In this document: piece after piece, positions 1 through 43,230 of the stretch | Numbering within the stretch: position 1 is the first letter of the stretch | How the letters are laid out: the number at the start of each line of letters is the position of its first letter | Assembly: GCA_025358205.1 (NCBI GenBank) | Contig: JANYKG010000035.1 | Coordinates: forward strand, 1-43,230 | Source: Armatimonadota bacterium | GTDB lineage: Bacteria > Armatimonadota > UBA5829 > DTJY01 | Direction of reading: 5' to 3' | DNA: 43,230 nt | The notes under the pieces: model-generated | The model's input: only the letters and a program-made list of their open reading frames with translations | What the model was told of the DNA's origin: nothing | The model's database searches: none | Program-made: the position numbers and the translations under genes

Positions 1-1
1 G

Positions 2-967
2 CCATCCGGGATGATACGCGAGCTTGCATCCAAGGTGCAAAAGCTGTACGTTGTGGAGGAGCTTGATCCCTTCCTTGAAGAGCAGATACGAGCAATGGGC
101 ATCGAGGTAGTGGGCAAAGACCGGTTCTCCATACTCGGTGAGTTCAACACGCGCACAGTCGCTACCGGCTTCGGGGTTGAGCAGACGGCCTGCGCACCAG
201 CGCCGGAACTGCCGGCCAGACCGCCTGTTCTGTGCGCCGGTTGCCCGCACAGAGGATTTTACCATGTTCTGAAGAAATTGAAGGCGGTAGTGACCGGAGA
301 CATCGGTTGCTATACGCTCGGTGTGCTCCCGCCGCTTGAAACGATGGACACCTGCATATGCATGGGCGCGTCCATAGGCAACGCACTGGGCATGGCGCGC
401 GCGATGCCGTCAGATGATGAACGACCCGTTGTGGCCGTGATTGGTGATTCCACTTTCGTACACTCGGGCATAACCGGTTTGATAGACGCCGTGTACAACG
501 GAACCGCCGCCACCATCTGCATACTTGATAACAGAACAACCGCAATGACCGGTGGGCAGAATCACCCGGCATCGGGCAAGACGCTCTCCGGCGCTATCGC
601 ACCCAGGCTGGATCTGAAATCGCTGGCTAAGGCGATAGGCGTGCCGGACGTGCTGGAGGTTGACCCGTACGACCTGGATGCGGTTGAGAAAGCTCTCACC
701 TATGCAGTTGGCACGTTTACACCATCGGTGGTTATCACCAACCGGCCGTGCGTGTTGGTAGACAGACGAGCGATAACAACGCCGTATGCAATTGACCTGA
801 CGAACTGCACCGGATGTTCCTTGTGCTTGAAAATTGGTTGTCCTGCCGTATCAATGATACCGGTTGAGGGCAGCAAACCAAGGGCGCAGATCAACCACGA
901 GCTTTGCACCGGATGCTCGGTTTGCGCACAAATCTGCCGATTCGATGCCATACGGAGGGTTGAGTAA
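2..967 (+). CDS. iorA: Indolepyruvate ferredoxin oxidoreductase, alpha subunit (5' end outside window)
   Basis: IorA oxidatively decarboxylates arylpyruvates (from Trp, Phe, Tyr) to aryl-acetyl-CoA with thiamine diphosphate, passing electrons to ferredoxin; it works with IorB in the cytoplasm. The reading frame is open from the first bases of the window, and full IorA is about 600 residues, so only the C-terminal half is here. Visible are the TPP-binding region with GDIGCY (about base 296) and a following CMGASIGNALGMA stretch, then two ferredoxin-like [4Fe-4S] motifs at the C-terminus: CTGCSLCLKIGC and CTGCSVCAQIC. The stop codon TAA overlaps the ATG of iorB by one base, which implies translational coupling. 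The cluster context with two arylacetate-CoA ligases supports the aryl-keto-acid assignment rather than pyruvate or 2-oxoglutarate. Confidence 0.95.
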   Translation, partial: PSGMIRELASKVQKLYVVEELDPFLEEQIRAMGIEVVGKDRFSILGEFNTRTVATGFGVEQTACAPAPELPARPPVLCAGCPHRGFYHVLKKLKAVVTGDIGCYTLGVLPPLETMDTCICMGASIGNALGMARAMPSDDERPVVAVIGDSTFVHSGITGLIDAVYNGTAATICILDNRTTAMTGGQNHPASGKTLSGAIAPRLDLKSLAKAIGVPDVLEVDPYDLDAVEKALTYAVGTFTPSVVITNRPCVLVDRRAITTPYAIDLTNCTGCSLCLKIGCPAVSMIPVEGSKPRAQINHELCTGCSVCAQICRFDAIRRVE

Positions 968-1554
968 TGAGCGGTAAGGTGACGAACATCCGGCTGGCGG
1001 GAGTTGGCGGACAGGGAATAATAGTGGCGAGCGAGGTGCTGTGCGACGCGCTCCTGGCCTCCGGGTATGACGTTAAGAAGAGTGAAGTCCACGGCATGGC
1101 ACAGCGCGGCGGTACGGTGAACAGCGACGTGCGTTTCGGCGAGAAAGTCTACTCGCCCACCATCGCACAGGGCGAGGTGGATGTGCTGCTGGCGTTTGAG
1201 CACATGGAGTCACTGCGGTACATGCCCTCGCTGAAGCCGGGCGGAATTGTGATTGCCAACGAGCAGCAGATCATGCCCTCGTCAGTAACATGCGGCAAGG
1301 CGCAATATCCACAGGGAATAAACGAGTGTCTGGATGAACAGTCAGGAACTATGATCTCACTGAACGCGCTGGAGATGGCGAACGAAGCCGGTTCACCGAG
1401 AAGCGCGAACGTCTGCCTGCTCGGTGTTCTGTCGAGATTTCTGGACATAGATGAATCAATCTGGCGGGCAGTCATAACGGAGCGGTTCGCCAAGAAAGGC
1501 CTTGACGCGAACCTGCGCGCTTTTGAATTGGGCCGCGGTTGCGCTTCGATGTGA
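967..1554 (+). CDS. iorB: Indolepyruvate ferredoxin oxidoreductase, beta subunit
   Basis: This is the gamma-type partner of IorA, 195 residues, the usual length for IorB. The N-terminus carries the family signature [15 protein letters not shown], followed by [22 protein letters not shown], which is highly characteristic of the 2-oxoacid oxidoreductase gamma domain. The start ATG at 967 shares its A with the iorA stop, so the two subunits are probably made in equal amounts. No RNA signal separates it from the next gene, whose ATG lies 34 bases beyond the stop. The role of the dimer is reversible conversion of arylpyruvate plus CoA and oxidised ferredoxin to aryl-acetyl-CoA, CO2 and reduced ferredoxin; direction in this organism cannot be read from sequence. 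Confidence 0.95.
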
Positions 1555-1588
1555 GCGCAGTTATCACGGATCGGGAAGGTGGCACAAG

Positions 1589-2890
1589 ATGATCTGGAAC
1601 CCGGAAGTAGAATGTATGCCGATTGAGGAGCGCAAGAAGCTCCAGACGCGAAGGCTGCAGGAGACAGTGTGGCGGTGCTACACCCACGTCCCGGCCTACC
1701 GCAAAAAGATGCAAGACGCTGGTATCACACCGGATGACATCCGGTCGGTAGATGACCTCAAGCTCCTCCCCTTCACCACCAGAGACGACCTCCGAGACAG
1801 CTATCCGTTCGGTATGTTCGCCGTTCCCATGGAGGATGTGGTGCGCATACACTCCTCGTCCGGCACAACCGGCAAGCCGAAGGTGGTCGGCTACACGCGC
1901 AAAGACGTGGATACGTGGTCTGAACTGATGGCCCGAACCATCTCGTGCGGCGGCGCAGGCAAGCATGATATCATTCAGAACGCCTACGGATACGGGCTGT
2001 TCACCGGTGGTCTGGGCATCCATTACGGCGCGGAGAAGATTGGCGCGACTGTGGTTCCCATCTCAGGCGGCAACACAAAGCGACAGATCATGATAATGCA
2101 GGACTTCGGCAGCACCATGATAGCCTGCACTCCGTCATACGCGCTGTTCATAGCCGAGGTTGCCGAGGAAGAGGGCGTGGATATCCAGAAACTTCCGCTG
2201 AAGTTCGGCATCTTCGGCGCCGAGCCGTGGACGGACAACATGCGCAAGGAGATAGAGCGCAGACTGCAGATCCGAGCGACGGACATCTACGGTCTCAGCG
2301 AAGTCATGGGACCAGGTGTGGCCAGTGAGTGCGAGGCACAGGACGGCCTGCACGTATTTGACGACCATTTCGTTCCCGAGATCATTGACCCGATCACTCT
2401 TGAGCCGGTAGCGCCAGGCACTCCGGGGGAACTGGTGTTCACATCGCTCACCAAAGAAGCATTCCCCATCCTCCGATACCGAACTCGTGACCTGTCTGTG
2501 CTGAACACAGCCCAGTGTACTTGCGGCAGAACCCACGCTCGAATGGGTCGCATCACGGGACGCACGGACGACATGCTCATCATACGCGGTGTGAACGTCT
2601 ATCCCAGCCAGATCGAGAGCGTGCTGCTGGAGGCCGAGGGAGTAGCGCCGCACTACCTGATAGTAGTCAACCGCGTAGACTCGCTGGACAACCTTGAGGT
2701 ATGGGTGGAGGTCAGCGATCAGGTATTTACCGATGAAGTAAAGGGATTGGAGAGCTTGAGCAGGAAGATTGCTGCATCAATCGAAACGGTCCTCGGCATC
2801 TCAGTGACGGTGAAGCTGGTGGAGCCGAGGACCATAGAGCGCAGCGAAGGGAAAGCCAAGCGCGTTGTTGACAACAGGCCGAAAGTCTGA
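1589..2890 (+). CDS. paaK: Phenylacetate-CoA ligase, copy 1
   Basis: An AMP-forming arylacetate-CoA ligase of 433 residues, the normal PaaK length. It activates phenylacetate or a related arylacetate with ATP and CoA. The adenylation P-loop SSGTTGKPK is near residue 89, [10 protein letters not shown] near 234, YRTRDLS near 298 and the hinge/C-terminal signature [13 protein letters not shown] near 324, followed by the small C-terminal domain ending [10 protein letters not shown] chose ATG 1589 although the frame is open to 1502, because MIWNPEVE aligns with MIWDMKHE of the second copy, gives the same length of 433, and has a purine-rich GGGAAGGTGG just before it. The longer version would run into iorB. 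The neighbours iorAB make the same product class from keto acids, so this enzyme may recycle or alternatively generate aryl-acetyl-CoA. Confidence 0.95.
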
Positions 2891-2931
2891 CCTGGGTATG
2901 AGTTGTACACAAAGAAGGGTAGTAAAGCAGT

Positions 2932-4203
2932 ATGAAACGTTGGTTGATTCTACTAGCGGGGATCCTCGCTAACCTGTGTCAGGGCGCGGCATACGCGTCA
3001 AGCGTGTTCGCGGTGCCGATGATGATGCACCTGGGTCTGATGATCATGAAGGCCGGCAAGCCTACTCCTGACATGACAAAGTGGGCGCTGGCGTTCTCAA
3101 TGAACTTGGGCATGCTTCCGATCGGCATGTTACTCTCAGGCAGGATTGCGGATTTGAAAGGCCCCCGACCGGTTGTGCTTGTTGGTGGAACCATCTTCGG
3201 GCTGGGCATGCTACTCGCAGGATTTGCGAACACATATCTGCATTTCTTGCTAACATTCGGCGTCATGATGGGAATCGGCAGCGGCATGGCATACGGCGCA
3301 ATCGTGGCTGCGGCGGTACGGTGGTTCCCTGACCGCAGAGGATTGGCTTCCGGGCTGGCGGTCGGCGCACTAGGTTTCGGCCCGGTGGTAATCGTTCCTG
3401 TAGCCAACGCATTGATGGGACCTGCTGGACCCGGACAGGCTGACACGGTTGGACTAGCCATGAGGGTTTTAGGCGTCGCGTTTGTGGTCATAATGGGCCT
3501 GTGCTCACTAGCAATGACCAATCCTCCGAAGGATTACACTGTAGGTATGCCCGCAGCGTCAGGCGGGACTGCACCAGCGGCTGTCAGCCTTTCGTGGACT
3601 GAAATGCTCGGCAAGAGCAGGTTCTGGCTGCTCTACATGCTGTATGTATGCGGAGCGTTTTCCGGCCTGATGATTATAAGCCAGGCCAAGCCGATCTTCA
3701 TGGGAATGAAGTTGGAAGGACTGACGCCAGACCAGGTAAAAGCTCTCGCAGGCGGCTTTGTAATGGCCATCGCGGCGGCAAACGCCACCGGGCGAGTTAT
3801 GTGGGCAACGGTTTCGGACTGGATTGGCAGGCTTTGGGCTCTCACACTCATGTTCCTGATTACCGCAGTGACAATGTTCATGATGCCGCAACTCTCCACC
3901 GGTCAGGGATCACTGATGGTTGCTGGGCTGTTATTGGGTGTATGTTTCGGCGGCTATCTGGGCACATTCCCTGCCCTCTGCGCAGACGCTTTCGGCCCTA
4001 AGAACATGGCGGTAAACTATGCCCTGCTCTTCTCCGGGTTCAGCATTGCCGCAATCGCGGGTCCATACGTAGCAGGTGCGGTCAAGAACGCATCGGGCAA
4101 CTACGCGCAATCGTTCGTGATAGCTGGTATTGTATCCGGCGTGGGCTTCGTATTGGCGCTAAACATGTCGCTATCCGAGTGCAAGAAGGTTAAAACGGCC
4201 TGA
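2932..4203 (+). CDS. MFS transporter, oxalate/formate antiporter (OFA) family
   Basis: A 423-residue inner-membrane protein with about twelve hydrophobic segments. Features of the OFA-type MFS subfamily are an N-terminal segment beginning [26 protein letters not shown], the loop between helices 2 and 3 containing [40 protein letters not shown], and in the second half [14 protein letters not shown]. The substrate cannot be read from the sequence. Position between the two phenylacetate-CoA ligases, with 41 and 14 base gaps on the same strand, suggests it carries an arylacetate or arylpyruvate, either taking it up for activation or exporting it as a fermentation product. No promoter or terminator is visible on either side, so it is an operon member. 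Confidence 0.85.
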
Positions 4204-4217
4204 TTAGAGGTACTCCC

Positions 4218-5519
4218 ATGATCTGGGACATGAAGCACGAATCTATGTCGAGAAGCGAACTGGAGGCGCTCCAGCTCGGGCGGCTGAAGAACACCGTCTC
4301 GCGCTGCTATGACCTGGCGCCTCACTACGAGAACGCCATGGACAAGGCGGGCGTGAGACCGTGCGATATTCACTCGCTGGCTGACCTTAGAAAGCTGCCG
4401 TTCACCGTCAAGGATGACTTGAGATCGAACTATCCATATGGCCTCTTCGCGGTTCCGATGAAAGAGGTCGTGCGGATGCACACATCCACCGGCACAACGG
4501 GAAAACCGACGCTGGTGGGCTACACGCGCAACGATCTGGAAATCTGGACGGAGATATGCGCACGAATCATCACCGCAGCAGGCGTGACTTCGGACGACAT
4601 CGCGCAGATAGCGTTTAACTACGGTCTCTTCACCGGTGGACTCGGCATGCACCAGGGTATGGAGCGGGTAGGCGCATCTGTCATCCCCGCTTCTACGGGG
4701 AACACGCACCGTCACCTGACCCTGATGCAAGACTTCGGCACCACAGCGCTGGCCTGCACTCCATCATACGCGCTCCATCTGGCCGATGAAGCCGACGAGC
4801 AAGGCATGCGCGGGAAGCTGAACCTGAAGTGGGGGTTGTTTGGCGCGGAACCATGGACCGAGCAGATGAGGACGGAGATCGAGGCGAAACTCGGTCTGTG
4901 CGCCACGGACAACTACGGACTGAGCGAAGTAATCGGCCCCGGCGTATCCGGCGAGTGTCATGAATACCGAGACGGTATGCATATCGCCGAAGACCATTTC
5001 CTGGTGGAGATCATTGACCCGGAGACTCTGGAAACGTTGGACTACGGCAAGCAGGGTGAGCTGGTAATCACAACACTCACCAAGGAAGCGATGCCGGTTC
5101 TGCGCTATCGTACCGGCGACATCACCCGGCTGAACCCCGAGCCGTGCAAGTGTGGCCGTACCCTGGCGCGCATGGAGAAGGTCACAAGCCGCACGGACGA
5201 CATGCTCATCATTCGCGGCGTGAATATCTTCCCGTCGCAGGTGGAGAGCGCACTGCTGGAGATAGAGGAAACTCAGCCCCACTACATGTTGGTGGTCTAC
5301 CGTGAAGGCGCACTGGACGGCCTTGAAGTCTGGGTAGAGGTTTCGGAAACGCTGTTCTCCGATGAGATGAAGGAACTCCGACGGACGGAAGAGCGCATCG
5401 CGAAGAAGCTGGAAAGCGTGCTGGACCTCTCCGTGAAAGTGAAACTGGTGGAACCGCGGACGATAGCCCGAAGCGAAGGCAAAGCAAACCGCGTGATAGA
5501 CTTGAGGGAAGAGCAGTGA
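4218..5519 (+). CDS. Phenylacetate-CoA ligase, copy 2
   Basis: A second 433-residue PaaK-family enzyme, clearly paralogous to the gene at 1589 over its full length. The phosphate-binding loop reads STGTTGKPT near residue 90, where copy 1 has SSGTTGKPK; the later motif reads YRTGDIT near 296, where copy 1 has [17 protein letters not shown] and [13 protein letters not shown] are kept. These differences, plus divergence at about a third or more of positions, point to different acyl substrates (for example phenylacetate against indoleacetate or hydroxyphenylacetate) rather than a recent duplication. Start ATG 4218 follows GAGG-containing sequence (TTAGAGGTACTCCC) at good spacing. It lies 14 bases after the transporter and 22 bases before the ACT-domain gene. 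Confidence 0.93.
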
Positions 5520-5541
5520 ATATGCACAAAGGAGAGACGAA

Positions 5542-5973
5542 ATGAAGGTGAAGCAGCTTTCGATATTCCTGGAAAACCAGTCAGGCCGCCTGGCTGAAGT
5601 CATGGGATCGCTAGGCAAGGAAGGCGTGAACATCAGGGCGCTGTCCCTTGCAGACACATCCGGTTTCGGCATACTGCGCCTGATCTTGAACGACATCCAG
5701 AAAGGCCGCGCGGTTCTAAAAGAACAGGGCTTCACGGTCAGCGAAACGGACGTGATAGCGGTGGAGATACCGGACAAACCCGGCGGACTGGCGAACGTGC
5801 TGTCCGTCCTGGCGGGCAAGAGCATCAACATCGAGTATATGTACGCGTTCGTCGAAAAGTCTCAGGAAAACGCTGTGGTCATATTCCGTGTGGAGGACAT
5901 TGACAACGCAATCAGCGCGCTTCAGTCCGGCGGTGTGCAGATACTGGAAGCAGAGCAGGTCTACTCGCTGTAG
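5542..5973 (+). CDS. Tandem ACT-domain protein
   Basis: A 143-residue protein made of two ACT modules, roughly residues 1-65 ([37 protein letters not shown]) and 70-140 ([32 protein letters not shown]). ACT modules bind amino acids or related small ligands at domain interfaces. Stand-alone double-ACT proteins of this type are commonly found beside arylacetate-CoA ligase and ior genes in anaerobes and archaea, so an amino-acid-sensing role for this operon is plausible, but no DNA-binding or catalytic domain is attached. An AAAGGAGAGACGAA ribosome site precedes ATG 5542. It is the last gene of the operon, with a terminator 26 bases after its stop. Confidence 0.88.
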
Positions 5974-5999
5974 AGTTATCGCGTAGGTCCTTATGGTTC

Positions 6000-6034
6000 G
6001 GCCTCGTTCGGTATCACCCGGACGGGGCCTTTTC
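6000..6034 (+). terminator. Rho-independent terminator of the ior-paaK operon
   Basis: GGCCTCGTTCGG pairs with CCGGACGGGGCC around a 6-base loop with two small bulges, followed by TTTTCC. It sits 26 bases after the ACT gene stop and before the promoter of the marR gene, so it separates two operons. Confidence 0.7.
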
Positions 6035-6064
6035 CTGTGTACAGAAAAAACGTCTCGCGCAATG

Positions 6065-6093
6065 TTGACAAATTCGGCAAAACCGGGTATAAG
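6065..6093 (+). promoter_or_regulatory. Sigma70-type promoter of the marR-iscU-nfu-cysE operon
   Basis: TTGACA at 6065-6070 and TATAAG at 6088-6093 are separated by exactly 17 bases. Start of transcription is expected near 6100, about 45 bases before the marR ATG at 6146. Confidence 0.75.
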
Positions 6094-6123
6094 TTAAGTA
6101 GCTTAATGAATAAGCACGTTAAG
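6094..6123 (+). promoter_or_regulatory. Candidate operator overlapping the transcription start
   Basis: Directly behind the -10 box lies the palindrome TTAAG-TAG-CTTAA (6094-6106), and a further TTAAG half-site at 6119-6123 faces the CTTAA of the first. This is the position expected for an autorepressor site of the adjacent MarR protein. Inference from position and symmetry only. Confidence 0.5.
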
Positions 6124-6145
6124 TTTCCACGGCACGAGGAACGAA

Positions 6146-6694
6146 ATGGACAAGGCGACCGCGGCATACACGGAGCATGTGCTCTCCCTCTTCACCGAGG
6201 TGCTGCACGAAAACATGACTGACAAACCTCTGCGCGACCTGAACGCGGGCATCACGCCGTCATTGGCTCAAGCGCTGCAGTTTGTCTACCAGCATGATGT
6301 GTGCTCCGTCAGAGACGTGGCTGCCGGTCTGTCCATGACCCTTCCCGCCGCAAGCCAGCTCGTTGACCGCCTTGTCAGAAAAGAATGGGTATCTAAGTGT
6401 GACAATACCCATGACAGACGGCTTTCGGAAATACGACTCACAGACAGCGGGCGTACCCTGGCAGAGCGGATTCGCGTAGAAAAGACCGAAAGGATGGCAG
6501 GCATTCTCAACCGCATGCCGCCTGAATCGCGCACATGCCTGGTTCGGAGTCTGGAAACCTTCATTGCCGCTGGTATGAATAGCCCACTAGACGCGCTTAG
6601 CCAGTGCATTCACTGCGGCGTGGATCACAAGCCTGAGTGCGTGGTGAACGAAGTGTACCAGACCGCAACGGGCGCGCAGATAGACAAGTTCTGA
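6146..6694 (+). CDS. MarR-family regulator with C-terminal Cys/His motif (copy 1)
   Basis: A 182-residue winged-helix regulator. The MarR core spans about residues 30-135: recognition helix region SMTLPAASQLVDRLVRKEWV and wing DRRLSEIRLTDSGR. Beyond the core is a cysteine cluster C154-I-H-C157-G-V-D-H161-K-P-E-C165-V-V-N, which is repeated almost exactly in the MarR gene at 38895-39428. Such a cluster could bind an Fe-S cluster or a metal ion. It is the first gene of an operon with an iscU scaffold gene 17 bases downstream, then nfu and cysE, so control of Fe-S cluster assembly is the obvious hypothesis. ATG 6146 is preceded by GAGGAACGAA. A promoter and palindromic operator lie just upstream. 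Family membership is certain; the regulated signal is inferred. Confidence 0.88.
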   Translation: MDKATAAYTEHVLSLFTEVLHENMTDKPLRDLNAGITPSLAQALQFVYQHDVCSVRDVAAGLSMTLPAASQLVDRLVRKEWVSKCDNTHDRRLSEIRLTDSGRTLAERIRVEKTERMAGILNRMPPESRTCLVRSLETFIAAGMNSPLDALSQCIHCGVDHKPECVVNEVYQTATGAQIDKF

Positions 6695-6711
6695 GTAGAT
6701 TGGAGATCAAC

Positions 6712-7152
6712 ATGTCAAACACAGAGTATAGCGACAAGGTAATGGAGCACTTCATGAATCCCCGCAATGTGGGCGAAATGGCAGACGCAGACGGCGTAGG
6801 CACCGTCGGCAACCCCACCTGCGGCGACATCATGAGGATGTACATAAAGGTGGCGGACAACATCATCACCGATGTGAAATTCAAAACATTCGGCTGCGGT
6901 GCGGCAATCGCCACCAGCAGCATGGCAACGGAGTTGATTAAGGGTAAGAGCATAGAAGAAGCGTTGGAACTGACAAACAAAGCTGTGGCTGAGGCGCTCG
7001 GCGGTCTGCCCGCCGTGAAGATGCATTGTTCGGTGCTTGCTGAGGACGCTGTTCAGGCTGCCATAGATGACTACCTGAAGAAGACCACCGGCAAGGGCCT
7101 TGATCTAGCGCCTCACGATGTACATGAACATACACAGGAGGAAACCGAATGA
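6712..7152 (+). CDS. iscU: Fe-S cluster assembly scaffold, IscU/NifU N-terminal type
   Basis: A 146-residue cytoplasmic scaffold on which [2Fe-2S] or [4Fe-4S] clusters are built from sulfur delivered by a cysteine desulfurase. The three conserved ligand cysteines are seen in NPTCGDIM, TFGCGAAIA and KMHCSVLAEDA, and the opening SDKVMEHFMNPRNVGEM is typical of the family. The C-terminal tail after GKGL ([16 protein letters not shown]) is acidic and His-rich. The frame is open upstream to 6637 but that part overlaps marR; ATG 6712 has TTGGAGATCAAC before it and begins at the conserved N-terminus. Its last bases overlap the start of nfu (ATGA), so the two are coupled. No desulfurase gene follows, unlike usual isc/nif order; a nifS lies at 37552-38754. 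Confidence 0.93.
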   Translation: MSNTEYSDKVMEHFMNPRNVGEMADADGVGTVGNPTCGDIMRMYIKVADNIITDVKFKTFGCGAAIATSSMATELIKGKSIEEALELTNKAVAEALGGLPAVKMHCSVLAEDAVQAAIDDYLKKTTGKGLDLAPHDVHEHTQEETE

Positions 7153-7391
7153 GATCGGAAGTGGAAGAGCAATTGAACCTGATTCGACCCGCACTGCAGG
7201 CTGATGGCGGCGACATCGAACTGGTGGACGTGGACGAGGATACCGGTGTGGTCCAGGTCAAGCTGGTGGGCGCATGCGCAGGCTGCCCGATGAGCCAGAT
7301 GACTCTGCAGATGGGTGTAGAGCGGGTGCTGAAGAACAAGATTCCGGGCGTGACGAAGGTGGAGAACGTCGGCACACCGCACGAAGAGTAA
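7149..7391 (+). CDS. NifU C-terminal-domain (Nfu-type) Fe-S carrier
   Basis: An 80-residue stand-alone Nfu module. It contains the pattern [20 protein letters not shown] and the CxxC ligand pair in [14 protein letters not shown], which holds a [4Fe-4S] cluster between two monomers for delivery to target proteins. Length is normal for single-domain Nfu. The start ATG shares four bases with the iscU stop (ATGA), so scaffold and carrier are translated together; in NifU proteins the two domains are fused, here they are separate polypeptides. An 8-base-pair hairpin lies 16 bases after the stop, before cysE. Confidence 0.93.
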
Positions 7392-7407
7392 GGCGATATA
7401 CAAAAGC

Positions 7408-7429
7408 GGGGCATGGATACACATGCCCC
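7408..7429 (+). promoter_or_regulatory. Hairpin between nfu and cysE
   Basis: GGGGCATG (7408-7415) pairs perfectly with CATGCCCC (7422-7429) around GATACA. There is no T-run, so it is not a normal terminator. It may protect or adjust the 3' end of the iscU-nfu message relative to cysE. Confidence 0.45.
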
Positions 7430-7464
7430 ATCCGCCCAGCGCATCACTATCGGAGGTGGTCAGC

Positions 7465-8154
7465 ATGTTTGCCAGAATGAAAAGCGATATTCGCGCAGTT
7501 AAGGAAAGAGACCCGGCATGCCGGAGCACTCTGGAAGTCCTTCTCTGCTACCCCGGCTTTCACGTGCTGTTCTACCACAGAATGGCTCACTGGCTGTGGA
7601 CTCACAAGATCAAGCTCGCGGCGAGATGGCTCTCCCAGATGGGCAGGTTCTTCACAGGAATAGAGATTCATCCGGGCGCTACCATCGGTCCTGGGTTTTT
7701 CATAGACCATGGAATGGGCGTAGTGATAGGCGAAACCGCTGAGATCGGCGAGAACGTGACCATGTATCACGGCGTCACTTTGGGCGGCACCAGTTGGAAG
7801 AAGGAGAAGCGTCACCCCACCATTGGAGACAACGTGGTGATTGGCGCGGGAGCCAAGGTGCTAGGTCCGTTCAAGGTGGGCGACAACAGCAAGATCGGGT
7901 CCGGCTCCGTGGTTGTGAACGAGGTTCCGCCGAATTCCGTAGTCGTGGGCGTCCCCGGGCGAGTGACATACCGGGACGGCAAGAAGGTAGAGACAGAGTT
8001 TGACTTGGAACACAACGAGCTTCCGGACCCTGTGGCAAAGGCCATTGAGTGCATACTTGAACGGATGCACCACATGGAGCGCGAGATTCACGCACTGAAA
8101 GATGACCAGCAGGAGTCCAAGCTGCGAGAAGAGGTAACTGCAGGCAGCGACTGA
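7465..8154 (+). CDS. cysE: Serine O-acetyltransferase
   Basis: Transfers acetyl from acetyl-CoA to L-serine, giving O-acetylserine, the acceptor of sulfide in cysteine synthesis. The 229-residue protein begins [35 protein letters not shown], closely like short Gram-positive-type CysE, then passes into left-handed beta-helix hexapeptide repeats with the diagnostic [34 protein letters not shown] and GVTLGGT. The C-terminus is extended by a charged helical tail (residues about 185-229). ATG 7465 is chosen over 7423 because GGAGGTGG sits 7 bases before it and the protein then starts at the conserved family N-terminus. In this operon it would supply cysteine, the sulfur source of the desulfurase, for cluster assembly. 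Confidence 0.95.
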
Positions 8155-8180
8155 GCGTGGATCTGAATGCATAATCAAGC

Positions 8181-8215
8181 AAAAACGCCTTCGTCCTTTG
8201 GATGGAGGCGTTTTT
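8181..8215 (+). terminator. Rho-independent terminator after cysE
   Basis: AAAAACGCC (8181-8189) pairs with GGCGTTTTT (8207-8215) with a further GTCC/GGAT inner helix, and the right arm is the T-run itself. It is a strong, clean terminator 27 bases after the cysE stop. Confidence 0.85.
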
Positions 8216-8242
8216 CTTCTGGCTACCGGCACAAAAGAAGAA

Positions 8243-8335
8243 CCCTGGCCGATAAATGAGGTTCGGCCAGGGCAAGTGTAAGGAGGTCGGATTGCTAGGG
8301 CAGGGTAACCCTATTGACTTCCACTAAGGGAAGTC
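8243..8335. other. Hairpin-rich segment after the cysE terminator
   Basis: CCCTGGCC (8243-8250) pairs with GGCCAGGG (8265-8272); AGGGTAACCCT at 8303-8313 is a palindrome; GACTTCC (8316-8322) pairs with GGAAGTC (8329-8335). No coding frame of quality overlaps it. Function unknown; from 8336 to 8445 I see only AT-rich sequence without a recognisable signal. Confidence 0.3.
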
Positions 8336-8445
8336 CTGAACTCTATTCTCTTGTACATTTGTTAAGACGGTTTCACTGGTGAATTAGTTCCCAGAATGTT
8401 CAGATTTTAGACAAATTTCTTCAATAATGATCCGCGGGCTTCTGA

Positions 8446-8474
8446 GCATTATTCATGTCTTTCATGAATAATGC
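8446..8474. repeat. Dispersed palindrome, locus 1
   Basis: GCATTATTCATG and CATGAATAATGC form a perfect 12-pair stem with loop TCTTT. It is followed by GGGCTAGG and preceded by a decayed partner (ATGATCCGCGGGC, 8427-8439) like the intact left palindrome of locus 5. Related copies occur at 13728-13792, 19462-19530, 19714-19782 and 23132-23200. Confidence 0.8.
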
Positions 8475-8577
8475 GGGCTAGGTTGATTTAGGAACAAGGT
8501 ATATATGCACAAACCCGGTATACTTGACAGGCCACCCTGTGCTAAGTGCGTGGAAGAACTAGAGTGAGGACGATTGA

Positions 8578-8925
8578 ACTCTCTTGTTAGAGAGTCGGAG
8601 CGAGAGTTCTCGGGGTGATATCCCGCTCCGACAAGCCCGGCAAGGAAAGGAAGGAAAACCACCGGGCCAAACCTATACATCCATGAACAGGTGGCCCGAG
8701 CCGAACGGATGCGGCTCGTTTACTACCCAGTGGAAACAGGACTCAGCCTATCATTTCTTACTTAGGCATGAAACGGGCGATTCCTCCCTTAGTGGCAATA
8801 AATACAATTCGTGTCGTGCCACAGTGCCGCTTCCAGCCAGCGCTCAGGGGGGTCGGTAGTTTCTAAAACTGAATACGGTTGAATTGCGAAAGACCGGTCT
8901 TCGGGCCGGTCTTTCGTATTGTTGC
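8578..8925 (+). ncRNA. Candidate structured non-coding RNA
   Basis: Four successive helices can be drawn: ACTCTC/GAGAGT (8578-8595), GTCGGAGCG/CGCTCCGAC (8594-8632, 9 pairs), GCCCGG/CCGGGC (8635-8667) and CGAGCCG/CGGCTCG (8697-8718), and the segment ends in a terminator-like hairpin at 8887-8914. No convincing protein is encoded on either strand; a 91-codon frame at 8584-8859 lacks a ribosome site and protein-like composition. I looked for hallmarks of RNase P RNA, tmRNA, SRP RNA and T-box leaders and did not find them. Strand is inferred from the terminator. The 5' end is unknown; a TTGACA at 8524-8529 has no good -10 partner. Confidence 0.35.
8887..8925 (+). terminator. Terminator-like hairpin
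   Basis: GAAAGACCGG (8888-8897) pairs with CCGGTCTTTC (8905-8914) around a short loop containing TTCG, followed by GTATTGTTG. It lies between the structured non-coding segment and the convergent gene at 8949, and could serve both strands. Confidence 0.65.
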
Positions 8926-8948
8926 AGGGTTGTCGGCCCAAACTACTA

Positions 8949-9431
8949 TCAGCGTGACGCCAACTTAGAGGATACCTTCATGTATATACCTTGAACATCA
9001 GTAGAGTTAATGCCGTATCTCTCCGCCACTATCTCTATCGCGCGTGCCTCCGGGTCATCTATCGTACTCGAATCCATCTGAGATGGCATGTTCATAGGCG
9101 ATTTCTGGATGCGGCGCGTCTCCTCAACCACTTGGTTAAATATGCGTCGTTCTTTCGGCAAAACGCGGCTAATCTCATACTGTCCGCGGGCGTCTTTCGT
9201 TATGTCATATCCGGAATGCGGAATCGGCGGCTCTTGAAAATTGGTATAGTACCCGGTGCGCCACACCACGATGCCGACTAAGGCATAAAAAGCTAGCAGC
9301 AGAACGGTCAGCGTATCCTTGAGCGCCCGTCTCTGCGGAGACAACCACAGCAACAACAGCCCCACCGGCGGAAGAACGATCATTACCGGCAGAATGAACT
9401 CCAGTTTGTGCCAGCTTTTCTTCTTTCTCAT
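8949..9431 (-). CDS. Hypothetical two-helix membrane protein
   Basis: About 160 residues. The N-terminus is basic (MRKKKSWHKLE), followed by two membrane helices, FILPVMIVLPPVGLLLLWL and TLTVLLLAFYALVGIVVW, separated by a short loop with SPQRRALKD; the remaining 95 residues are soluble and end with a helical segment AIEIVAERYGINSTDVQGIYMKV. I do not recognise a family. The start is uncertain: GTG 9452 lies only 3 bases after AGGAG, whereas ATG 9431 overlaps (ATGA) the stop of a 5-codon upstream frame at 9428-9445 that has better spacing from the same AGGAG. I therefore prefer 9431. It is alone on its strand, divergent from the glycosidase gene at 9588. Confidence 0.65.
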   Translation of the reverse strand: MRKKKSWHKLEFILPVMIVLPPVGLLLLWLSPQRRALKDTLTVLLLAFYALVGIVVWRTGYYTNFQEPPIPHSGYDITKDARGQYEISRVLPKERRIFNQVVEETRRIQKSPMNMPSQMDSSTIDDPEARAIEIVAERYGINSTDVQGIYMKVSSKLASR

Positions 9432-9445
9432 AATCCACTCGCCAT
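9428..9445 (-). promoter_or_regulatory. Possible upstream micro-ORF (MASGL) for the 8949-9431 gene
   Basis: ATG-GCG-AGT-GGA-TTA-TGA lies 10 bases after AGGAG, and its TGA overlaps the ATG of the downstream gene in the ATGA arrangement typical of translational reinitiation. It may only be an accident of alternative starts. Confidence 0.25.
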
Positions 9446-9587
9446 AAAACACGATCTCCTGTGGTCAGTATTATACCATGAGGTTCCAGGCCAGGCAACC
9501 GTTCGACAAAGGATTACAGGTTCCCTTCGTAGAATCAATCACAGGTGTATCCACGATGCACCAACAAACCACGGAAAGAGAACCTAC

Positions 9588-12500
9588 TTGACCATTTTAG
9601 ATAATCTCATTGGACAGAATGTGAACATCGCCGAGTTCGGGCGTGTAATGCACTGGACAGGCGACGATCCCATGACCATCAAAAGCCACGACATCGAACC
9701 ATGCGAAGACGGCTCATACCTGCCTGTAACGACGGTCGAGGGCGATAACCCGCACATCGGGATAGAGTGGGAATATCCACGCCAGTTCTACCGTGTCGTC
9801 GCGGAGTTTGCGGATGCAGATGAAGCGCCCTGCACGGACAACCTGCGAGTTCAATATTGGCAGCGAAACTGGCCGCCGTCGTATCAGGGCGGATGGACGG
9901 CGGTTGATGACCCATACAACGGCAAGTGGGTCAACGCTCACTGCGAGATCGCGATCAGCGGCGGGACGATGGACATATCGTTCGATCCGCTGGACATCAC
10001 CGAACTGCGTCACGCGGAGGATTTCGCGGTCTCATACCGGCAGTCGTACCGCGTGCGGTTGCTGTTCAAAGACGGCTCAACGCCGAGAATTCGAGCTATG
10101 CAGGTCTTCTCGGAGTCGGTCTGGCGGACGGCGGACCTGCAGATCAGCTTTGGCAACCCTGAGCATTCTTTCAAGAGCGTGGAGATCGGTAATGGGCGTA
10201 TTCTCTCGCTGTACGAATCCGACCCCGCAAGTGTGAAGCTCAGCGTGCTGTACGCCGAGACGCACAACTACGGCATCAACAAGTCAGTTCCGTGGGAACC
10301 CGACCGCACAGTGGTAACGGTAAATGCCGAACCGCACAGCTTTTCGTTTCTGGTAACAGATGCGCTGGCAGGCGGAGTGAGCATACCGGATTTCTGTGTA
10401 TGTATCGGACTAGGCGAACCTACCCCTTCTCTCTTGAGGGAGAAGGTTGGGATGAGGGTGGAAGCCGACGCCGCTGCCGAGACCCTCACCCCTGGCCCCT
10501 CTCCCTACCAGGGAGAGGGAAATGCGCTATCCATATTCGACCGCATCCTCACGGAACCTGAGCAAACCTACGAGCGCGCGAGCAGAGAAATACCGCATGT
10601 AAACAGGACGACCGTCCACCAGTACGGCAGGTACGTACCCATAGGGTGCGAGGCCAACCGACAGGAGTTCGCAATTCGCTACAACGGCGAGATCTTCGCG
10701 GACAAAGAAGAGATGAAGGCGTCCGGCAGAGACACCGCAAAACTTCTCTGGCCCGGAAAGTGCATATTCTACAAGTTCCCCACCGGCGACCCGGTGGATT
10801 TCCGATATCGCGAAGATGGCGCCGAGCAGAGCGCGATGGACGGGTATCTGCCGATCTACACGAGCAAGTGGAAAGATCGGGAGTTCGTCTACGAAATGAC
10901 CTCCTTCGCGGCGCTAATGGATGAAACACCGTGGGATGAAGAAAAGAAGCGCGGGGACGAGCCGATAGTCGCGCTTTCACGGATCAAGATCAGAAACACC
11001 ACGGAAGAAAAGCGGACGGCCCGGTTCTGGATGGTGGTCGAAAACCCTGAAGAACTCAGCGTGGACGAACAGGGCTTTGTCTATGCCACGGGTCGAGCAT
11101 ACAATGACTGGGTTCCGGATGCGCAAATCCAGAAACGATGGATTGTAGAGAAATATCCAACTCGCAGGCTCAGGGTGTACATTGACACCAGGGGCAAAGG
11201 CGCGGCAACACCAGCCGCATGCAGCTACGAGCCGCTGGGCGTGACAGGTATCCCGAATGCCGTTGCCTACGACATCGAACTTGAGCCGAGAACGAGCCAC
11301 GAAATTGACCTGTTCATCCCATTCGTCACCTTTACCGGCGATGACGGCAGGGGGGCGGTCGAGGCGCTGAGCTTCGACGCGAAACTGGCCGAAATGAAGA
11401 GCTACTGGCAAGAGCAGATTGATGCCGGCGCAAGCATCAAGGTGCCTGAGCAAGACATCACCGATTTCGTGAAGGCAACGATCCCTCACATCGGCATCAC
11501 GGTGGACAAGGACATCAAGACCGGCTACTACATGCTCCCCGCCGGGACCTACAGGTATCCGGTCTGCATGAACGAGGCATGCCACCAGATCAGGGCGCTC
11601 GACTACCGAGGCCACCACGAGCGCGCGCGGAAGTACCTGCGCCCGTTCTACGAGCTTCAGAGCACACAGGGCATGCACGGGCGGTTCCACAGCAAGGAGG
11701 GCGTTTTCCACGGTCTGCAGACCGATGAGGACACGAACTACCAGGGCTTCAACTATAACCTCGACCACGGCTACGTGCTGTTCGCGATGTGCGAGCATTA
11801 CCTGCTGACCCGCGACAAGGACTGGCTCGCGGAAGTGGCGCACAGGCTCGTCGCAGCGTGTGATTTCGTGACCCGCGAACGGCTGGCGACGATGAAAACC
11901 AATCCCGACGGCGGAAAGACCTGGGAATACGGACTCCTTCCGCCAGGCCATCTGGAGGATAACCCGGAGTGGCTGTACTGGTATGCCGTCAACGCTCACT
12001 GCTACCGAGGCATGAAGGCGACGGCTGACGTGCTGGCGGATATCGGCCATCCCGAGGCTACGCGACTGGCCGAGGATGCAGAGGCATACCGCGAGGATAT
12101 CTACCAGGCGATGCGGATATCAGCCGAGCTTGCGCCGGTGGTCAAACTGGCGGACGGAAACTTCACGCCGATGGTCCCAACCAGATGCCAACTGCGCGGA
12201 CGTGATATCGGCTGGATTCGCGATTCTCTATACCCTGCCATGCATGCCATCGAATGCGGCGTTCTTGAACCGAACGACGACATGGCTACATGGATGCTCA
12301 AGGACACAGAGGATAACATCTTCGTCTCACGATATCGCGGGCGGCAGGTTGACCTGGAGCGGTTCTGGTTCAGTCACGGCGGCAACACAATCCAAAGCGG
12401 GCTGCTTCCGATAGTAATGATCTACCTCAAGCGCAACCAGCCTGAACATGCCATACGGGCGCTCTTCAACGGGTTTGCGCAGAACATCTACCGCGACGTG

Positions 12501-12923
12501 CGGTGCTTCATCGAGCATCCGGTCGAGGCTTTCGGGCTTGGTGCGGGGCCGTTCTACAAGACGCCGGACGAGAACTGCTGGGTGAACTGGCTGCGTAACT
12601 GTCTGCTGATGGAGCGCGGAGCTGACTGCCTGAGCATCGCGCCGGGCGTGCCGAGGGAATGGTTCGCCCAGGGATTCAGCGTTCAGAACATGGCTACCTA
12701 CTTCGGCCCGGTAAGCTACGCCGTGTCATCAGCAGACCACATGACGCTGGAACCGCCGAAGCGGAACCCTCCGGCGCGGCTGGAAGTGTCATTCCGCCAT
12801 CCTGATAAAAAGCCGATCCAGACGGTTACAGTAAACGGCGCACCGCACGCCGACTTCGACGCAGAGGCTGTCACAATCCGCGGGCCGTGGGCGGGCGGTC
12901 TGGACCTTGTAGTCTCCTACTGA
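9588..12923 (+). CDS. Large six-hairpin glycosidase-like protein
   Basis: About 1,111 residues from TTG 9588, which follows GGAAAGAG; the frame is open to 9408 but that part crosses the divergent promoter area and is not protein-like. There is no signal peptide. The first 650 residues look like beta-sandwich/supersandwich modules as in glycoside-phosphorylase-type enzymes; residues about 650-1010 resemble an (alpha/alpha)6 barrel (HARKYLRPFYELQSTQGMHGRF, YWYAVNAHCYRGMKATADVL, ARALFNGFAQNIY), and the end is a small beta domain. Family level (for example GH78, GH95 or GH94-like) cannot be fixed by eye, so substrate is unknown. Residues about 277-312 (EPTPSLLREKVGMRVEAD and TLTPGPSPYQGEG) are encoded by two REP-like palindromes inserted in frame. 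A GC-rich hairpin follows the stop. Confidence 0.75.
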   Translation: MTILDNLIGQNVNIAEFGRVMHWTGDDPMTIKSHDIEPCEDGSYLPVTTVEGDNPHIGIEWEYPRQFYRVVAEFADADEAPCTDNLRVQYWQRNWPPSYQGGWTAVDDPYNGKWVNAHCEIAISGGTMDISFDPLDITELRHAEDFAVSYRQSYRVRLLFKDGSTPRIRAMQVFSESVWRTADLQISFGNPEHSFKSVEIGNGRILSLYESDPASVKLSVLYAETHNYGINKSVPWEPDRTVVTVNAEPHSFSFLVTDALAGGVSIPDFCVCIGLGEPTPSLLREKVGMRVEADAAAETLTPGPSPYQGEGNALSIFDRILTEPEQTYERASREIPHVNRTTVHQYGRYVPIGCEANRQEFAIRYNGEIFADKEEMKASGRDTAKLLWPGKCIFYKFPTGDPVDFRYREDGAEQSAMDGYLPIYTSKWKDREFVYEMTSFAALMDETPWDEEKKRGDEPIVALSRIKIRNTTEEKRTARFWMVVENPEELSVDEQGFVYATGRAYNDWVPDAQIQKRWIVEKYPTRRLRVYIDTRGKGAATPAACSYEPLGVTGIPNAVAYDIELEPRTSHEIDLFIPFVTFTGDDGRGAVEALSFDAKLAEMKSYWQEQIDAGASIKVPEQDITDFVKATIPHIGITVDKDIKTGYYMLPAGTYRYPVCMNEACHQIRALDYRGHHERARKYLRPFYELQSTQGMHGRFHSKEGVFHGLQTDEDTNYQGFNYNLDHGYVLFAMCEHYLLTRDKDWLAEVAHRLVAACDFVTRERLATMKTNPDGGKTWEYGLLPPGHLEDNPEWLYWYAVNAHCYRGMKATADVLADIGHPEATRLAEDAEAYREDIYQAMRISAELAPVVKLADGNFTPMVPTRCQLRGRDIGWIRDSLYPAMHAIECGVLEPNDDMATWMLKDTEDNIFVSRYRGRQVDLERFWFSHGGNTIQSGLLPIVMIYLKRNQPEHAIRALFNGFAQNIYRDVRCFIEHPVEAFGLGAGPFYKTPDENCWVNWLRNCLLMERGADCLSIAPGVPREWFAQGFSVQNMATYFGPVSYAVSSADHMTLEPPKRNPPARLEVSFRHPDKKPIQTVTVNGAPHADFDAEAVTIRGPWAGGLDLVVSY
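10420..10520. repeat. Pair of REP-like palindromes inserted in frame in the glycosidase gene
   Basis: The left unit has CCTTCTC/GAGAAGG at 10425-10446 followed by GGGATGAGGGT; the right unit starts ACCCTCACCCC and has CCCTCTCCCT/AGGGAGAGGG at 10497-10519 with loop ACC. The two are in opposite orientation, so the whole segment is one larger inverted repeat. Sequences of the type CCCTCACCCC...CCCTCTCCC...GGGAGAGGG are widespread dispersed repeats in bacterial genomes, giving the peptide LTPGPSPxxGEG. Here the frame is kept through both units. Confidence 0.8.
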
Positions 12924-12930
12924 AAGGCCC

Positions 12931-12962
12931 GGGAGGCGGTCCGCCGCGGCGCACCGCCTCCC
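12931..12962 (+). terminator. GC-rich hairpin after the glycosidase gene
   Basis: GGGAGGCGGT pairs with ACCGCCTCCC around a 12-base loop, 8 bases after the stop. It lacks a T-run. A second hairpin GCGGACG/CGTCCGC (12974-12991) follows; it resembles short GC-rich dispersed repeats. Together they separate the convergent genes ending at 12923 and 13012. Confidence 0.5.
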
Positions 12963-13011
12963 TTCCCGGAAAAGCGGACGGGGACGTCCGCGCTCCCAAG
13001 AGAATGGTTTT

Positions 13012-13716
13012 CTACTCAGTCGGCTCTTCCGGCTTAGGTTGAGAGGGCGGCAGCAGTTCCGCAGGCATCTGGCGTTTGGAGGCTTTTGTTATCAGATCGG
13101 CGCGAACCACGGCGTCTATCAGTCCGTATACGTAAGCGATGCCGGCTATGCTCCCCAGCCACTGCACCATGGGGCTAATACCGCTGAGCGCGCCTGCCAT
13201 GCTTTCCGGATTTCGGGGATGTGACGGGAACAGCACAAAGCTAAAGAGAAAGACAAGGAACGTTCCGAGGATTATCGCTCCCTTCCGGATTTCGCCATTG
13301 TAAAACTGACCCAGTCCGGGGACGAGCACGGCACAGAATAGCGCCAAAATCGGGTTCTTTGCGTGTATATCACGCTTGGCCGGGTTGGTCAGCATCTCTT
13401 CGGCCAGCAACCGGTTATGTTCACGCTCGCCGATCTCCAACACCAGCTTGGCATACCTCGTCTCAAGCGATGCACGGCCCGGCGCCAAACCCATGGCGGT
13501 TTTGACTTCCGCCAGCGCGGCATCCAGCTTGCCCACACCCTGCAGAATATCCGCCAGCATCTCGTGCATCACGATATCATCGGGAGCGATGGCCAGCGCC
13601 CGCCGACACTTATCCTCGGCCTCGATCCACTCACCGCGCGTGCGGTGAAGATTCGCCGCTGCCGTCAGCGTGCTAAGTTCTCGCTCCTGGTCAAAGGTTA
13701 GTTTGTCCGATGTCAT
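13012..13716 (-). CDS. TPR protein with C-terminal TM2-like membrane domain
   Basis: About 234 residues. The first half is a tetratricopeptide array (ANLHRTRGEWIEAEDKCRRALAIAPDDIVMHEMLADILQGVGKLDAALAEVKTAMG shows two repeats of the canonical spacing). The second half has a TM2-type unit ILALFCAVLVPGLGQFYNGEIRKGAIILGTFLVFLFSFVLF, in which PGLGQFYNGEIRKG is the diagnostic loop, and another hydrophobic helix near residue 195. It is likely an inner-membrane protein with cytoplasmic TPRs for protein contacts; no function known. ATG 13716 is chosen over 13731 because the latter lies within a dispersed palindrome; GGGGCA precedes 13716. Pro/Lys/Glu-rich tail ends the protein. Confidence 0.8.
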   Translation of the reverse strand: MTSDKLTFDQERELSTLTAAANLHRTRGEWIEAEDKCRRALAIAPDDIVMHEMLADILQGVGKLDAALAEVKTAMGLAPGRASLETRYAKLVLEIGEREHNRLLAEEMLTNPAKRDIHAKNPILALFCAVLVPGLGQFYNGEIRKGAIILGTFLVFLFSFVLFPSHPRNPESMAGALSGISPMVQWLGSIAGIAYVYGLIDAVVRADLITKASKRQMPAELLPPSQPKPEEPTE

Positions 13717-13727
13717 GTGTCTGCCCC

Positions 13728-13792
13728 GCATTATTCACAAAGGACGTGAATAATGCTCGAAATGCCCTGCATTATGCATAGGCGCATAATGC
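13728..13792. repeat. Dispersed palindrome pair, locus 2
   Basis: First hairpin GCATTATTCAC/GTGAATAATGC (13728-13756), second GCATTATGC/GCATAATGC (13769-13792). Read on the minus strand the pair lies immediately upstream of the start of the 13012-13716 gene, and the tail of the first unit is AATGCGGGGCAGA, matching the tail of the other loci. Confidence 0.8.
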
Positions 13793-13848
13793 CAGCTAAG
13801 TCACTCCTGTCACTTGAATGACGATCATGTAACCGGGAAAGTTCCTGA

Positions 13849-14220
13849 CTAGCAAGGCAGAGGCGGCGGACTGCCCTTCTCCTCGCCCGACCAGTAGGCC
13901 TCAAGTCGGTAGAACTCCCGCTGCTCCTCTGACATGATGTGGACGACTACCTCGCCGTAGTCCAGCAGCAGCCACCCGCAGTCCGTGCTGCCTTCCACGC
14001 GTTTGCCCTTCACGCCGTTGTCCGCCAGTGTGTCCACCACAGCCTCCATGAGCGCGCGGATGTGTATGCGCGAAGTGCCCGTGGCGATTACGATGGAATC
14101 CGTCATGAGTGTGCGTTCGCGGACCGGTATGACAATCGGCTCCACGGCCTTCTTGTCTTCCAGCGCCCCGATAATGATGGCAACTTTCTCTTCTGATGTT
14201 GGTTTCTTCTTTGAACTCAA
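13849..14220 (-). CDS. rsfS: Ribosomal silencing factor RsfS
   Basis: RsfS binds ribosomal protein L14 and blocks subunit joining when nutrients run short. The 123-residue protein has the family features DSIVIATGTSRIHIRALMEAVVDTL and VEGSTDCGWLLLDYGEVVVHIMSEEQREFYRLEAYW, and normal length. The start is TTG at 14220, with GGAG 8 bases before it; that GGAG is inside the last codons of the upstream LCP gene (5 bases apart), so translation is probably coupled. An N-terminal stretch KKKPTSEEK is lysine-rich. It is the last gene of the minus-strand housekeeping block. Confidence 0.93.
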   Translation of the reverse strand: MSSKKKPTSEEKVAIIIGALEDKKAVEPIVIPVRERTLMTDSIVIATGTSRIHIRALMEAVVDTLADNGVKGKRVEGSTDCGWLLLDYGEVVVHIMSEEQREFYRLEAYWSGEEKGSPPPLPC

Positions 14221-14225
14221 ATTAG

Positions 14226-15440
14226 TTAACTCCCTGTGCCGATAAGCTTACAGTCTTTGCCGACTATCACGGTGATATCGGCCTTGGATTCAGGTTTCTT
14301 GTCCTGTGTGATTGTGCCGGTATTCACCAACCCGGCCAGTTTGTCCAGTCCGTTATCGCCTTTGTGGCCGACAATCTGTGATGATTCGTACCCAAAGGAT
14401 GGAGCGTTGCCAACGGTCTTCACTTCGTACCCGTACAGCTTCAACGCCTCCGCAACCTTTTGTGCAGCGCCCGGTATCCCAGTGCCGTTCAGCACTTCCA
14501 GACTCGGCATCGGCGGCTTCGGAAAGAACAGTTCCTGAACAACTTCCTTTGTTTTGTCCACGTCCTGAATCATGTAACTGATGCCGCTGATATACTCCGG
14601 TACCGCCGGCATCTGAACCATTTGAACTTCACTCAGGTTTATCTCACGAAAGAGTTCCGCAAGCCTGATGCCATCCCTTGTGGTCATGCTGGTGTCCACG
14701 TTGTCCATCAGAGCCTTCACCACCCACGGCAGTTTGGGCAGCTTGGTAGGCGAAAGCATTTTCGAGATAAACGCCTTGATAAACTTCTGCTGCCGCCCCA
14801 TGCGCGTGATGTCGCCAAGAGTGTCGTGTCTGAAGCGCACGTACCCCATGGCATCCTTGCCCATCAGCACCTGGCGACCCTTCTTCAGGTTGATGTGCAA
14901 GTTGCCCCAGTTGTCGTCGTAGTGCATGTTCTTCTCAACATCCACTTCCACGCCGCCCAGGATGTCCACTGCCTGCACAAACCCGTTCAGGTTCGTCTTG
15001 ATGTAGTAGTCGGGTTTGATGCCGGTCAGCATCTCAACCGCGTTCATTGTCAGGTAAGGCCCACCGACAACGTGCGCGGCGTTCACCTTCACGTATCCGT
15101 GTCCGGGCAGTTCAATCCGCGTGTCCCTCGGCACTGAAATGGCGGCTACACGCTTATTGGGAAAATCCACCTGCATAAGAATGATCGTGTCTGTCAACCC
15201 GCGCTCCCGCTTCTGGGTCAGGCGCGTATTGTCCTCGCCCATCGCGCATATATACACCACGTCTTTACCGCCAAACGTGGGAGCGAGAAACTCAACTCTG
15301 TGGCCGAATCCCGATGTGCGTATCCCTATGTACGTACCCAACGCCGCGAAACCCGCCAACGCAGCCAGCACAATTAGAACTATGCCGACACGGCGTCCAT
15401 AGTCTATTCCGCTTCGCCCGTATGCCGATCTTCTGCCCAT
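14226..15440 (-). CDS. LytR-CpsA-Psr (LCP) family cell-wall polymer transferase
   Basis: LCP enzymes attach undecaprenyl-linked glycopolymers to peptidoglycan outside the membrane. The 404-residue protein has a basic cytoplasmic start, one membrane anchor (VGIVLIVLAALAGFAALGTYIGI, residues about 17-40), the LCP catalytic domain (about 75-240) with SVPRDTRIELPGHGYVKVNAAH and RFRHDTLGDITRMGRQQKFI holding the Arg/Asp residues that bind the pyrophosphate head, and a C-terminal LytR_C domain (about 305-395, SLEVLNGTGIPGAAQKVAEALKLYGYEV). ATG 15440 follows AGAGGGCTAGG in the end of nadD, 5 bases downstream of it. Placement between nadD and rsfS is known from several Gram-positive and Armatimonadota/Chloroflexota-type genomes. 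Confidence 0.92.
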   Translation of the reverse strand: MGRRSAYGRSGIDYGRRVGIVLIVLAALAGFAALGTYIGIRTSGFGHRVEFLAPTFGGKDVVYICAMGEDNTRLTQKRERGLTDTIILMQVDFPNKRVAAISVPRDTRIELPGHGYVKVNAAHVVGGPYLTMNAVEMLTGIKPDYYIKTNLNGFVQAVDILGGVEVDVEKNMHYDDNWGNLHINLKKGRQVLMGKDAMGYVRFRHDTLGDITRMGRQQKFIKAFISKMLSPTKLPKLPWVVKALMDNVDTSMTTRDGIRLAELFREINLSEVQMVQMPAVPEYISGISYMIQDVDKTKEVVQELFFPKPPMPSLEVLNGTGIPGAAQKVAEALKLYGYEVKTVGNAPSFGYESSQIVGHKGDNGLDKLAGLVNTGTITQDKKPESKADITVIVGKDCKLIGTGS

Positions 15441-15445
15441 ACTGC

Positions 15446-16048
15446 CTAGCCCTCTGCGTAAAATCCGCGCTCGCGGATGTACGATTCAACTTCGTCGGTC
15501 ACCAGGTATTTGATGCTCTTACGCTCAGCCACGCGCCGCCTGATCTCGGTTGACGATACGTCCAACTCAATCATCGGCAGCATCTCAACTGCGCCGAACA
15601 GGTTCGCGGACAGCTTCTGCTCCAGTTTGCTGAGATCCACTCCGGGGCGGGGCGCTACCAGAAACCGCGCAAGGCTCGGAAGGCGATCCGCGTCATGCCA
15701 GTGCGGCAGGTAGAGCGCTTCATCCGCGCCAATCACGAAGAACAACTCTGAGTCCGGGCTGTAGACGCTCTTCATATGCGCCAGAGTGTCAACCGAATAC
15801 GAAAGGCCTTCTCGTTCGATCTCGATTCGCGAGACCTCAAAACACGGGTTTGACGCGATGCTCAGCGCCACCATGTTGTACCGGTCTTCCGCGTCCGAAA
15901 CAGCGTACCCAGGCTTGTGCGGCGGCTGACCGGCCGGTATGAACAGAACCTTCGCAAGGTCGAACTGCACTCGCGCTTCTTCTGCCATCAGCAGGTGCGC
16001 CCAGTGCGGCGGATCGAACGTGCCTCCCATTATGCCTAGTTTGAGCAT
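15446..16048 (-). CDS. nadD: Nicotinate-nucleotide adenylyltransferase
   Basis: Converts nicotinate mononucleotide and ATP to deamido-NAD, the penultimate step of NAD synthesis. About 200 residues, the usual size. The nucleotidyltransferase motif GGTFDPPHWAHLLMA (HxGH class, here HWAH) is at the N-terminus, FIPAGQPPHKPG follows, and SSTEIRRRVAE near the C-terminus is the ISSTxIR motif. I prefer ATG 16048 (MLKLGIMGGTFDPPH) to GTG 16054 because a GGGG-rich stretch lies just before it, but both are possible. It is separated from proB by about 100 bases containing a short hexamer repeat. Confidence 0.94.
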   Translation of the reverse strand: MLKLGIMGGTFDPPHWAHLLMAEEARVQFDLAKVLFIPAGQPPHKPGYAVSDAEDRYNMVALSIASNPCFEVSRIEIEREGLSYSVDTLAHMKSVYSPDSELFFVIGADEALYLPHWHDADRLPSLARFLVAPRPGVDLSKLEQKLSANLFGAVEMLPMIELDVSSTEIRRRVAERKSIKYLVTDEVESYIRERGFYAEG

Positions 16049-16119
16049 AAACACCCCATCGCACTCTCGCGCTAGAATTCCTGAATCGCCGGAACTCGCC
16101 CGAAGCGCAAACAGATCGG

Positions 16120-16149
16120 GTACGAGAAGAGTAGAGTACGAGTACGAGA
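16120..16149. repeat. Degenerate TACGAG hexamer repeat
   Basis: Between proB and nadD the sequence reads as tandem 6-base units around TACGAG (GTACGAG, then GAGTACGAGTACGAGAC). The same units occur as an inverted pair at 38805-38870 next to nifS. Confidence 0.55.
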
Positions 16150-16151
16150 CT

Positions 16152-17264
16152 TTATGATTGGAGGACCATGTTGTCCCGGTGAATCGCCTCGTCGTAGCCC
16201 TTGTAACCCAGTATCTCCTCGATCTCCGAGCTTTGCCGACCGCTTATGCGCTTCAGTTCGTCCGCACTATAGTTTACGAATCCGCGGGCGATATGGTTTC
16301 CGTCCTTATCCGTCAGTCGAACCAGGTCACCCGCGCCGAACTTGCCGGTCACGTCAATAATCCCAGCCGCAAGCAGACTCTTGCCTTTTTCAACGATCAT
16401 CTTCCTTGCGCCGTCGTTCACGGACACACTCCCCTTGGGGGCCGCGCCGAATACCATCCACCGCTGGCGTCCGCTGAGACACTTCTGACTCGGCAGGAAC
16501 GTGGTGCCCACTTCCGCGCCTGCCAGGATATCCGCTATCACATCAGGCCTGCGACCGTCGGCGATGACCATGGTCACACCGCACCGGGTGGCAATCTCCG
16601 CTGCCTCGATCTTGGTCCGCATTCCGCCGGTTCCGTTCAGGCCCTGAGTGCCGCCTGCCATGGCGCGAACTCCGTCATCTATCTTCGGCACCAGCGATAT
16701 CAGTTCAGCCGACTGATCCTCGCCCGGATGCGCGGTGAACAAGCCCTGCACGTCGGAGAGCAGTACCAGCAGATCGGCCTCGATGTTCGAGGCGACCAAC
16801 GCGGCGAGCGTGTCGTTGTCGCCAACCTTTATCTCGTCCACGGCCACGGTATCGTTCTCGTTCACCACAGGCACAACGCCGTGTCGAAAGAGCGCGAGGA
16901 CAGTGTTACGGGCGTTCAGGTATCTGCCTCGCTCCCTGAAATCCTCGCGGGTAAGGAGAATCTGGCCGGTGGTAAGGCCGTGACGGCGAAAAGTGTCCGC
17001 GTAGGTCTGCATAAGAAGCCCCTGCCCCACAGCGGCGGCTGCTTGCTTCTCGGGTATCGTTCGTGGTCGCGCGGTCAGGCCGAGGGATTCCATGCCTGCC
17101 CGGATAGCGCCTGATGTAACGAGCAGCACATCGCTGCCCCGCGCCTTGGCTCCAGCTATCTGACCGGCAAGCGACTCGATGTAGACACGGTCAATAAGCC
17201 CACTCTCATCCGTGAGCGTACTCGTTCCCACCTTTATGACTATGCGCTTGAAATCGTTGTTCAT
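16152..17264 (-). CDS. proB: Glutamate 5-kinase
   Basis: Catalyses ATP-dependent phosphorylation of glutamate, the first step of proline synthesis. The 370-residue protein has the amino-acid-kinase domain (residues 1-250: IVIKVGTSTLTDESGLID, LVTSGAIRAGMESLGL, NENDTVAVDEIKVGDNDTLAALVA, GTGGMRTKIEAAEIATRCGV) and a C-terminal PUA domain (about 275-360), the standard full-length bacterial form. No clear Shine-Dalgarno site precedes ATG 17264. It follows obgE by about 77 bases on the same strand. No proA is seen in the window. Confidence 0.95.
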   Translation of the reverse strand: MNNDFKRIVIKVGTSTLTDESGLIDRVYIESLAGQIAGAKARGSDVLLVTSGAIRAGMESLGLTARPRTIPEKQAAAAVGQGLLMQTYADTFRRHGLTTGQILLTREDFRERGRYLNARNTVLALFRHGVVPVVNENDTVAVDEIKVGDNDTLAALVASNIEADLLVLLSDVQGLFTAHPGEDQSAELISLVPKIDDGVRAMAGGTQGLNGTGGMRTKIEAAEIATRCGVTMVIADGRRPDVIADILAGAEVGTTFLPSQKCLSGRQRWMVFGAAPKGSVSVNDGARKMIVEKGKSLLAAGIIDVTGKFGAGDLVRLTDKDGNHIARGFVNYSADELKRISGRQSSEIEEILGYKGYDEAIHRDNMVLQS

Positions 17265-17341
17265 GTGTGAGGGACCGCAGGCCGCAAAATGAAGCGCAAC
17301 TACATTCTTGAAGGCTCTTTATCATGGTTGCGACTGGCAAC

Positions 17342-18643
17342 CTATTCTACTTCATCATCGGAGGAGTAGTCAAACATAGCCTTGCCTATGCGCACGTTGT
17401 CGCCGGACTGCGCGCCCAGTTCCTTAAGCGCACGGTAGACGCCCAGACCATCCATCTTACGGTGCAATCGTCGCGCCGACTCCTCGTTCGCCAGATCGGT
17501 CATCGCCACTGATCGCTCCAACGCCTTGCCGGTTACCTTGAAGTCGTGTTCGCCCACCATCTCCACCTCAAAATCCTTTAGGTCGGACCGAACGGACTTG
17601 ATGCGCACAACATCGTCGGTTTCCACTGGAATCGGCTGGGCTTCCCTGATTCGATCCAGTTGATCCGCAAGATGGTAAATCAACGGACGGACACCTTCGC
17701 CGGTCGCGCCGGAGATCACGAACACCGTGAATCCGCGTTCCTCCAACTGCCCGACCATCGCCTCCGCGGTTTCGCGCGCGCCGGGGATATCAATCTTGTT
17801 CAGCACGATCACCTGTGGGAGTTCGGCCAGCTTCGGGCTGTACTTGCTCAACTCGCCGTTGATGATATCCAGGTCCGACAACGGATCGCGATCAGTGAAG
17901 CCGGAAACGTCCAGGATGTGAACCAAAAGCCGAGTGCGTTCCACATGCTTGAGGAACCTGTCCCCAAGCCCCGCGCCGGAATGCGCGCCCTCGATGATAC
18001 CCGGTATGTCCGCCATCACGAACGACCGCTCGTCATCCACGCGCACCACGCCCAGGTTCGGCACCAGTGTGGTAAACGGATAGTCCGCGATCTTCGGCCT
18101 CGCAGCGGAAACCTGCGCGACCAGTGTGGACTTGCCTACATTCGGGAAGCCCAGCAGCCCAACATCGGCCAGCGATTTCAACTCCAGCCGCAGATGCTTC
18201 TCCTCGCCGGGTTCACCGTTCTCAGCGAACCTGGGAGTCTGCCGGGTGGGCGTCGCGAACCGGGCGTTTCCCCTGCCGCCGCGTCCGGCCTTCGCGATCA
18301 GGAACTGCTCTCCGTCAACAGCCAGGTCAACGATCAGGTCGCCGGTATCCGCGTCGAACACCTGGGTGCCGAGCGGGACTTTCAGCGTCAGATCGTCGGC
18401 GCCGGCCCCGGTCATGTCGCTGTTCCCGCCGTTGACGCCGTTGCCCGCCTTGTACTTGTGCTTGTACCTGAAGTCTATGAGCGTGGTGAGGCGACCGTCC
18501 GCCAGCAGAAAGACGTCTCCGCCCTTCCCGCCGTCACCGCCCGCAGGTCCACCGCGCGGCATGAACTTCTCACGCCGAAACGCGACCAGACCGTTGCCAC
18601 CGTCGCCTGATTTTACGGAAATACTGACTTCATCTACAAACAT
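17342..18643 (-). CDS. obgE: Obg/CgtA GTPase
   Basis: Essential GTPase acting in 50S ribosome assembly and stress control. 433 residues with the three usual parts: glycine-rich Obg fold (1-158, VSISVKSGDGGNGLVAFRREKFMPRGGPAGGDGGKGGDV), G domain (about 159-335, with GFPNVGKSTL, DIPGIIEGAHSGAGLGDRF and NKID) and a C-terminal OCT domain (about 350-425). ATG 18643 has no Shine-Dalgarno; a terminator for the rpmA message lies 52 bases upstream, so either read-through or a weak promoter in 18650-18700 (TATAGG on the minus strand) serves it. Confidence 0.96.
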   Translation of the reverse strand: MFVDEVSISVKSGDGGNGLVAFRREKFMPRGGPAGGDGGKGGDVFLLADGRLTTLIDFRYKHKYKAGNGVNGGNSDMTGAGADDLTLKVPLGTQVFDADTGDLIVDLAVDGEQFLIAKAGRGGRGNARFATPTRQTPRFAENGEPGEEKHLRLELKSLADVGLLGFPNVGKSTLVAQVSAARPKIADYPFTTLVPNLGVVRVDDERSFVMADIPGIIEGAHSGAGLGDRFLKHVERTRLLVHILDVSGFTDRDPLSDLDIINGELSKYSPKLAELPQVIVLNKIDIPGARETAEAMVGQLEERGFTVFVISGATGEGVRPLIYHLADQLDRIREAQPIPVETDDVVRIKSVRSDLKDFEVEMVGEHDFKVTGKALERSVAMTDLANEESARRLHRKMDGLGVYRALKELGAQSGDNVRIGKAMFDYSSDDEVE

Positions 18644-18694
18644 ATTTTACGGCCCGACTCGTGCGCCCTGCCTATATCTCTATCAGGCATCGCG

Positions 18695-18735
18695 AAAAAC
18701 AAAAAGGCCCGATCATCGCAAGGACAATCGAGCCT
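18695..18735 (-). terminator. Rho-independent terminator after rpmA
   Basis: On the minus strand GGCTCGAT pairs with ATCGGGCC, with a 13-base loop, followed by TTTTTGTTTTT. It splits rplU-rpmA from obgE, at least partly. Confidence 0.75.
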
Positions 18736-18753
18736 CGGTGGGTCATTCTTAGG

Positions 18754-19017
18754 TTAGTCAACTCGGGTGGGATATACGCTCACCATGCGCTTAACGTTCT
18801 TGTTGCCTTCGCACTTGACATATCCTTCGATCAACGCGAACAGTGTGTCATCACTGCCGCGCCCAACATTCTTGCCTGCGTAGAGCGGAGTGCCGCGCTG
18901 CCGAACAAGAATGGCTCCTGCCTTTACAAACTCGCCTGCGTACTTCTTTACGCCCAATCGCTGTGCATTGCTGTCACGTCCGTTGCGTGAACTGCCTACA
19001 CCTTTCTTATGCGCCAT
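18754..19017 (-). CDS. rpmA: 50S ribosomal protein L27
   Basis: 87 residues, starting [62 protein letters not shown], a textbook L27 sequence whose N-terminus reaches the peptidyl-transferase centre. No propeptide of the Firmicutes type is present. GGAGGAAAG precedes ATG 19017. It lies 35 bases after rplU and is followed by a terminator. Confidence 0.98.
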
Positions 19018-19052
19018 TTCTTACTTTCCTCCATCACGTCTAGTGCGGATAT

Positions 19053-19421
19053 CTACTCAGCGGCGACTTCGACTGTCTCTTCCGCTGCTGCCTTCCGCGC
19101 CCGTGGCTTCTTGTAGTTAATCTTCTCGATCAAAACCTGGGTGAAATGCTGTCTGTGGCCGTAGCGCTTGCTCCAGCTCTTCTTGGGCTTGAAGGTATAG
19201 CCGATGATCTTCTCGCCCAGCCCGTGTCGCTTGACTGTGCCAACCACGGTAGCGCCGTCTATAAACGGAGCGCCGATTACCTGTCCGTCATCCCCGCTGA
19301 AGAGTAGCACGTCCGAAAGGACCACTTCCTCGCCCACGGGAACGTCCAGCTTCTCTATCTGGATGATCTCGTTTTCTTTTGCGGTGTACTGCTTACCACC
19401 GGTTTTTACGATAGCGTACAT
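19053..19421 (-). CDS. rplU: 50S ribosomal protein L21
   Basis: 122 residues: [33 protein letters not shown] and [31 protein letters not shown] identify L21. The last 18 residues ([14 protein letters not shown] end) form an Ala/Glu-rich tail beyond the usual core. ATG 19421 follows AAAGGAAC at 9 bases. Two good promoters lie upstream at 19561-19589 and 19642-19670, and two dispersed palindromes are in the roughly 130-base leader. Confidence 0.97.
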
Positions 19422-19461
19422 ATCTAAGCGCGTTCCTTTCGTGCGATGTGATTTTTCCTAG

Positions 19462-19530
19462 CCTGGATTATTCACAGAGTGAACAATCCAGGGCCTTCAG
19501 AGCCATTATTCACGTTTCTCGTGAATAATG
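19462..19530. repeat. Dispersed palindrome pair, locus 3, within the rplU leader
   Basis: CCTGGATTATTCAC pairs with GTGAACAATCCAGG (19462-19492, one wobble) and CATTATTCACG with CGTGAATAATG (19504-19530). Both are transcribed into the rplU 5' leader if the promoter at 19561-19589 is used. A further CAGGTTT/AAACCTG hairpin lies at 19535-19557. Confidence 0.8.
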
Positions 19531-19560
19531 CGGACAGGTTTACTGACAGAAAACCTGTGT

Positions 19561-19589
19561 ATTTTATCACGCCGTGCCAGACTTGTCAA
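19561..19589 (-). promoter_or_regulatory. rplU promoter P1 (proximal)
   Basis: On the minus strand TTGACA (19584-19589) and TAAAAT (19561-19566) with a 17-base spacer. Transcription would start near 19554. Confidence 0.75.
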
Positions 19590-19641
19590 GGTTTACTGGA
19601 TGCAACTCTCACAGCGAGCGACAATTTCCATCCGAACTATC

Positions 19642-19670
19642 ATTATACAAGGAAATCGCCGTTTTGTCGA
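19642..19670 (-). promoter_or_regulatory. rplU promoter P2 (distal)
   Basis: On the minus strand TCGACA (19665-19670) and a perfect TATAAT (19642-19647) with a 17-base spacer, 81 bases upstream of P1. Confidence 0.65.
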
Positions 19671-19713
19671 AGAAGTAGACAGGGAGGTTGTAAGCCGAAC
19701 CTTACGCTAACCT

Positions 19714-19782
19714 GCATTATTCATGAAGAACATGAATAATGCGCAGAAAGCCGCGGATTATGCGGGACATGCATAATCCGCG
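19714..19782. repeat. Dispersed palindrome pair, locus 4
   Basis: GCATTATTCATG/CATGAATAATGC (19714-19742, perfect 12 pairs, loop AAGAA) and CGCGGATTATGC/GCATAATCCGCG (19752-19782, perfect 12 pairs, loop GGGACAT). The second ends 22 bases before the lipoprotein start codon. Confidence 0.85.
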
Positions 19783-19803
19783 TAAACAATGTCAAGGAGA
19801 CAC

Positions 19804-22272
19804 ATGGCTATGGGTAAGCGAAATTGGGTCGTATTGCTACTGCTTCTCTGCACAGTTCTAGCCGGGTGCGGCGCGAAAGGCCCCAAAGAAAAGGACGCCT
19901 TCACATTCGACTACAAGACGGACGAGGCGACCGTCAAGTTTTACCTCAAGAGCGACAGCATTGACATGCTGCTCTCCAGCAGCCCGTTCTACATGGGCGC
20001 TCAACCCTACCCCACGCCTGGCGCGCGCGAATACTGCGAAGTCCGAGCGAAGAAGGTGGACGAGATCATCGCGGAGGCCGACAAGCTGGTCGGAATAACC
20101 GAGAAGACCAAGCCCGGCATGGAAAAGCTCCGCGAGGTGTACACCAACTATCTGACAACGCTAAGGGCGAACGACCCGAAGGCTGAGGAGTTCATCGCTG
20201 CCAGCCTCGGTGACCTCATCAGACACCAGACAAAAGAGGCCATCGCCGAAGCGACCTACAAGAGCATGGACACCTCCAGCGAGAACGCCTTCGCCAAGAC
20301 CTACATGCAGTACTTCGAGGTCACTAAAGGCGTGGAGCTCGGCATGCTCTACGTGCAGGACGCAGAGAACCTGGTCTGCTCGGCCGCCGGAGTGCTCATG
20401 GTCGAGGGCAAGACCAAGAACGCGAAGATCAAGAAAGCTAATGACCGTCTCGAAAAAGAGATGGGAGCTTTCGATTCGATCAAGGGCAACCTGTGCGACA
20501 TCATCGGTAGTGCCGGAAAGATTGACTGCGGTTTCCGTCAGCTTCAGACCGGCGACTACTATTTCGCAAGAGACGCCGTCAAGTTCATGCGCGATAACAT
20601 CCCGGGTCTGAAAGAGAAGATGAAGGGCGTGAAGCCAAACGATCAGCTAAACGCCGAAGACATCGCTTTCATCAACTCCAATCTGAAATCATATGAGAAT
20701 CTCGCCTCCGAGATGCAGAAGTATCTGGACTCGATGGACAAGTCGAAGCTGGTGAACGTGAGCAGCGTTCCAAACAGCATCCTCCCGGCGGCCTATGCCG
20801 AGGGCGAGGTGAGCGATAACGCAAACGCCTACAAAGCAGTGACCACACCGGCAGCCAAACCGGAAGGCTGGACGTTCAAGGGCGTTCTTTCCTCCGGTTG
20901 GGAAGCTACCAAGACTGTTGTCCACGGTGTGCAAAGCGGCGTTGGGGGAATAGTTGATCTCGCTGGGCTGACAGTCAGGAACCCAACCAGGGCCGTACTG
21001 GGCGTCTACTACGGCAGCTCGTGGAAGGACACCTGGGAGGATCTGAAAACCAACGCACAGGAGGTCAAGGACAACTGGCGGCTGAACAGATCCGGCTCCG
21101 ATACCATGCGAACCGCCTATGAGGGATTCAAGGCCGCAGAGGATGCTGCGGACAAGGGCGTGTCGGATCTCGTCGCGACCAAGGCGGACAAAGGCTGGAT
21201 CAGTTGGGGCGCGGGCAAAGTCGCAGGCGCCACTGTGGGATTCTTCACCGGCATGGGAAAGGGCATCACCCTGATCGCCAACCGCCAGGCCACAACGTCA
21301 GACTATGCGGTCGGCGCCGCTGAAATTGCGATGTCGGCAACCGGCGGAAGCAAGCTCGTATTGAAAGGAACTCAGCTTCCCGGTCTGCTGAAAGGCCTGT
21401 CGAAAGGCCTTTGGGTCGGCGGCAAACAGCTCGTCAACTTCACTGAGCGCGCAATCTCGCGATCCAGCCGGTCGGAAATCCGGGGGCTGATCCAGTCGGT
21501 CATGAAGGGCAGCGTCAACGTCGCTCCACAGATCGCGAACCTCACAGAGCAGGTGCTCGCGGAGCAGGCCACTCTCACGGCACTCCGACTCACGGGCAAG
21601 CAGCTCGGCCAGCAGATGATGACCCTCATCAAGGAGGGAGCCAAGGCGGGTGCGCAGAACACGCTCTCCACATGGCGGCAGTCGCTGTACGAGTTCACGA
21701 AGAAGCAGTTCACGTTCAACATGACCGGGGTCCGCAAGGCGCTCGTCACGGCAATGGGTGAGAACGCAAAGGGCTATGTTGACAGCGTGATCGGCCAGCT
21801 TGCCGATGACGTTGTGAAGAACCTGGTTGACGAAGCGCTTCGCGGGTGTCCCGAACCCGAAGAAATGGCCGGAAAGTGGACAGGAACAACCACATTCACC
21901 GTCATAAACGTCCCTCCGCCGGCCGAAGCGAAGAAGGAAGGCTGTAACTTCGACCTCGGCGCCATACTGAAAGCGCTGAAGGGCAAAGCTCTGCCGACCA
22001 CTCTCACGCTCAACGGCAAAGGATCAGGCACGCTTATCCTCACCGTAAACGGCAAGTCCGGCAACCCGACAACGGGATCGTACACCTATGACAGGGCAAG
22101 CGGCGCGTTCTCGTTCAGTTGCGGGCAGAAAGGGATGACCGTCTCCTACAAAGGCAAGGCGATCAGGGCGGAAGATAACTACGATCTCTCGGGCAACGCG
22201 CATATCTCGTTCGGCGCAACTGGCCAGCAGATTGCCTACATGGGCGGCAACTGGAAGGTCTCGAAGAAGTAG
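19804..22272 (+). CDS. Large lipoprotein of unknown function
   Basis: About 822 residues with a type II signal peptide: MAMGKRNWVVLLLLLCTVLAGC, the lipobox LAGC placing the lipidated cysteine near residue 22. Residues about 30-330 are helical and charged; about 340-660 form a region with several glycine/alanine-rich hydrophobic stretches (GVQSGVGGIVDLAGL, GAGKVAGATVGFFTGMGKGITLI) that look like amphipathic or membrane-inserting hairpins; the last 130 residues (MAGKWTGTTTFTVINV to YMGGNWKVSKK) look like a small beta-barrel that begins and ends with G-x-W. I know no named family. AAGGAG precedes ATG 19804 by 4 bases (an upstream ATG at 19789 lacks one). lgt, which lipidates such proteins, follows 7 bases after the stop. 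Confidence 0.8.
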   Translation: MAMGKRNWVVLLLLLCTVLAGCGAKGPKEKDAFTFDYKTDEATVKFYLKSDSIDMLLSSSPFYMGAQPYPTPGAREYCEVRAKKVDEIIAEADKLVGITEKTKPGMEKLREVYTNYLTTLRANDPKAEEFIAASLGDLIRHQTKEAIAEATYKSMDTSSENAFAKTYMQYFEVTKGVELGMLYVQDAENLVCSAAGVLMVEGKTKNAKIKKANDRLEKEMGAFDSIKGNLCDIIGSAGKIDCGFRQLQTGDYYFARDAVKFMRDNIPGLKEKMKGVKPNDQLNAEDIAFINSNLKSYENLASEMQKYLDSMDKSKLVNVSSVPNSILPAAYAEGEVSDNANAYKAVTTPAAKPEGWTFKGVLSSGWEATKTVVHGVQSGVGGIVDLAGLTVRNPTRAVLGVYYGSSWKDTWEDLKTNAQEVKDNWRLNRSGSDTMRTAYEGFKAAEDAADKGVSDLVATKADKGWISWGAGKVAGATVGFFTGMGKGITLIANRQATTSDYAVGAAEIAMSATGGSKLVLKGTQLPGLLKGLSKGLWVGGKQLVNFTERAISRSSRSEIRGLIQSVMKGSVNVAPQIANLTEQVLAEQATLTALRLTGKQLGQQMMTLIKEGAKAGAQNTLSTWRQSLYEFTKKQFTFNMTGVRKALVTAMGENAKGYVDSVIGQLADDVVKNLVDEALRGCPEPEEMAGKWTGTTTFTVINVPPPAEAKKEGCNFDLGAILKALKGKALPTTLTLNGKGSGTLILTVNGKSGNPTTGSYTYDRASGAFSFSCGQKGMTVSYKGKAIRAEDNYDLSGNAHISFGATGQQIAYMGGNWKVSKK

Positions 22273-22279
22273 TTGTTGA

Positions 22280-23086
22280 ATGTCGCTGGACCTGATTGAT
22301 ATCACAATGCTCGGCAGGCACATCGTCCTGCCGGCCTATACTTCGTTCATAGTCCTCGGCGGGCTTGCGGCTATCGTGATCGGCGCGATTACCGCAACCC
22401 GTCGAGGGCTTCCCTCTCGTTCGGTCATCATATGCCTGTTCCTTGGGCTGTCTTCCATGCTCATAGGGGCGCGGCTGCTTCACCGAATCGCCAATCCATC
22501 GTTCTACGCTGGTCACCCCGAACTGGGGTACACACTGAGCAGAATCGGCTTGTCTGTGTACGGCGGGCTGATTCTTGCGATGGTTGTTGTGCCGGTAGCG
22601 TGCAAGGTTCTCAGGATGAACTTGTGGCGGTTTGCTGATTCCATCACACCTGCGCTGGGGATTGGGATAGCGGTGGCCAGAGTGGGCTGTTTCCTGAACG
22701 GATGCTGCTGTGGAGTACCGACCTCGCTTCCCTGGGGAGTGGTTTACCCATCGGGCAGCCCGGCGTTTATGGATCAGTTGTCTCGCCAGAAGATAGGCCT
22801 GTTCGACTCGCCGTTACCTGTGCATCCTACGCAGCCCTACGAAGTGGTTGTGGCTCTGCTGTGCGCCATACTGGCAGTCTGGTTGATGAGGCGAAAGTCA
22901 CCGGACGGCATGGCTTTTGCGTCCTTCGCGCTCGCGTTCACCGCGTTCAGATGGCTGAACTTTTACCTCCTCGCACACAGAAACTCATCGGACCCGGCGA
23001 TCTGGCTGTACCCTGCCCTCTATGCGCTCATTATCCTCGTATCCACTGTATCCATAAACCACCTGCAGAAGCAACGATCCCAGTGA
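22280..23086 (+). CDS. lgt: Prolipoprotein diacylglyceryl transferase
   Basis: Transfers diacylglycerol from phosphatidylglycerol to the lipobox cysteine of prelipoproteins at the inner membrane. 268 residues with about seven membrane helices. Family motifs: NPSFYAGHPELGYTLSRIGLSVYGGLIL (the conserved Y/GG region), ALGIGIAVARVGCFLNGCCCGVPTSLPWGV with the critical R-x-G-C-FLNGC-C-G, and VHPTQPYE. Start ATG 22280 is 7 bases after the large lipoprotein gene, so the pair is co-transcribed and the lipoprotein may be its most immediate substrate. A promoter for the next gene lies just after its stop. Confidence 0.93.
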   Translation: MSLDLIDITMLGRHIVLPAYTSFIVLGGLAAIVIGAITATRRGLPSRSVIICLFLGLSSMLIGARLLHRIANPSFYAGHPELGYTLSRIGLSVYGGLILAMVVVPVACKVLRMNLWRFADSITPALGIGIAVARVGCFLNGCCCGVPTSLPWGVVYPSGSPAFMDQLSRQKIGLFDSPLPVHPTQPYEVVVALLCAILAVWLMRRKSPDGMAFASFALAFTAFRWLNFYLLAHRNSSDPAIWLYPALYALIILVSTVSINHLQKQRSQ

Positions 23087-23093
23087 CACGGCG

Positions 23094-23123
23094 TTGGCTG
23101 TCACGGCAGGATGATGATATAAT
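23094..23123 (+). promoter_or_regulatory. Promoter of the 23228 gene
   Basis: TTGGCT (23094-23099), 18-base spacer, perfect TATAAT (23118-23123). The start of transcription near 23130 would put the palindrome pair at 23132-23200 at the very 5' end of the message. Confidence 0.6.
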
Positions 23124-23131
23124 CACACCAG

Positions 23132-23200
23132 CGTGGATTATGCATGTCTCGCATAATCCGCGGCCTTATGAGCATTATTCATGCTTTTTGTGAATAATGC
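23132..23200. repeat. Dispersed palindrome pair, locus 5
   Basis: CGTGGATTATGC/GCATAATCCGCG (23132-23162, loop ATGTCTC, one wobble pair) followed by GCATTATTCA/TGAATAATGC (23172-23200). Tail GGGCTGG follows as at locus 1. The pair lies between promoter and start codon of the 23228 gene. Confidence 0.85.
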
Positions 23201-23227
23201 GGGCTGGACGTTGGTGTGGAGGCGGGT

Positions 23228-23725
23228 ATGAGAAGATTGTTTGCCGGTCTGTGCCTGGTTTTGTTGATGTGTACGACTGCAATGGCTGTGCAGCCGAAGT
23301 GGCCGACGTTCAAGGGCGCGTGGTTCGAGGTGAAGTACCCGTCGGGATTCAGCGTGCGGCGATCTCTGCAGAGGGCGTCATCCACCGACAGTTGTGATAG
23401 TGCGTTCTTCAAGTCACCGGACGGCGCGGTTGAGTTCTACGTCTTCTCACCGCAGTGGAACGGCAACCCCACCGACATCGCCATCAACCCGCAAACCGAG
23501 AAGTACATCGCCCAGTCTGCAGGGACTGTGAAGGGCATACGAACAATCCGCGTGACGATCAAGGCGAAGAACGGCTCATACCTTAGATCGTTCGTGGATG
23601 TTGAGAACAAGACCGAGAACACGCGGCTGGTTTTCGGCATCAAATACAAGACCCAGAAAGCCTATGCGAAGTGCAAAAGCGACTACATCAAGTTCAAGGG
23701 TTCACTGACCCAGTATGGAGACTGA
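23228..23725 (+). CDS. Small secreted protein of unknown function
   Basis: 165 residues. A signal peptide MRRLFAGLCLVLLMCTTAMA is followed by VQPKWPTFKGAWFEVKYPSGFSV and a mixed beta-rich domain: FFKSPDGAVEFYVFSPQW, TVKGIRTIRVTIKAKNGSYLRSFVD, and KTQKAYAKCKSDYIKFKGSLTQYG. Cleavage would be after AMA. The pattern resembles small periplasmic proteins that start from a W-F-E-V-x-Y-P-x-G-F motif, of unknown role. ATG 23228 follows GGAGGCGGGT; a GTG at 23216 is less likely. The next gene begins 5 bases after its stop on the same strand, so the two form an operon with a secreted glycosidase. Confidence 0.78.
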   Translation: MRRLFAGLCLVLLMCTTAMAVQPKWPTFKGAWFEVKYPSGFSVRRSLQRASSTDSCDSAFFKSPDGAVEFYVFSPQWNGNPTDIAINPQTEKYIAQSAGTVKGIRTIRVTIKAKNGSYLRSFVDVENKTENTRLVFGIKYKTQKAYAKCKSDYIKFKGSLTQYGD

Positions 23726-23730
23726 CAGAC

Positions 23731-25890
23731 ATGCGTTTACTGCCGATTGTGATTCTTGCTGCAATTGCGTTATCCATCCATGTGGAGGCTGCTATGAACG
23801 TACCAAACGATTTTCCCCGTTTCACTGTTCCGGGCTTTGAGAAGCAGATGGAGTCCGTGAGAGAGCTGTACTGGCTGCACTACCCAGGAGCCGGACCAAA
23901 GGCCACGCTTTGGGATCCGTGGCTGCCGTCACCCTCACTGTGGCCCGCGACCGAGCCGAGTTCGGACGCTTTCCGCCAGCAGTGGGACGATACCCTGAGC
24001 AACCGAATCATTGACAAGGAAGGCTACGTCTCCGTCCACCAGCACGCGTCTATCGCGCATCCCGCCGGTTGGCCGTTCCCCTACTGGCATGGCGGCGTGG
24101 GCGGCATCGGCTGGCACTTCTCGTTCAAGGACACGGTAGGCGATCACTGGCGGCCCCAGAACCTGAACACCACAGCGGACTGGCTGACGGACGGCGTCGA
24201 GGACCAGGGCATCGGCGAGTACGGCTGGAACGTCAAGCTCACCGACCCGCGTGCCACCATCACCGCGCCGAAGCACGATACCGACACTCTGCAAGCGCCG
24301 TTCCTGCAGCTTCGGTGGAAGGCGACCGGACTGGGAAATGCTCAGCCGTTTGTCGAGTGGACAACCAAAGATCAGCCGAGGTTCGGAGCTGACAGGCGCG
24401 TCTACTTCGAGCCTTACGAGGGCGACACTATCACCTACCTGCCAATCCCCATGTACAAGCACCCGAAGTGGAACGGGCGCATCACCCGGATGCGAATCAA
24501 CTTCGGCAATCCGAAGCCGGGCGCGCAGGTGACCGTTCAGGCGTTCTTCACGCAATACGACACGCGGCATGACATCAACAGCCAGAACTACGTGATAGGT
24601 TGCTCAACGTACTTCCGCTGGACCGGCGACATCAACTTCCTGCGCAAGAACGTCAACCGCATGCGCACGGCCCTTAGGTACACCATGACCGAGCATCAGG
24701 CATGGGAGAAGAAGTTCGTCTTCAACACCTGGGTGGGGCATGACGGACGGAGCGGACTGAAGTTTGTGAAAGGCAAGAAAGAGCTGGCCTACGGTCACGG
24801 CATCGGCGACAACTACTGGGACATCATACCGTTTGGCTACAAGGATGCCTACGCCAGCATAATGTACTACTCCGCGCTGCTGAGGATGGCGGACGTGGAG
24901 CGCGAGATCAGGCTGCACCCGGAGTGGACCGTGCCGGTCGGGACGCTGGCCTTTGATCCGGATGCGCTGGTGAAGCACGCGGCGGAGGTGAAGAAGGTCG
25001 GCAACGAGATGTTCTGGAACCCAAAGACCGGGCGGTTCATCGGGAGTATTGATGCGGACGGAAAGACCCACGACTACGGGCTGACCTCGCTGAACATGGA
25101 GGCGGTCTACTACGGTTTCGCCACACCTGAGCACGCAAAGAGCATCATGGCGTGGTTCAACGGCGACCGCCTTGTGAAAGGCGATACGTCAACAGGCGCG
25201 GATATCTACTACTGGCGATTCGGGCCACGGGGCACGACCAAGCGTAACGTCGAGTACTACTTCTGGGGCTGGAGCGCGCCGGAATCGCTGAACTGGGGCG
25301 ATCAGGTGCAAGACGGCGGTGCGGTGCTGGGGTGGTCGTATCACGATCTGATGGACCGTGTGCGCGTGCTAGGCCCGGACAACGCATGGGCGCGTCTGCA
25401 GGAGGTCGTCAAGTGGTTTGACGAAGTGCAGGCGGCGGGCGGATACCGAAAGTACTACGACGGCTCACGGCCCGGCACCATGCAAGGCAGCGGCACGGCG
25501 GGCGGGCTGGGGCTGGACGCGGAGTTCTTTGAGAGCGTGCTGGTCCCACAGGTGATGCTTGACGGGTTCATAGGATTTGAGCCGACAACCGACGGCTTCA
25601 GCATCAACCCGAAGCTGCCTTCCGCTTGGCCGGAACTGACGATTGATAAGATACGAGTGCGCGACCTGACGATGACCATTCGGGCGAAGAAGGACTCAAT
25701 CGAGATACTAAGCGAAGGCCGATGGGAAGGTCCTTGCTTCATCCGCCTGCCGAAGGGAACCTGGCAGATTGCCCGAATCGGCGGGGATGGGAAGGTTGGA
25801 AAGTTTATACCTGCCGAGGCTCGGAAAGACGGCGCGGTCTCGGTGGAGTGGACAGGCACACCGGGCGTGCTATTCACGCAGAATAAGTAA
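23731..25890 (+). CDS. Secreted six-hairpin glycosidase-like protein
   Basis: About 719 residues with a signal peptide (MRLLPIVILAAIALSIHVEA). Residues about 130-260 are an N-terminal beta-sandwich; from about 290 to 620 the protein has the repeated amphipathic helices of an (alpha/alpha)6 barrel (RWTGDINFLRKNVNRMRTALRYTMTEHQAWEKKF, DNYWDIIPFGYKDAYASIMYYSALLRMADVER), with candidate active-site acids in YWDIIPFGYKDAY and FWGWSAPESLNWGDQ. The end (FESVLVPQVMLDGFIGFEPTTDGFSINPKLPSAWPEL) is the small beta-domain common in GH65/78/95-type enzymes. Family and substrate cannot be assigned by eye. ATG 23731 is used; the frame extends to 23671 only by overlapping the previous gene. A shared terminator follows. 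Confidence 0.78.
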   Translation: MRLLPIVILAAIALSIHVEAAMNVPNDFPRFTVPGFEKQMESVRELYWLHYPGAGPKATLWDPWLPSPSLWPATEPSSDAFRQQWDDTLSNRIIDKEGYVSVHQHASIAHPAGWPFPYWHGGVGGIGWHFSFKDTVGDHWRPQNLNTTADWLTDGVEDQGIGEYGWNVKLTDPRATITAPKHDTDTLQAPFLQLRWKATGLGNAQPFVEWTTKDQPRFGADRRVYFEPYEGDTITYLPIPMYKHPKWNGRITRMRINFGNPKPGAQVTVQAFFTQYDTRHDINSQNYVIGCSTYFRWTGDINFLRKNVNRMRTALRYTMTEHQAWEKKFVFNTWVGHDGRSGLKFVKGKKELAYGHGIGDNYWDIIPFGYKDAYASIMYYSALLRMADVEREIRLHPEWTVPVGTLAFDPDALVKHAAEVKKVGNEMFWNPKTGRFIGSIDADGKTHDYGLTSLNMEAVYYGFATPEHAKSIMAWFNGDRLVKGDTSTGADIYYWRFGPRGTTKRNVEYYFWGWSAPESLNWGDQVQDGGAVLGWSYHDLMDRVRVLGPDNAWARLQEVVKWFDEVQAAGGYRKYYDGSRPGTMQGSGTAGGLGLDAEFFESVLVPQVMLDGFIGFEPTTDGFSINPKLPSAWPELTIDKIRVRDLTMTIRAKKDSIEILSEGRWEGPCFIRLPKGTWQIARIGGDGKVGKFIPAEARKDGAVSVEWTGTPGVLFTQNK

Positions 25891-25897
25891 TGGTCCA

Positions 25898-25918
25898 GGG
25901 GAGGGACAATCCCTCCCC
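25898..25918. terminator. Bidirectional terminator between the glycosidase and multicopper oxidase 1
   Basis: GGGGAGGGA (25898-25906) pairs with TCCCTCCCC (25910-25918) around CAA. It sits between convergent genes (stops at 25890 and 25935). A near-identical hairpin follows multicopper oxidase 2 at 30800-30827. Confidence 0.65.
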
Positions 25919-25934
25919 CGGATGCCGTCTTCGA

Positions 25935-28900
25935 TCAGTTAGTATTAACGATTACCTGGTTACTCATGGCGCTGTTTCCAGCCGCATTGGTTGCGAATAC
26001 CTGGACGAAGAACTGCAGGTGACGTCCAAGTCCCGTGACCAAGAACGATGTGGAGTTCGCAGGTAGAACAGTCGTCCTCACAGTAGTTCCACCAACTCTG
26101 CCATATTGAATGGTGTAGCTGGTCTCGTTGGTCGCATTATCCGTCCATGTGGCGGTGCCTTGCCAGTTGCCGGCAACAAGGGTCAGCGGACCCATTGCCA
26201 GACCCGTTGGAGCCAGTGGTAGCTGGCCCGGCCAAGCGCTAGCGGTGTTAGACCAGCCGGAGATTCCGGCGCCATTAACCGCCTGCACCTTGTACCAGTA
26301 TCTCATGTTCGGGATGCTTATAGCGTCGGTGTAGGTTGTCGTATTCGCAGGCACCGTGATGTTCGTCACGCCTGCGGTGAAGAAGGAGTTCGTAGCCCTC
26401 TGTATCGTGAAGTTAGCTTCATTCGTGGAATTGTCAGTCCACGCGAGCGCCACGGTCGGAGGGTTCGTGCTAAGCGGCGAAGCTATCGCCGTCAGTCCGC
26501 TCGGGGCCGCCGGTATAGCCGTGCTGATAGACACAGTAGCCCAGGTCGAGACTACCACACCCAGAGTTGACTGCACTCTGTAGTAGTATGTCCTGTTCGC
26601 CAACAGGCCCGTAGTATCCAGGAACGACGTCGCTGTTCCTGAAGGAACGATGCAGGTTGTCACTCCAATCAAGAAGTTAGGATCTGTTGTTCTCTGAACC
26701 GTGAATCCTGTGTTGGTTATTGAATTATCAACCCAGGTCAGATTCACCGTCAGCGGTGGCGCAGCGGACAGTGCAGCAGCCAGGCTGGTCGGCGGCGCAA
26801 GAGGCGTAGTAGCCGTTGCGATGTTCGACGGGAGCGAATTTCCGCCTGTGTTGAACGCAATCAACCTATACCGGAGCGTCGTGCCGTCGGGTACAGTGAA
26901 ATCACTGAAGGCCACCGCAGTCGGCCCGACAGTAGTAAGGGGTGCAAAAGCGCCCGCCCCAATGGCACGCTCGATGCGAATGCCGGTCTGGGTTGAGTTG
27001 AGTAGCGACCAAGTCAGATTCACCTGGAATGGACCGATCGCAGTAGCTACGAGATTGGCTGGAGGGTTCGGAGGAGCCATGCCAACCATCACTACGTTCG
27101 ACACGGAATCGCCGGCGGCATTGTAGGCCACCACACGATAATCGTACACAACGCCAACTAATGTCGTCGAGTCAACATAGCTGGTCTGGTTCGCGAGGGC
27201 CGATCCGATTATCGAATACGCGCCCGGTACTGAGCCTGTGACAACGGCCCGCTCAACGCGGAAGCCGATCTCATTGGCCGGGTTACCCCAGTTGTTCCCA
27301 ATGGTCGGATACGCCGGGAGCGGAGGCGTGGCATCCGTCCAACTCAGGTTGACTGGGCTGCCCGCATTACCGGTCGCGCCCAGCACCGGCGCGGTCGCCA
27401 GCGCACGAGCTACGTTGAATATCATCGGCCGCATCATGTCCATCTCTTCGTGGCTGAGGATGTGGCAGTGCCACACATATTCCCAACCGAAGTTGACGAC
27501 ATCATTGTTGGTGACAATCGGGAATCCGGTTATCGGATCTAGGTTCCTGAACTCGCCAGGCGCGCCGGGTCCGACCGGCATGGTCGGATCGTACGGGCGC
27601 ACGCTGTCAGGTACACCGAACGGCGACTTGGGAGACGTCGCCCTGAACGCGACGATGCAGTCTTCCAGCGGATTCATCCTGAGGGTATCTTTCCAACCCA
27701 GTTCGTTCGGTTCCGGCGGCTTCACCATGCCGTCCCAACCAACGCGGTTGATCAACTGAACGTTGAACAGGTGGAAGTGAATTGGATGTGTGTCCACGCC
27801 GTTATGCGTGATCTTCCAGATCTGAGTGCCATCGCCCAGAGTCCCGATCGGCGTAATGGACGGGTTCGCCGTATCGTCTATAATCTCGGTCGCCGGGTCC
27901 ACGTAACCGTACTGGATGGTTGTCTGGTTATTGCCATTGGTAAACGGCAATTCGACGCCCAGGTTGGCTACCATACGTCCGAAGTTGTTCTCAAACAACT
28001 CCTGTATGGCCTTCGGTTGGAACGGTATGGTCACCGGAGCCGCTTCGCCCAGAGGAGTGAACGTCAGAGACGTGCTCTGGATTCGCGAGTAGGCGGATTT
28101 ACCCGAAGGGAAGCTCCCGTTGTAGGCGCTGTTGTACGGCGCCTGGGGAACGATGATCGGATCCTGGGACCTCGCGAATACGCCCGGTGTCGTCGGCGTT
28201 GATGCGAACTCGTTGTTCAACGCCGTCAGGTTGAACGGAGCAGCCGGAGCCGTAGCGTTGACCCGGATCTGCATGACTGTACGGATATTCGGGCCATACC
28301 CTGGCAGTGTTGACACCGTGCCGCCGGTATCAGTCTGAGGCACGTCACTCGTGTAATAGTCAACGCGCGAATCAGGCGCCGGGTGCGCGGCCGGGTTGTC
28401 ATTGTACAGGATGAACGTCTTGCCGGCATACTGCGAGAAGTCAATGATCACGTCCGCTCGCTCAGCCGGGCCAAGGAGCAAATTGTGCTCCAACACGTTC
28501 GTCACAGTAATATCCTTGGGGTTCCTGTTGAACCCAATCGGCGTGTCAGGGAAAACCACCGGCGCCGGTAGGAATCCACCTTCTGTGCCGATCTGTATCA
28601 TGGGCGGACCGATGCCGGCCGGGTCGGGAATACCGCCGCTCCTGCCGTCCAGAATGTCGCCGGTCTGCCCGATTGTCTGGGCAAGCCACCCCGCCGGGAA
28701 TGCAGCCGCGCCACGCACAGCCGGAACCATGCCGACTTCGGTGGGAGCGCTGTACATTTTGGCCGTAGCGGTAGCCGTTACCCCGCCAAGCGTTGGAGGA
28801 GGAGCGATCGTCACAATCGGATCGGCTGTATATCCACCGCCTACCGAGACCATCTGAAGCCCGGTAACGGCGCCCGTCACCGGATCAACCGTCGCTTCGG

Positions 28901-30527
28901 CAGTGGCGCTGTGTCCGGTGGTATCACCAACCCCATTAGTGATGTTGACCAGCGGCGGATCAATATATCCACTGCCTCCACCGGTCAGCTTTATGCTCCC
29001 CACGATGGAAGTGGCCATGTAGAGCTGAAGGTTCATTCCTCTGTCGTTTCCGGCATTCAGTATTCTGAACCGATACGCCTTCGGGTCAACCGTAATGTAC
29101 GGATACGGCGTGCCGTTCACCACCGGCGTGTCGTGGAATGCTTCCATCGTCATGGACAGGTTCGGTAGATTGGGAGTCACGAACCCGGTAATGGGATCCA
29201 CAATCGGCTGGTTGACAACCGGCCAGGGTGGCCAGAACCAGGGTCCGTAGTCCCACCTACCAACTGCATTTGCGCCCTGCGGATCGTTGGGATTCTGGTT
29301 CGGCATGTATACATGGGGATACCAGAAATTCGACAGGGTGGGGTCCAGAGCGAACGGCCACGTGGGGTCCGTCGCGAGGACGGTGGTAGTATCTACAAAG
29401 GTCTTGTCCTGGATGATCAAAGGGATCTGGTCTGCAGGAATAATCCCACGAGTCACAAGATCTAGTTCGGTGGGATCCTGGAGCAGGTAACCGGCTGCCT
29501 CGCCCCCGTACACATTGAGGCGTGTAATGCCATACGCATGGTCATGGTAGAACATCAGCCTCGCGCTCTGCTGGTTGGAGTAGAAGAACGTCTGCGAACC
29601 ATCACCCGGATCGGGCATGTCGGGAACGTTCCGCACGCTGACGCCCTTGGGATAGTCAGTCAGCTCTCCAGCCGGAGTTATCCACTGATGCGGCGTGCCA
29701 TCACTGATCCACGGTGTATTACCGCCGTGAAGGTGGAGCGTGCCGCGGTTCTCAGTGTAGGCCATTGGGTAACCTGGCGTGGTATTCATCCCCAGCGGAC
29801 CCATCCCAGCGCCCATCTCAGTAGTGTCCACCGGAAGGAAGAGATTACCCCCTGCGCCGGTAGGAAGGCTGTTGGTGAACTTGATGCGGACCGGCCTATT
29901 CTTCTGGGCGATGATCAGAGGCCCCAGATACTGGAACTTGCTGATTGTAGCGTCAGATGTGTTGGTCTGTCTGTATCCGCGAAGAGTGGTCGGCTGAAGA
30001 TCCGAGTGCAACTTCTGAGTGTACTGACCAAGTTCGATCTCGTAATAATCGCATCCCGGATATGTTGTTGTGTCTGGAACGGCAATGGGGATGTAGTTCC
30101 CCAAAGTGCTGGACCCCGCAACCGTCAAGCCCGGCAGCGAGTCCACGAACTTCCGAATACCACCGGAAATAGCCCCGGTTATCGGATTTACCGTGGGTTG
30201 CGGGCTGTATGCCCAGTTGGGTTCGGGGCCGAAATAGTTCGGAACTCCGCCTTGTATGGGCGCGGCCATAGGCATGGCCATTAGTCGGTTCAGGCTGCGG
30301 TTTCCGGTCCGAGCCTGCGCAGCCCGTTTTGCTGCGGCCTGTCTCATCTCCGGCGTCACTAGGGCAGCCTTACGCTGCATCACCTTCGCGAAGGCGTCCT
30401 GGTGTAACGAATTGACGGTTACTTGTGGTTGAATAAGGTTTGCTGCATAGACATAGCTTGACACAATCATCAAAGAAAGGACCACAACTGCCAGCAGCAG
30501 ACACACACGACTTCTGTGCGTACTCAT
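25935..30527 (-). CDS. Secreted multicopper oxidase with five fibronectin III modules (MCO1)
   Basis: 1,530 residues. Signal peptide (MSTHRSRVCLLLAVVVLSLMIVSSYVYAA), then a CotA/bilirubin-oxidase-like cupredoxin body of about 1,020 residues with all four copper clusters: GTLHLHGGNTPWISDG, MFYHDHAYGITRLN, DTHPIHFHLFN, and WHCHILSHEEMDMMRP (the last with the His-Cys-His and axial Met of the type 1 site). After it come five FN3-like modules of about 95 residues (starting near 1030, 1130, 1225, 1325, 1430), ending at the C-terminus without an anchor. Residues about 510-590 are an inserted glycine-rich unit (GSIKLTGGGSGYIDPPLVNI) absent from its paralogue. AAAGGAGAT precedes ATG 30527. It would oxidise phenolics, metals or similar outside the cell using O2. 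Confidence 0.92.
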   Translation of the reverse strand: MSTHRSRVCLLLAVVVLSLMIVSSYVYAANLIQPQVTVNSLHQDAFAKVMQRKAALVTPEMRQAAAKRAAQARTGNRSLNRLMAMPMAAPIQGGVPNYFGPEPNWAYSPQPTVNPITGAISGGIRKFVDSLPGLTVAGSSTLGNYIPIAVPDTTTYPGCDYYEIELGQYTQKLHSDLQPTTLRGYRQTNTSDATISKFQYLGPLIIAQKNRPVRIKFTNSLPTGAGGNLFLPVDTTEMGAGMGPLGMNTTPGYPMAYTENRGTLHLHGGNTPWISDGTPHQWITPAGELTDYPKGVSVRNVPDMPDPGDGSQTFFYSNQQSARLMFYHDHAYGITRLNVYGGEAAGYLLQDPTELDLVTRGIIPADQIPLIIQDKTFVDTTTVLATDPTWPFALDPTLSNFWYPHVYMPNQNPNDPQGANAVGRWDYGPWFWPPWPVVNQPIVDPITGFVTPNLPNLSMTMEAFHDTPVVNGTPYPYITVDPKAYRFRILNAGNDRGMNLQLYMATSIVGSIKLTGGGSGYIDPPLVNITNGVGDTTGHSATAEATVDPVTGAVTGLQMVSVGGGYTADPIVTIAPPPTLGGVTATATAKMYSAPTEVGMVPAVRGAAAFPAGWLAQTIGQTGDILDGRSGGIPDPAGIGPPMIQIGTEGGFLPAPVVFPDTPIGFNRNPKDITVTNVLEHNLLLGPAERADVIIDFSQYAGKTFILYNDNPAAHPAPDSRVDYYTSDVPQTDTGGTVSTLPGYGPNIRTVMQIRVNATAPAAPFNLTALNNEFASTPTTPGVFARSQDPIIVPQAPYNSAYNGSFPSGKSAYSRIQSTSLTFTPLGEAAPVTIPFQPKAIQELFENNFGRMVANLGVELPFTNGNNQTTIQYGYVDPATEIIDDTANPSITPIGTLGDGTQIWKITHNGVDTHPIHFHLFNVQLINRVGWDGMVKPPEPNELGWKDTLRMNPLEDCIVAFRATSPKSPFGVPDSVRPYDPTMPVGPGAPGEFRNLDPITGFPIVTNNDVVNFGWEYVWHCHILSHEEMDMMRPMIFNVARALATAPVLGATGNAGSPVNLSWTDATPPLPAYPTIGNNWGNPANEIGFRVERAVVTGSVPGAYSIIGSALANQTSYVDSTTLVGVVYDYRVVAYNAAGDSVSNVVMVGMAPPNPPANLVATAIGPFQVNLTWSLLNSTQTGIRIERAIGAGAFAPLTTVGPTAVAFSDFTVPDGTTLRYRLIAFNTGGNSLPSNIATATTPLAPPTSLAAALSAAPPLTVNLTWVDNSITNTGFTVQRTTDPNFLIGVTTCIVPSGTATSFLDTTGLLANRTYYYRVQSTLGVVVSTWATVSISTAIPAAPSGLTAIASPLSTNPPTVALAWTDNSTNEANFTIQRATNSFFTAGVTNITVPANTTTYTDAISIPNMRYWYKVQAVNGAGISGWSNTASAWPGQLPLAPTGLAMGPLTLVAGNWQGTATWTDNATNETSYTIQYGRVGGTTVRTTVLPANSTSFLVTGLGRHLQFFVQVFATNAAGNSAMSNQVIVNTN

Positions 30528-30844
30528 TTATTTCACTATCTCCTTTCGTGGGTTCACAATCAGTTTTCTGCTGGATGGGCAAGACTCCTGGTGATATCAG
30601 TCCAATCGTCGTGTCCCTCGCTGCATCGTGTTTACCCAACGAAAATCAGAAACCAAACCGAAAATAGAGAATTGCTGGTATTATTACCTGCCGGGGGCTG
30701 TTGGTCATGCGGTTTGCGAGCAATTGCGCGAGGGAGTACCGAGCGGCTTATTGGCGCTATCAGACAGGATATGAAAAACGAGCGCAGAGGACAGAGAGGT
30801 TCGGGGAGGGACGAATCCCTCCCCGAAGAATAGCAACGTCCGAC
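30528..30844 (-). other. Intergenic region between the two multicopper oxidase genes
   Basis: It holds the MCO1 ribosome site next to 30527, the MCO2 terminator at 30800-30827, and otherwise AT-richer sequence. I could not identify a convincing promoter, although one is expected because the terminator precedes MCO1. Confidence 0.4.
30800..30827 (-). terminator. Terminator after multicopper oxidase 2
   Basis: TTCGGGGAGGGA (30800-30811) pairs with TCCCTCCCCGAA (30816-30827), 12 perfect pairs and loop CGAA, just after the stop codon of MCO2 (on the minus strand). Confidence 0.65.
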
Positions 30845-33800
30845 TTACGGCGTGGCGCCGGTGACTACGTTGCTGGATGCACTTGATCCAGCAGCGTTGG
30901 TTGCAAAGACGCGGAACCAGTAGGTCCTGCCCCGTTCCAGTCGGGTGACTGTGAACGATGTCGCATTCGCTCCAATTGCTGATGAGTTCAGCCCGGTCGT
31001 GAACGCAGCATTCGTTGCCGCCTGGATGGTATAGCCGGTCTCATTCGTAGCTACGTCCGTCCACGTGAGTAAGGCTGTGCGGCTCGTCAGGGACCCAACC
31101 ACCAGATGGGTCGGAGCCAACGGGAGTTGACCAGGCGAAAGATTCACGGTGTTCGACCATCCGGAGACGCCGATTACATTGACCGCCCTGACTCTATACC
31201 AGTACCGAGTATTACCGACGACGGTGGCATCTACGTACGATGTGGAGTTCGCGGCAGCAGCGATATTCGTCACATCCGCAGTAAAGCCCACATTCGTTGC
31301 CCTCTGAATGGTGAAGCCGGACTCATTTGTGGAGTTATCACGCCATCCCAGCGTCACGGTTGGAGGATTCGTGCTCAGCAGCGACGCGTTTGCGGTCAGG
31401 TTGGTAGGCGCTGTCGGCGGCCCAGTGCTGATCTGCGCCGTTGACGACCACGCGGATACTATCACACCCAGAGTTGACCGCACCCTGTAGTAGTACGTCG
31501 TATTCGCTGCGAGCGTGGTGTTGTTTAAGAATGCAGTCGCTGTCCCTGGCGCAACCGTGTACGAAACCAGACCCGTGGTGAAACCGGAATTCGTGGCCCT
31601 CTGAACAGCATAGCCAGTGTTTGCGATGGAACCATCAACCCAGGTCAAGTTCACCGTCAACGGAGACGGAGCCTGAAGCGCGGCTGCCAGACCGGACGGC
31701 GCTATGAGCGGCAGCGTAACTGTTGCGATGTTTGACGGATCGGAATCGAAGGCTCCGGTGTATGCAATTACCCGGTAGCTATAGGATGTCCCGTCCGCCA
31801 CGGTTGAGTCATTGAACGTCCGGACATTTGCCGCAACTGTTCCAACTGACGAGAATGCACCTGCTCCGGCAGCCCGTTCAATCCTGATGTTGGTCGCAGG
31901 GATACTTCCCTGAGTATATGCCCAAGTAAGGTGTACCCGCAGGGGGCCGGTCACAGTGGCTGCCAAGCTGGTCGGCGGATCGGGCCGTGTCAGGAATACT
32001 ATTGGCCGCATCATGTCCATCTCTTCGTGTCCGAGCATATGGCAGTGCCACATGTACTCGTTGCCGAAGTTGACCAGGTCGTTGACAACGGTAACCGCGG
32101 TATTATTTGTAGGGTTGATGCTCTGGAATGTTGATCCCAGAGGCATCGTTGGGTCAAATGGCCGAATGCTGTCAGGAACGGCGAATGGGACAGATGCGGC
32201 AATCGGTCGCAGAGCCACTATCGCATCTTCCAGCGGATTCATTCTGATGGTTTCTTTCCATCCCAGTTCGTTGGCATCGGGTGGCCTGATGGCTCCATCC
32301 CAGCCGACGCGGTTGATCAACTGCACGTTGAACAGATGGACGTGTATGGCATGGGTGTCCACGCCGTTGTGCGTGATCTTCCATATCTGCGTTTCGCCAT
32401 TCTTTATCACCTCGGTGGGCGGATCTATATAACCCAAGGGGATGGTCGTCTGATTCTGGAAGTTCGTGAACGGCAGTTCAACGCCAAGCGTGGAGTTCAT
32501 CCGGCCGTAATCAAGCTCGAAAAGCTCTTGTATGGCTTTTGGCTGCATCTGAACCGTGATGGGCGTGCTTGTGCCGGTCGGGGTATAGGTGAGAGCAGTG
32601 CTCTGAATCCTCGAATATGTATTCGTGGAAGCTCCATAAGCTACTTCCGGCACGATCATCGGAGGCTGCGACGCGGCGAAAGCGACCGGTAAGGCTGCGT
32701 TCAACGCTGTCATATTGTAAGGCTGCGGCGCCGGTGTACCGGATACCTGGAACTGCATGATAGTTCGGATATTGGGACCATAACCCGCCAGCGTAGGGGG
32801 CGCACCGCCCGTTGATGTCTGGTCCACATCACCGGTGTAATAGTCAAAACGTGGGTCAAATGCCGGAATCGGCGCAGGCGCATCGTTATAGAGTATAAGC
32901 TTGGAGCCGACCGGAACGCCGGAGAAATCCACAATGACGTCCGCTCGTTCCGCAGGCCCCAGAAATAGTGTCTTGTTTGAGACATTCAGAACCACTATGT
33001 CTCTGCGGTTGTAGTTATACCCGACCGGCATATTGGGGAGTACGGCGGGAGTCCGAAGGAAGCCGCCCTCGGTGCCGATCTGAATCATCTGCGGCCCTGC
33101 GGTTCGCGTGTCGGGCACACCGCCGTCGCGTCCATCGGTTTCATCCTTTGAGTAGCCGGCGGTTCCGGGTATCCCCTGAATGGCGGGAACCATGGCGACT
33201 TCTCCTGCATCGGCATCATTCAAAGTCCCATCCAACTTCCACATGGAGGCGTTGGATTTTGCGTAGTACAACTGCAGGTTGAGACCGCGTTCGTTGCAGG
33301 CGTTCAGGATTCGGAACCTGTATGCCTTGGGTTGCACAACGACGTAGGGATAGACGGTGCCGTTGACCAGCGGGGTATCCATGAATGATTCCATGGCCAT
33401 GGATGGGTTGGGCGTTCCGGGCGCCTCTGTTCCGTCGGAGAGAGTGACCGGTCCATGCTTCAGACCGGAATCTGCCGTAAGCGGCGGCCAGAACCAGGGT
33501 CCGTAGTCCCATCTGCCAAAGGGGTTGGTCCCACTACCATCCGGGTTATCCGGCCACTGATTCGGCATGTAGACGTGAGGGAACCAGAGATCACCGGTCG
33601 TCGGCGTTCCAGGCGTCGAGCCCCAGTTCCATGTCGGGTCTGTGGTCAAAACGGTGGCGGCATCCACGAAGGTCCTGTCCTGAATGATCAACGGTATTTG
33701 GTCGGCGGGAATAACCCCGGAAGCGACCAGCCCGTCTTCTGTAGTGTCCTGCAGCAGGTAACCGGCAGCCTCGCCCGCATAGACATTCAATCTGGTGAGA

Positions 33801-34903
33801 CCATAGCTGTGATCGTGATACCACATCAGCCGCGCGCCCTGATTGTTGGTGTAATAGAAAGTCATCGAGCCAGGGCCGGGATCATTGGTCGCGCCCGGCG
33901 TCCCTGCCGAGACCGGATTCCCTGTAGTATCAAAGAACATGTCGGGGACGTATCGCACGCTCACGCCCTTTGGGTATGAGGTATCCTCACCCGCCGGCGT
34001 AGTCCATTGGTGGGGAGTTCCATCGCTGATCCACGGCGTGTTGCCGCCATGGAGATGGAGAGTTCCGCGGTTCTGAGTGTAAAACTCCATCATCGGCGAC
34101 CCATCCGGGTTCAGCATTGGCGACCCATCCGGGTTCTTCATTGCGACCGGACCCATCCCTGCGCCCATGACGGTTGTGTCCACCGGCAGGAAGAGGTTGC
34201 CTCCGTTTCCGGTGGGCAACAGGTTCGTGAACTTCACGCGCACCGGCCGGTCCCTGCGGGCGATGATCATGGGGCCAAGATATTGTGGTTGCGGCCATGC
34301 GGTGATCTTGCCTGTAACAGGGTCACGGGTGACAGGATGCGCAGGATCATTTAGCTGCACGTACCCTCGGAGTTTGGTAGCCGGAAGGTCCGAATGCAGC
34401 TTCTCGCTGTACTCGACCAACCCGATCTCGTAATAGTCGGATCCGGGATAGGATGAGATATCTTTAACAGCGATGGGTATCATCTGCCCAAGGGTGTTTG
34501 CAGCGCCCAGCCTTGGCAGAGAGTCTACAAACTTTCTGATACCACCGGAGATGGCTCCAGTGCCGAGGTTTACTGTGGGAAGCGGGCTGTTGGCCCAGTT
34601 GGACTCAGGGCCGAAGTAGTTAGGCGTTCCCCCAGGCATGGGCATCGGCATAGGTATAGATCTTACGCCGATTCCATTGCTCTGTACGCTCCTGCGAGTC
34701 GCAGCGCTGACCGCAGCAGCTCTCCTCTGCGATGGTGTCACCCTCATGCGCATACGTTCGATCGCTGATAGTGAACCAAAGCTGCGCGGTGTCTGCACGA
34801 CCGTTTGCTGGCGTATGACATTTGCCGCCTGCGCGCAGTTATGCCCAATCATCAAAGAAAGGGTAGCCACTGCCAATGTGAGTCGCACGATGTTTCTGTG
34901 CAT
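30845..34903 (-). CDS. Secreted multicopper oxidase with four fibronectin III modules (MCO2)
   Basis: 1,352 residues, paralogous to MCO1 over its length. Signal peptide MHRNIVRLTLAVATLSLMIGHNCAQAA. Copper motifs: GTLHLHGGNTPWISDG, MWYHDHSYGLTRLN, DTHAIHVHLFN and WHCHMLGHEEMDMMRP, all copper ligands kept. Four C-terminal FN3 modules correspond in order to modules 2-5 of MCO1; MCO1's first module and its glycine-rich insert are missing. Near residue 260 a 24-base tandem duplication gives NPDGSPML NPDGSPMM. AGAGGAGGAT precedes ATG 34903. A small membrane-protein gene lies 29 bases upstream on the same strand. Like MCO1, function is extracellular oxidation with O2; substrate not determinable. Confidence 0.92.
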   Translation of the reverse strand: MHRNIVRLTLAVATLSLMIGHNCAQAANVIRQQTVVQTPRSFGSLSAIERMRMRVTPSQRRAAAVSAATRRSVQSNGIGVRSIPMPMPMPGGTPNYFGPESNWANSPLPTVNLGTGAISGGIRKFVDSLPRLGAANTLGQMIPIAVKDISSYPGSDYYEIGLVEYSEKLHSDLPATKLRGYVQLNDPAHPVTRDPVTGKITAWPQPQYLGPMIIARRDRPVRVKFTNLLPTGNGGNLFLPVDTTVMGAGMGPVAMKNPDGSPMLNPDGSPMMEFYTQNRGTLHLHGGNTPWISDGTPHQWTTPAGEDTSYPKGVSVRYVPDMFFDTTGNPVSAGTPGATNDPGPGSMTFYYTNNQGARLMWYHDHSYGLTRLNVYAGEAAGYLLQDTTEDGLVASGVIPADQIPLIIQDRTFVDAATVLTTDPTWNWGSTPGTPTTGDLWFPHVYMPNQWPDNPDGSGTNPFGRWDYGPWFWPPLTADSGLKHGPVTLSDGTEAPGTPNPSMAMESFMDTPLVNGTVYPYVVVQPKAYRFRILNACNERGLNLQLYYAKSNASMWKLDGTLNDADAGEVAMVPAIQGIPGTAGYSKDETDGRDGGVPDTRTAGPQMIQIGTEGGFLRTPAVLPNMPVGYNYNRRDIVVLNVSNKTLFLGPAERADVIVDFSGVPVGSKLILYNDAPAPIPAFDPRFDYYTGDVDQTSTGGAPPTLAGYGPNIRTIMQFQVSGTPAPQPYNMTALNAALPVAFAASQPPMIVPEVAYGASTNTYSRIQSTALTYTPTGTSTPITVQMQPKAIQELFELDYGRMNSTLGVELPFTNFQNQTTIPLGYIDPPTEVIKNGETQIWKITHNGVDTHAIHVHLFNVQLINRVGWDGAIRPPDANELGWKETIRMNPLEDAIVALRPIAASVPFAVPDSIRPFDPTMPLGSTFQSINPTNNTAVTVVNDLVNFGNEYMWHCHMLGHEEMDMMRPIVFLTRPDPPTSLAATVTGPLRVHLTWAYTQGSIPATNIRIERAAGAGAFSSVGTVAANVRTFNDSTVADGTSYSYRVIAYTGAFDSDPSNIATVTLPLIAPSGLAAALQAPSPLTVNLTWVDGSIANTGYAVQRATNSGFTTGLVSYTVAPGTATAFLNNTTLAANTTYYYRVRSTLGVIVSAWSSTAQISTGPPTAPTNLTANASLLSTNPPTVTLGWRDNSTNESGFTIQRATNVGFTADVTNIAAAANSTSYVDATVVGNTRYWYRVRAVNVIGVSGWSNTVNLSPGQLPLAPTHLVVGSLTSRTALLTWTDVATNETGYTIQAATNAAFTTGLNSSAIGANATSFTVTRLERGRTYWFRVFATNAAGSSASSNVVTGATP
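34091..34138. repeat. 24-base tandem repeat inside MCO2
   Basis: Units 34091-34114 and 34115-34138 differ at three positions. They encode two copies of an eight-residue NPDGSPM-type peptide in a surface loop next to the first copper-ligand segment. Recent slippage is likely. Confidence 0.85.
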
Positions 34904-34932
34904 ATTTATCCTCCTCTTGCTCCGTCTGCATC

Positions 34933-35280
34933 TTACATCTGTGGTAGGTATCCCAGATGTACCGCCCCGGTCATCCGGACACGGTTTCGCATTATTGCCA
35001 CTACTCGCTGCAAACGCTCCTGTTCAGAGTGCCGCCGGGCTTGCAGCGATGCCGTGAAGCCCAGCTCATCCATCGGCCAATCGCGGTTGAAGACTTCTGA
35101 GAACTCTAGATCAGCCTCGCTCACCTCCTCAAAGCTTCCGAAGACTTTGACAACTGGTATAGCTGCCACGACAAGAAGCAGCGTGTACACAGACGCCAAG
35201 GCCGTCTGTGTGTACTCATAGACTTCCGCTATCCCCAGTGCAGATTCACGGTTCATGTAGTGCTGCGGGGACGCATCCAC
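34933..35280 (-). CDS. Possible small membrane protein upstream of MCO2
   Basis: About 115 residues (106 from the inner ATG 35253). One membrane helix LASVYTLLLVVAAIPVVKVFG (residues about 28-48), then an acidic and a basic soluble part (FEEVSEADLEFSEVFNRDWPMDELGF; RRHSEQERLQRVVAIMRNRVRM). No family recognised, and no strong ribosome site before either start. It ends 29 bases before MCO2, whose ribosome site lies in that gap, so it may be the first gene of that operon. The remaining upstream stretch (35281-35506) contains a GTCTAC/GTAGAC hairpin near 35425-35445 but no clear promoter. Confidence 0.5.
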   Translation of the reverse strand: MDASPQHYMNRESALGIAEVYEYTQTALASVYTLLLVVAAIPVVKVFGSFEEVSEADLEFSEVFNRDWPMDELGFTASLQARRHSEQERLQRVVAIMRNRVRMTGAVHLGYLPQM

Positions 35281-35506
35281 TGGCGATGTCTCGTTGTCCC
35301 ACTTACAATGTCGGCGTATTTCTCATACATATGTAGGCATTAAAGTGGTAATTACTCGCATTTGTGTACCTTTTTGTTAGCAATTTCTTGTAGCTTCATA
35401 GGGCAAGTAAGCGACCCCCGGTATGTCTACAGGTGGAGTAGACCGGGTGCGTAGACTGCTAACGACATTGTCCGAGCGGGAGTTCCGAAGGGTGTCAAGC
35501 GCCTGA

Positions 35507-36433
35507 TCAGAGATACTGCCAGACGTGATTTGCAGACCGGGTGCGGAGGAATGAAAGGACTTCGGGGAGAGTCGGGATGCCTGCGCGACCGCCGAGTTTG
35601 GTGCATTTGGCGGCGGCGACGGCAGCGGCGAACTCCATGATCTGAGGGATCGGCCAGCCTTTCGCTAGGCCGAATGAGAATGCGCCGTGGAAGACATCTC
35701 CACAGCCGGTGGTGTCTACCACGTCAACCTTGAATGCCGGTTGGTGGAATGTGCCGTCCCTGGTAACGTAGACACACCCCTTATCACCAAGTGTGACGGC
35801 CGAGACCAGCCTGCGCTCGTTGAACATCATCTGTGCGGCCTTCTCGGTGTCGTCCTGGCCTGTGTACTGCCGGGCGTAGGGCGTTGACATGATGAGCGCG
35901 TCGGTCTTCCCGGCGATCTCCGCGGACCCATCGCGGAAGGTGCCGGCGTCCATGACGACGGGTATCCCCGCCTCGTTCGCCCAGGTCACCGCCTGAAGCG
36001 CCGCGCGTGGATAGTGGGCGTCCACCTGCAGAACTGTGCCAGCGATGACATCCTCGCGATTGATCTCCTCAGGTTCCAGCATCACGCCGGACGGGGTCCA
36101 GAATATGGTGCGTTTGCCGGTCTCCTGGTCCACCGCGATGAAGGCGAACTGTGAGACGCCATTGGGATCTACGACCACGCGGCTGGTATCCAGCGATTCC
36201 TTCTCCAGTTCCGCGATGGTGAACCGCCCGAAGTCGTCACCGCCGACCTTGCCGATGTACGATGCCCGACCGCCGAGCCGCCCGACCGTTGCCATGGCGG
36301 TGGCGATCAGTCCCCCACCCTGCATAGTGAACTCGGTCAGGCGCACCTTATCGTCCAGCGCCGGGTACTTGGGTACGATGCCCAGGTAGTCCACCGCGCA
36401 GTATCCTATTCCGACGACGTCGAATTCGCTCAT
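35507..36433 (-). CDS. PfkB-family sugar or nucleoside kinase
   Basis: About 308 residues, normal for PfkB/ribokinase. N-terminal MSEFDVVGIGYCAVDYLGIVPKYPA, then GGGLIATAMATVGRLGGRASYIGKVGGDDFGRF (PfkB signature 1) and, near the C-terminus, VDTTGCGDVFHGAFSFGLAKGW (signature 2; GCGD anion hole with the catalytic Asp). Substrate not assignable. The frame is open up to 36652 but that extension encodes low-complexity repeat peptide and lies across a repeat array, so ATG 36433 is used. There is no Shine-Dalgarno; an extended -10 element TG-C-TATCCT ends 6 bases before the ATG, so a leaderless message is likely. Confidence 0.9.
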   Translation of the reverse strand: MSEFDVVGIGYCAVDYLGIVPKYPALDDKVRLTEFTMQGGGLIATAMATVGRLGGRASYIGKVGGDDFGRFTIAELEKESLDTSRVVVDPNGVSQFAFIAVDQETGKRTIFWTPSGVMLEPEEINREDVIAGTVLQVDAHYPRAALQAVTWANEAGIPVVMDAGTFRDGSAEIAGKTDALIMSTPYARQYTGQDDTEKAAQMMFNERRLVSAVTLGDKGCVYVTRDGTFHQPAFKVDVVDTTGCGDVFHGAFSFGLAKGWPIPQIMEFAAAVAAAKCTKLGGRAGIPTLPEVLSFLRTRSANHVWQYL

Positions 36434-36439
36434 AGCGTA

Positions 36440-36448
36440 AGGATAGCA
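36440..36448 (-). promoter_or_regulatory. Extended -10 element directly before pfkB ATG
   Basis: On the minus strand TGCTATCCT, six bases before ATG 36433. Distance from -10 box to ATG equals the usual -10 to transcription-start distance, which predicts a leaderless transcript. No -35 box is seen at 17 bases. Confidence 0.45.
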
Positions 36449-36460
36449 CATTTCTGGGAC

Positions 36461-36521
36461 GTGAGGGTATGGGAGTGATAGAGTATGGGAGTGTGGGGGT
36501 CGGGTTTCAGGTTTCGGGTGT
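36461..36521. repeat. Degenerate octamer array joined to a heptamer array
   Basis: Five 8-base units (consensus ATGGGAGT) at 36461-36500 are followed directly by three 7-base units (CGGGTTT, CAGGTTT, CGGGTGT) at 36501-36521. Reverse-complemented, the octamer (ACTCCCAT) equals the array at 39714-39745, and the heptamer resembles the array start at 39662. Confidence 0.75.
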
Positions 36522-36642
36522 CCCTCGATACGTTCGTCTGCGGCGAACTCGGGATTGTACGGTTTGTATTCTTCGTGCTGTAGGAAGGTGCCCGTTGTCC
36601 CCGAGTAGTTCGTCAGCTGCGGCGGAGCGAACGTATCGAGGG
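36522..36642. repeat. MITE-like 121-base element with 15-base terminal inverted repeats
   Basis: CCCTCGATACGTTCG (36522-36536) is exactly repeated in inverse at 36628-36642. Inside, GAAC-TCGGG (left) and CCGAGTAGTTC (right) continue the symmetry imperfectly, so the arms extend to about 35-45 bases. No transposase frame is inside. Confidence 0.65.
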
Positions 36643-36786
36643 GCATAGGCAATTAACCGAACTAGGAAAACACCAAAACCGGTAATCCGCTCGGGCGGCT
36701 TGACGAGCCATTTCTGGAATGAAAAACCAGAAAGCGATTGGATTCGTGCGGCTGTGTGTAGCGCACCAGAGAGGGAGGGCGAAACC

Positions 36787-37038
36787 ATGTTCCTCAAAAC
36801 ACTTGTAAGCGCCATAAAAGTCTGTATAGTCGTGATTGTGTGCGGGTTCCTGCTGGGCTGGGCTACGGCCGCTTACGCCGACACCACGCCTGCCGCGAAC
36901 AGCGTGCTGGACCCGCCATGGCTGACCCACACCGCCGAGCCGTGGGAGGCGCTGAACATCTTCACGCTCAGCACCGACGTCTACATGGACGTACCCGAAA
37001 TGGATATGTGGAGCGATTACTGGGACTGGACGTGCTAG
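36787..37038 (+). CDS. Small secreted protein ending in Asp/Trp/Cys-rich tail
   Basis: 83 residues from ATG 36787, which follows GGGAGGGCGAAACC. Signal peptide MFLKTLVSAIKVCIVVIVCGFLLGWATAAYA with cleavage after AYA, leaving about 52 residues: DTTPAANSVLDPPWLTHTAEPWEALNIFTLSTDVYMDVPEMDMWSDYWDWTC. The mature part is acidic and aromatic with a single cysteine as the last residue. I recognise no family. It lies on the plus strand between two minus-strand genes and its stop is only 3 bases from the stop of the convergent gene at 37042. An imperfect hairpin TTTCTGG/CCAGAAA is at 36711-36733 in the upstream region. It could be a precursor of a small exported peptide or a metal- or envelope-associated peptide; neither is shown. 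Confidence 0.6.
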   Translation: MFLKTLVSAIKVCIVVIVCGFLLGWATAAYADTTPAANSVLDPPWLTHTAEPWEALNIFTLSTDVYMDVPEMDMWSDYWDWTC

Positions 37039-37041
37039 CGA

Positions 37042-37452
37042 TCAGGCTCCAGCTTTCGCCATGTTCGACAAGCGTTCGTCCTTGCGCCGGCCCAAATAGC
37101 CACAACCGATACCTAGCAGCAGTGCGGCGATCCACCAGGCAATCGCTTCGACTGGCGCACAGCGCACAGACTCGTACAGCGCCGTCGAGAAATACATCTT
37201 GGATTGTGGCAACACCATCATGATCAGCACAGTGGCAAGCCACCAGCTCTGCTTTCTCCAATATCCGATTGCCGCACCCATCACTATGAGAACTGGCACC
37301 AGTGCAGAGAAATAGACGCCTTCCATACCTCCTGGTCCGCGCATCGAATCGCCCAGCGAATCAAGAAACAAGAGCGCACCCAACACGACCACGGCCACTG
37401 TGAGAATAGTGGTCCGTAGATCCCTGGTTTCCTTGTGCATTCCCCCACCCAT
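37042..37452 (-). CDS. Hypothetical four-helix membrane protein
   Basis: 136 residues (132 from the inner ATG 37440). Four hydrophobic helices: TTILTVAVVVLGALLFLD, FSALVPVLIVMGAAIGYW, WWLATVLIMMVLPQSKMYF and AIAWWIAALLLGIGCGYL, ending in a basic tail RRKDERLSNMAKAGA. No family recognised. GGAAAGGA touches ATG 37452, while GGGTGGGGGA precedes ATG 37440; either could be the start. It is isolated from neighbours by the divergent gap to nifS (99 bases) and converges with the small secreted protein. Confidence 0.65.
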   Translation of the reverse strand: MGGGMHKETRDLRTTILTVAVVVLGALLFLDSLGDSMRGPGGMEGVYFSALVPVLIVMGAAIGYWRKQSWWLATVLIMMVLPQSKMYFSTALYESVRCAPVEAIAWWIAALLLGIGCGYLGRRKDERLSNMAKAGA

Positions 37453-37551
37453 TCCTTTCCGAACGGATGCAAACTCACCACTTTCCGTTTAGTATAGGCC
37501 GCCCAACGCATCGTGTCAATATTCTTGAGACGTGGGGCGTGAATCGGTCCG

Positions 37552-38754
37552 CTACTCAGTCTCAAAGTCCAGCTTGCACGAGCCGGGTCCGTACATCGGC
37601 GACATCTCTCGGAGGCGTGACACGATCGGCGGGAGTACCTCCAGCACCTTATTCACGTCCGCGTCGGTGTTGTCCCTGCCCAGGGTCAGCCTCAGCGATC
37701 CGTGCGCCAGGTCGTGCGGCACGTTGATGCCCAGGAGCACGTGAGACGCCGCCAACGACCCGGACGTACACGCCGATCCGCTGGACACGCAGATGCCGCT
37801 GAAATCCAGCATCAGGATCATTGACTCGCCCTCGATGCCGGCGATGCTCACGTTCACGTTATTCGGAAGCCGCTTGTCACGACTGCCGTTCAGCCGAACG
37901 TCCGGTATCGCCTCCATGATGCCGTCAATCAGCCTGTCCCGCATGCCCTGCAGCCTCGCGCTCTCCACCGACATTGTCGCTCCCGCGATCTCGCACGCCT
38001 TGCCCAGCCCGACTATACCCGGGACGTTGTGAGTGCCCGCGCGCCTGCTGCTCTCCTGTGCGCCCCCGTGCAGATACGGCGGTATCTTCACGCCCTTGCG
38101 GACATACAGCGCGCCGATCCCCTTCGGCCCGTACAGCTTGTGACCTGAGAGCGAGAGCATGTCCACCTTCAGCGCATGAACATCAATGGGAACTTTACCA
38201 ACGGACTGAGTGGCGTCGGTATGGAAAACCACACCCTTCTCCCTCGCGATGGCACCGATCTCCGCGATAGGCTCTATCACGCCGATCTCGTTGTTCGAGT
38301 GCATGATGCTGATGAACACAGTCTGGTCCGTGATGGCCGCGCCGACCGCCGCCGGATCAACCAGGCCTTCGTCATCCACCGGAGCAAGCGTGAGGTCGTA
38401 GCCGCTGGTGCGTTTGAGATGTTCCATGGTGCCCAGCACGGCGTGATGCTCGATTGGCAGCGTGATGAGGTGTTTGCCCTTCGCCGCCGTAGCTTCTGCG
38501 GTACTCATGATCGCCCAGTTGTCCGACTCAGTGGCCCCGCTGGTGAAGTAGATCTCACGCGGGTCGGCGTTGATGAGCGCGGCAACCTGCTCGCGAGCTT
38601 TGTCCACGGCCACGCGCGCCTCGCGCCCGAAGCCGTACAGAGTGGACGGGTTGGCGAACTGCTTGATGAAATACGGCATCATCTCGCTCAGCACATCCGG
38701 GTGAACCGGGGTGGTCGCCGCGTGATCGAGATAGGTGATCTTTTTGTCGTTCAT
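37552..38754 (-). CDS. Cysteine desulfurase, NifS/IscS class
   Basis: A PLP enzyme that takes sulfur from cysteine as an enzyme-bound persulfide for Fe-S clusters. About 400 residues: TYLDHAATTPVHPDVLSEMMPYFIKQFANPST at the start, FHTDATQSVGKVPIDV (PLP-ring Asp and Gln), LSLSGHKLYGPKGIGALYVRKG with the Schiff-base Lys, RRAGTHNVPGIVGLG, and the catalytic cysteine loop SSGSACTSGSLAASHVL. ATG 38754 is chosen over 38760 because AGGAG is 7 bases before it. It is the second gene after a MarR regulator on the same strand, while the iscU scaffold it should serve is 30 kb away behind a paralogous MarR gene. Confidence 0.95.
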   Translation of the reverse strand: MNDKKITYLDHAATTPVHPDVLSEMMPYFIKQFANPSTLYGFGREARVAVDKAREQVAALINADPREIYFTSGATESDNWAIMSTAEATAAKGKHLITLPIEHHAVLGTMEHLKRTSGYDLTLAPVDDEGLVDPAAVGAAITDQTVFISIMHSNNEIGVIEPIAEIGAIAREKGVVFHTDATQSVGKVPIDVHALKVDMLSLSGHKLYGPKGIGALYVRKGVKIPPYLHGGAQESSRRAGTHNVPGIVGLGKACEIAGATMSVESARLQGMRDRLIDGIMEAIPDVRLNGSRDKRLPNNVNVSIAGIEGESMILMLDFSGICVSSGSACTSGSLAASHVLLGINVPHDLAHGSLRLTLGRDNTDADVNKVLEVLPPIVSRLREMSPMYGPGSCKLDFETE

Positions 38755-38804
38755 GGTCATTCTCCTGTCGGAGAAATGGTTGATGGTCGGAGGACTCGTG
38801 AATC

Positions 38805-38870
38805 GTACTCGTCTATCCTACTCGTACTCGGTCGTCTCTGAGGAACCGATTTTCGAGTACGAGTACGAGG
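38805..38870. repeat. Inverted TACGAG hexamer repeat between marR2 and nifS
   Basis: CTACTCGTACTCG (38818-38830) faces CGAGTACGAGTACGAGG (38854-38870), able to form a hairpin with a 23-base loop. It is in the marR2-nifS intercistronic gap. The same hexamer occurs at 16120-16149. Confidence 0.6.
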
Positions 38871-38894
38871 AAGATGCACGAGTTTGCTTCCTCG

Positions 38895-39428
38895 TCAGCC
38901 ATTACCCATTCCCCTGCTTTTGTTTACAATACATTCATCATTGTGCTCGACCCCACAGTGCAGGCACGCCTCGCCGGATAGCTCCCGCGTATCCAGCGCC
39001 GCCTCCACGAACCGCCCGAGCGATTCAACCAGATTCGCGCGGTCGGCAGGGTCCATCTGGTGTACTATACCCGCAAGCCGTTTGGTGCGCTCGGCCTCGA
39101 TGTTCTGGAGTATGGCCCGACCGGAGTCCGCTATCACCACGTCCGCCTGCCTTCGATCAGCGACGCCTGACCTGCGCTCCACAAGACCCTTGCGAACCAT
39201 GCGCTCCACTAGCATCGTAGCCGCTGGTTGACTGACAGAAAGCGCCTCTGCAATCCCGCCGATGGTACACGGGCTGTGGCTGGCGATGTGTCGGAGCGCG
39301 TTGAACTGCGACAGGCTGATCCCCTGCTGCTCACCGTCCGACAGGTTCGGCGCCATCAGCTTCAGCATGATGCGGGTGAATATGTCCGAGATATGCTCGG
39401 TTTGATCTAGTGACTCAGTGCGTTTCAC
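38895..39428 (-). CDS. MarR-family regulator with C-terminal Cys/His motif (copy 2)
   Basis: 177 residues from GTG 39428, preceded by AGGTAAA. MarR core about residues 30-135, with SVSQPAATMLVERMVRKGLV (recognition helix) and wing DRRQADVVIADSGRAILQNIEAERTKRLAGIV, matching copy 1 at 6146 throughout. The C-terminal cluster is C155-L-H-C158-G-V-E-H162-N-D-E-C166-I-V-N, the same spacing as in copy 1, which strongly suggests metal or Fe-S binding. It precedes nifS in a two-gene operon, and a 19-base perfect palindrome lies 32 bases upstream. Role as an autoregulated repressor of sulfur mobilisation is inferred. Confidence 0.87.
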   Translation of the reverse strand: MKRTESLDQTEHISDIFTRIMLKLMAPNLSDGEQQGISLSQFNALRHIASHSPCTIGGIAEALSVSQPAATMLVERMVRKGLVERRSGVADRRQADVVIADSGRAILQNIEAERTKRLAGIVHQMDPADRANLVESLGRFVEAALDTRELSGEACLHCGVEHNDECIVNKSRGMGNG

Positions 39429-39459
39429 TTTACCTGCCGCCCGCGGATAATCGCGTTAT

Positions 39460-39478
39460 CATATAATCTGATTATATG
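39460..39478 (-). promoter_or_regulatory. Palindromic operator and -10 region of marR2-nifS
   Basis: CATATAATC-T-GATTATATG is a perfect 9-1-9 palindrome. It contains TATAAT on both strands, so a regulator bound here would cover the -10 box of the marR2 gene. No strong -35 is visible (TTTTCC at 17 bases). Confidence 0.55.
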
Positions 39479-39514
39479 TTACCCGCTTTCTCAGGAAAAT
39501 GCAACATGTTTCCG

Positions 39515-39745
39515 GCTCGTTTCTCGATACTCGATTCTGGATGCTCGATGGAACCGACCCTTATTGCGTACTGCGTAATGCGTATTTCGTGTCGCGTGTG
39601 TTTGGCTCTTATTGTTCGAAGTTGAGTGTTGGAAGTTGGGCGTTGGATGTTCGTCCCCACGAACCCGGAACCTGCCTAACGACCAGCAACCATCAACCAA
39701 CAAATTCCGTACGCCCACACTCCTACACCCCCATACTCCCACACG
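39515..39745. repeat. Five successive arrays of degenerate short tandem repeats
   Basis: Array 1, 39515-39549, five heptamers near NCTCGAT. Array 2, 39563-39597, five heptamers near ANTGCGT. Array 3, 39614-39655, six heptamers near GTTGGAN. Array 4, 39662-39705, heptamers AACCCGG, AACCTGC, then four near ANCAACC. Array 5, 39714-39745, four octamers near CCCACACT. Each array has its own unit; spacers are 7-17 bases. All three reading frames on both strands give repetitive peptide, so this is not coding. Confidence 0.8.
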
Positions 39746-39782
39746 TCTCGCCCGCGTCTTCCATTGGGGGGCGCTCATGGCT

Positions 39783-39788
39783 TATAAT
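39783..39788 (+). promoter_or_regulatory. -10 element of the helicase gene
   Basis: Perfect TATAAT, 10 bases before ATG 39799, with no good -35 (TCCATT at 17 bases). Transcription would begin only a few bases before the start codon, and there is no Shine-Dalgarno site. Confidence 0.5.
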
Positions 39789-39798
39789 ATGGTCAATC

Positions 39799-41976
39799 AT
39801 GAGCAGTACATTCGACAAATTGAACGACATACAGCGCGTGGCCGTTGAACACGTTGACGGCCCGCTTCTTGTTTTTGCAGGCGCAGGCACCGGCAAGACC
39901 CGCGCGCTCACCTACCGAATCGCCCACCTCATCATGGAGGCAGGCATTGATCCGCGCAGCATCCTCGCGGTCACCTTCACGAACAAGGCGGCCAAGGAGA
40001 TGCGTGAGCGAATCGGCGAACTGGTCGGCGGCGCTACCCTTCGCGACATGTGGGTCGGCACGTTCCACGCCACCTGCGCACGGGTACTGCGCGAACACGG
40101 CGACGCGATCGGCATAGACCGGAACTTCGTTATCTACGACGATTCCGATCAGACCGTCGTCATCCGCGAGTGCCTGGAAGCGCTTGGTCTGGACGAGCGG
40201 GACAACCCACCGCGCAAGTTGCTCTACCTCATCAGCTCAGCGAAGGAACAACTGGTGATGCCGGAAGACTACCAGGAGTACTACAAAGGCAAAGTGGACC
40301 CGGTGATTGCCAAGGTCTATCCGCTCTATCAGAAGAAGCTGGCCGAGAACCACGCGCTGGATTTCGACGACCTGATCCTTCACGCGGTTCGCCTGCTCAT
40401 GGAATGCGATGAGATTCGCGCGCGGTACCAGGACAAGTTCTCTTACGTGCTGGTGGACGAGTATCAGGACATCAACTACTCGCAGTTCCAGTTCGTGAAG
40501 ATGATAGCGGACAAGCATCGGAACATCTGCGTTGTGGGCGATGATGACCAGAGCATCTACTCCTGGCGCGGGGCAGACGTTGGAATCATTCTCTCATTCC
40601 GCAAGACCTACCCGGACGCCAAGGTAGTGACGCTGGAGCAGAACTACCGATCCAGCCGAAACATCCTGGACGCTGCCTACCACGTAATCAACAAGAACGA
40701 GAACCGCGCGCCGAAACAACTCTGGACCGACCGACCCGAGGGCACACTGCTCTACAAAATGGAATCCGCGGACGAGCGCGATGAGGCCGTGAAGGTCATC
40801 AACCGCATCCGCGAACAGGTGATCGCGGGGGAACGCGGGTACTCGGATTTCGTGATTCTCTACCGCATGAACGCTCAGTCGCGAATCATGGAAGAGGCGC
40901 TGATGAACTACCGAGTGCCGTACAAGATCATCGGCGGCCTGCGGTTCTACGAGCGCAAGGAGATTAAGGACCTGATGGCTTATCTCCGTTTGGCGCACAA
41001 CCCGCACGACAGTGTGGCCCTGAAGCGCATCGTGAACGTGCCTCTGCGCGGAGTCGGCCCCACGTCAATGGACAAGCTGGAGATGTTCGCATCCGACAAC
41101 GGCATTACGCTCTACGAGGCGATGCGTCACGCGGACGTGGTGGGCATCCAGCAGACCAAAACCAAAGTTGCGCTGGCCGGGTTGGTGAAGCTACTCGACT
41201 ACATGCACGAGAAACGCGAGGAGTATCCGGTAGACAAGCTGCTCGCAGAGATCATTGAGAACACAGGCTATGTAAGAGAACTGGAGGCCCAGAAGTCCAG
41301 TGACGCTGAGTCCCGTGTGGAGAACATTCGGGAGTTCCACTCGGTGGTCACGGAGTTCGGAAACACGAGTGAGGACACAAGCCTGCGCGCGTTCCTGGAG
41401 CAGGTGGCGCTGGTGACCGACATAGACAGCTACGAGGAGGACCAGCCCGCTGTGACGCTGATGACTCTCCACGCCGCGAAGGGACTGGAGTTCCCGGTGG
41501 TCTTCCTTGTGGGCATGGAGGAAGGCATCTTCCCGCACAGCCGGTCCATGAGCAGCCGCGAAGAGATCGCCGAGGAGCGAAGACTCTGCTACGTGGGAAT
41601 GACCCGCGCGATGGACGAGCTTTGCATCAGCCACGCATTCAACCGCACGACCTTCGGGATGCGCGAACGCCAGGTGCCCAGCAGGTTCATCAAGGACATC
41701 CCGCCTGAGATGTTCCACGCGCCGAAGAAAGCGCCCGCCGCTGCTGCGACGGGTTCACTCTGGACGAACGGTGACAGACCCGCGCCGACGCCTACGCCCG
41801 CGAAGGTCGGCTTCAAGGTCGGCGACCACGTAAAGCATAACATCTTCGGCATAGGGCTGGTGGAGAACATGGAACCGAGCGGCAAGGACACGATGGTGAC
41901 GGTGACGTTCCAAGACGTCGGACGGAAGAAGCTGATGCTCTCGTTCGCCGCGCTTGAGAAGGCGGACAACTGGTAG
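39799..41976 (+). CDS. UvrD/PcrA-type DNA helicase
   Basis: A superfamily 1 3'-5' helicase of about 725 residues, typical length for PcrA. All motifs are present: FAGAGTGKTRALTYR (I, Walker A), AVTFTNKAAKEMRERI (Ia), VLVDEYQDINYSQF (II; DEYQD where DEFQD is usual), VVGDDDQSIYSWRGAD (III), LEQNYRSS (IV), LMTLHAAKGLEFPVVFLVGMEEGIFPH (V) and EERRLCYVGMTRAM (VI). The C-terminus after a proline linker (TPTPAKVGFKVGDHVKHNIFGIGLV) is the tudor-like domain that binds RNA polymerase in PcrA. The open frame to 39499 is repeat peptide, so ATG 39799 is used. The gene is probably leaderless. It works in nucleotide excision repair and replication fork clearance. Confidence 0.93.
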   Translation: MSSTFDKLNDIQRVAVEHVDGPLLVFAGAGTGKTRALTYRIAHLIMEAGIDPRSILAVTFTNKAAKEMRERIGELVGGATLRDMWVGTFHATCARVLREHGDAIGIDRNFVIYDDSDQTVVIRECLEALGLDERDNPPRKLLYLISSAKEQLVMPEDYQEYYKGKVDPVIAKVYPLYQKKLAENHALDFDDLILHAVRLLMECDEIRARYQDKFSYVLVDEYQDINYSQFQFVKMIADKHRNICVVGDDDQSIYSWRGADVGIILSFRKTYPDAKVVTLEQNYRSSRNILDAAYHVINKNENRAPKQLWTDRPEGTLLYKMESADERDEAVKVINRIREQVIAGERGYSDFVILYRMNAQSRIMEEALMNYRVPYKIIGGLRFYERKEIKDLMAYLRLAHNPHDSVALKRIVNVPLRGVGPTSMDKLEMFASDNGITLYEAMRHADVVGIQQTKTKVALAGLVKLLDYMHEKREEYPVDKLLAEIIENTGYVRELEAQKSSDAESRVENIREFHSVVTEFGNTSEDTSLRAFLEQVALVTDIDSYEEDQPAVTLMTLHAAKGLEFPVVFLVGMEEGIFPHSRSMSSREEIAEERRLCYVGMTRAMDELCISHAFNRTTFGMRERQVPSRFIKDIPPEMFHAPKKAPAAAATGSLWTNGDRPAPTPTPAKVGFKVGDHVKHNIFGIGLVENMEPSGKDTMVTVTFQDVGRKKLMLSFAALEKADNW

Positions 41977-42028
41977 GATACTCGGGAGGGCGGGACCGTC
42001 AAGTCCTCATCATCAGAGGATCAAAGGT

Positions 42029-42430
42029 TCATCCCTCCATCAAAACGACTTCAGCGAAGTATTGTCGGAAGAAACCCCGATCTCTGGTGAGCAGACGCTG
42101 CGCATGTGTCTGAGCGTGTGCGCCGATCAGGAAATCGGCAAGTAGCCTCGTGCGACTTCCTCCGGCTTTCCTGTACAGAGACCACTTGCGTCCGGCCAGG
42201 TATGCTGTCTCCAGTCCGCTGGGAACGAGGGAAATGCCGAGGTGGGACAACGCGAGATTCTGCTCTTCCTGATTGGCGTACTGCGGAGCGAGTTCCGCAT
42301 ATACCACATCGGAGATCACCAGCCCTCCTTCATCGTATGCTCTCTCCAGAAGTACCAGGGACGAGGGTCCGTGCGCGGGATCTCGGGTCAGTACGTCGAG
42401 GATAACGCTAGTATCGACCGCGGTGATCAT
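42029..42430 (-). CDS. PIN-domain toxin, VapC type
   Basis: 133 residues. The PIN-domain acidic residues are visible: AVDTSVILDVL (first Asp), VISDVVYAELA (Glu), LLADFLIGAHA (Asp) and LLTRDRGFF (Asp). VapC proteins are Mg-dependent ribonucleases, commonly cutting tRNA. It overlaps the antitoxin gene by four bases (ATGA), so the pair is co-translated in the order antitoxin, toxin. The final residues YFAEVVLMEG are complete; there is no sign of truncation. No target can be told from sequence. Confidence 0.9.
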   Translation of the reverse strand: MITAVDTSVILDVLTRDPAHGPSSLVLLERAYDEGGLVISDVVYAELAPQYANQEEQNLALSHLGISLVPSGLETAYLAGRKWSLYRKAGGSRTRLLADFLIGAHAQTHAQRLLTRDRGFFRQYFAEVVLMEG

Positions 42431-42648
42431 CTTCCGCGTATCTCCTCTATGTATTCGTCCACGGAGTTGGCATACTTCAGCTCAATGCTACCGTACATCC
42501 GCTCTATCGGATGAACGCCTCTAGTGCGCTTCCGTATGAGGATGCCACTCTCCCCGTCAATCACCTCGACTTCAGTATTCTTCTGGAGTCCGTGTCGCTC
42601 CCGAATTCGCTTCGGTATCGTTATCTGTCCTTTTTCTCCGACTTTCAT
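42427..42648 (-). CDS. AbrB/SpoVT-type antitoxin, VapB partner
   Basis: 73 residues. The first 45 form a swapped-hairpin AbrB DNA-binding fold (MKVGEKGQITIPKRIRERHGLQKNTEVEVIDGESGILIRK), and the rest (RGVHPIERMYGSIELKYANSVDEYIEEIRGR) is the tail that would bind and block the toxin. ATG 42648 follows AGGAGGGTGCC. The promoter TGGACA-17-TACAAT lies just upstream and overlaps an imperfect inverted repeat, fitting autoregulation by the antitoxin-toxin complex. Confidence 0.9.
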   Translation of the reverse strand: MKVGEKGQITIPKRIRERHGLQKNTEVEVIDGESGILIRKRTRGVHPIERMYGSIELKYANSVDEYIEEIRGR

Positions 42649-42672
42649 GGCACCCTCCTACCGCACTGGTAT

Positions 42673-42705
42673 GGAAATTGTACCACACAATTCCTACATT
42701 GTCCA
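42673..42705 (-). promoter_or_regulatory. Promoter and operator of the vapBC-type operon
   Basis: On the minus strand TGGACA (42700-42705) and TACAAT (42677-42682) with a 17-base spacer. GGAAATTGT...ACACAATTCC (42673-42694) is an inverted repeat with one offset base that covers the -10 box. Confidence 0.6.
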
Positions 42706-42726
42706 GTGTTTTCTGTGGCTACCGCC

Positions 42727-43230
42727 CTATGATATCGTCGTGTCGTCTGCGTAGCTGACCTTGATACCGTCGTCTTCCAGGAGTTCGGTCAGCTTGTCGG
42801 CGAGCGAGATCATGCCGGGGCGCTCGGTCCAGAAATGCGTGGCGTCCAGGACGTTGATCCCAAGCGCCTTCGCCAGGAGGAACTGGTGGTGGCCGACATC
42901 GCCGGTCACGTAGACATCCGCACCCTTAGAATGAGCGAGGTCAATCCGCCCACTTCCGCCGCCGCCAAGAATCGCCACCGTCTTGACCGCCGAATTCGGG
43001 TCGCCTGACGTGCGAGGGTCAGGCACGTGCAGCTTTTCGCAAACCATCGCGCAGAACGCCCCGAACGTGGTCGGCGACTTCAAGCGACCGTACACTCCGA
43101 TGCCGTGAACCTCGCCCTGGTTCCACAGCAGGTGTACATCGTAGGCCGGCTCCTCATACGGGTGCGCCCCAATCATCGCCGAGATCACGTCGTGCAGATG
43201 ATCTTCCGGCACGATCACTTCCAGCCGAAC
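42727..43230 (-). CDS. Nif3-family dinuclear metal protein (5' end outside window)
   Basis: The frame is open through the window edge (VRLEVIVPEDH at its start), so a GTG at 43218 is not the true start. Visible are the C-terminal 167 residues: VPEDHLHDVISAMIGAHPYEEPAYDVHLL, typical of the inserted domain or central part of Nif3/YqfO, then VKTVAILGGGGSGRIDLAHSKGADVYVTGDVGHHQFLLAKALGINVLDATHFWTERPGMISLADKLTELL, with GDVGHHQ and DATHFWTE giving metal ligands of the dinuclear site. Members are annotated as GTP cyclohydrolase 1 type 2, but the biological role is not settled. It ends about 80 bases before the antitoxin gene's upstream region on the same strand. Confidence 0.88.
   Translation of the reverse strand, partial: VRLEVIVPEDHLHDVISAMIGAHPYEEPAYDVHLLWNQGEVHGIGVYGRLKSPTTFGAFCAMVCEKLHVPDPRTSGDPNSAVKTVAILGGGGSGRIDLAHSKGADVYVTGDVGHHQFLLAKALGINVLDATHFWTERPGMISLADKLTELLEDDGIKVSYADDTTIS

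Follow-up and report, generated by a model that had tools for sequence, protein, structure and literature searches.

Facing arrays of degenerate six- to eight-base words at gene junctions of an Armatimonadota genome

The intergenic regions of the Armatimonadota genome analysed here contain many short tandem arrays, which belong to about 13-17 word families as judged from reading 69 array-bearing gaps (0.64 Mb sampled) and which, when neighbours of the same family, mostly face each other across gene junctions. Five such arrays, with periods of 7, 7, 7, 7 and 8 bases, are packed into positions 39515-39745 of the window, a term used here for the whole analysed stretch of 43,230 nucleotides, contig C42 of an assembly of 4.08 Mb in 200 contigs. 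In each family the word is 6, 7 or 8 bp long, most of its positions are fixed (usually as a core of 4-5 bases) and a few are free; CAGTTCACGTATCACTCATCACTCATCA is an example of an arm. We tentatively favour, with somewhat less than even confidence, the interpretation that the arrays are rows of recognition sites for putative nucleic-acid-binding proteins and that the cluster consists of five arms of five families.

The five-array cluster and the recurrence of its words

The cluster is located in a divergent gap between a marR-family regulator gene on the minus strand (38895-39428; PF12802, E=5.7e-15), which forms one edge of the gap, and a UvrD/PcrA-type helicase gene on the plus strand (39799-41976; PF00580, E=2.4e-92), whose nearest named relatives are encoded in Armatimonadota MAGs (54% identity). 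Array 1 (39515-39550, minus strand) is built from the word ATCGAGN, which reads CTCGATN on the plus strand, and contains CCAG in one unit, as do several other copies in the genome. Array 2 (39562-39599, plus strand) has the word TGCGTAN. The word of array 3 (39613-39651, plus strand) is GTTGRNN, and this array ends with GTTGGAT-GTTCG, an end common to most other GTTGRNN copies. Array 4 (39678-39703, minus strand) is the weakest of the five; its units are ACCANCA-like and the nearest word family is ATGGTTG/CCATNAN. Array 5 (39714-39744, plus strand) follows the octamer word CCYAYACT with CCCACACT-like units. All five arrays precede the helicase start and a TATAAT-like box near 39783. A strict lag-7 self-match detector run over the whole 43 kb window reported the CTCGATN and TGCGTAN arrays and no others, and found no array in 20 Markov-1 simulated copies of the window; the GTTGRNN, ACCANCA-like and octamer arrays were detected by TRF and a looser detector. 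These measurements confirm what a preliminary description had read from the letters, namely five real degenerate arrays with these periods, in which several unrelated units stand side by side and vary at fixed positions.

Two further loci of the window carry related sequences. Hexamer GAGTACG arrays form an inverted pair (TACTCG ... CGAGTA) at 38794-38869, between a cysteine desulfurase-like gene and marR, and represent a paired locus typical of this array system. A second octamer CCYAYACT array is present on the minus strand at 36467-36497 (C42:36480-36497 in the genome pattern search). Directly upstream of marR we also observed the perfect palindrome ATAATCTGATTAT (39463-39475; chance expectation 0.02 with one mismatch allowed), which is probably a MarR operator.

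Word patterns were searched in the whole genome, with the identical pattern reversed as control for each word; for most families the data consist of such pattern counts. Matches numbered 56 for GTTGRNN (1 in the reversed control), 13 for TGCGTAN (1), 39 for ATCGAGN (0), 133 for CCATNAN (0) and 76 for the octamer CCYAYACT (2). The preliminary description had left room for a single locus degenerated by chance. Since all five unit types recur elsewhere in the genome against low reversed controls, the cluster is not such a locus. Besides these searches, samples of up to about 596-640 kb were analysed. In a 297 kb sample, 29 lag-7 arrays were found at a threshold of 10, compared to one in a single second-order Markov copy, and period 7 was dominant, with lesser peaks at 6 and 14.

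Placement, facing pairs and polarity

Using patterns derived from the reading of gaps, we counted 138 arrays in 640 kb. Intergenic gaps, which make up only 12.5% of the sampled sequence, contain 122 of them, while 16 overlap predicted genes. Hence, the arrays do not lie strictly between genes. Array density was 2.0 per kb in co-directional, 1.55 in convergent and 0.82 in divergent gaps; these densities are approximate because genes were predicted with our own simple codon-usage caller and part of the sample came from known GTTGRNN contigs. The higher density in co-directional than in divergent gaps agrees more with a function in RNA or at 3' ends than with one at promoters. There were 11 gaps with three or more arrays; 5.5 were expected by chance and the null distribution reached up to 12, which makes the accumulation of arrays in single gaps a modest effect. 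Loci that mix families are no exception in this genome, and the gap between marR and the helicase gene holds the densest mixture among the gaps sampled.

A fixed order of array types, which had been considered beforehand, was not found; the regularity lies in arrays of the same family facing each other. Among 23 cases of same-family neighbours, 18 were inverted and 5 direct, with spacers of 9-295 bp. Inverted matches of an array to the flank of its own locus occurred in 12.8% of flanks compared to 3.2% for the flanks of other arrays, and direct matches in 5.1% compared to 2.8%. Polarity was never mixed within a family, several families being represented by only one or two pairs: AGTGA, ATGGTC, AAATTCG, GGTG and CAGT words have one polarity, GAGTA and GTTG words the opposite one. 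In co-directional gaps, the left arm of most families is close to the upstream stop codon and the right arm close to the next start. The five arrays of the window cluster are single, unpaired arms. At L140:3897-4168 two families are nested concentrically, with ATGGTTG as the outer pair and CGAAC/GTTCG as the inner pair facing over a short loop. The short palindromes CCCTTCGACAAGGCTCAGGG and CCTCGATACG...TACTCGGG stand beside arrays at L030 near 1460-1500 and at L001 and L007.

The AGTGA/TCAC family was analysed in detail. Its right arm, the 24-mer TCACGTATCACTCATCACTCATCA, has 98 copies within three mismatches (control 0), 21 of them exact, which recent copying could also explain. The left arm that faces it is represented by TGATGAGTGATAAGTGATGAGTGA, and the first units of the two arms differ (right TCACGTA, left TCACTCA-like). 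At 16 of 20 co-directional junctions the right arm lies in sense orientation relative to both neighbouring genes. Loci agree in which unit occupies which position of the array (0.601 compared to 0.512 after shuffling of units, reached in 0 of 300 shuffles). From copy to copy, the sequence enclosed by the arms is unrelated (mean score 4.33 compared to 4.15 shuffled). Furthermore, no covariation between the arms was detected: pairing was 0.746 compared to 0.742 with swapped partners, and 103 of 500 shuffles scored as high, in a test weakened by some left arms being shifted by one unit in register. The unrelated loops and the missing covariation indicate that what is kept, or copied, in this family is the sequence of the arms rather than a stem.

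Distribution and possible origins of the arrays

According to the reading that we tentatively favour, a putative protein would read the core once per unit and ignore the free bases. GTTGRNN middle units, chosen solely by their two neighbours, are compatible with such a design: their GTTG positions were 81-85% constant and their free positions near the family composition. The position signature GTTGGAY-GTTCG at the 3' end was equalled in 1 of 300 shuffles. Facing arrays might be bound together over a gene junction and thereby separate or couple the expression of the neighbouring genes; we infer binding, bridging and an effect on expression from this arrangement. As the five arms of the window lie between marR and the helicase promoter, they would act there at the DNA level.

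Among 101 related genomes the words are patchily distributed. GTTGRNN occurs in 29 (several with equal numbers of control matches), AGTGATN in 13, AAATNCG in nine and GAGTAN in five, the last including a member of the same family (51 matches, 0 in the control) and one of a distant family (35 and 0). Within the family, the tested words are strong in G000, partial in G003 and absent in three other members. G089, of the same phylum and another family, has 35 GAGTAN matches with none in the control, the other tested words being rare or absent. Word families co-occur, GTTGRNN and AGTGATN being found together in 10 of the 101 genomes compared to 3.7 expected (p = 1.6e-4), with p-values that ignore relatedness and general repeat-richness. 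GTTGRNN arrays are also present in genomes of Nitrospirota and Bacillota, and the viral collection contains at least 120 stretches with them. Other families in the GTTGRNN-bearing viral contigs gave 57 matches compared to 38 with reversed words, which is not convincing. In a permuted-unit comparison of vocabularies, several Armatimonadota samples were significant when the query words were included, and Armatimonadota were not significant once these were excluded; Nitrospirota were not significant in either case. This loss of significance means that vocabulary sharing is a matter of pattern counts only.

The patchy distribution would also be expected of dispersed mobile repeats, similar to REPINs or MITEs, whose arms serve as ends for a transposition or recombination enzyme and whose mosaics arise by insertion beside or into older copies. 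We consider such an origin unlikely but worth weighing, as it would account for the many near-identical arms at unrelated loci, the inverted arrangement with fixed polarity and the overlap of arms with the upstream stop codon. However, the unrelated sequence between the arms shows that AGTGA-family pairs were not copied whole, and the two arms of this family differ consistently. No exact match of an AGTGA-family arm was found in the viral collection, nor any match of the window region to plasmid sequences. REP elements can form mosaics (BIMEs). REP sequences and REPINs with their RAYT transposases are short, dispersed, inverted and intergenic (PMC3116915), as are the arrays described here, but they are not heptamer arrays. 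A link to RAYT was rejected for the three Y1_Tnp (RAYT-type) genes of the genome, none of which is flanked by these arrays; their flanks carry other repeats. Two of these genes (L151 ~1170-1930 and L152 ~200-1930) are flanked by AAATGGGGACAGACACAATT and its inverse GTGTCTGTCCCCAT, resembling the ends of RAYT-type elements, and the third (L153 ~1380-2150) by palindromes that occur repeatedly and contain GGGAGCGC and GTGTCCTCAC. Gaps at L041:8357-9007 and L045:4333-4664 hold members of another dispersed family, formed by longer palindromes around CGGGATTTCCGAATCCCGAGC and GGATTCGGAAATCCAGTGCCAACA.

Alternatively, the arms could be maintained for base pairing in RNA, as terminators, mRNA stabilisers or hairpins at gene junctions. 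This is improbable, even though it agrees with the inverted, facing arms, their enrichment in co-directional and convergent gaps, the proximity of left arms to stop codons and of right arms to the next start in most families, and the orientation bias of the AGTGA right arm. In addition, the region 38761-38895 around the hexamer pair folds strongly as RNA (z = -2.62). The AGTGA-family arms speak against pairing, since besides lacking covariation their inner units mismatch consistently between the two sides. The window cluster, located in a divergent gap, folds no better than shuffled sequences (z = 0.52 as RNA and 0.32 as DNA); no terminator-like signal was found there, and a search of 38700-39850 with Rfam covariance models gave no match up to E = 1. 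A hairpin at the cluster was therefore rejected (z 0.3-0.5).

The bacterial excess of heptamers has been attributed to slippage, and the arrays could represent ordinary heptamer microsatellites that arose by polymerase slippage and decayed by mutation. Among long repeat periods, bacteria have been described as favouring heptamers (Mrazek 2007, as cited in PMC4679880 and PMC4692102). The related genomes G043 and G105 contain homogeneous arrays of the same word, and small samples of G043, G118 and G017 showed homogeneous arrays with higher neighbour identity, which suggests that slippage may act elsewhere. In the present genome we regard this origin as very improbable. Adjacent GTTGRNN units were identical at their free positions in 7.9% compared to 9.2% between different arrays, and CCATNAN units in 13.7% compared to 19.6% expected. 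Neighbours are thus no more alike than unrelated units, which argues against recent slippage in these two families and contradicts the preliminary suggestion of such an origin where it was tested. The concentration of variation at certain positions and the recurrence of position-specific unit signatures at different loci point in the same direction. As for the other origins proposed in that description, nothing here supports reverse transcription of a guide, while recombination of pre-existing arrays is a possible source of the mosaic.

A coding reading, in which the helicase has a repetitive extension at its N terminus or a separate reading frame exists, was rejected and has practically no probability. 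An open frame does continue upstream of the helicase as far as an ATG at 39499, but neither the 100-codon in-frame upstream stretch nor the opposite-strand ORF matches a Pfam family, relatives align from helicase residue 1-8 without need of an extension, and these words also form arrays in intergenic regions of every context.

Known repeat systems and biological meaning

Simpler forms of such arrays are already known. The closest description concerns Geobacter metallireducens, in which multicopy 'global regulator binding sites' consist of facing pairs of tandem octa- or heptanucleotides at variable distance, with the classes GTTGCTYN x4, TCTCCGTSY x3, MTYCTGA x5 and GGACCGG x4, and for which binding of IHF/HU was proposed (PMC2700814). 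Compared by description, both systems have dispersed tandem units of degenerate 7-9 bp words, pairs on opposite strands and several unrelated classes (PMC2700814). Multicopy arrays of 3-5 such units are present here, and opposite-strand pairs at variable distance occur genome-wide, while the window cluster consists of single arms. In contrast to the few classes of 16-49 sites in G. metallireducens, the genome analysed here has 13-17 families with up to 133 matches each, and several of these are mixed in one gap.

Other known arrays differ more strongly. The TAACTGA repeats of marine Beggiatoaceae are intergenic heptamers of 2-6 units that occur genome-wide and have been proposed as post-transcriptional sites; they represent one exact word, with related heptamers being rare, and lie near start codons (PMC4679880), whereas the arrays described here comprise many degenerate words, inverted pairs and left arms at stop codons. 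Xanthomonas and Nostoc contain many intergenic heptamer arrays per genome (GGGAATC and GGGGA(C/T)T, respectively; PMC4692102). These are G-runs that form G-quadruplexes, with one type per genome, unlike the words reported here, which do not consist of G-runs. Units of 6-9 bp were noted as enriched in prokaryotic phyla in a survey of tandem repeats (PMC12699852).

The arrays described here are degenerate mosaics of many families, and near-identical adjacent units were not found in GTTGRNN and CCATNAN arrays. The STRR heptanucleotides of cyanobacteria are likewise intergenic and tandem but consist of few fixed units. The earlier judgement that a single STRR-type repeat is insufficient as an explanation was thus borne out.

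A genome with many array families, mosaics and pair polarity is new and much richer than these systems. A far-reaching version of the interpretation combines the more than a dozen degenerate words of 6-8 bp, the lineage-patchy code, the facing arrays over junctions and the independently drawn free positions. It would involve either a large number of regulators that read arrays or a template-using enzyme that synthesises degenerate repeats, with the same words seeded in distant members of the phylum; we give it a low probability. The unit statistics argue against slippage in the tested families and for a sequence-specific constraint on the fixed positions, combined with an arrangement in pairs at gene junctions. 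Should the arrays be mobile, they would represent a new type of dispersed element. If they are recognition sites, as we tentatively suggest, an entire layer of elements at gene boundaries exists in this genome, together with their putative readers.
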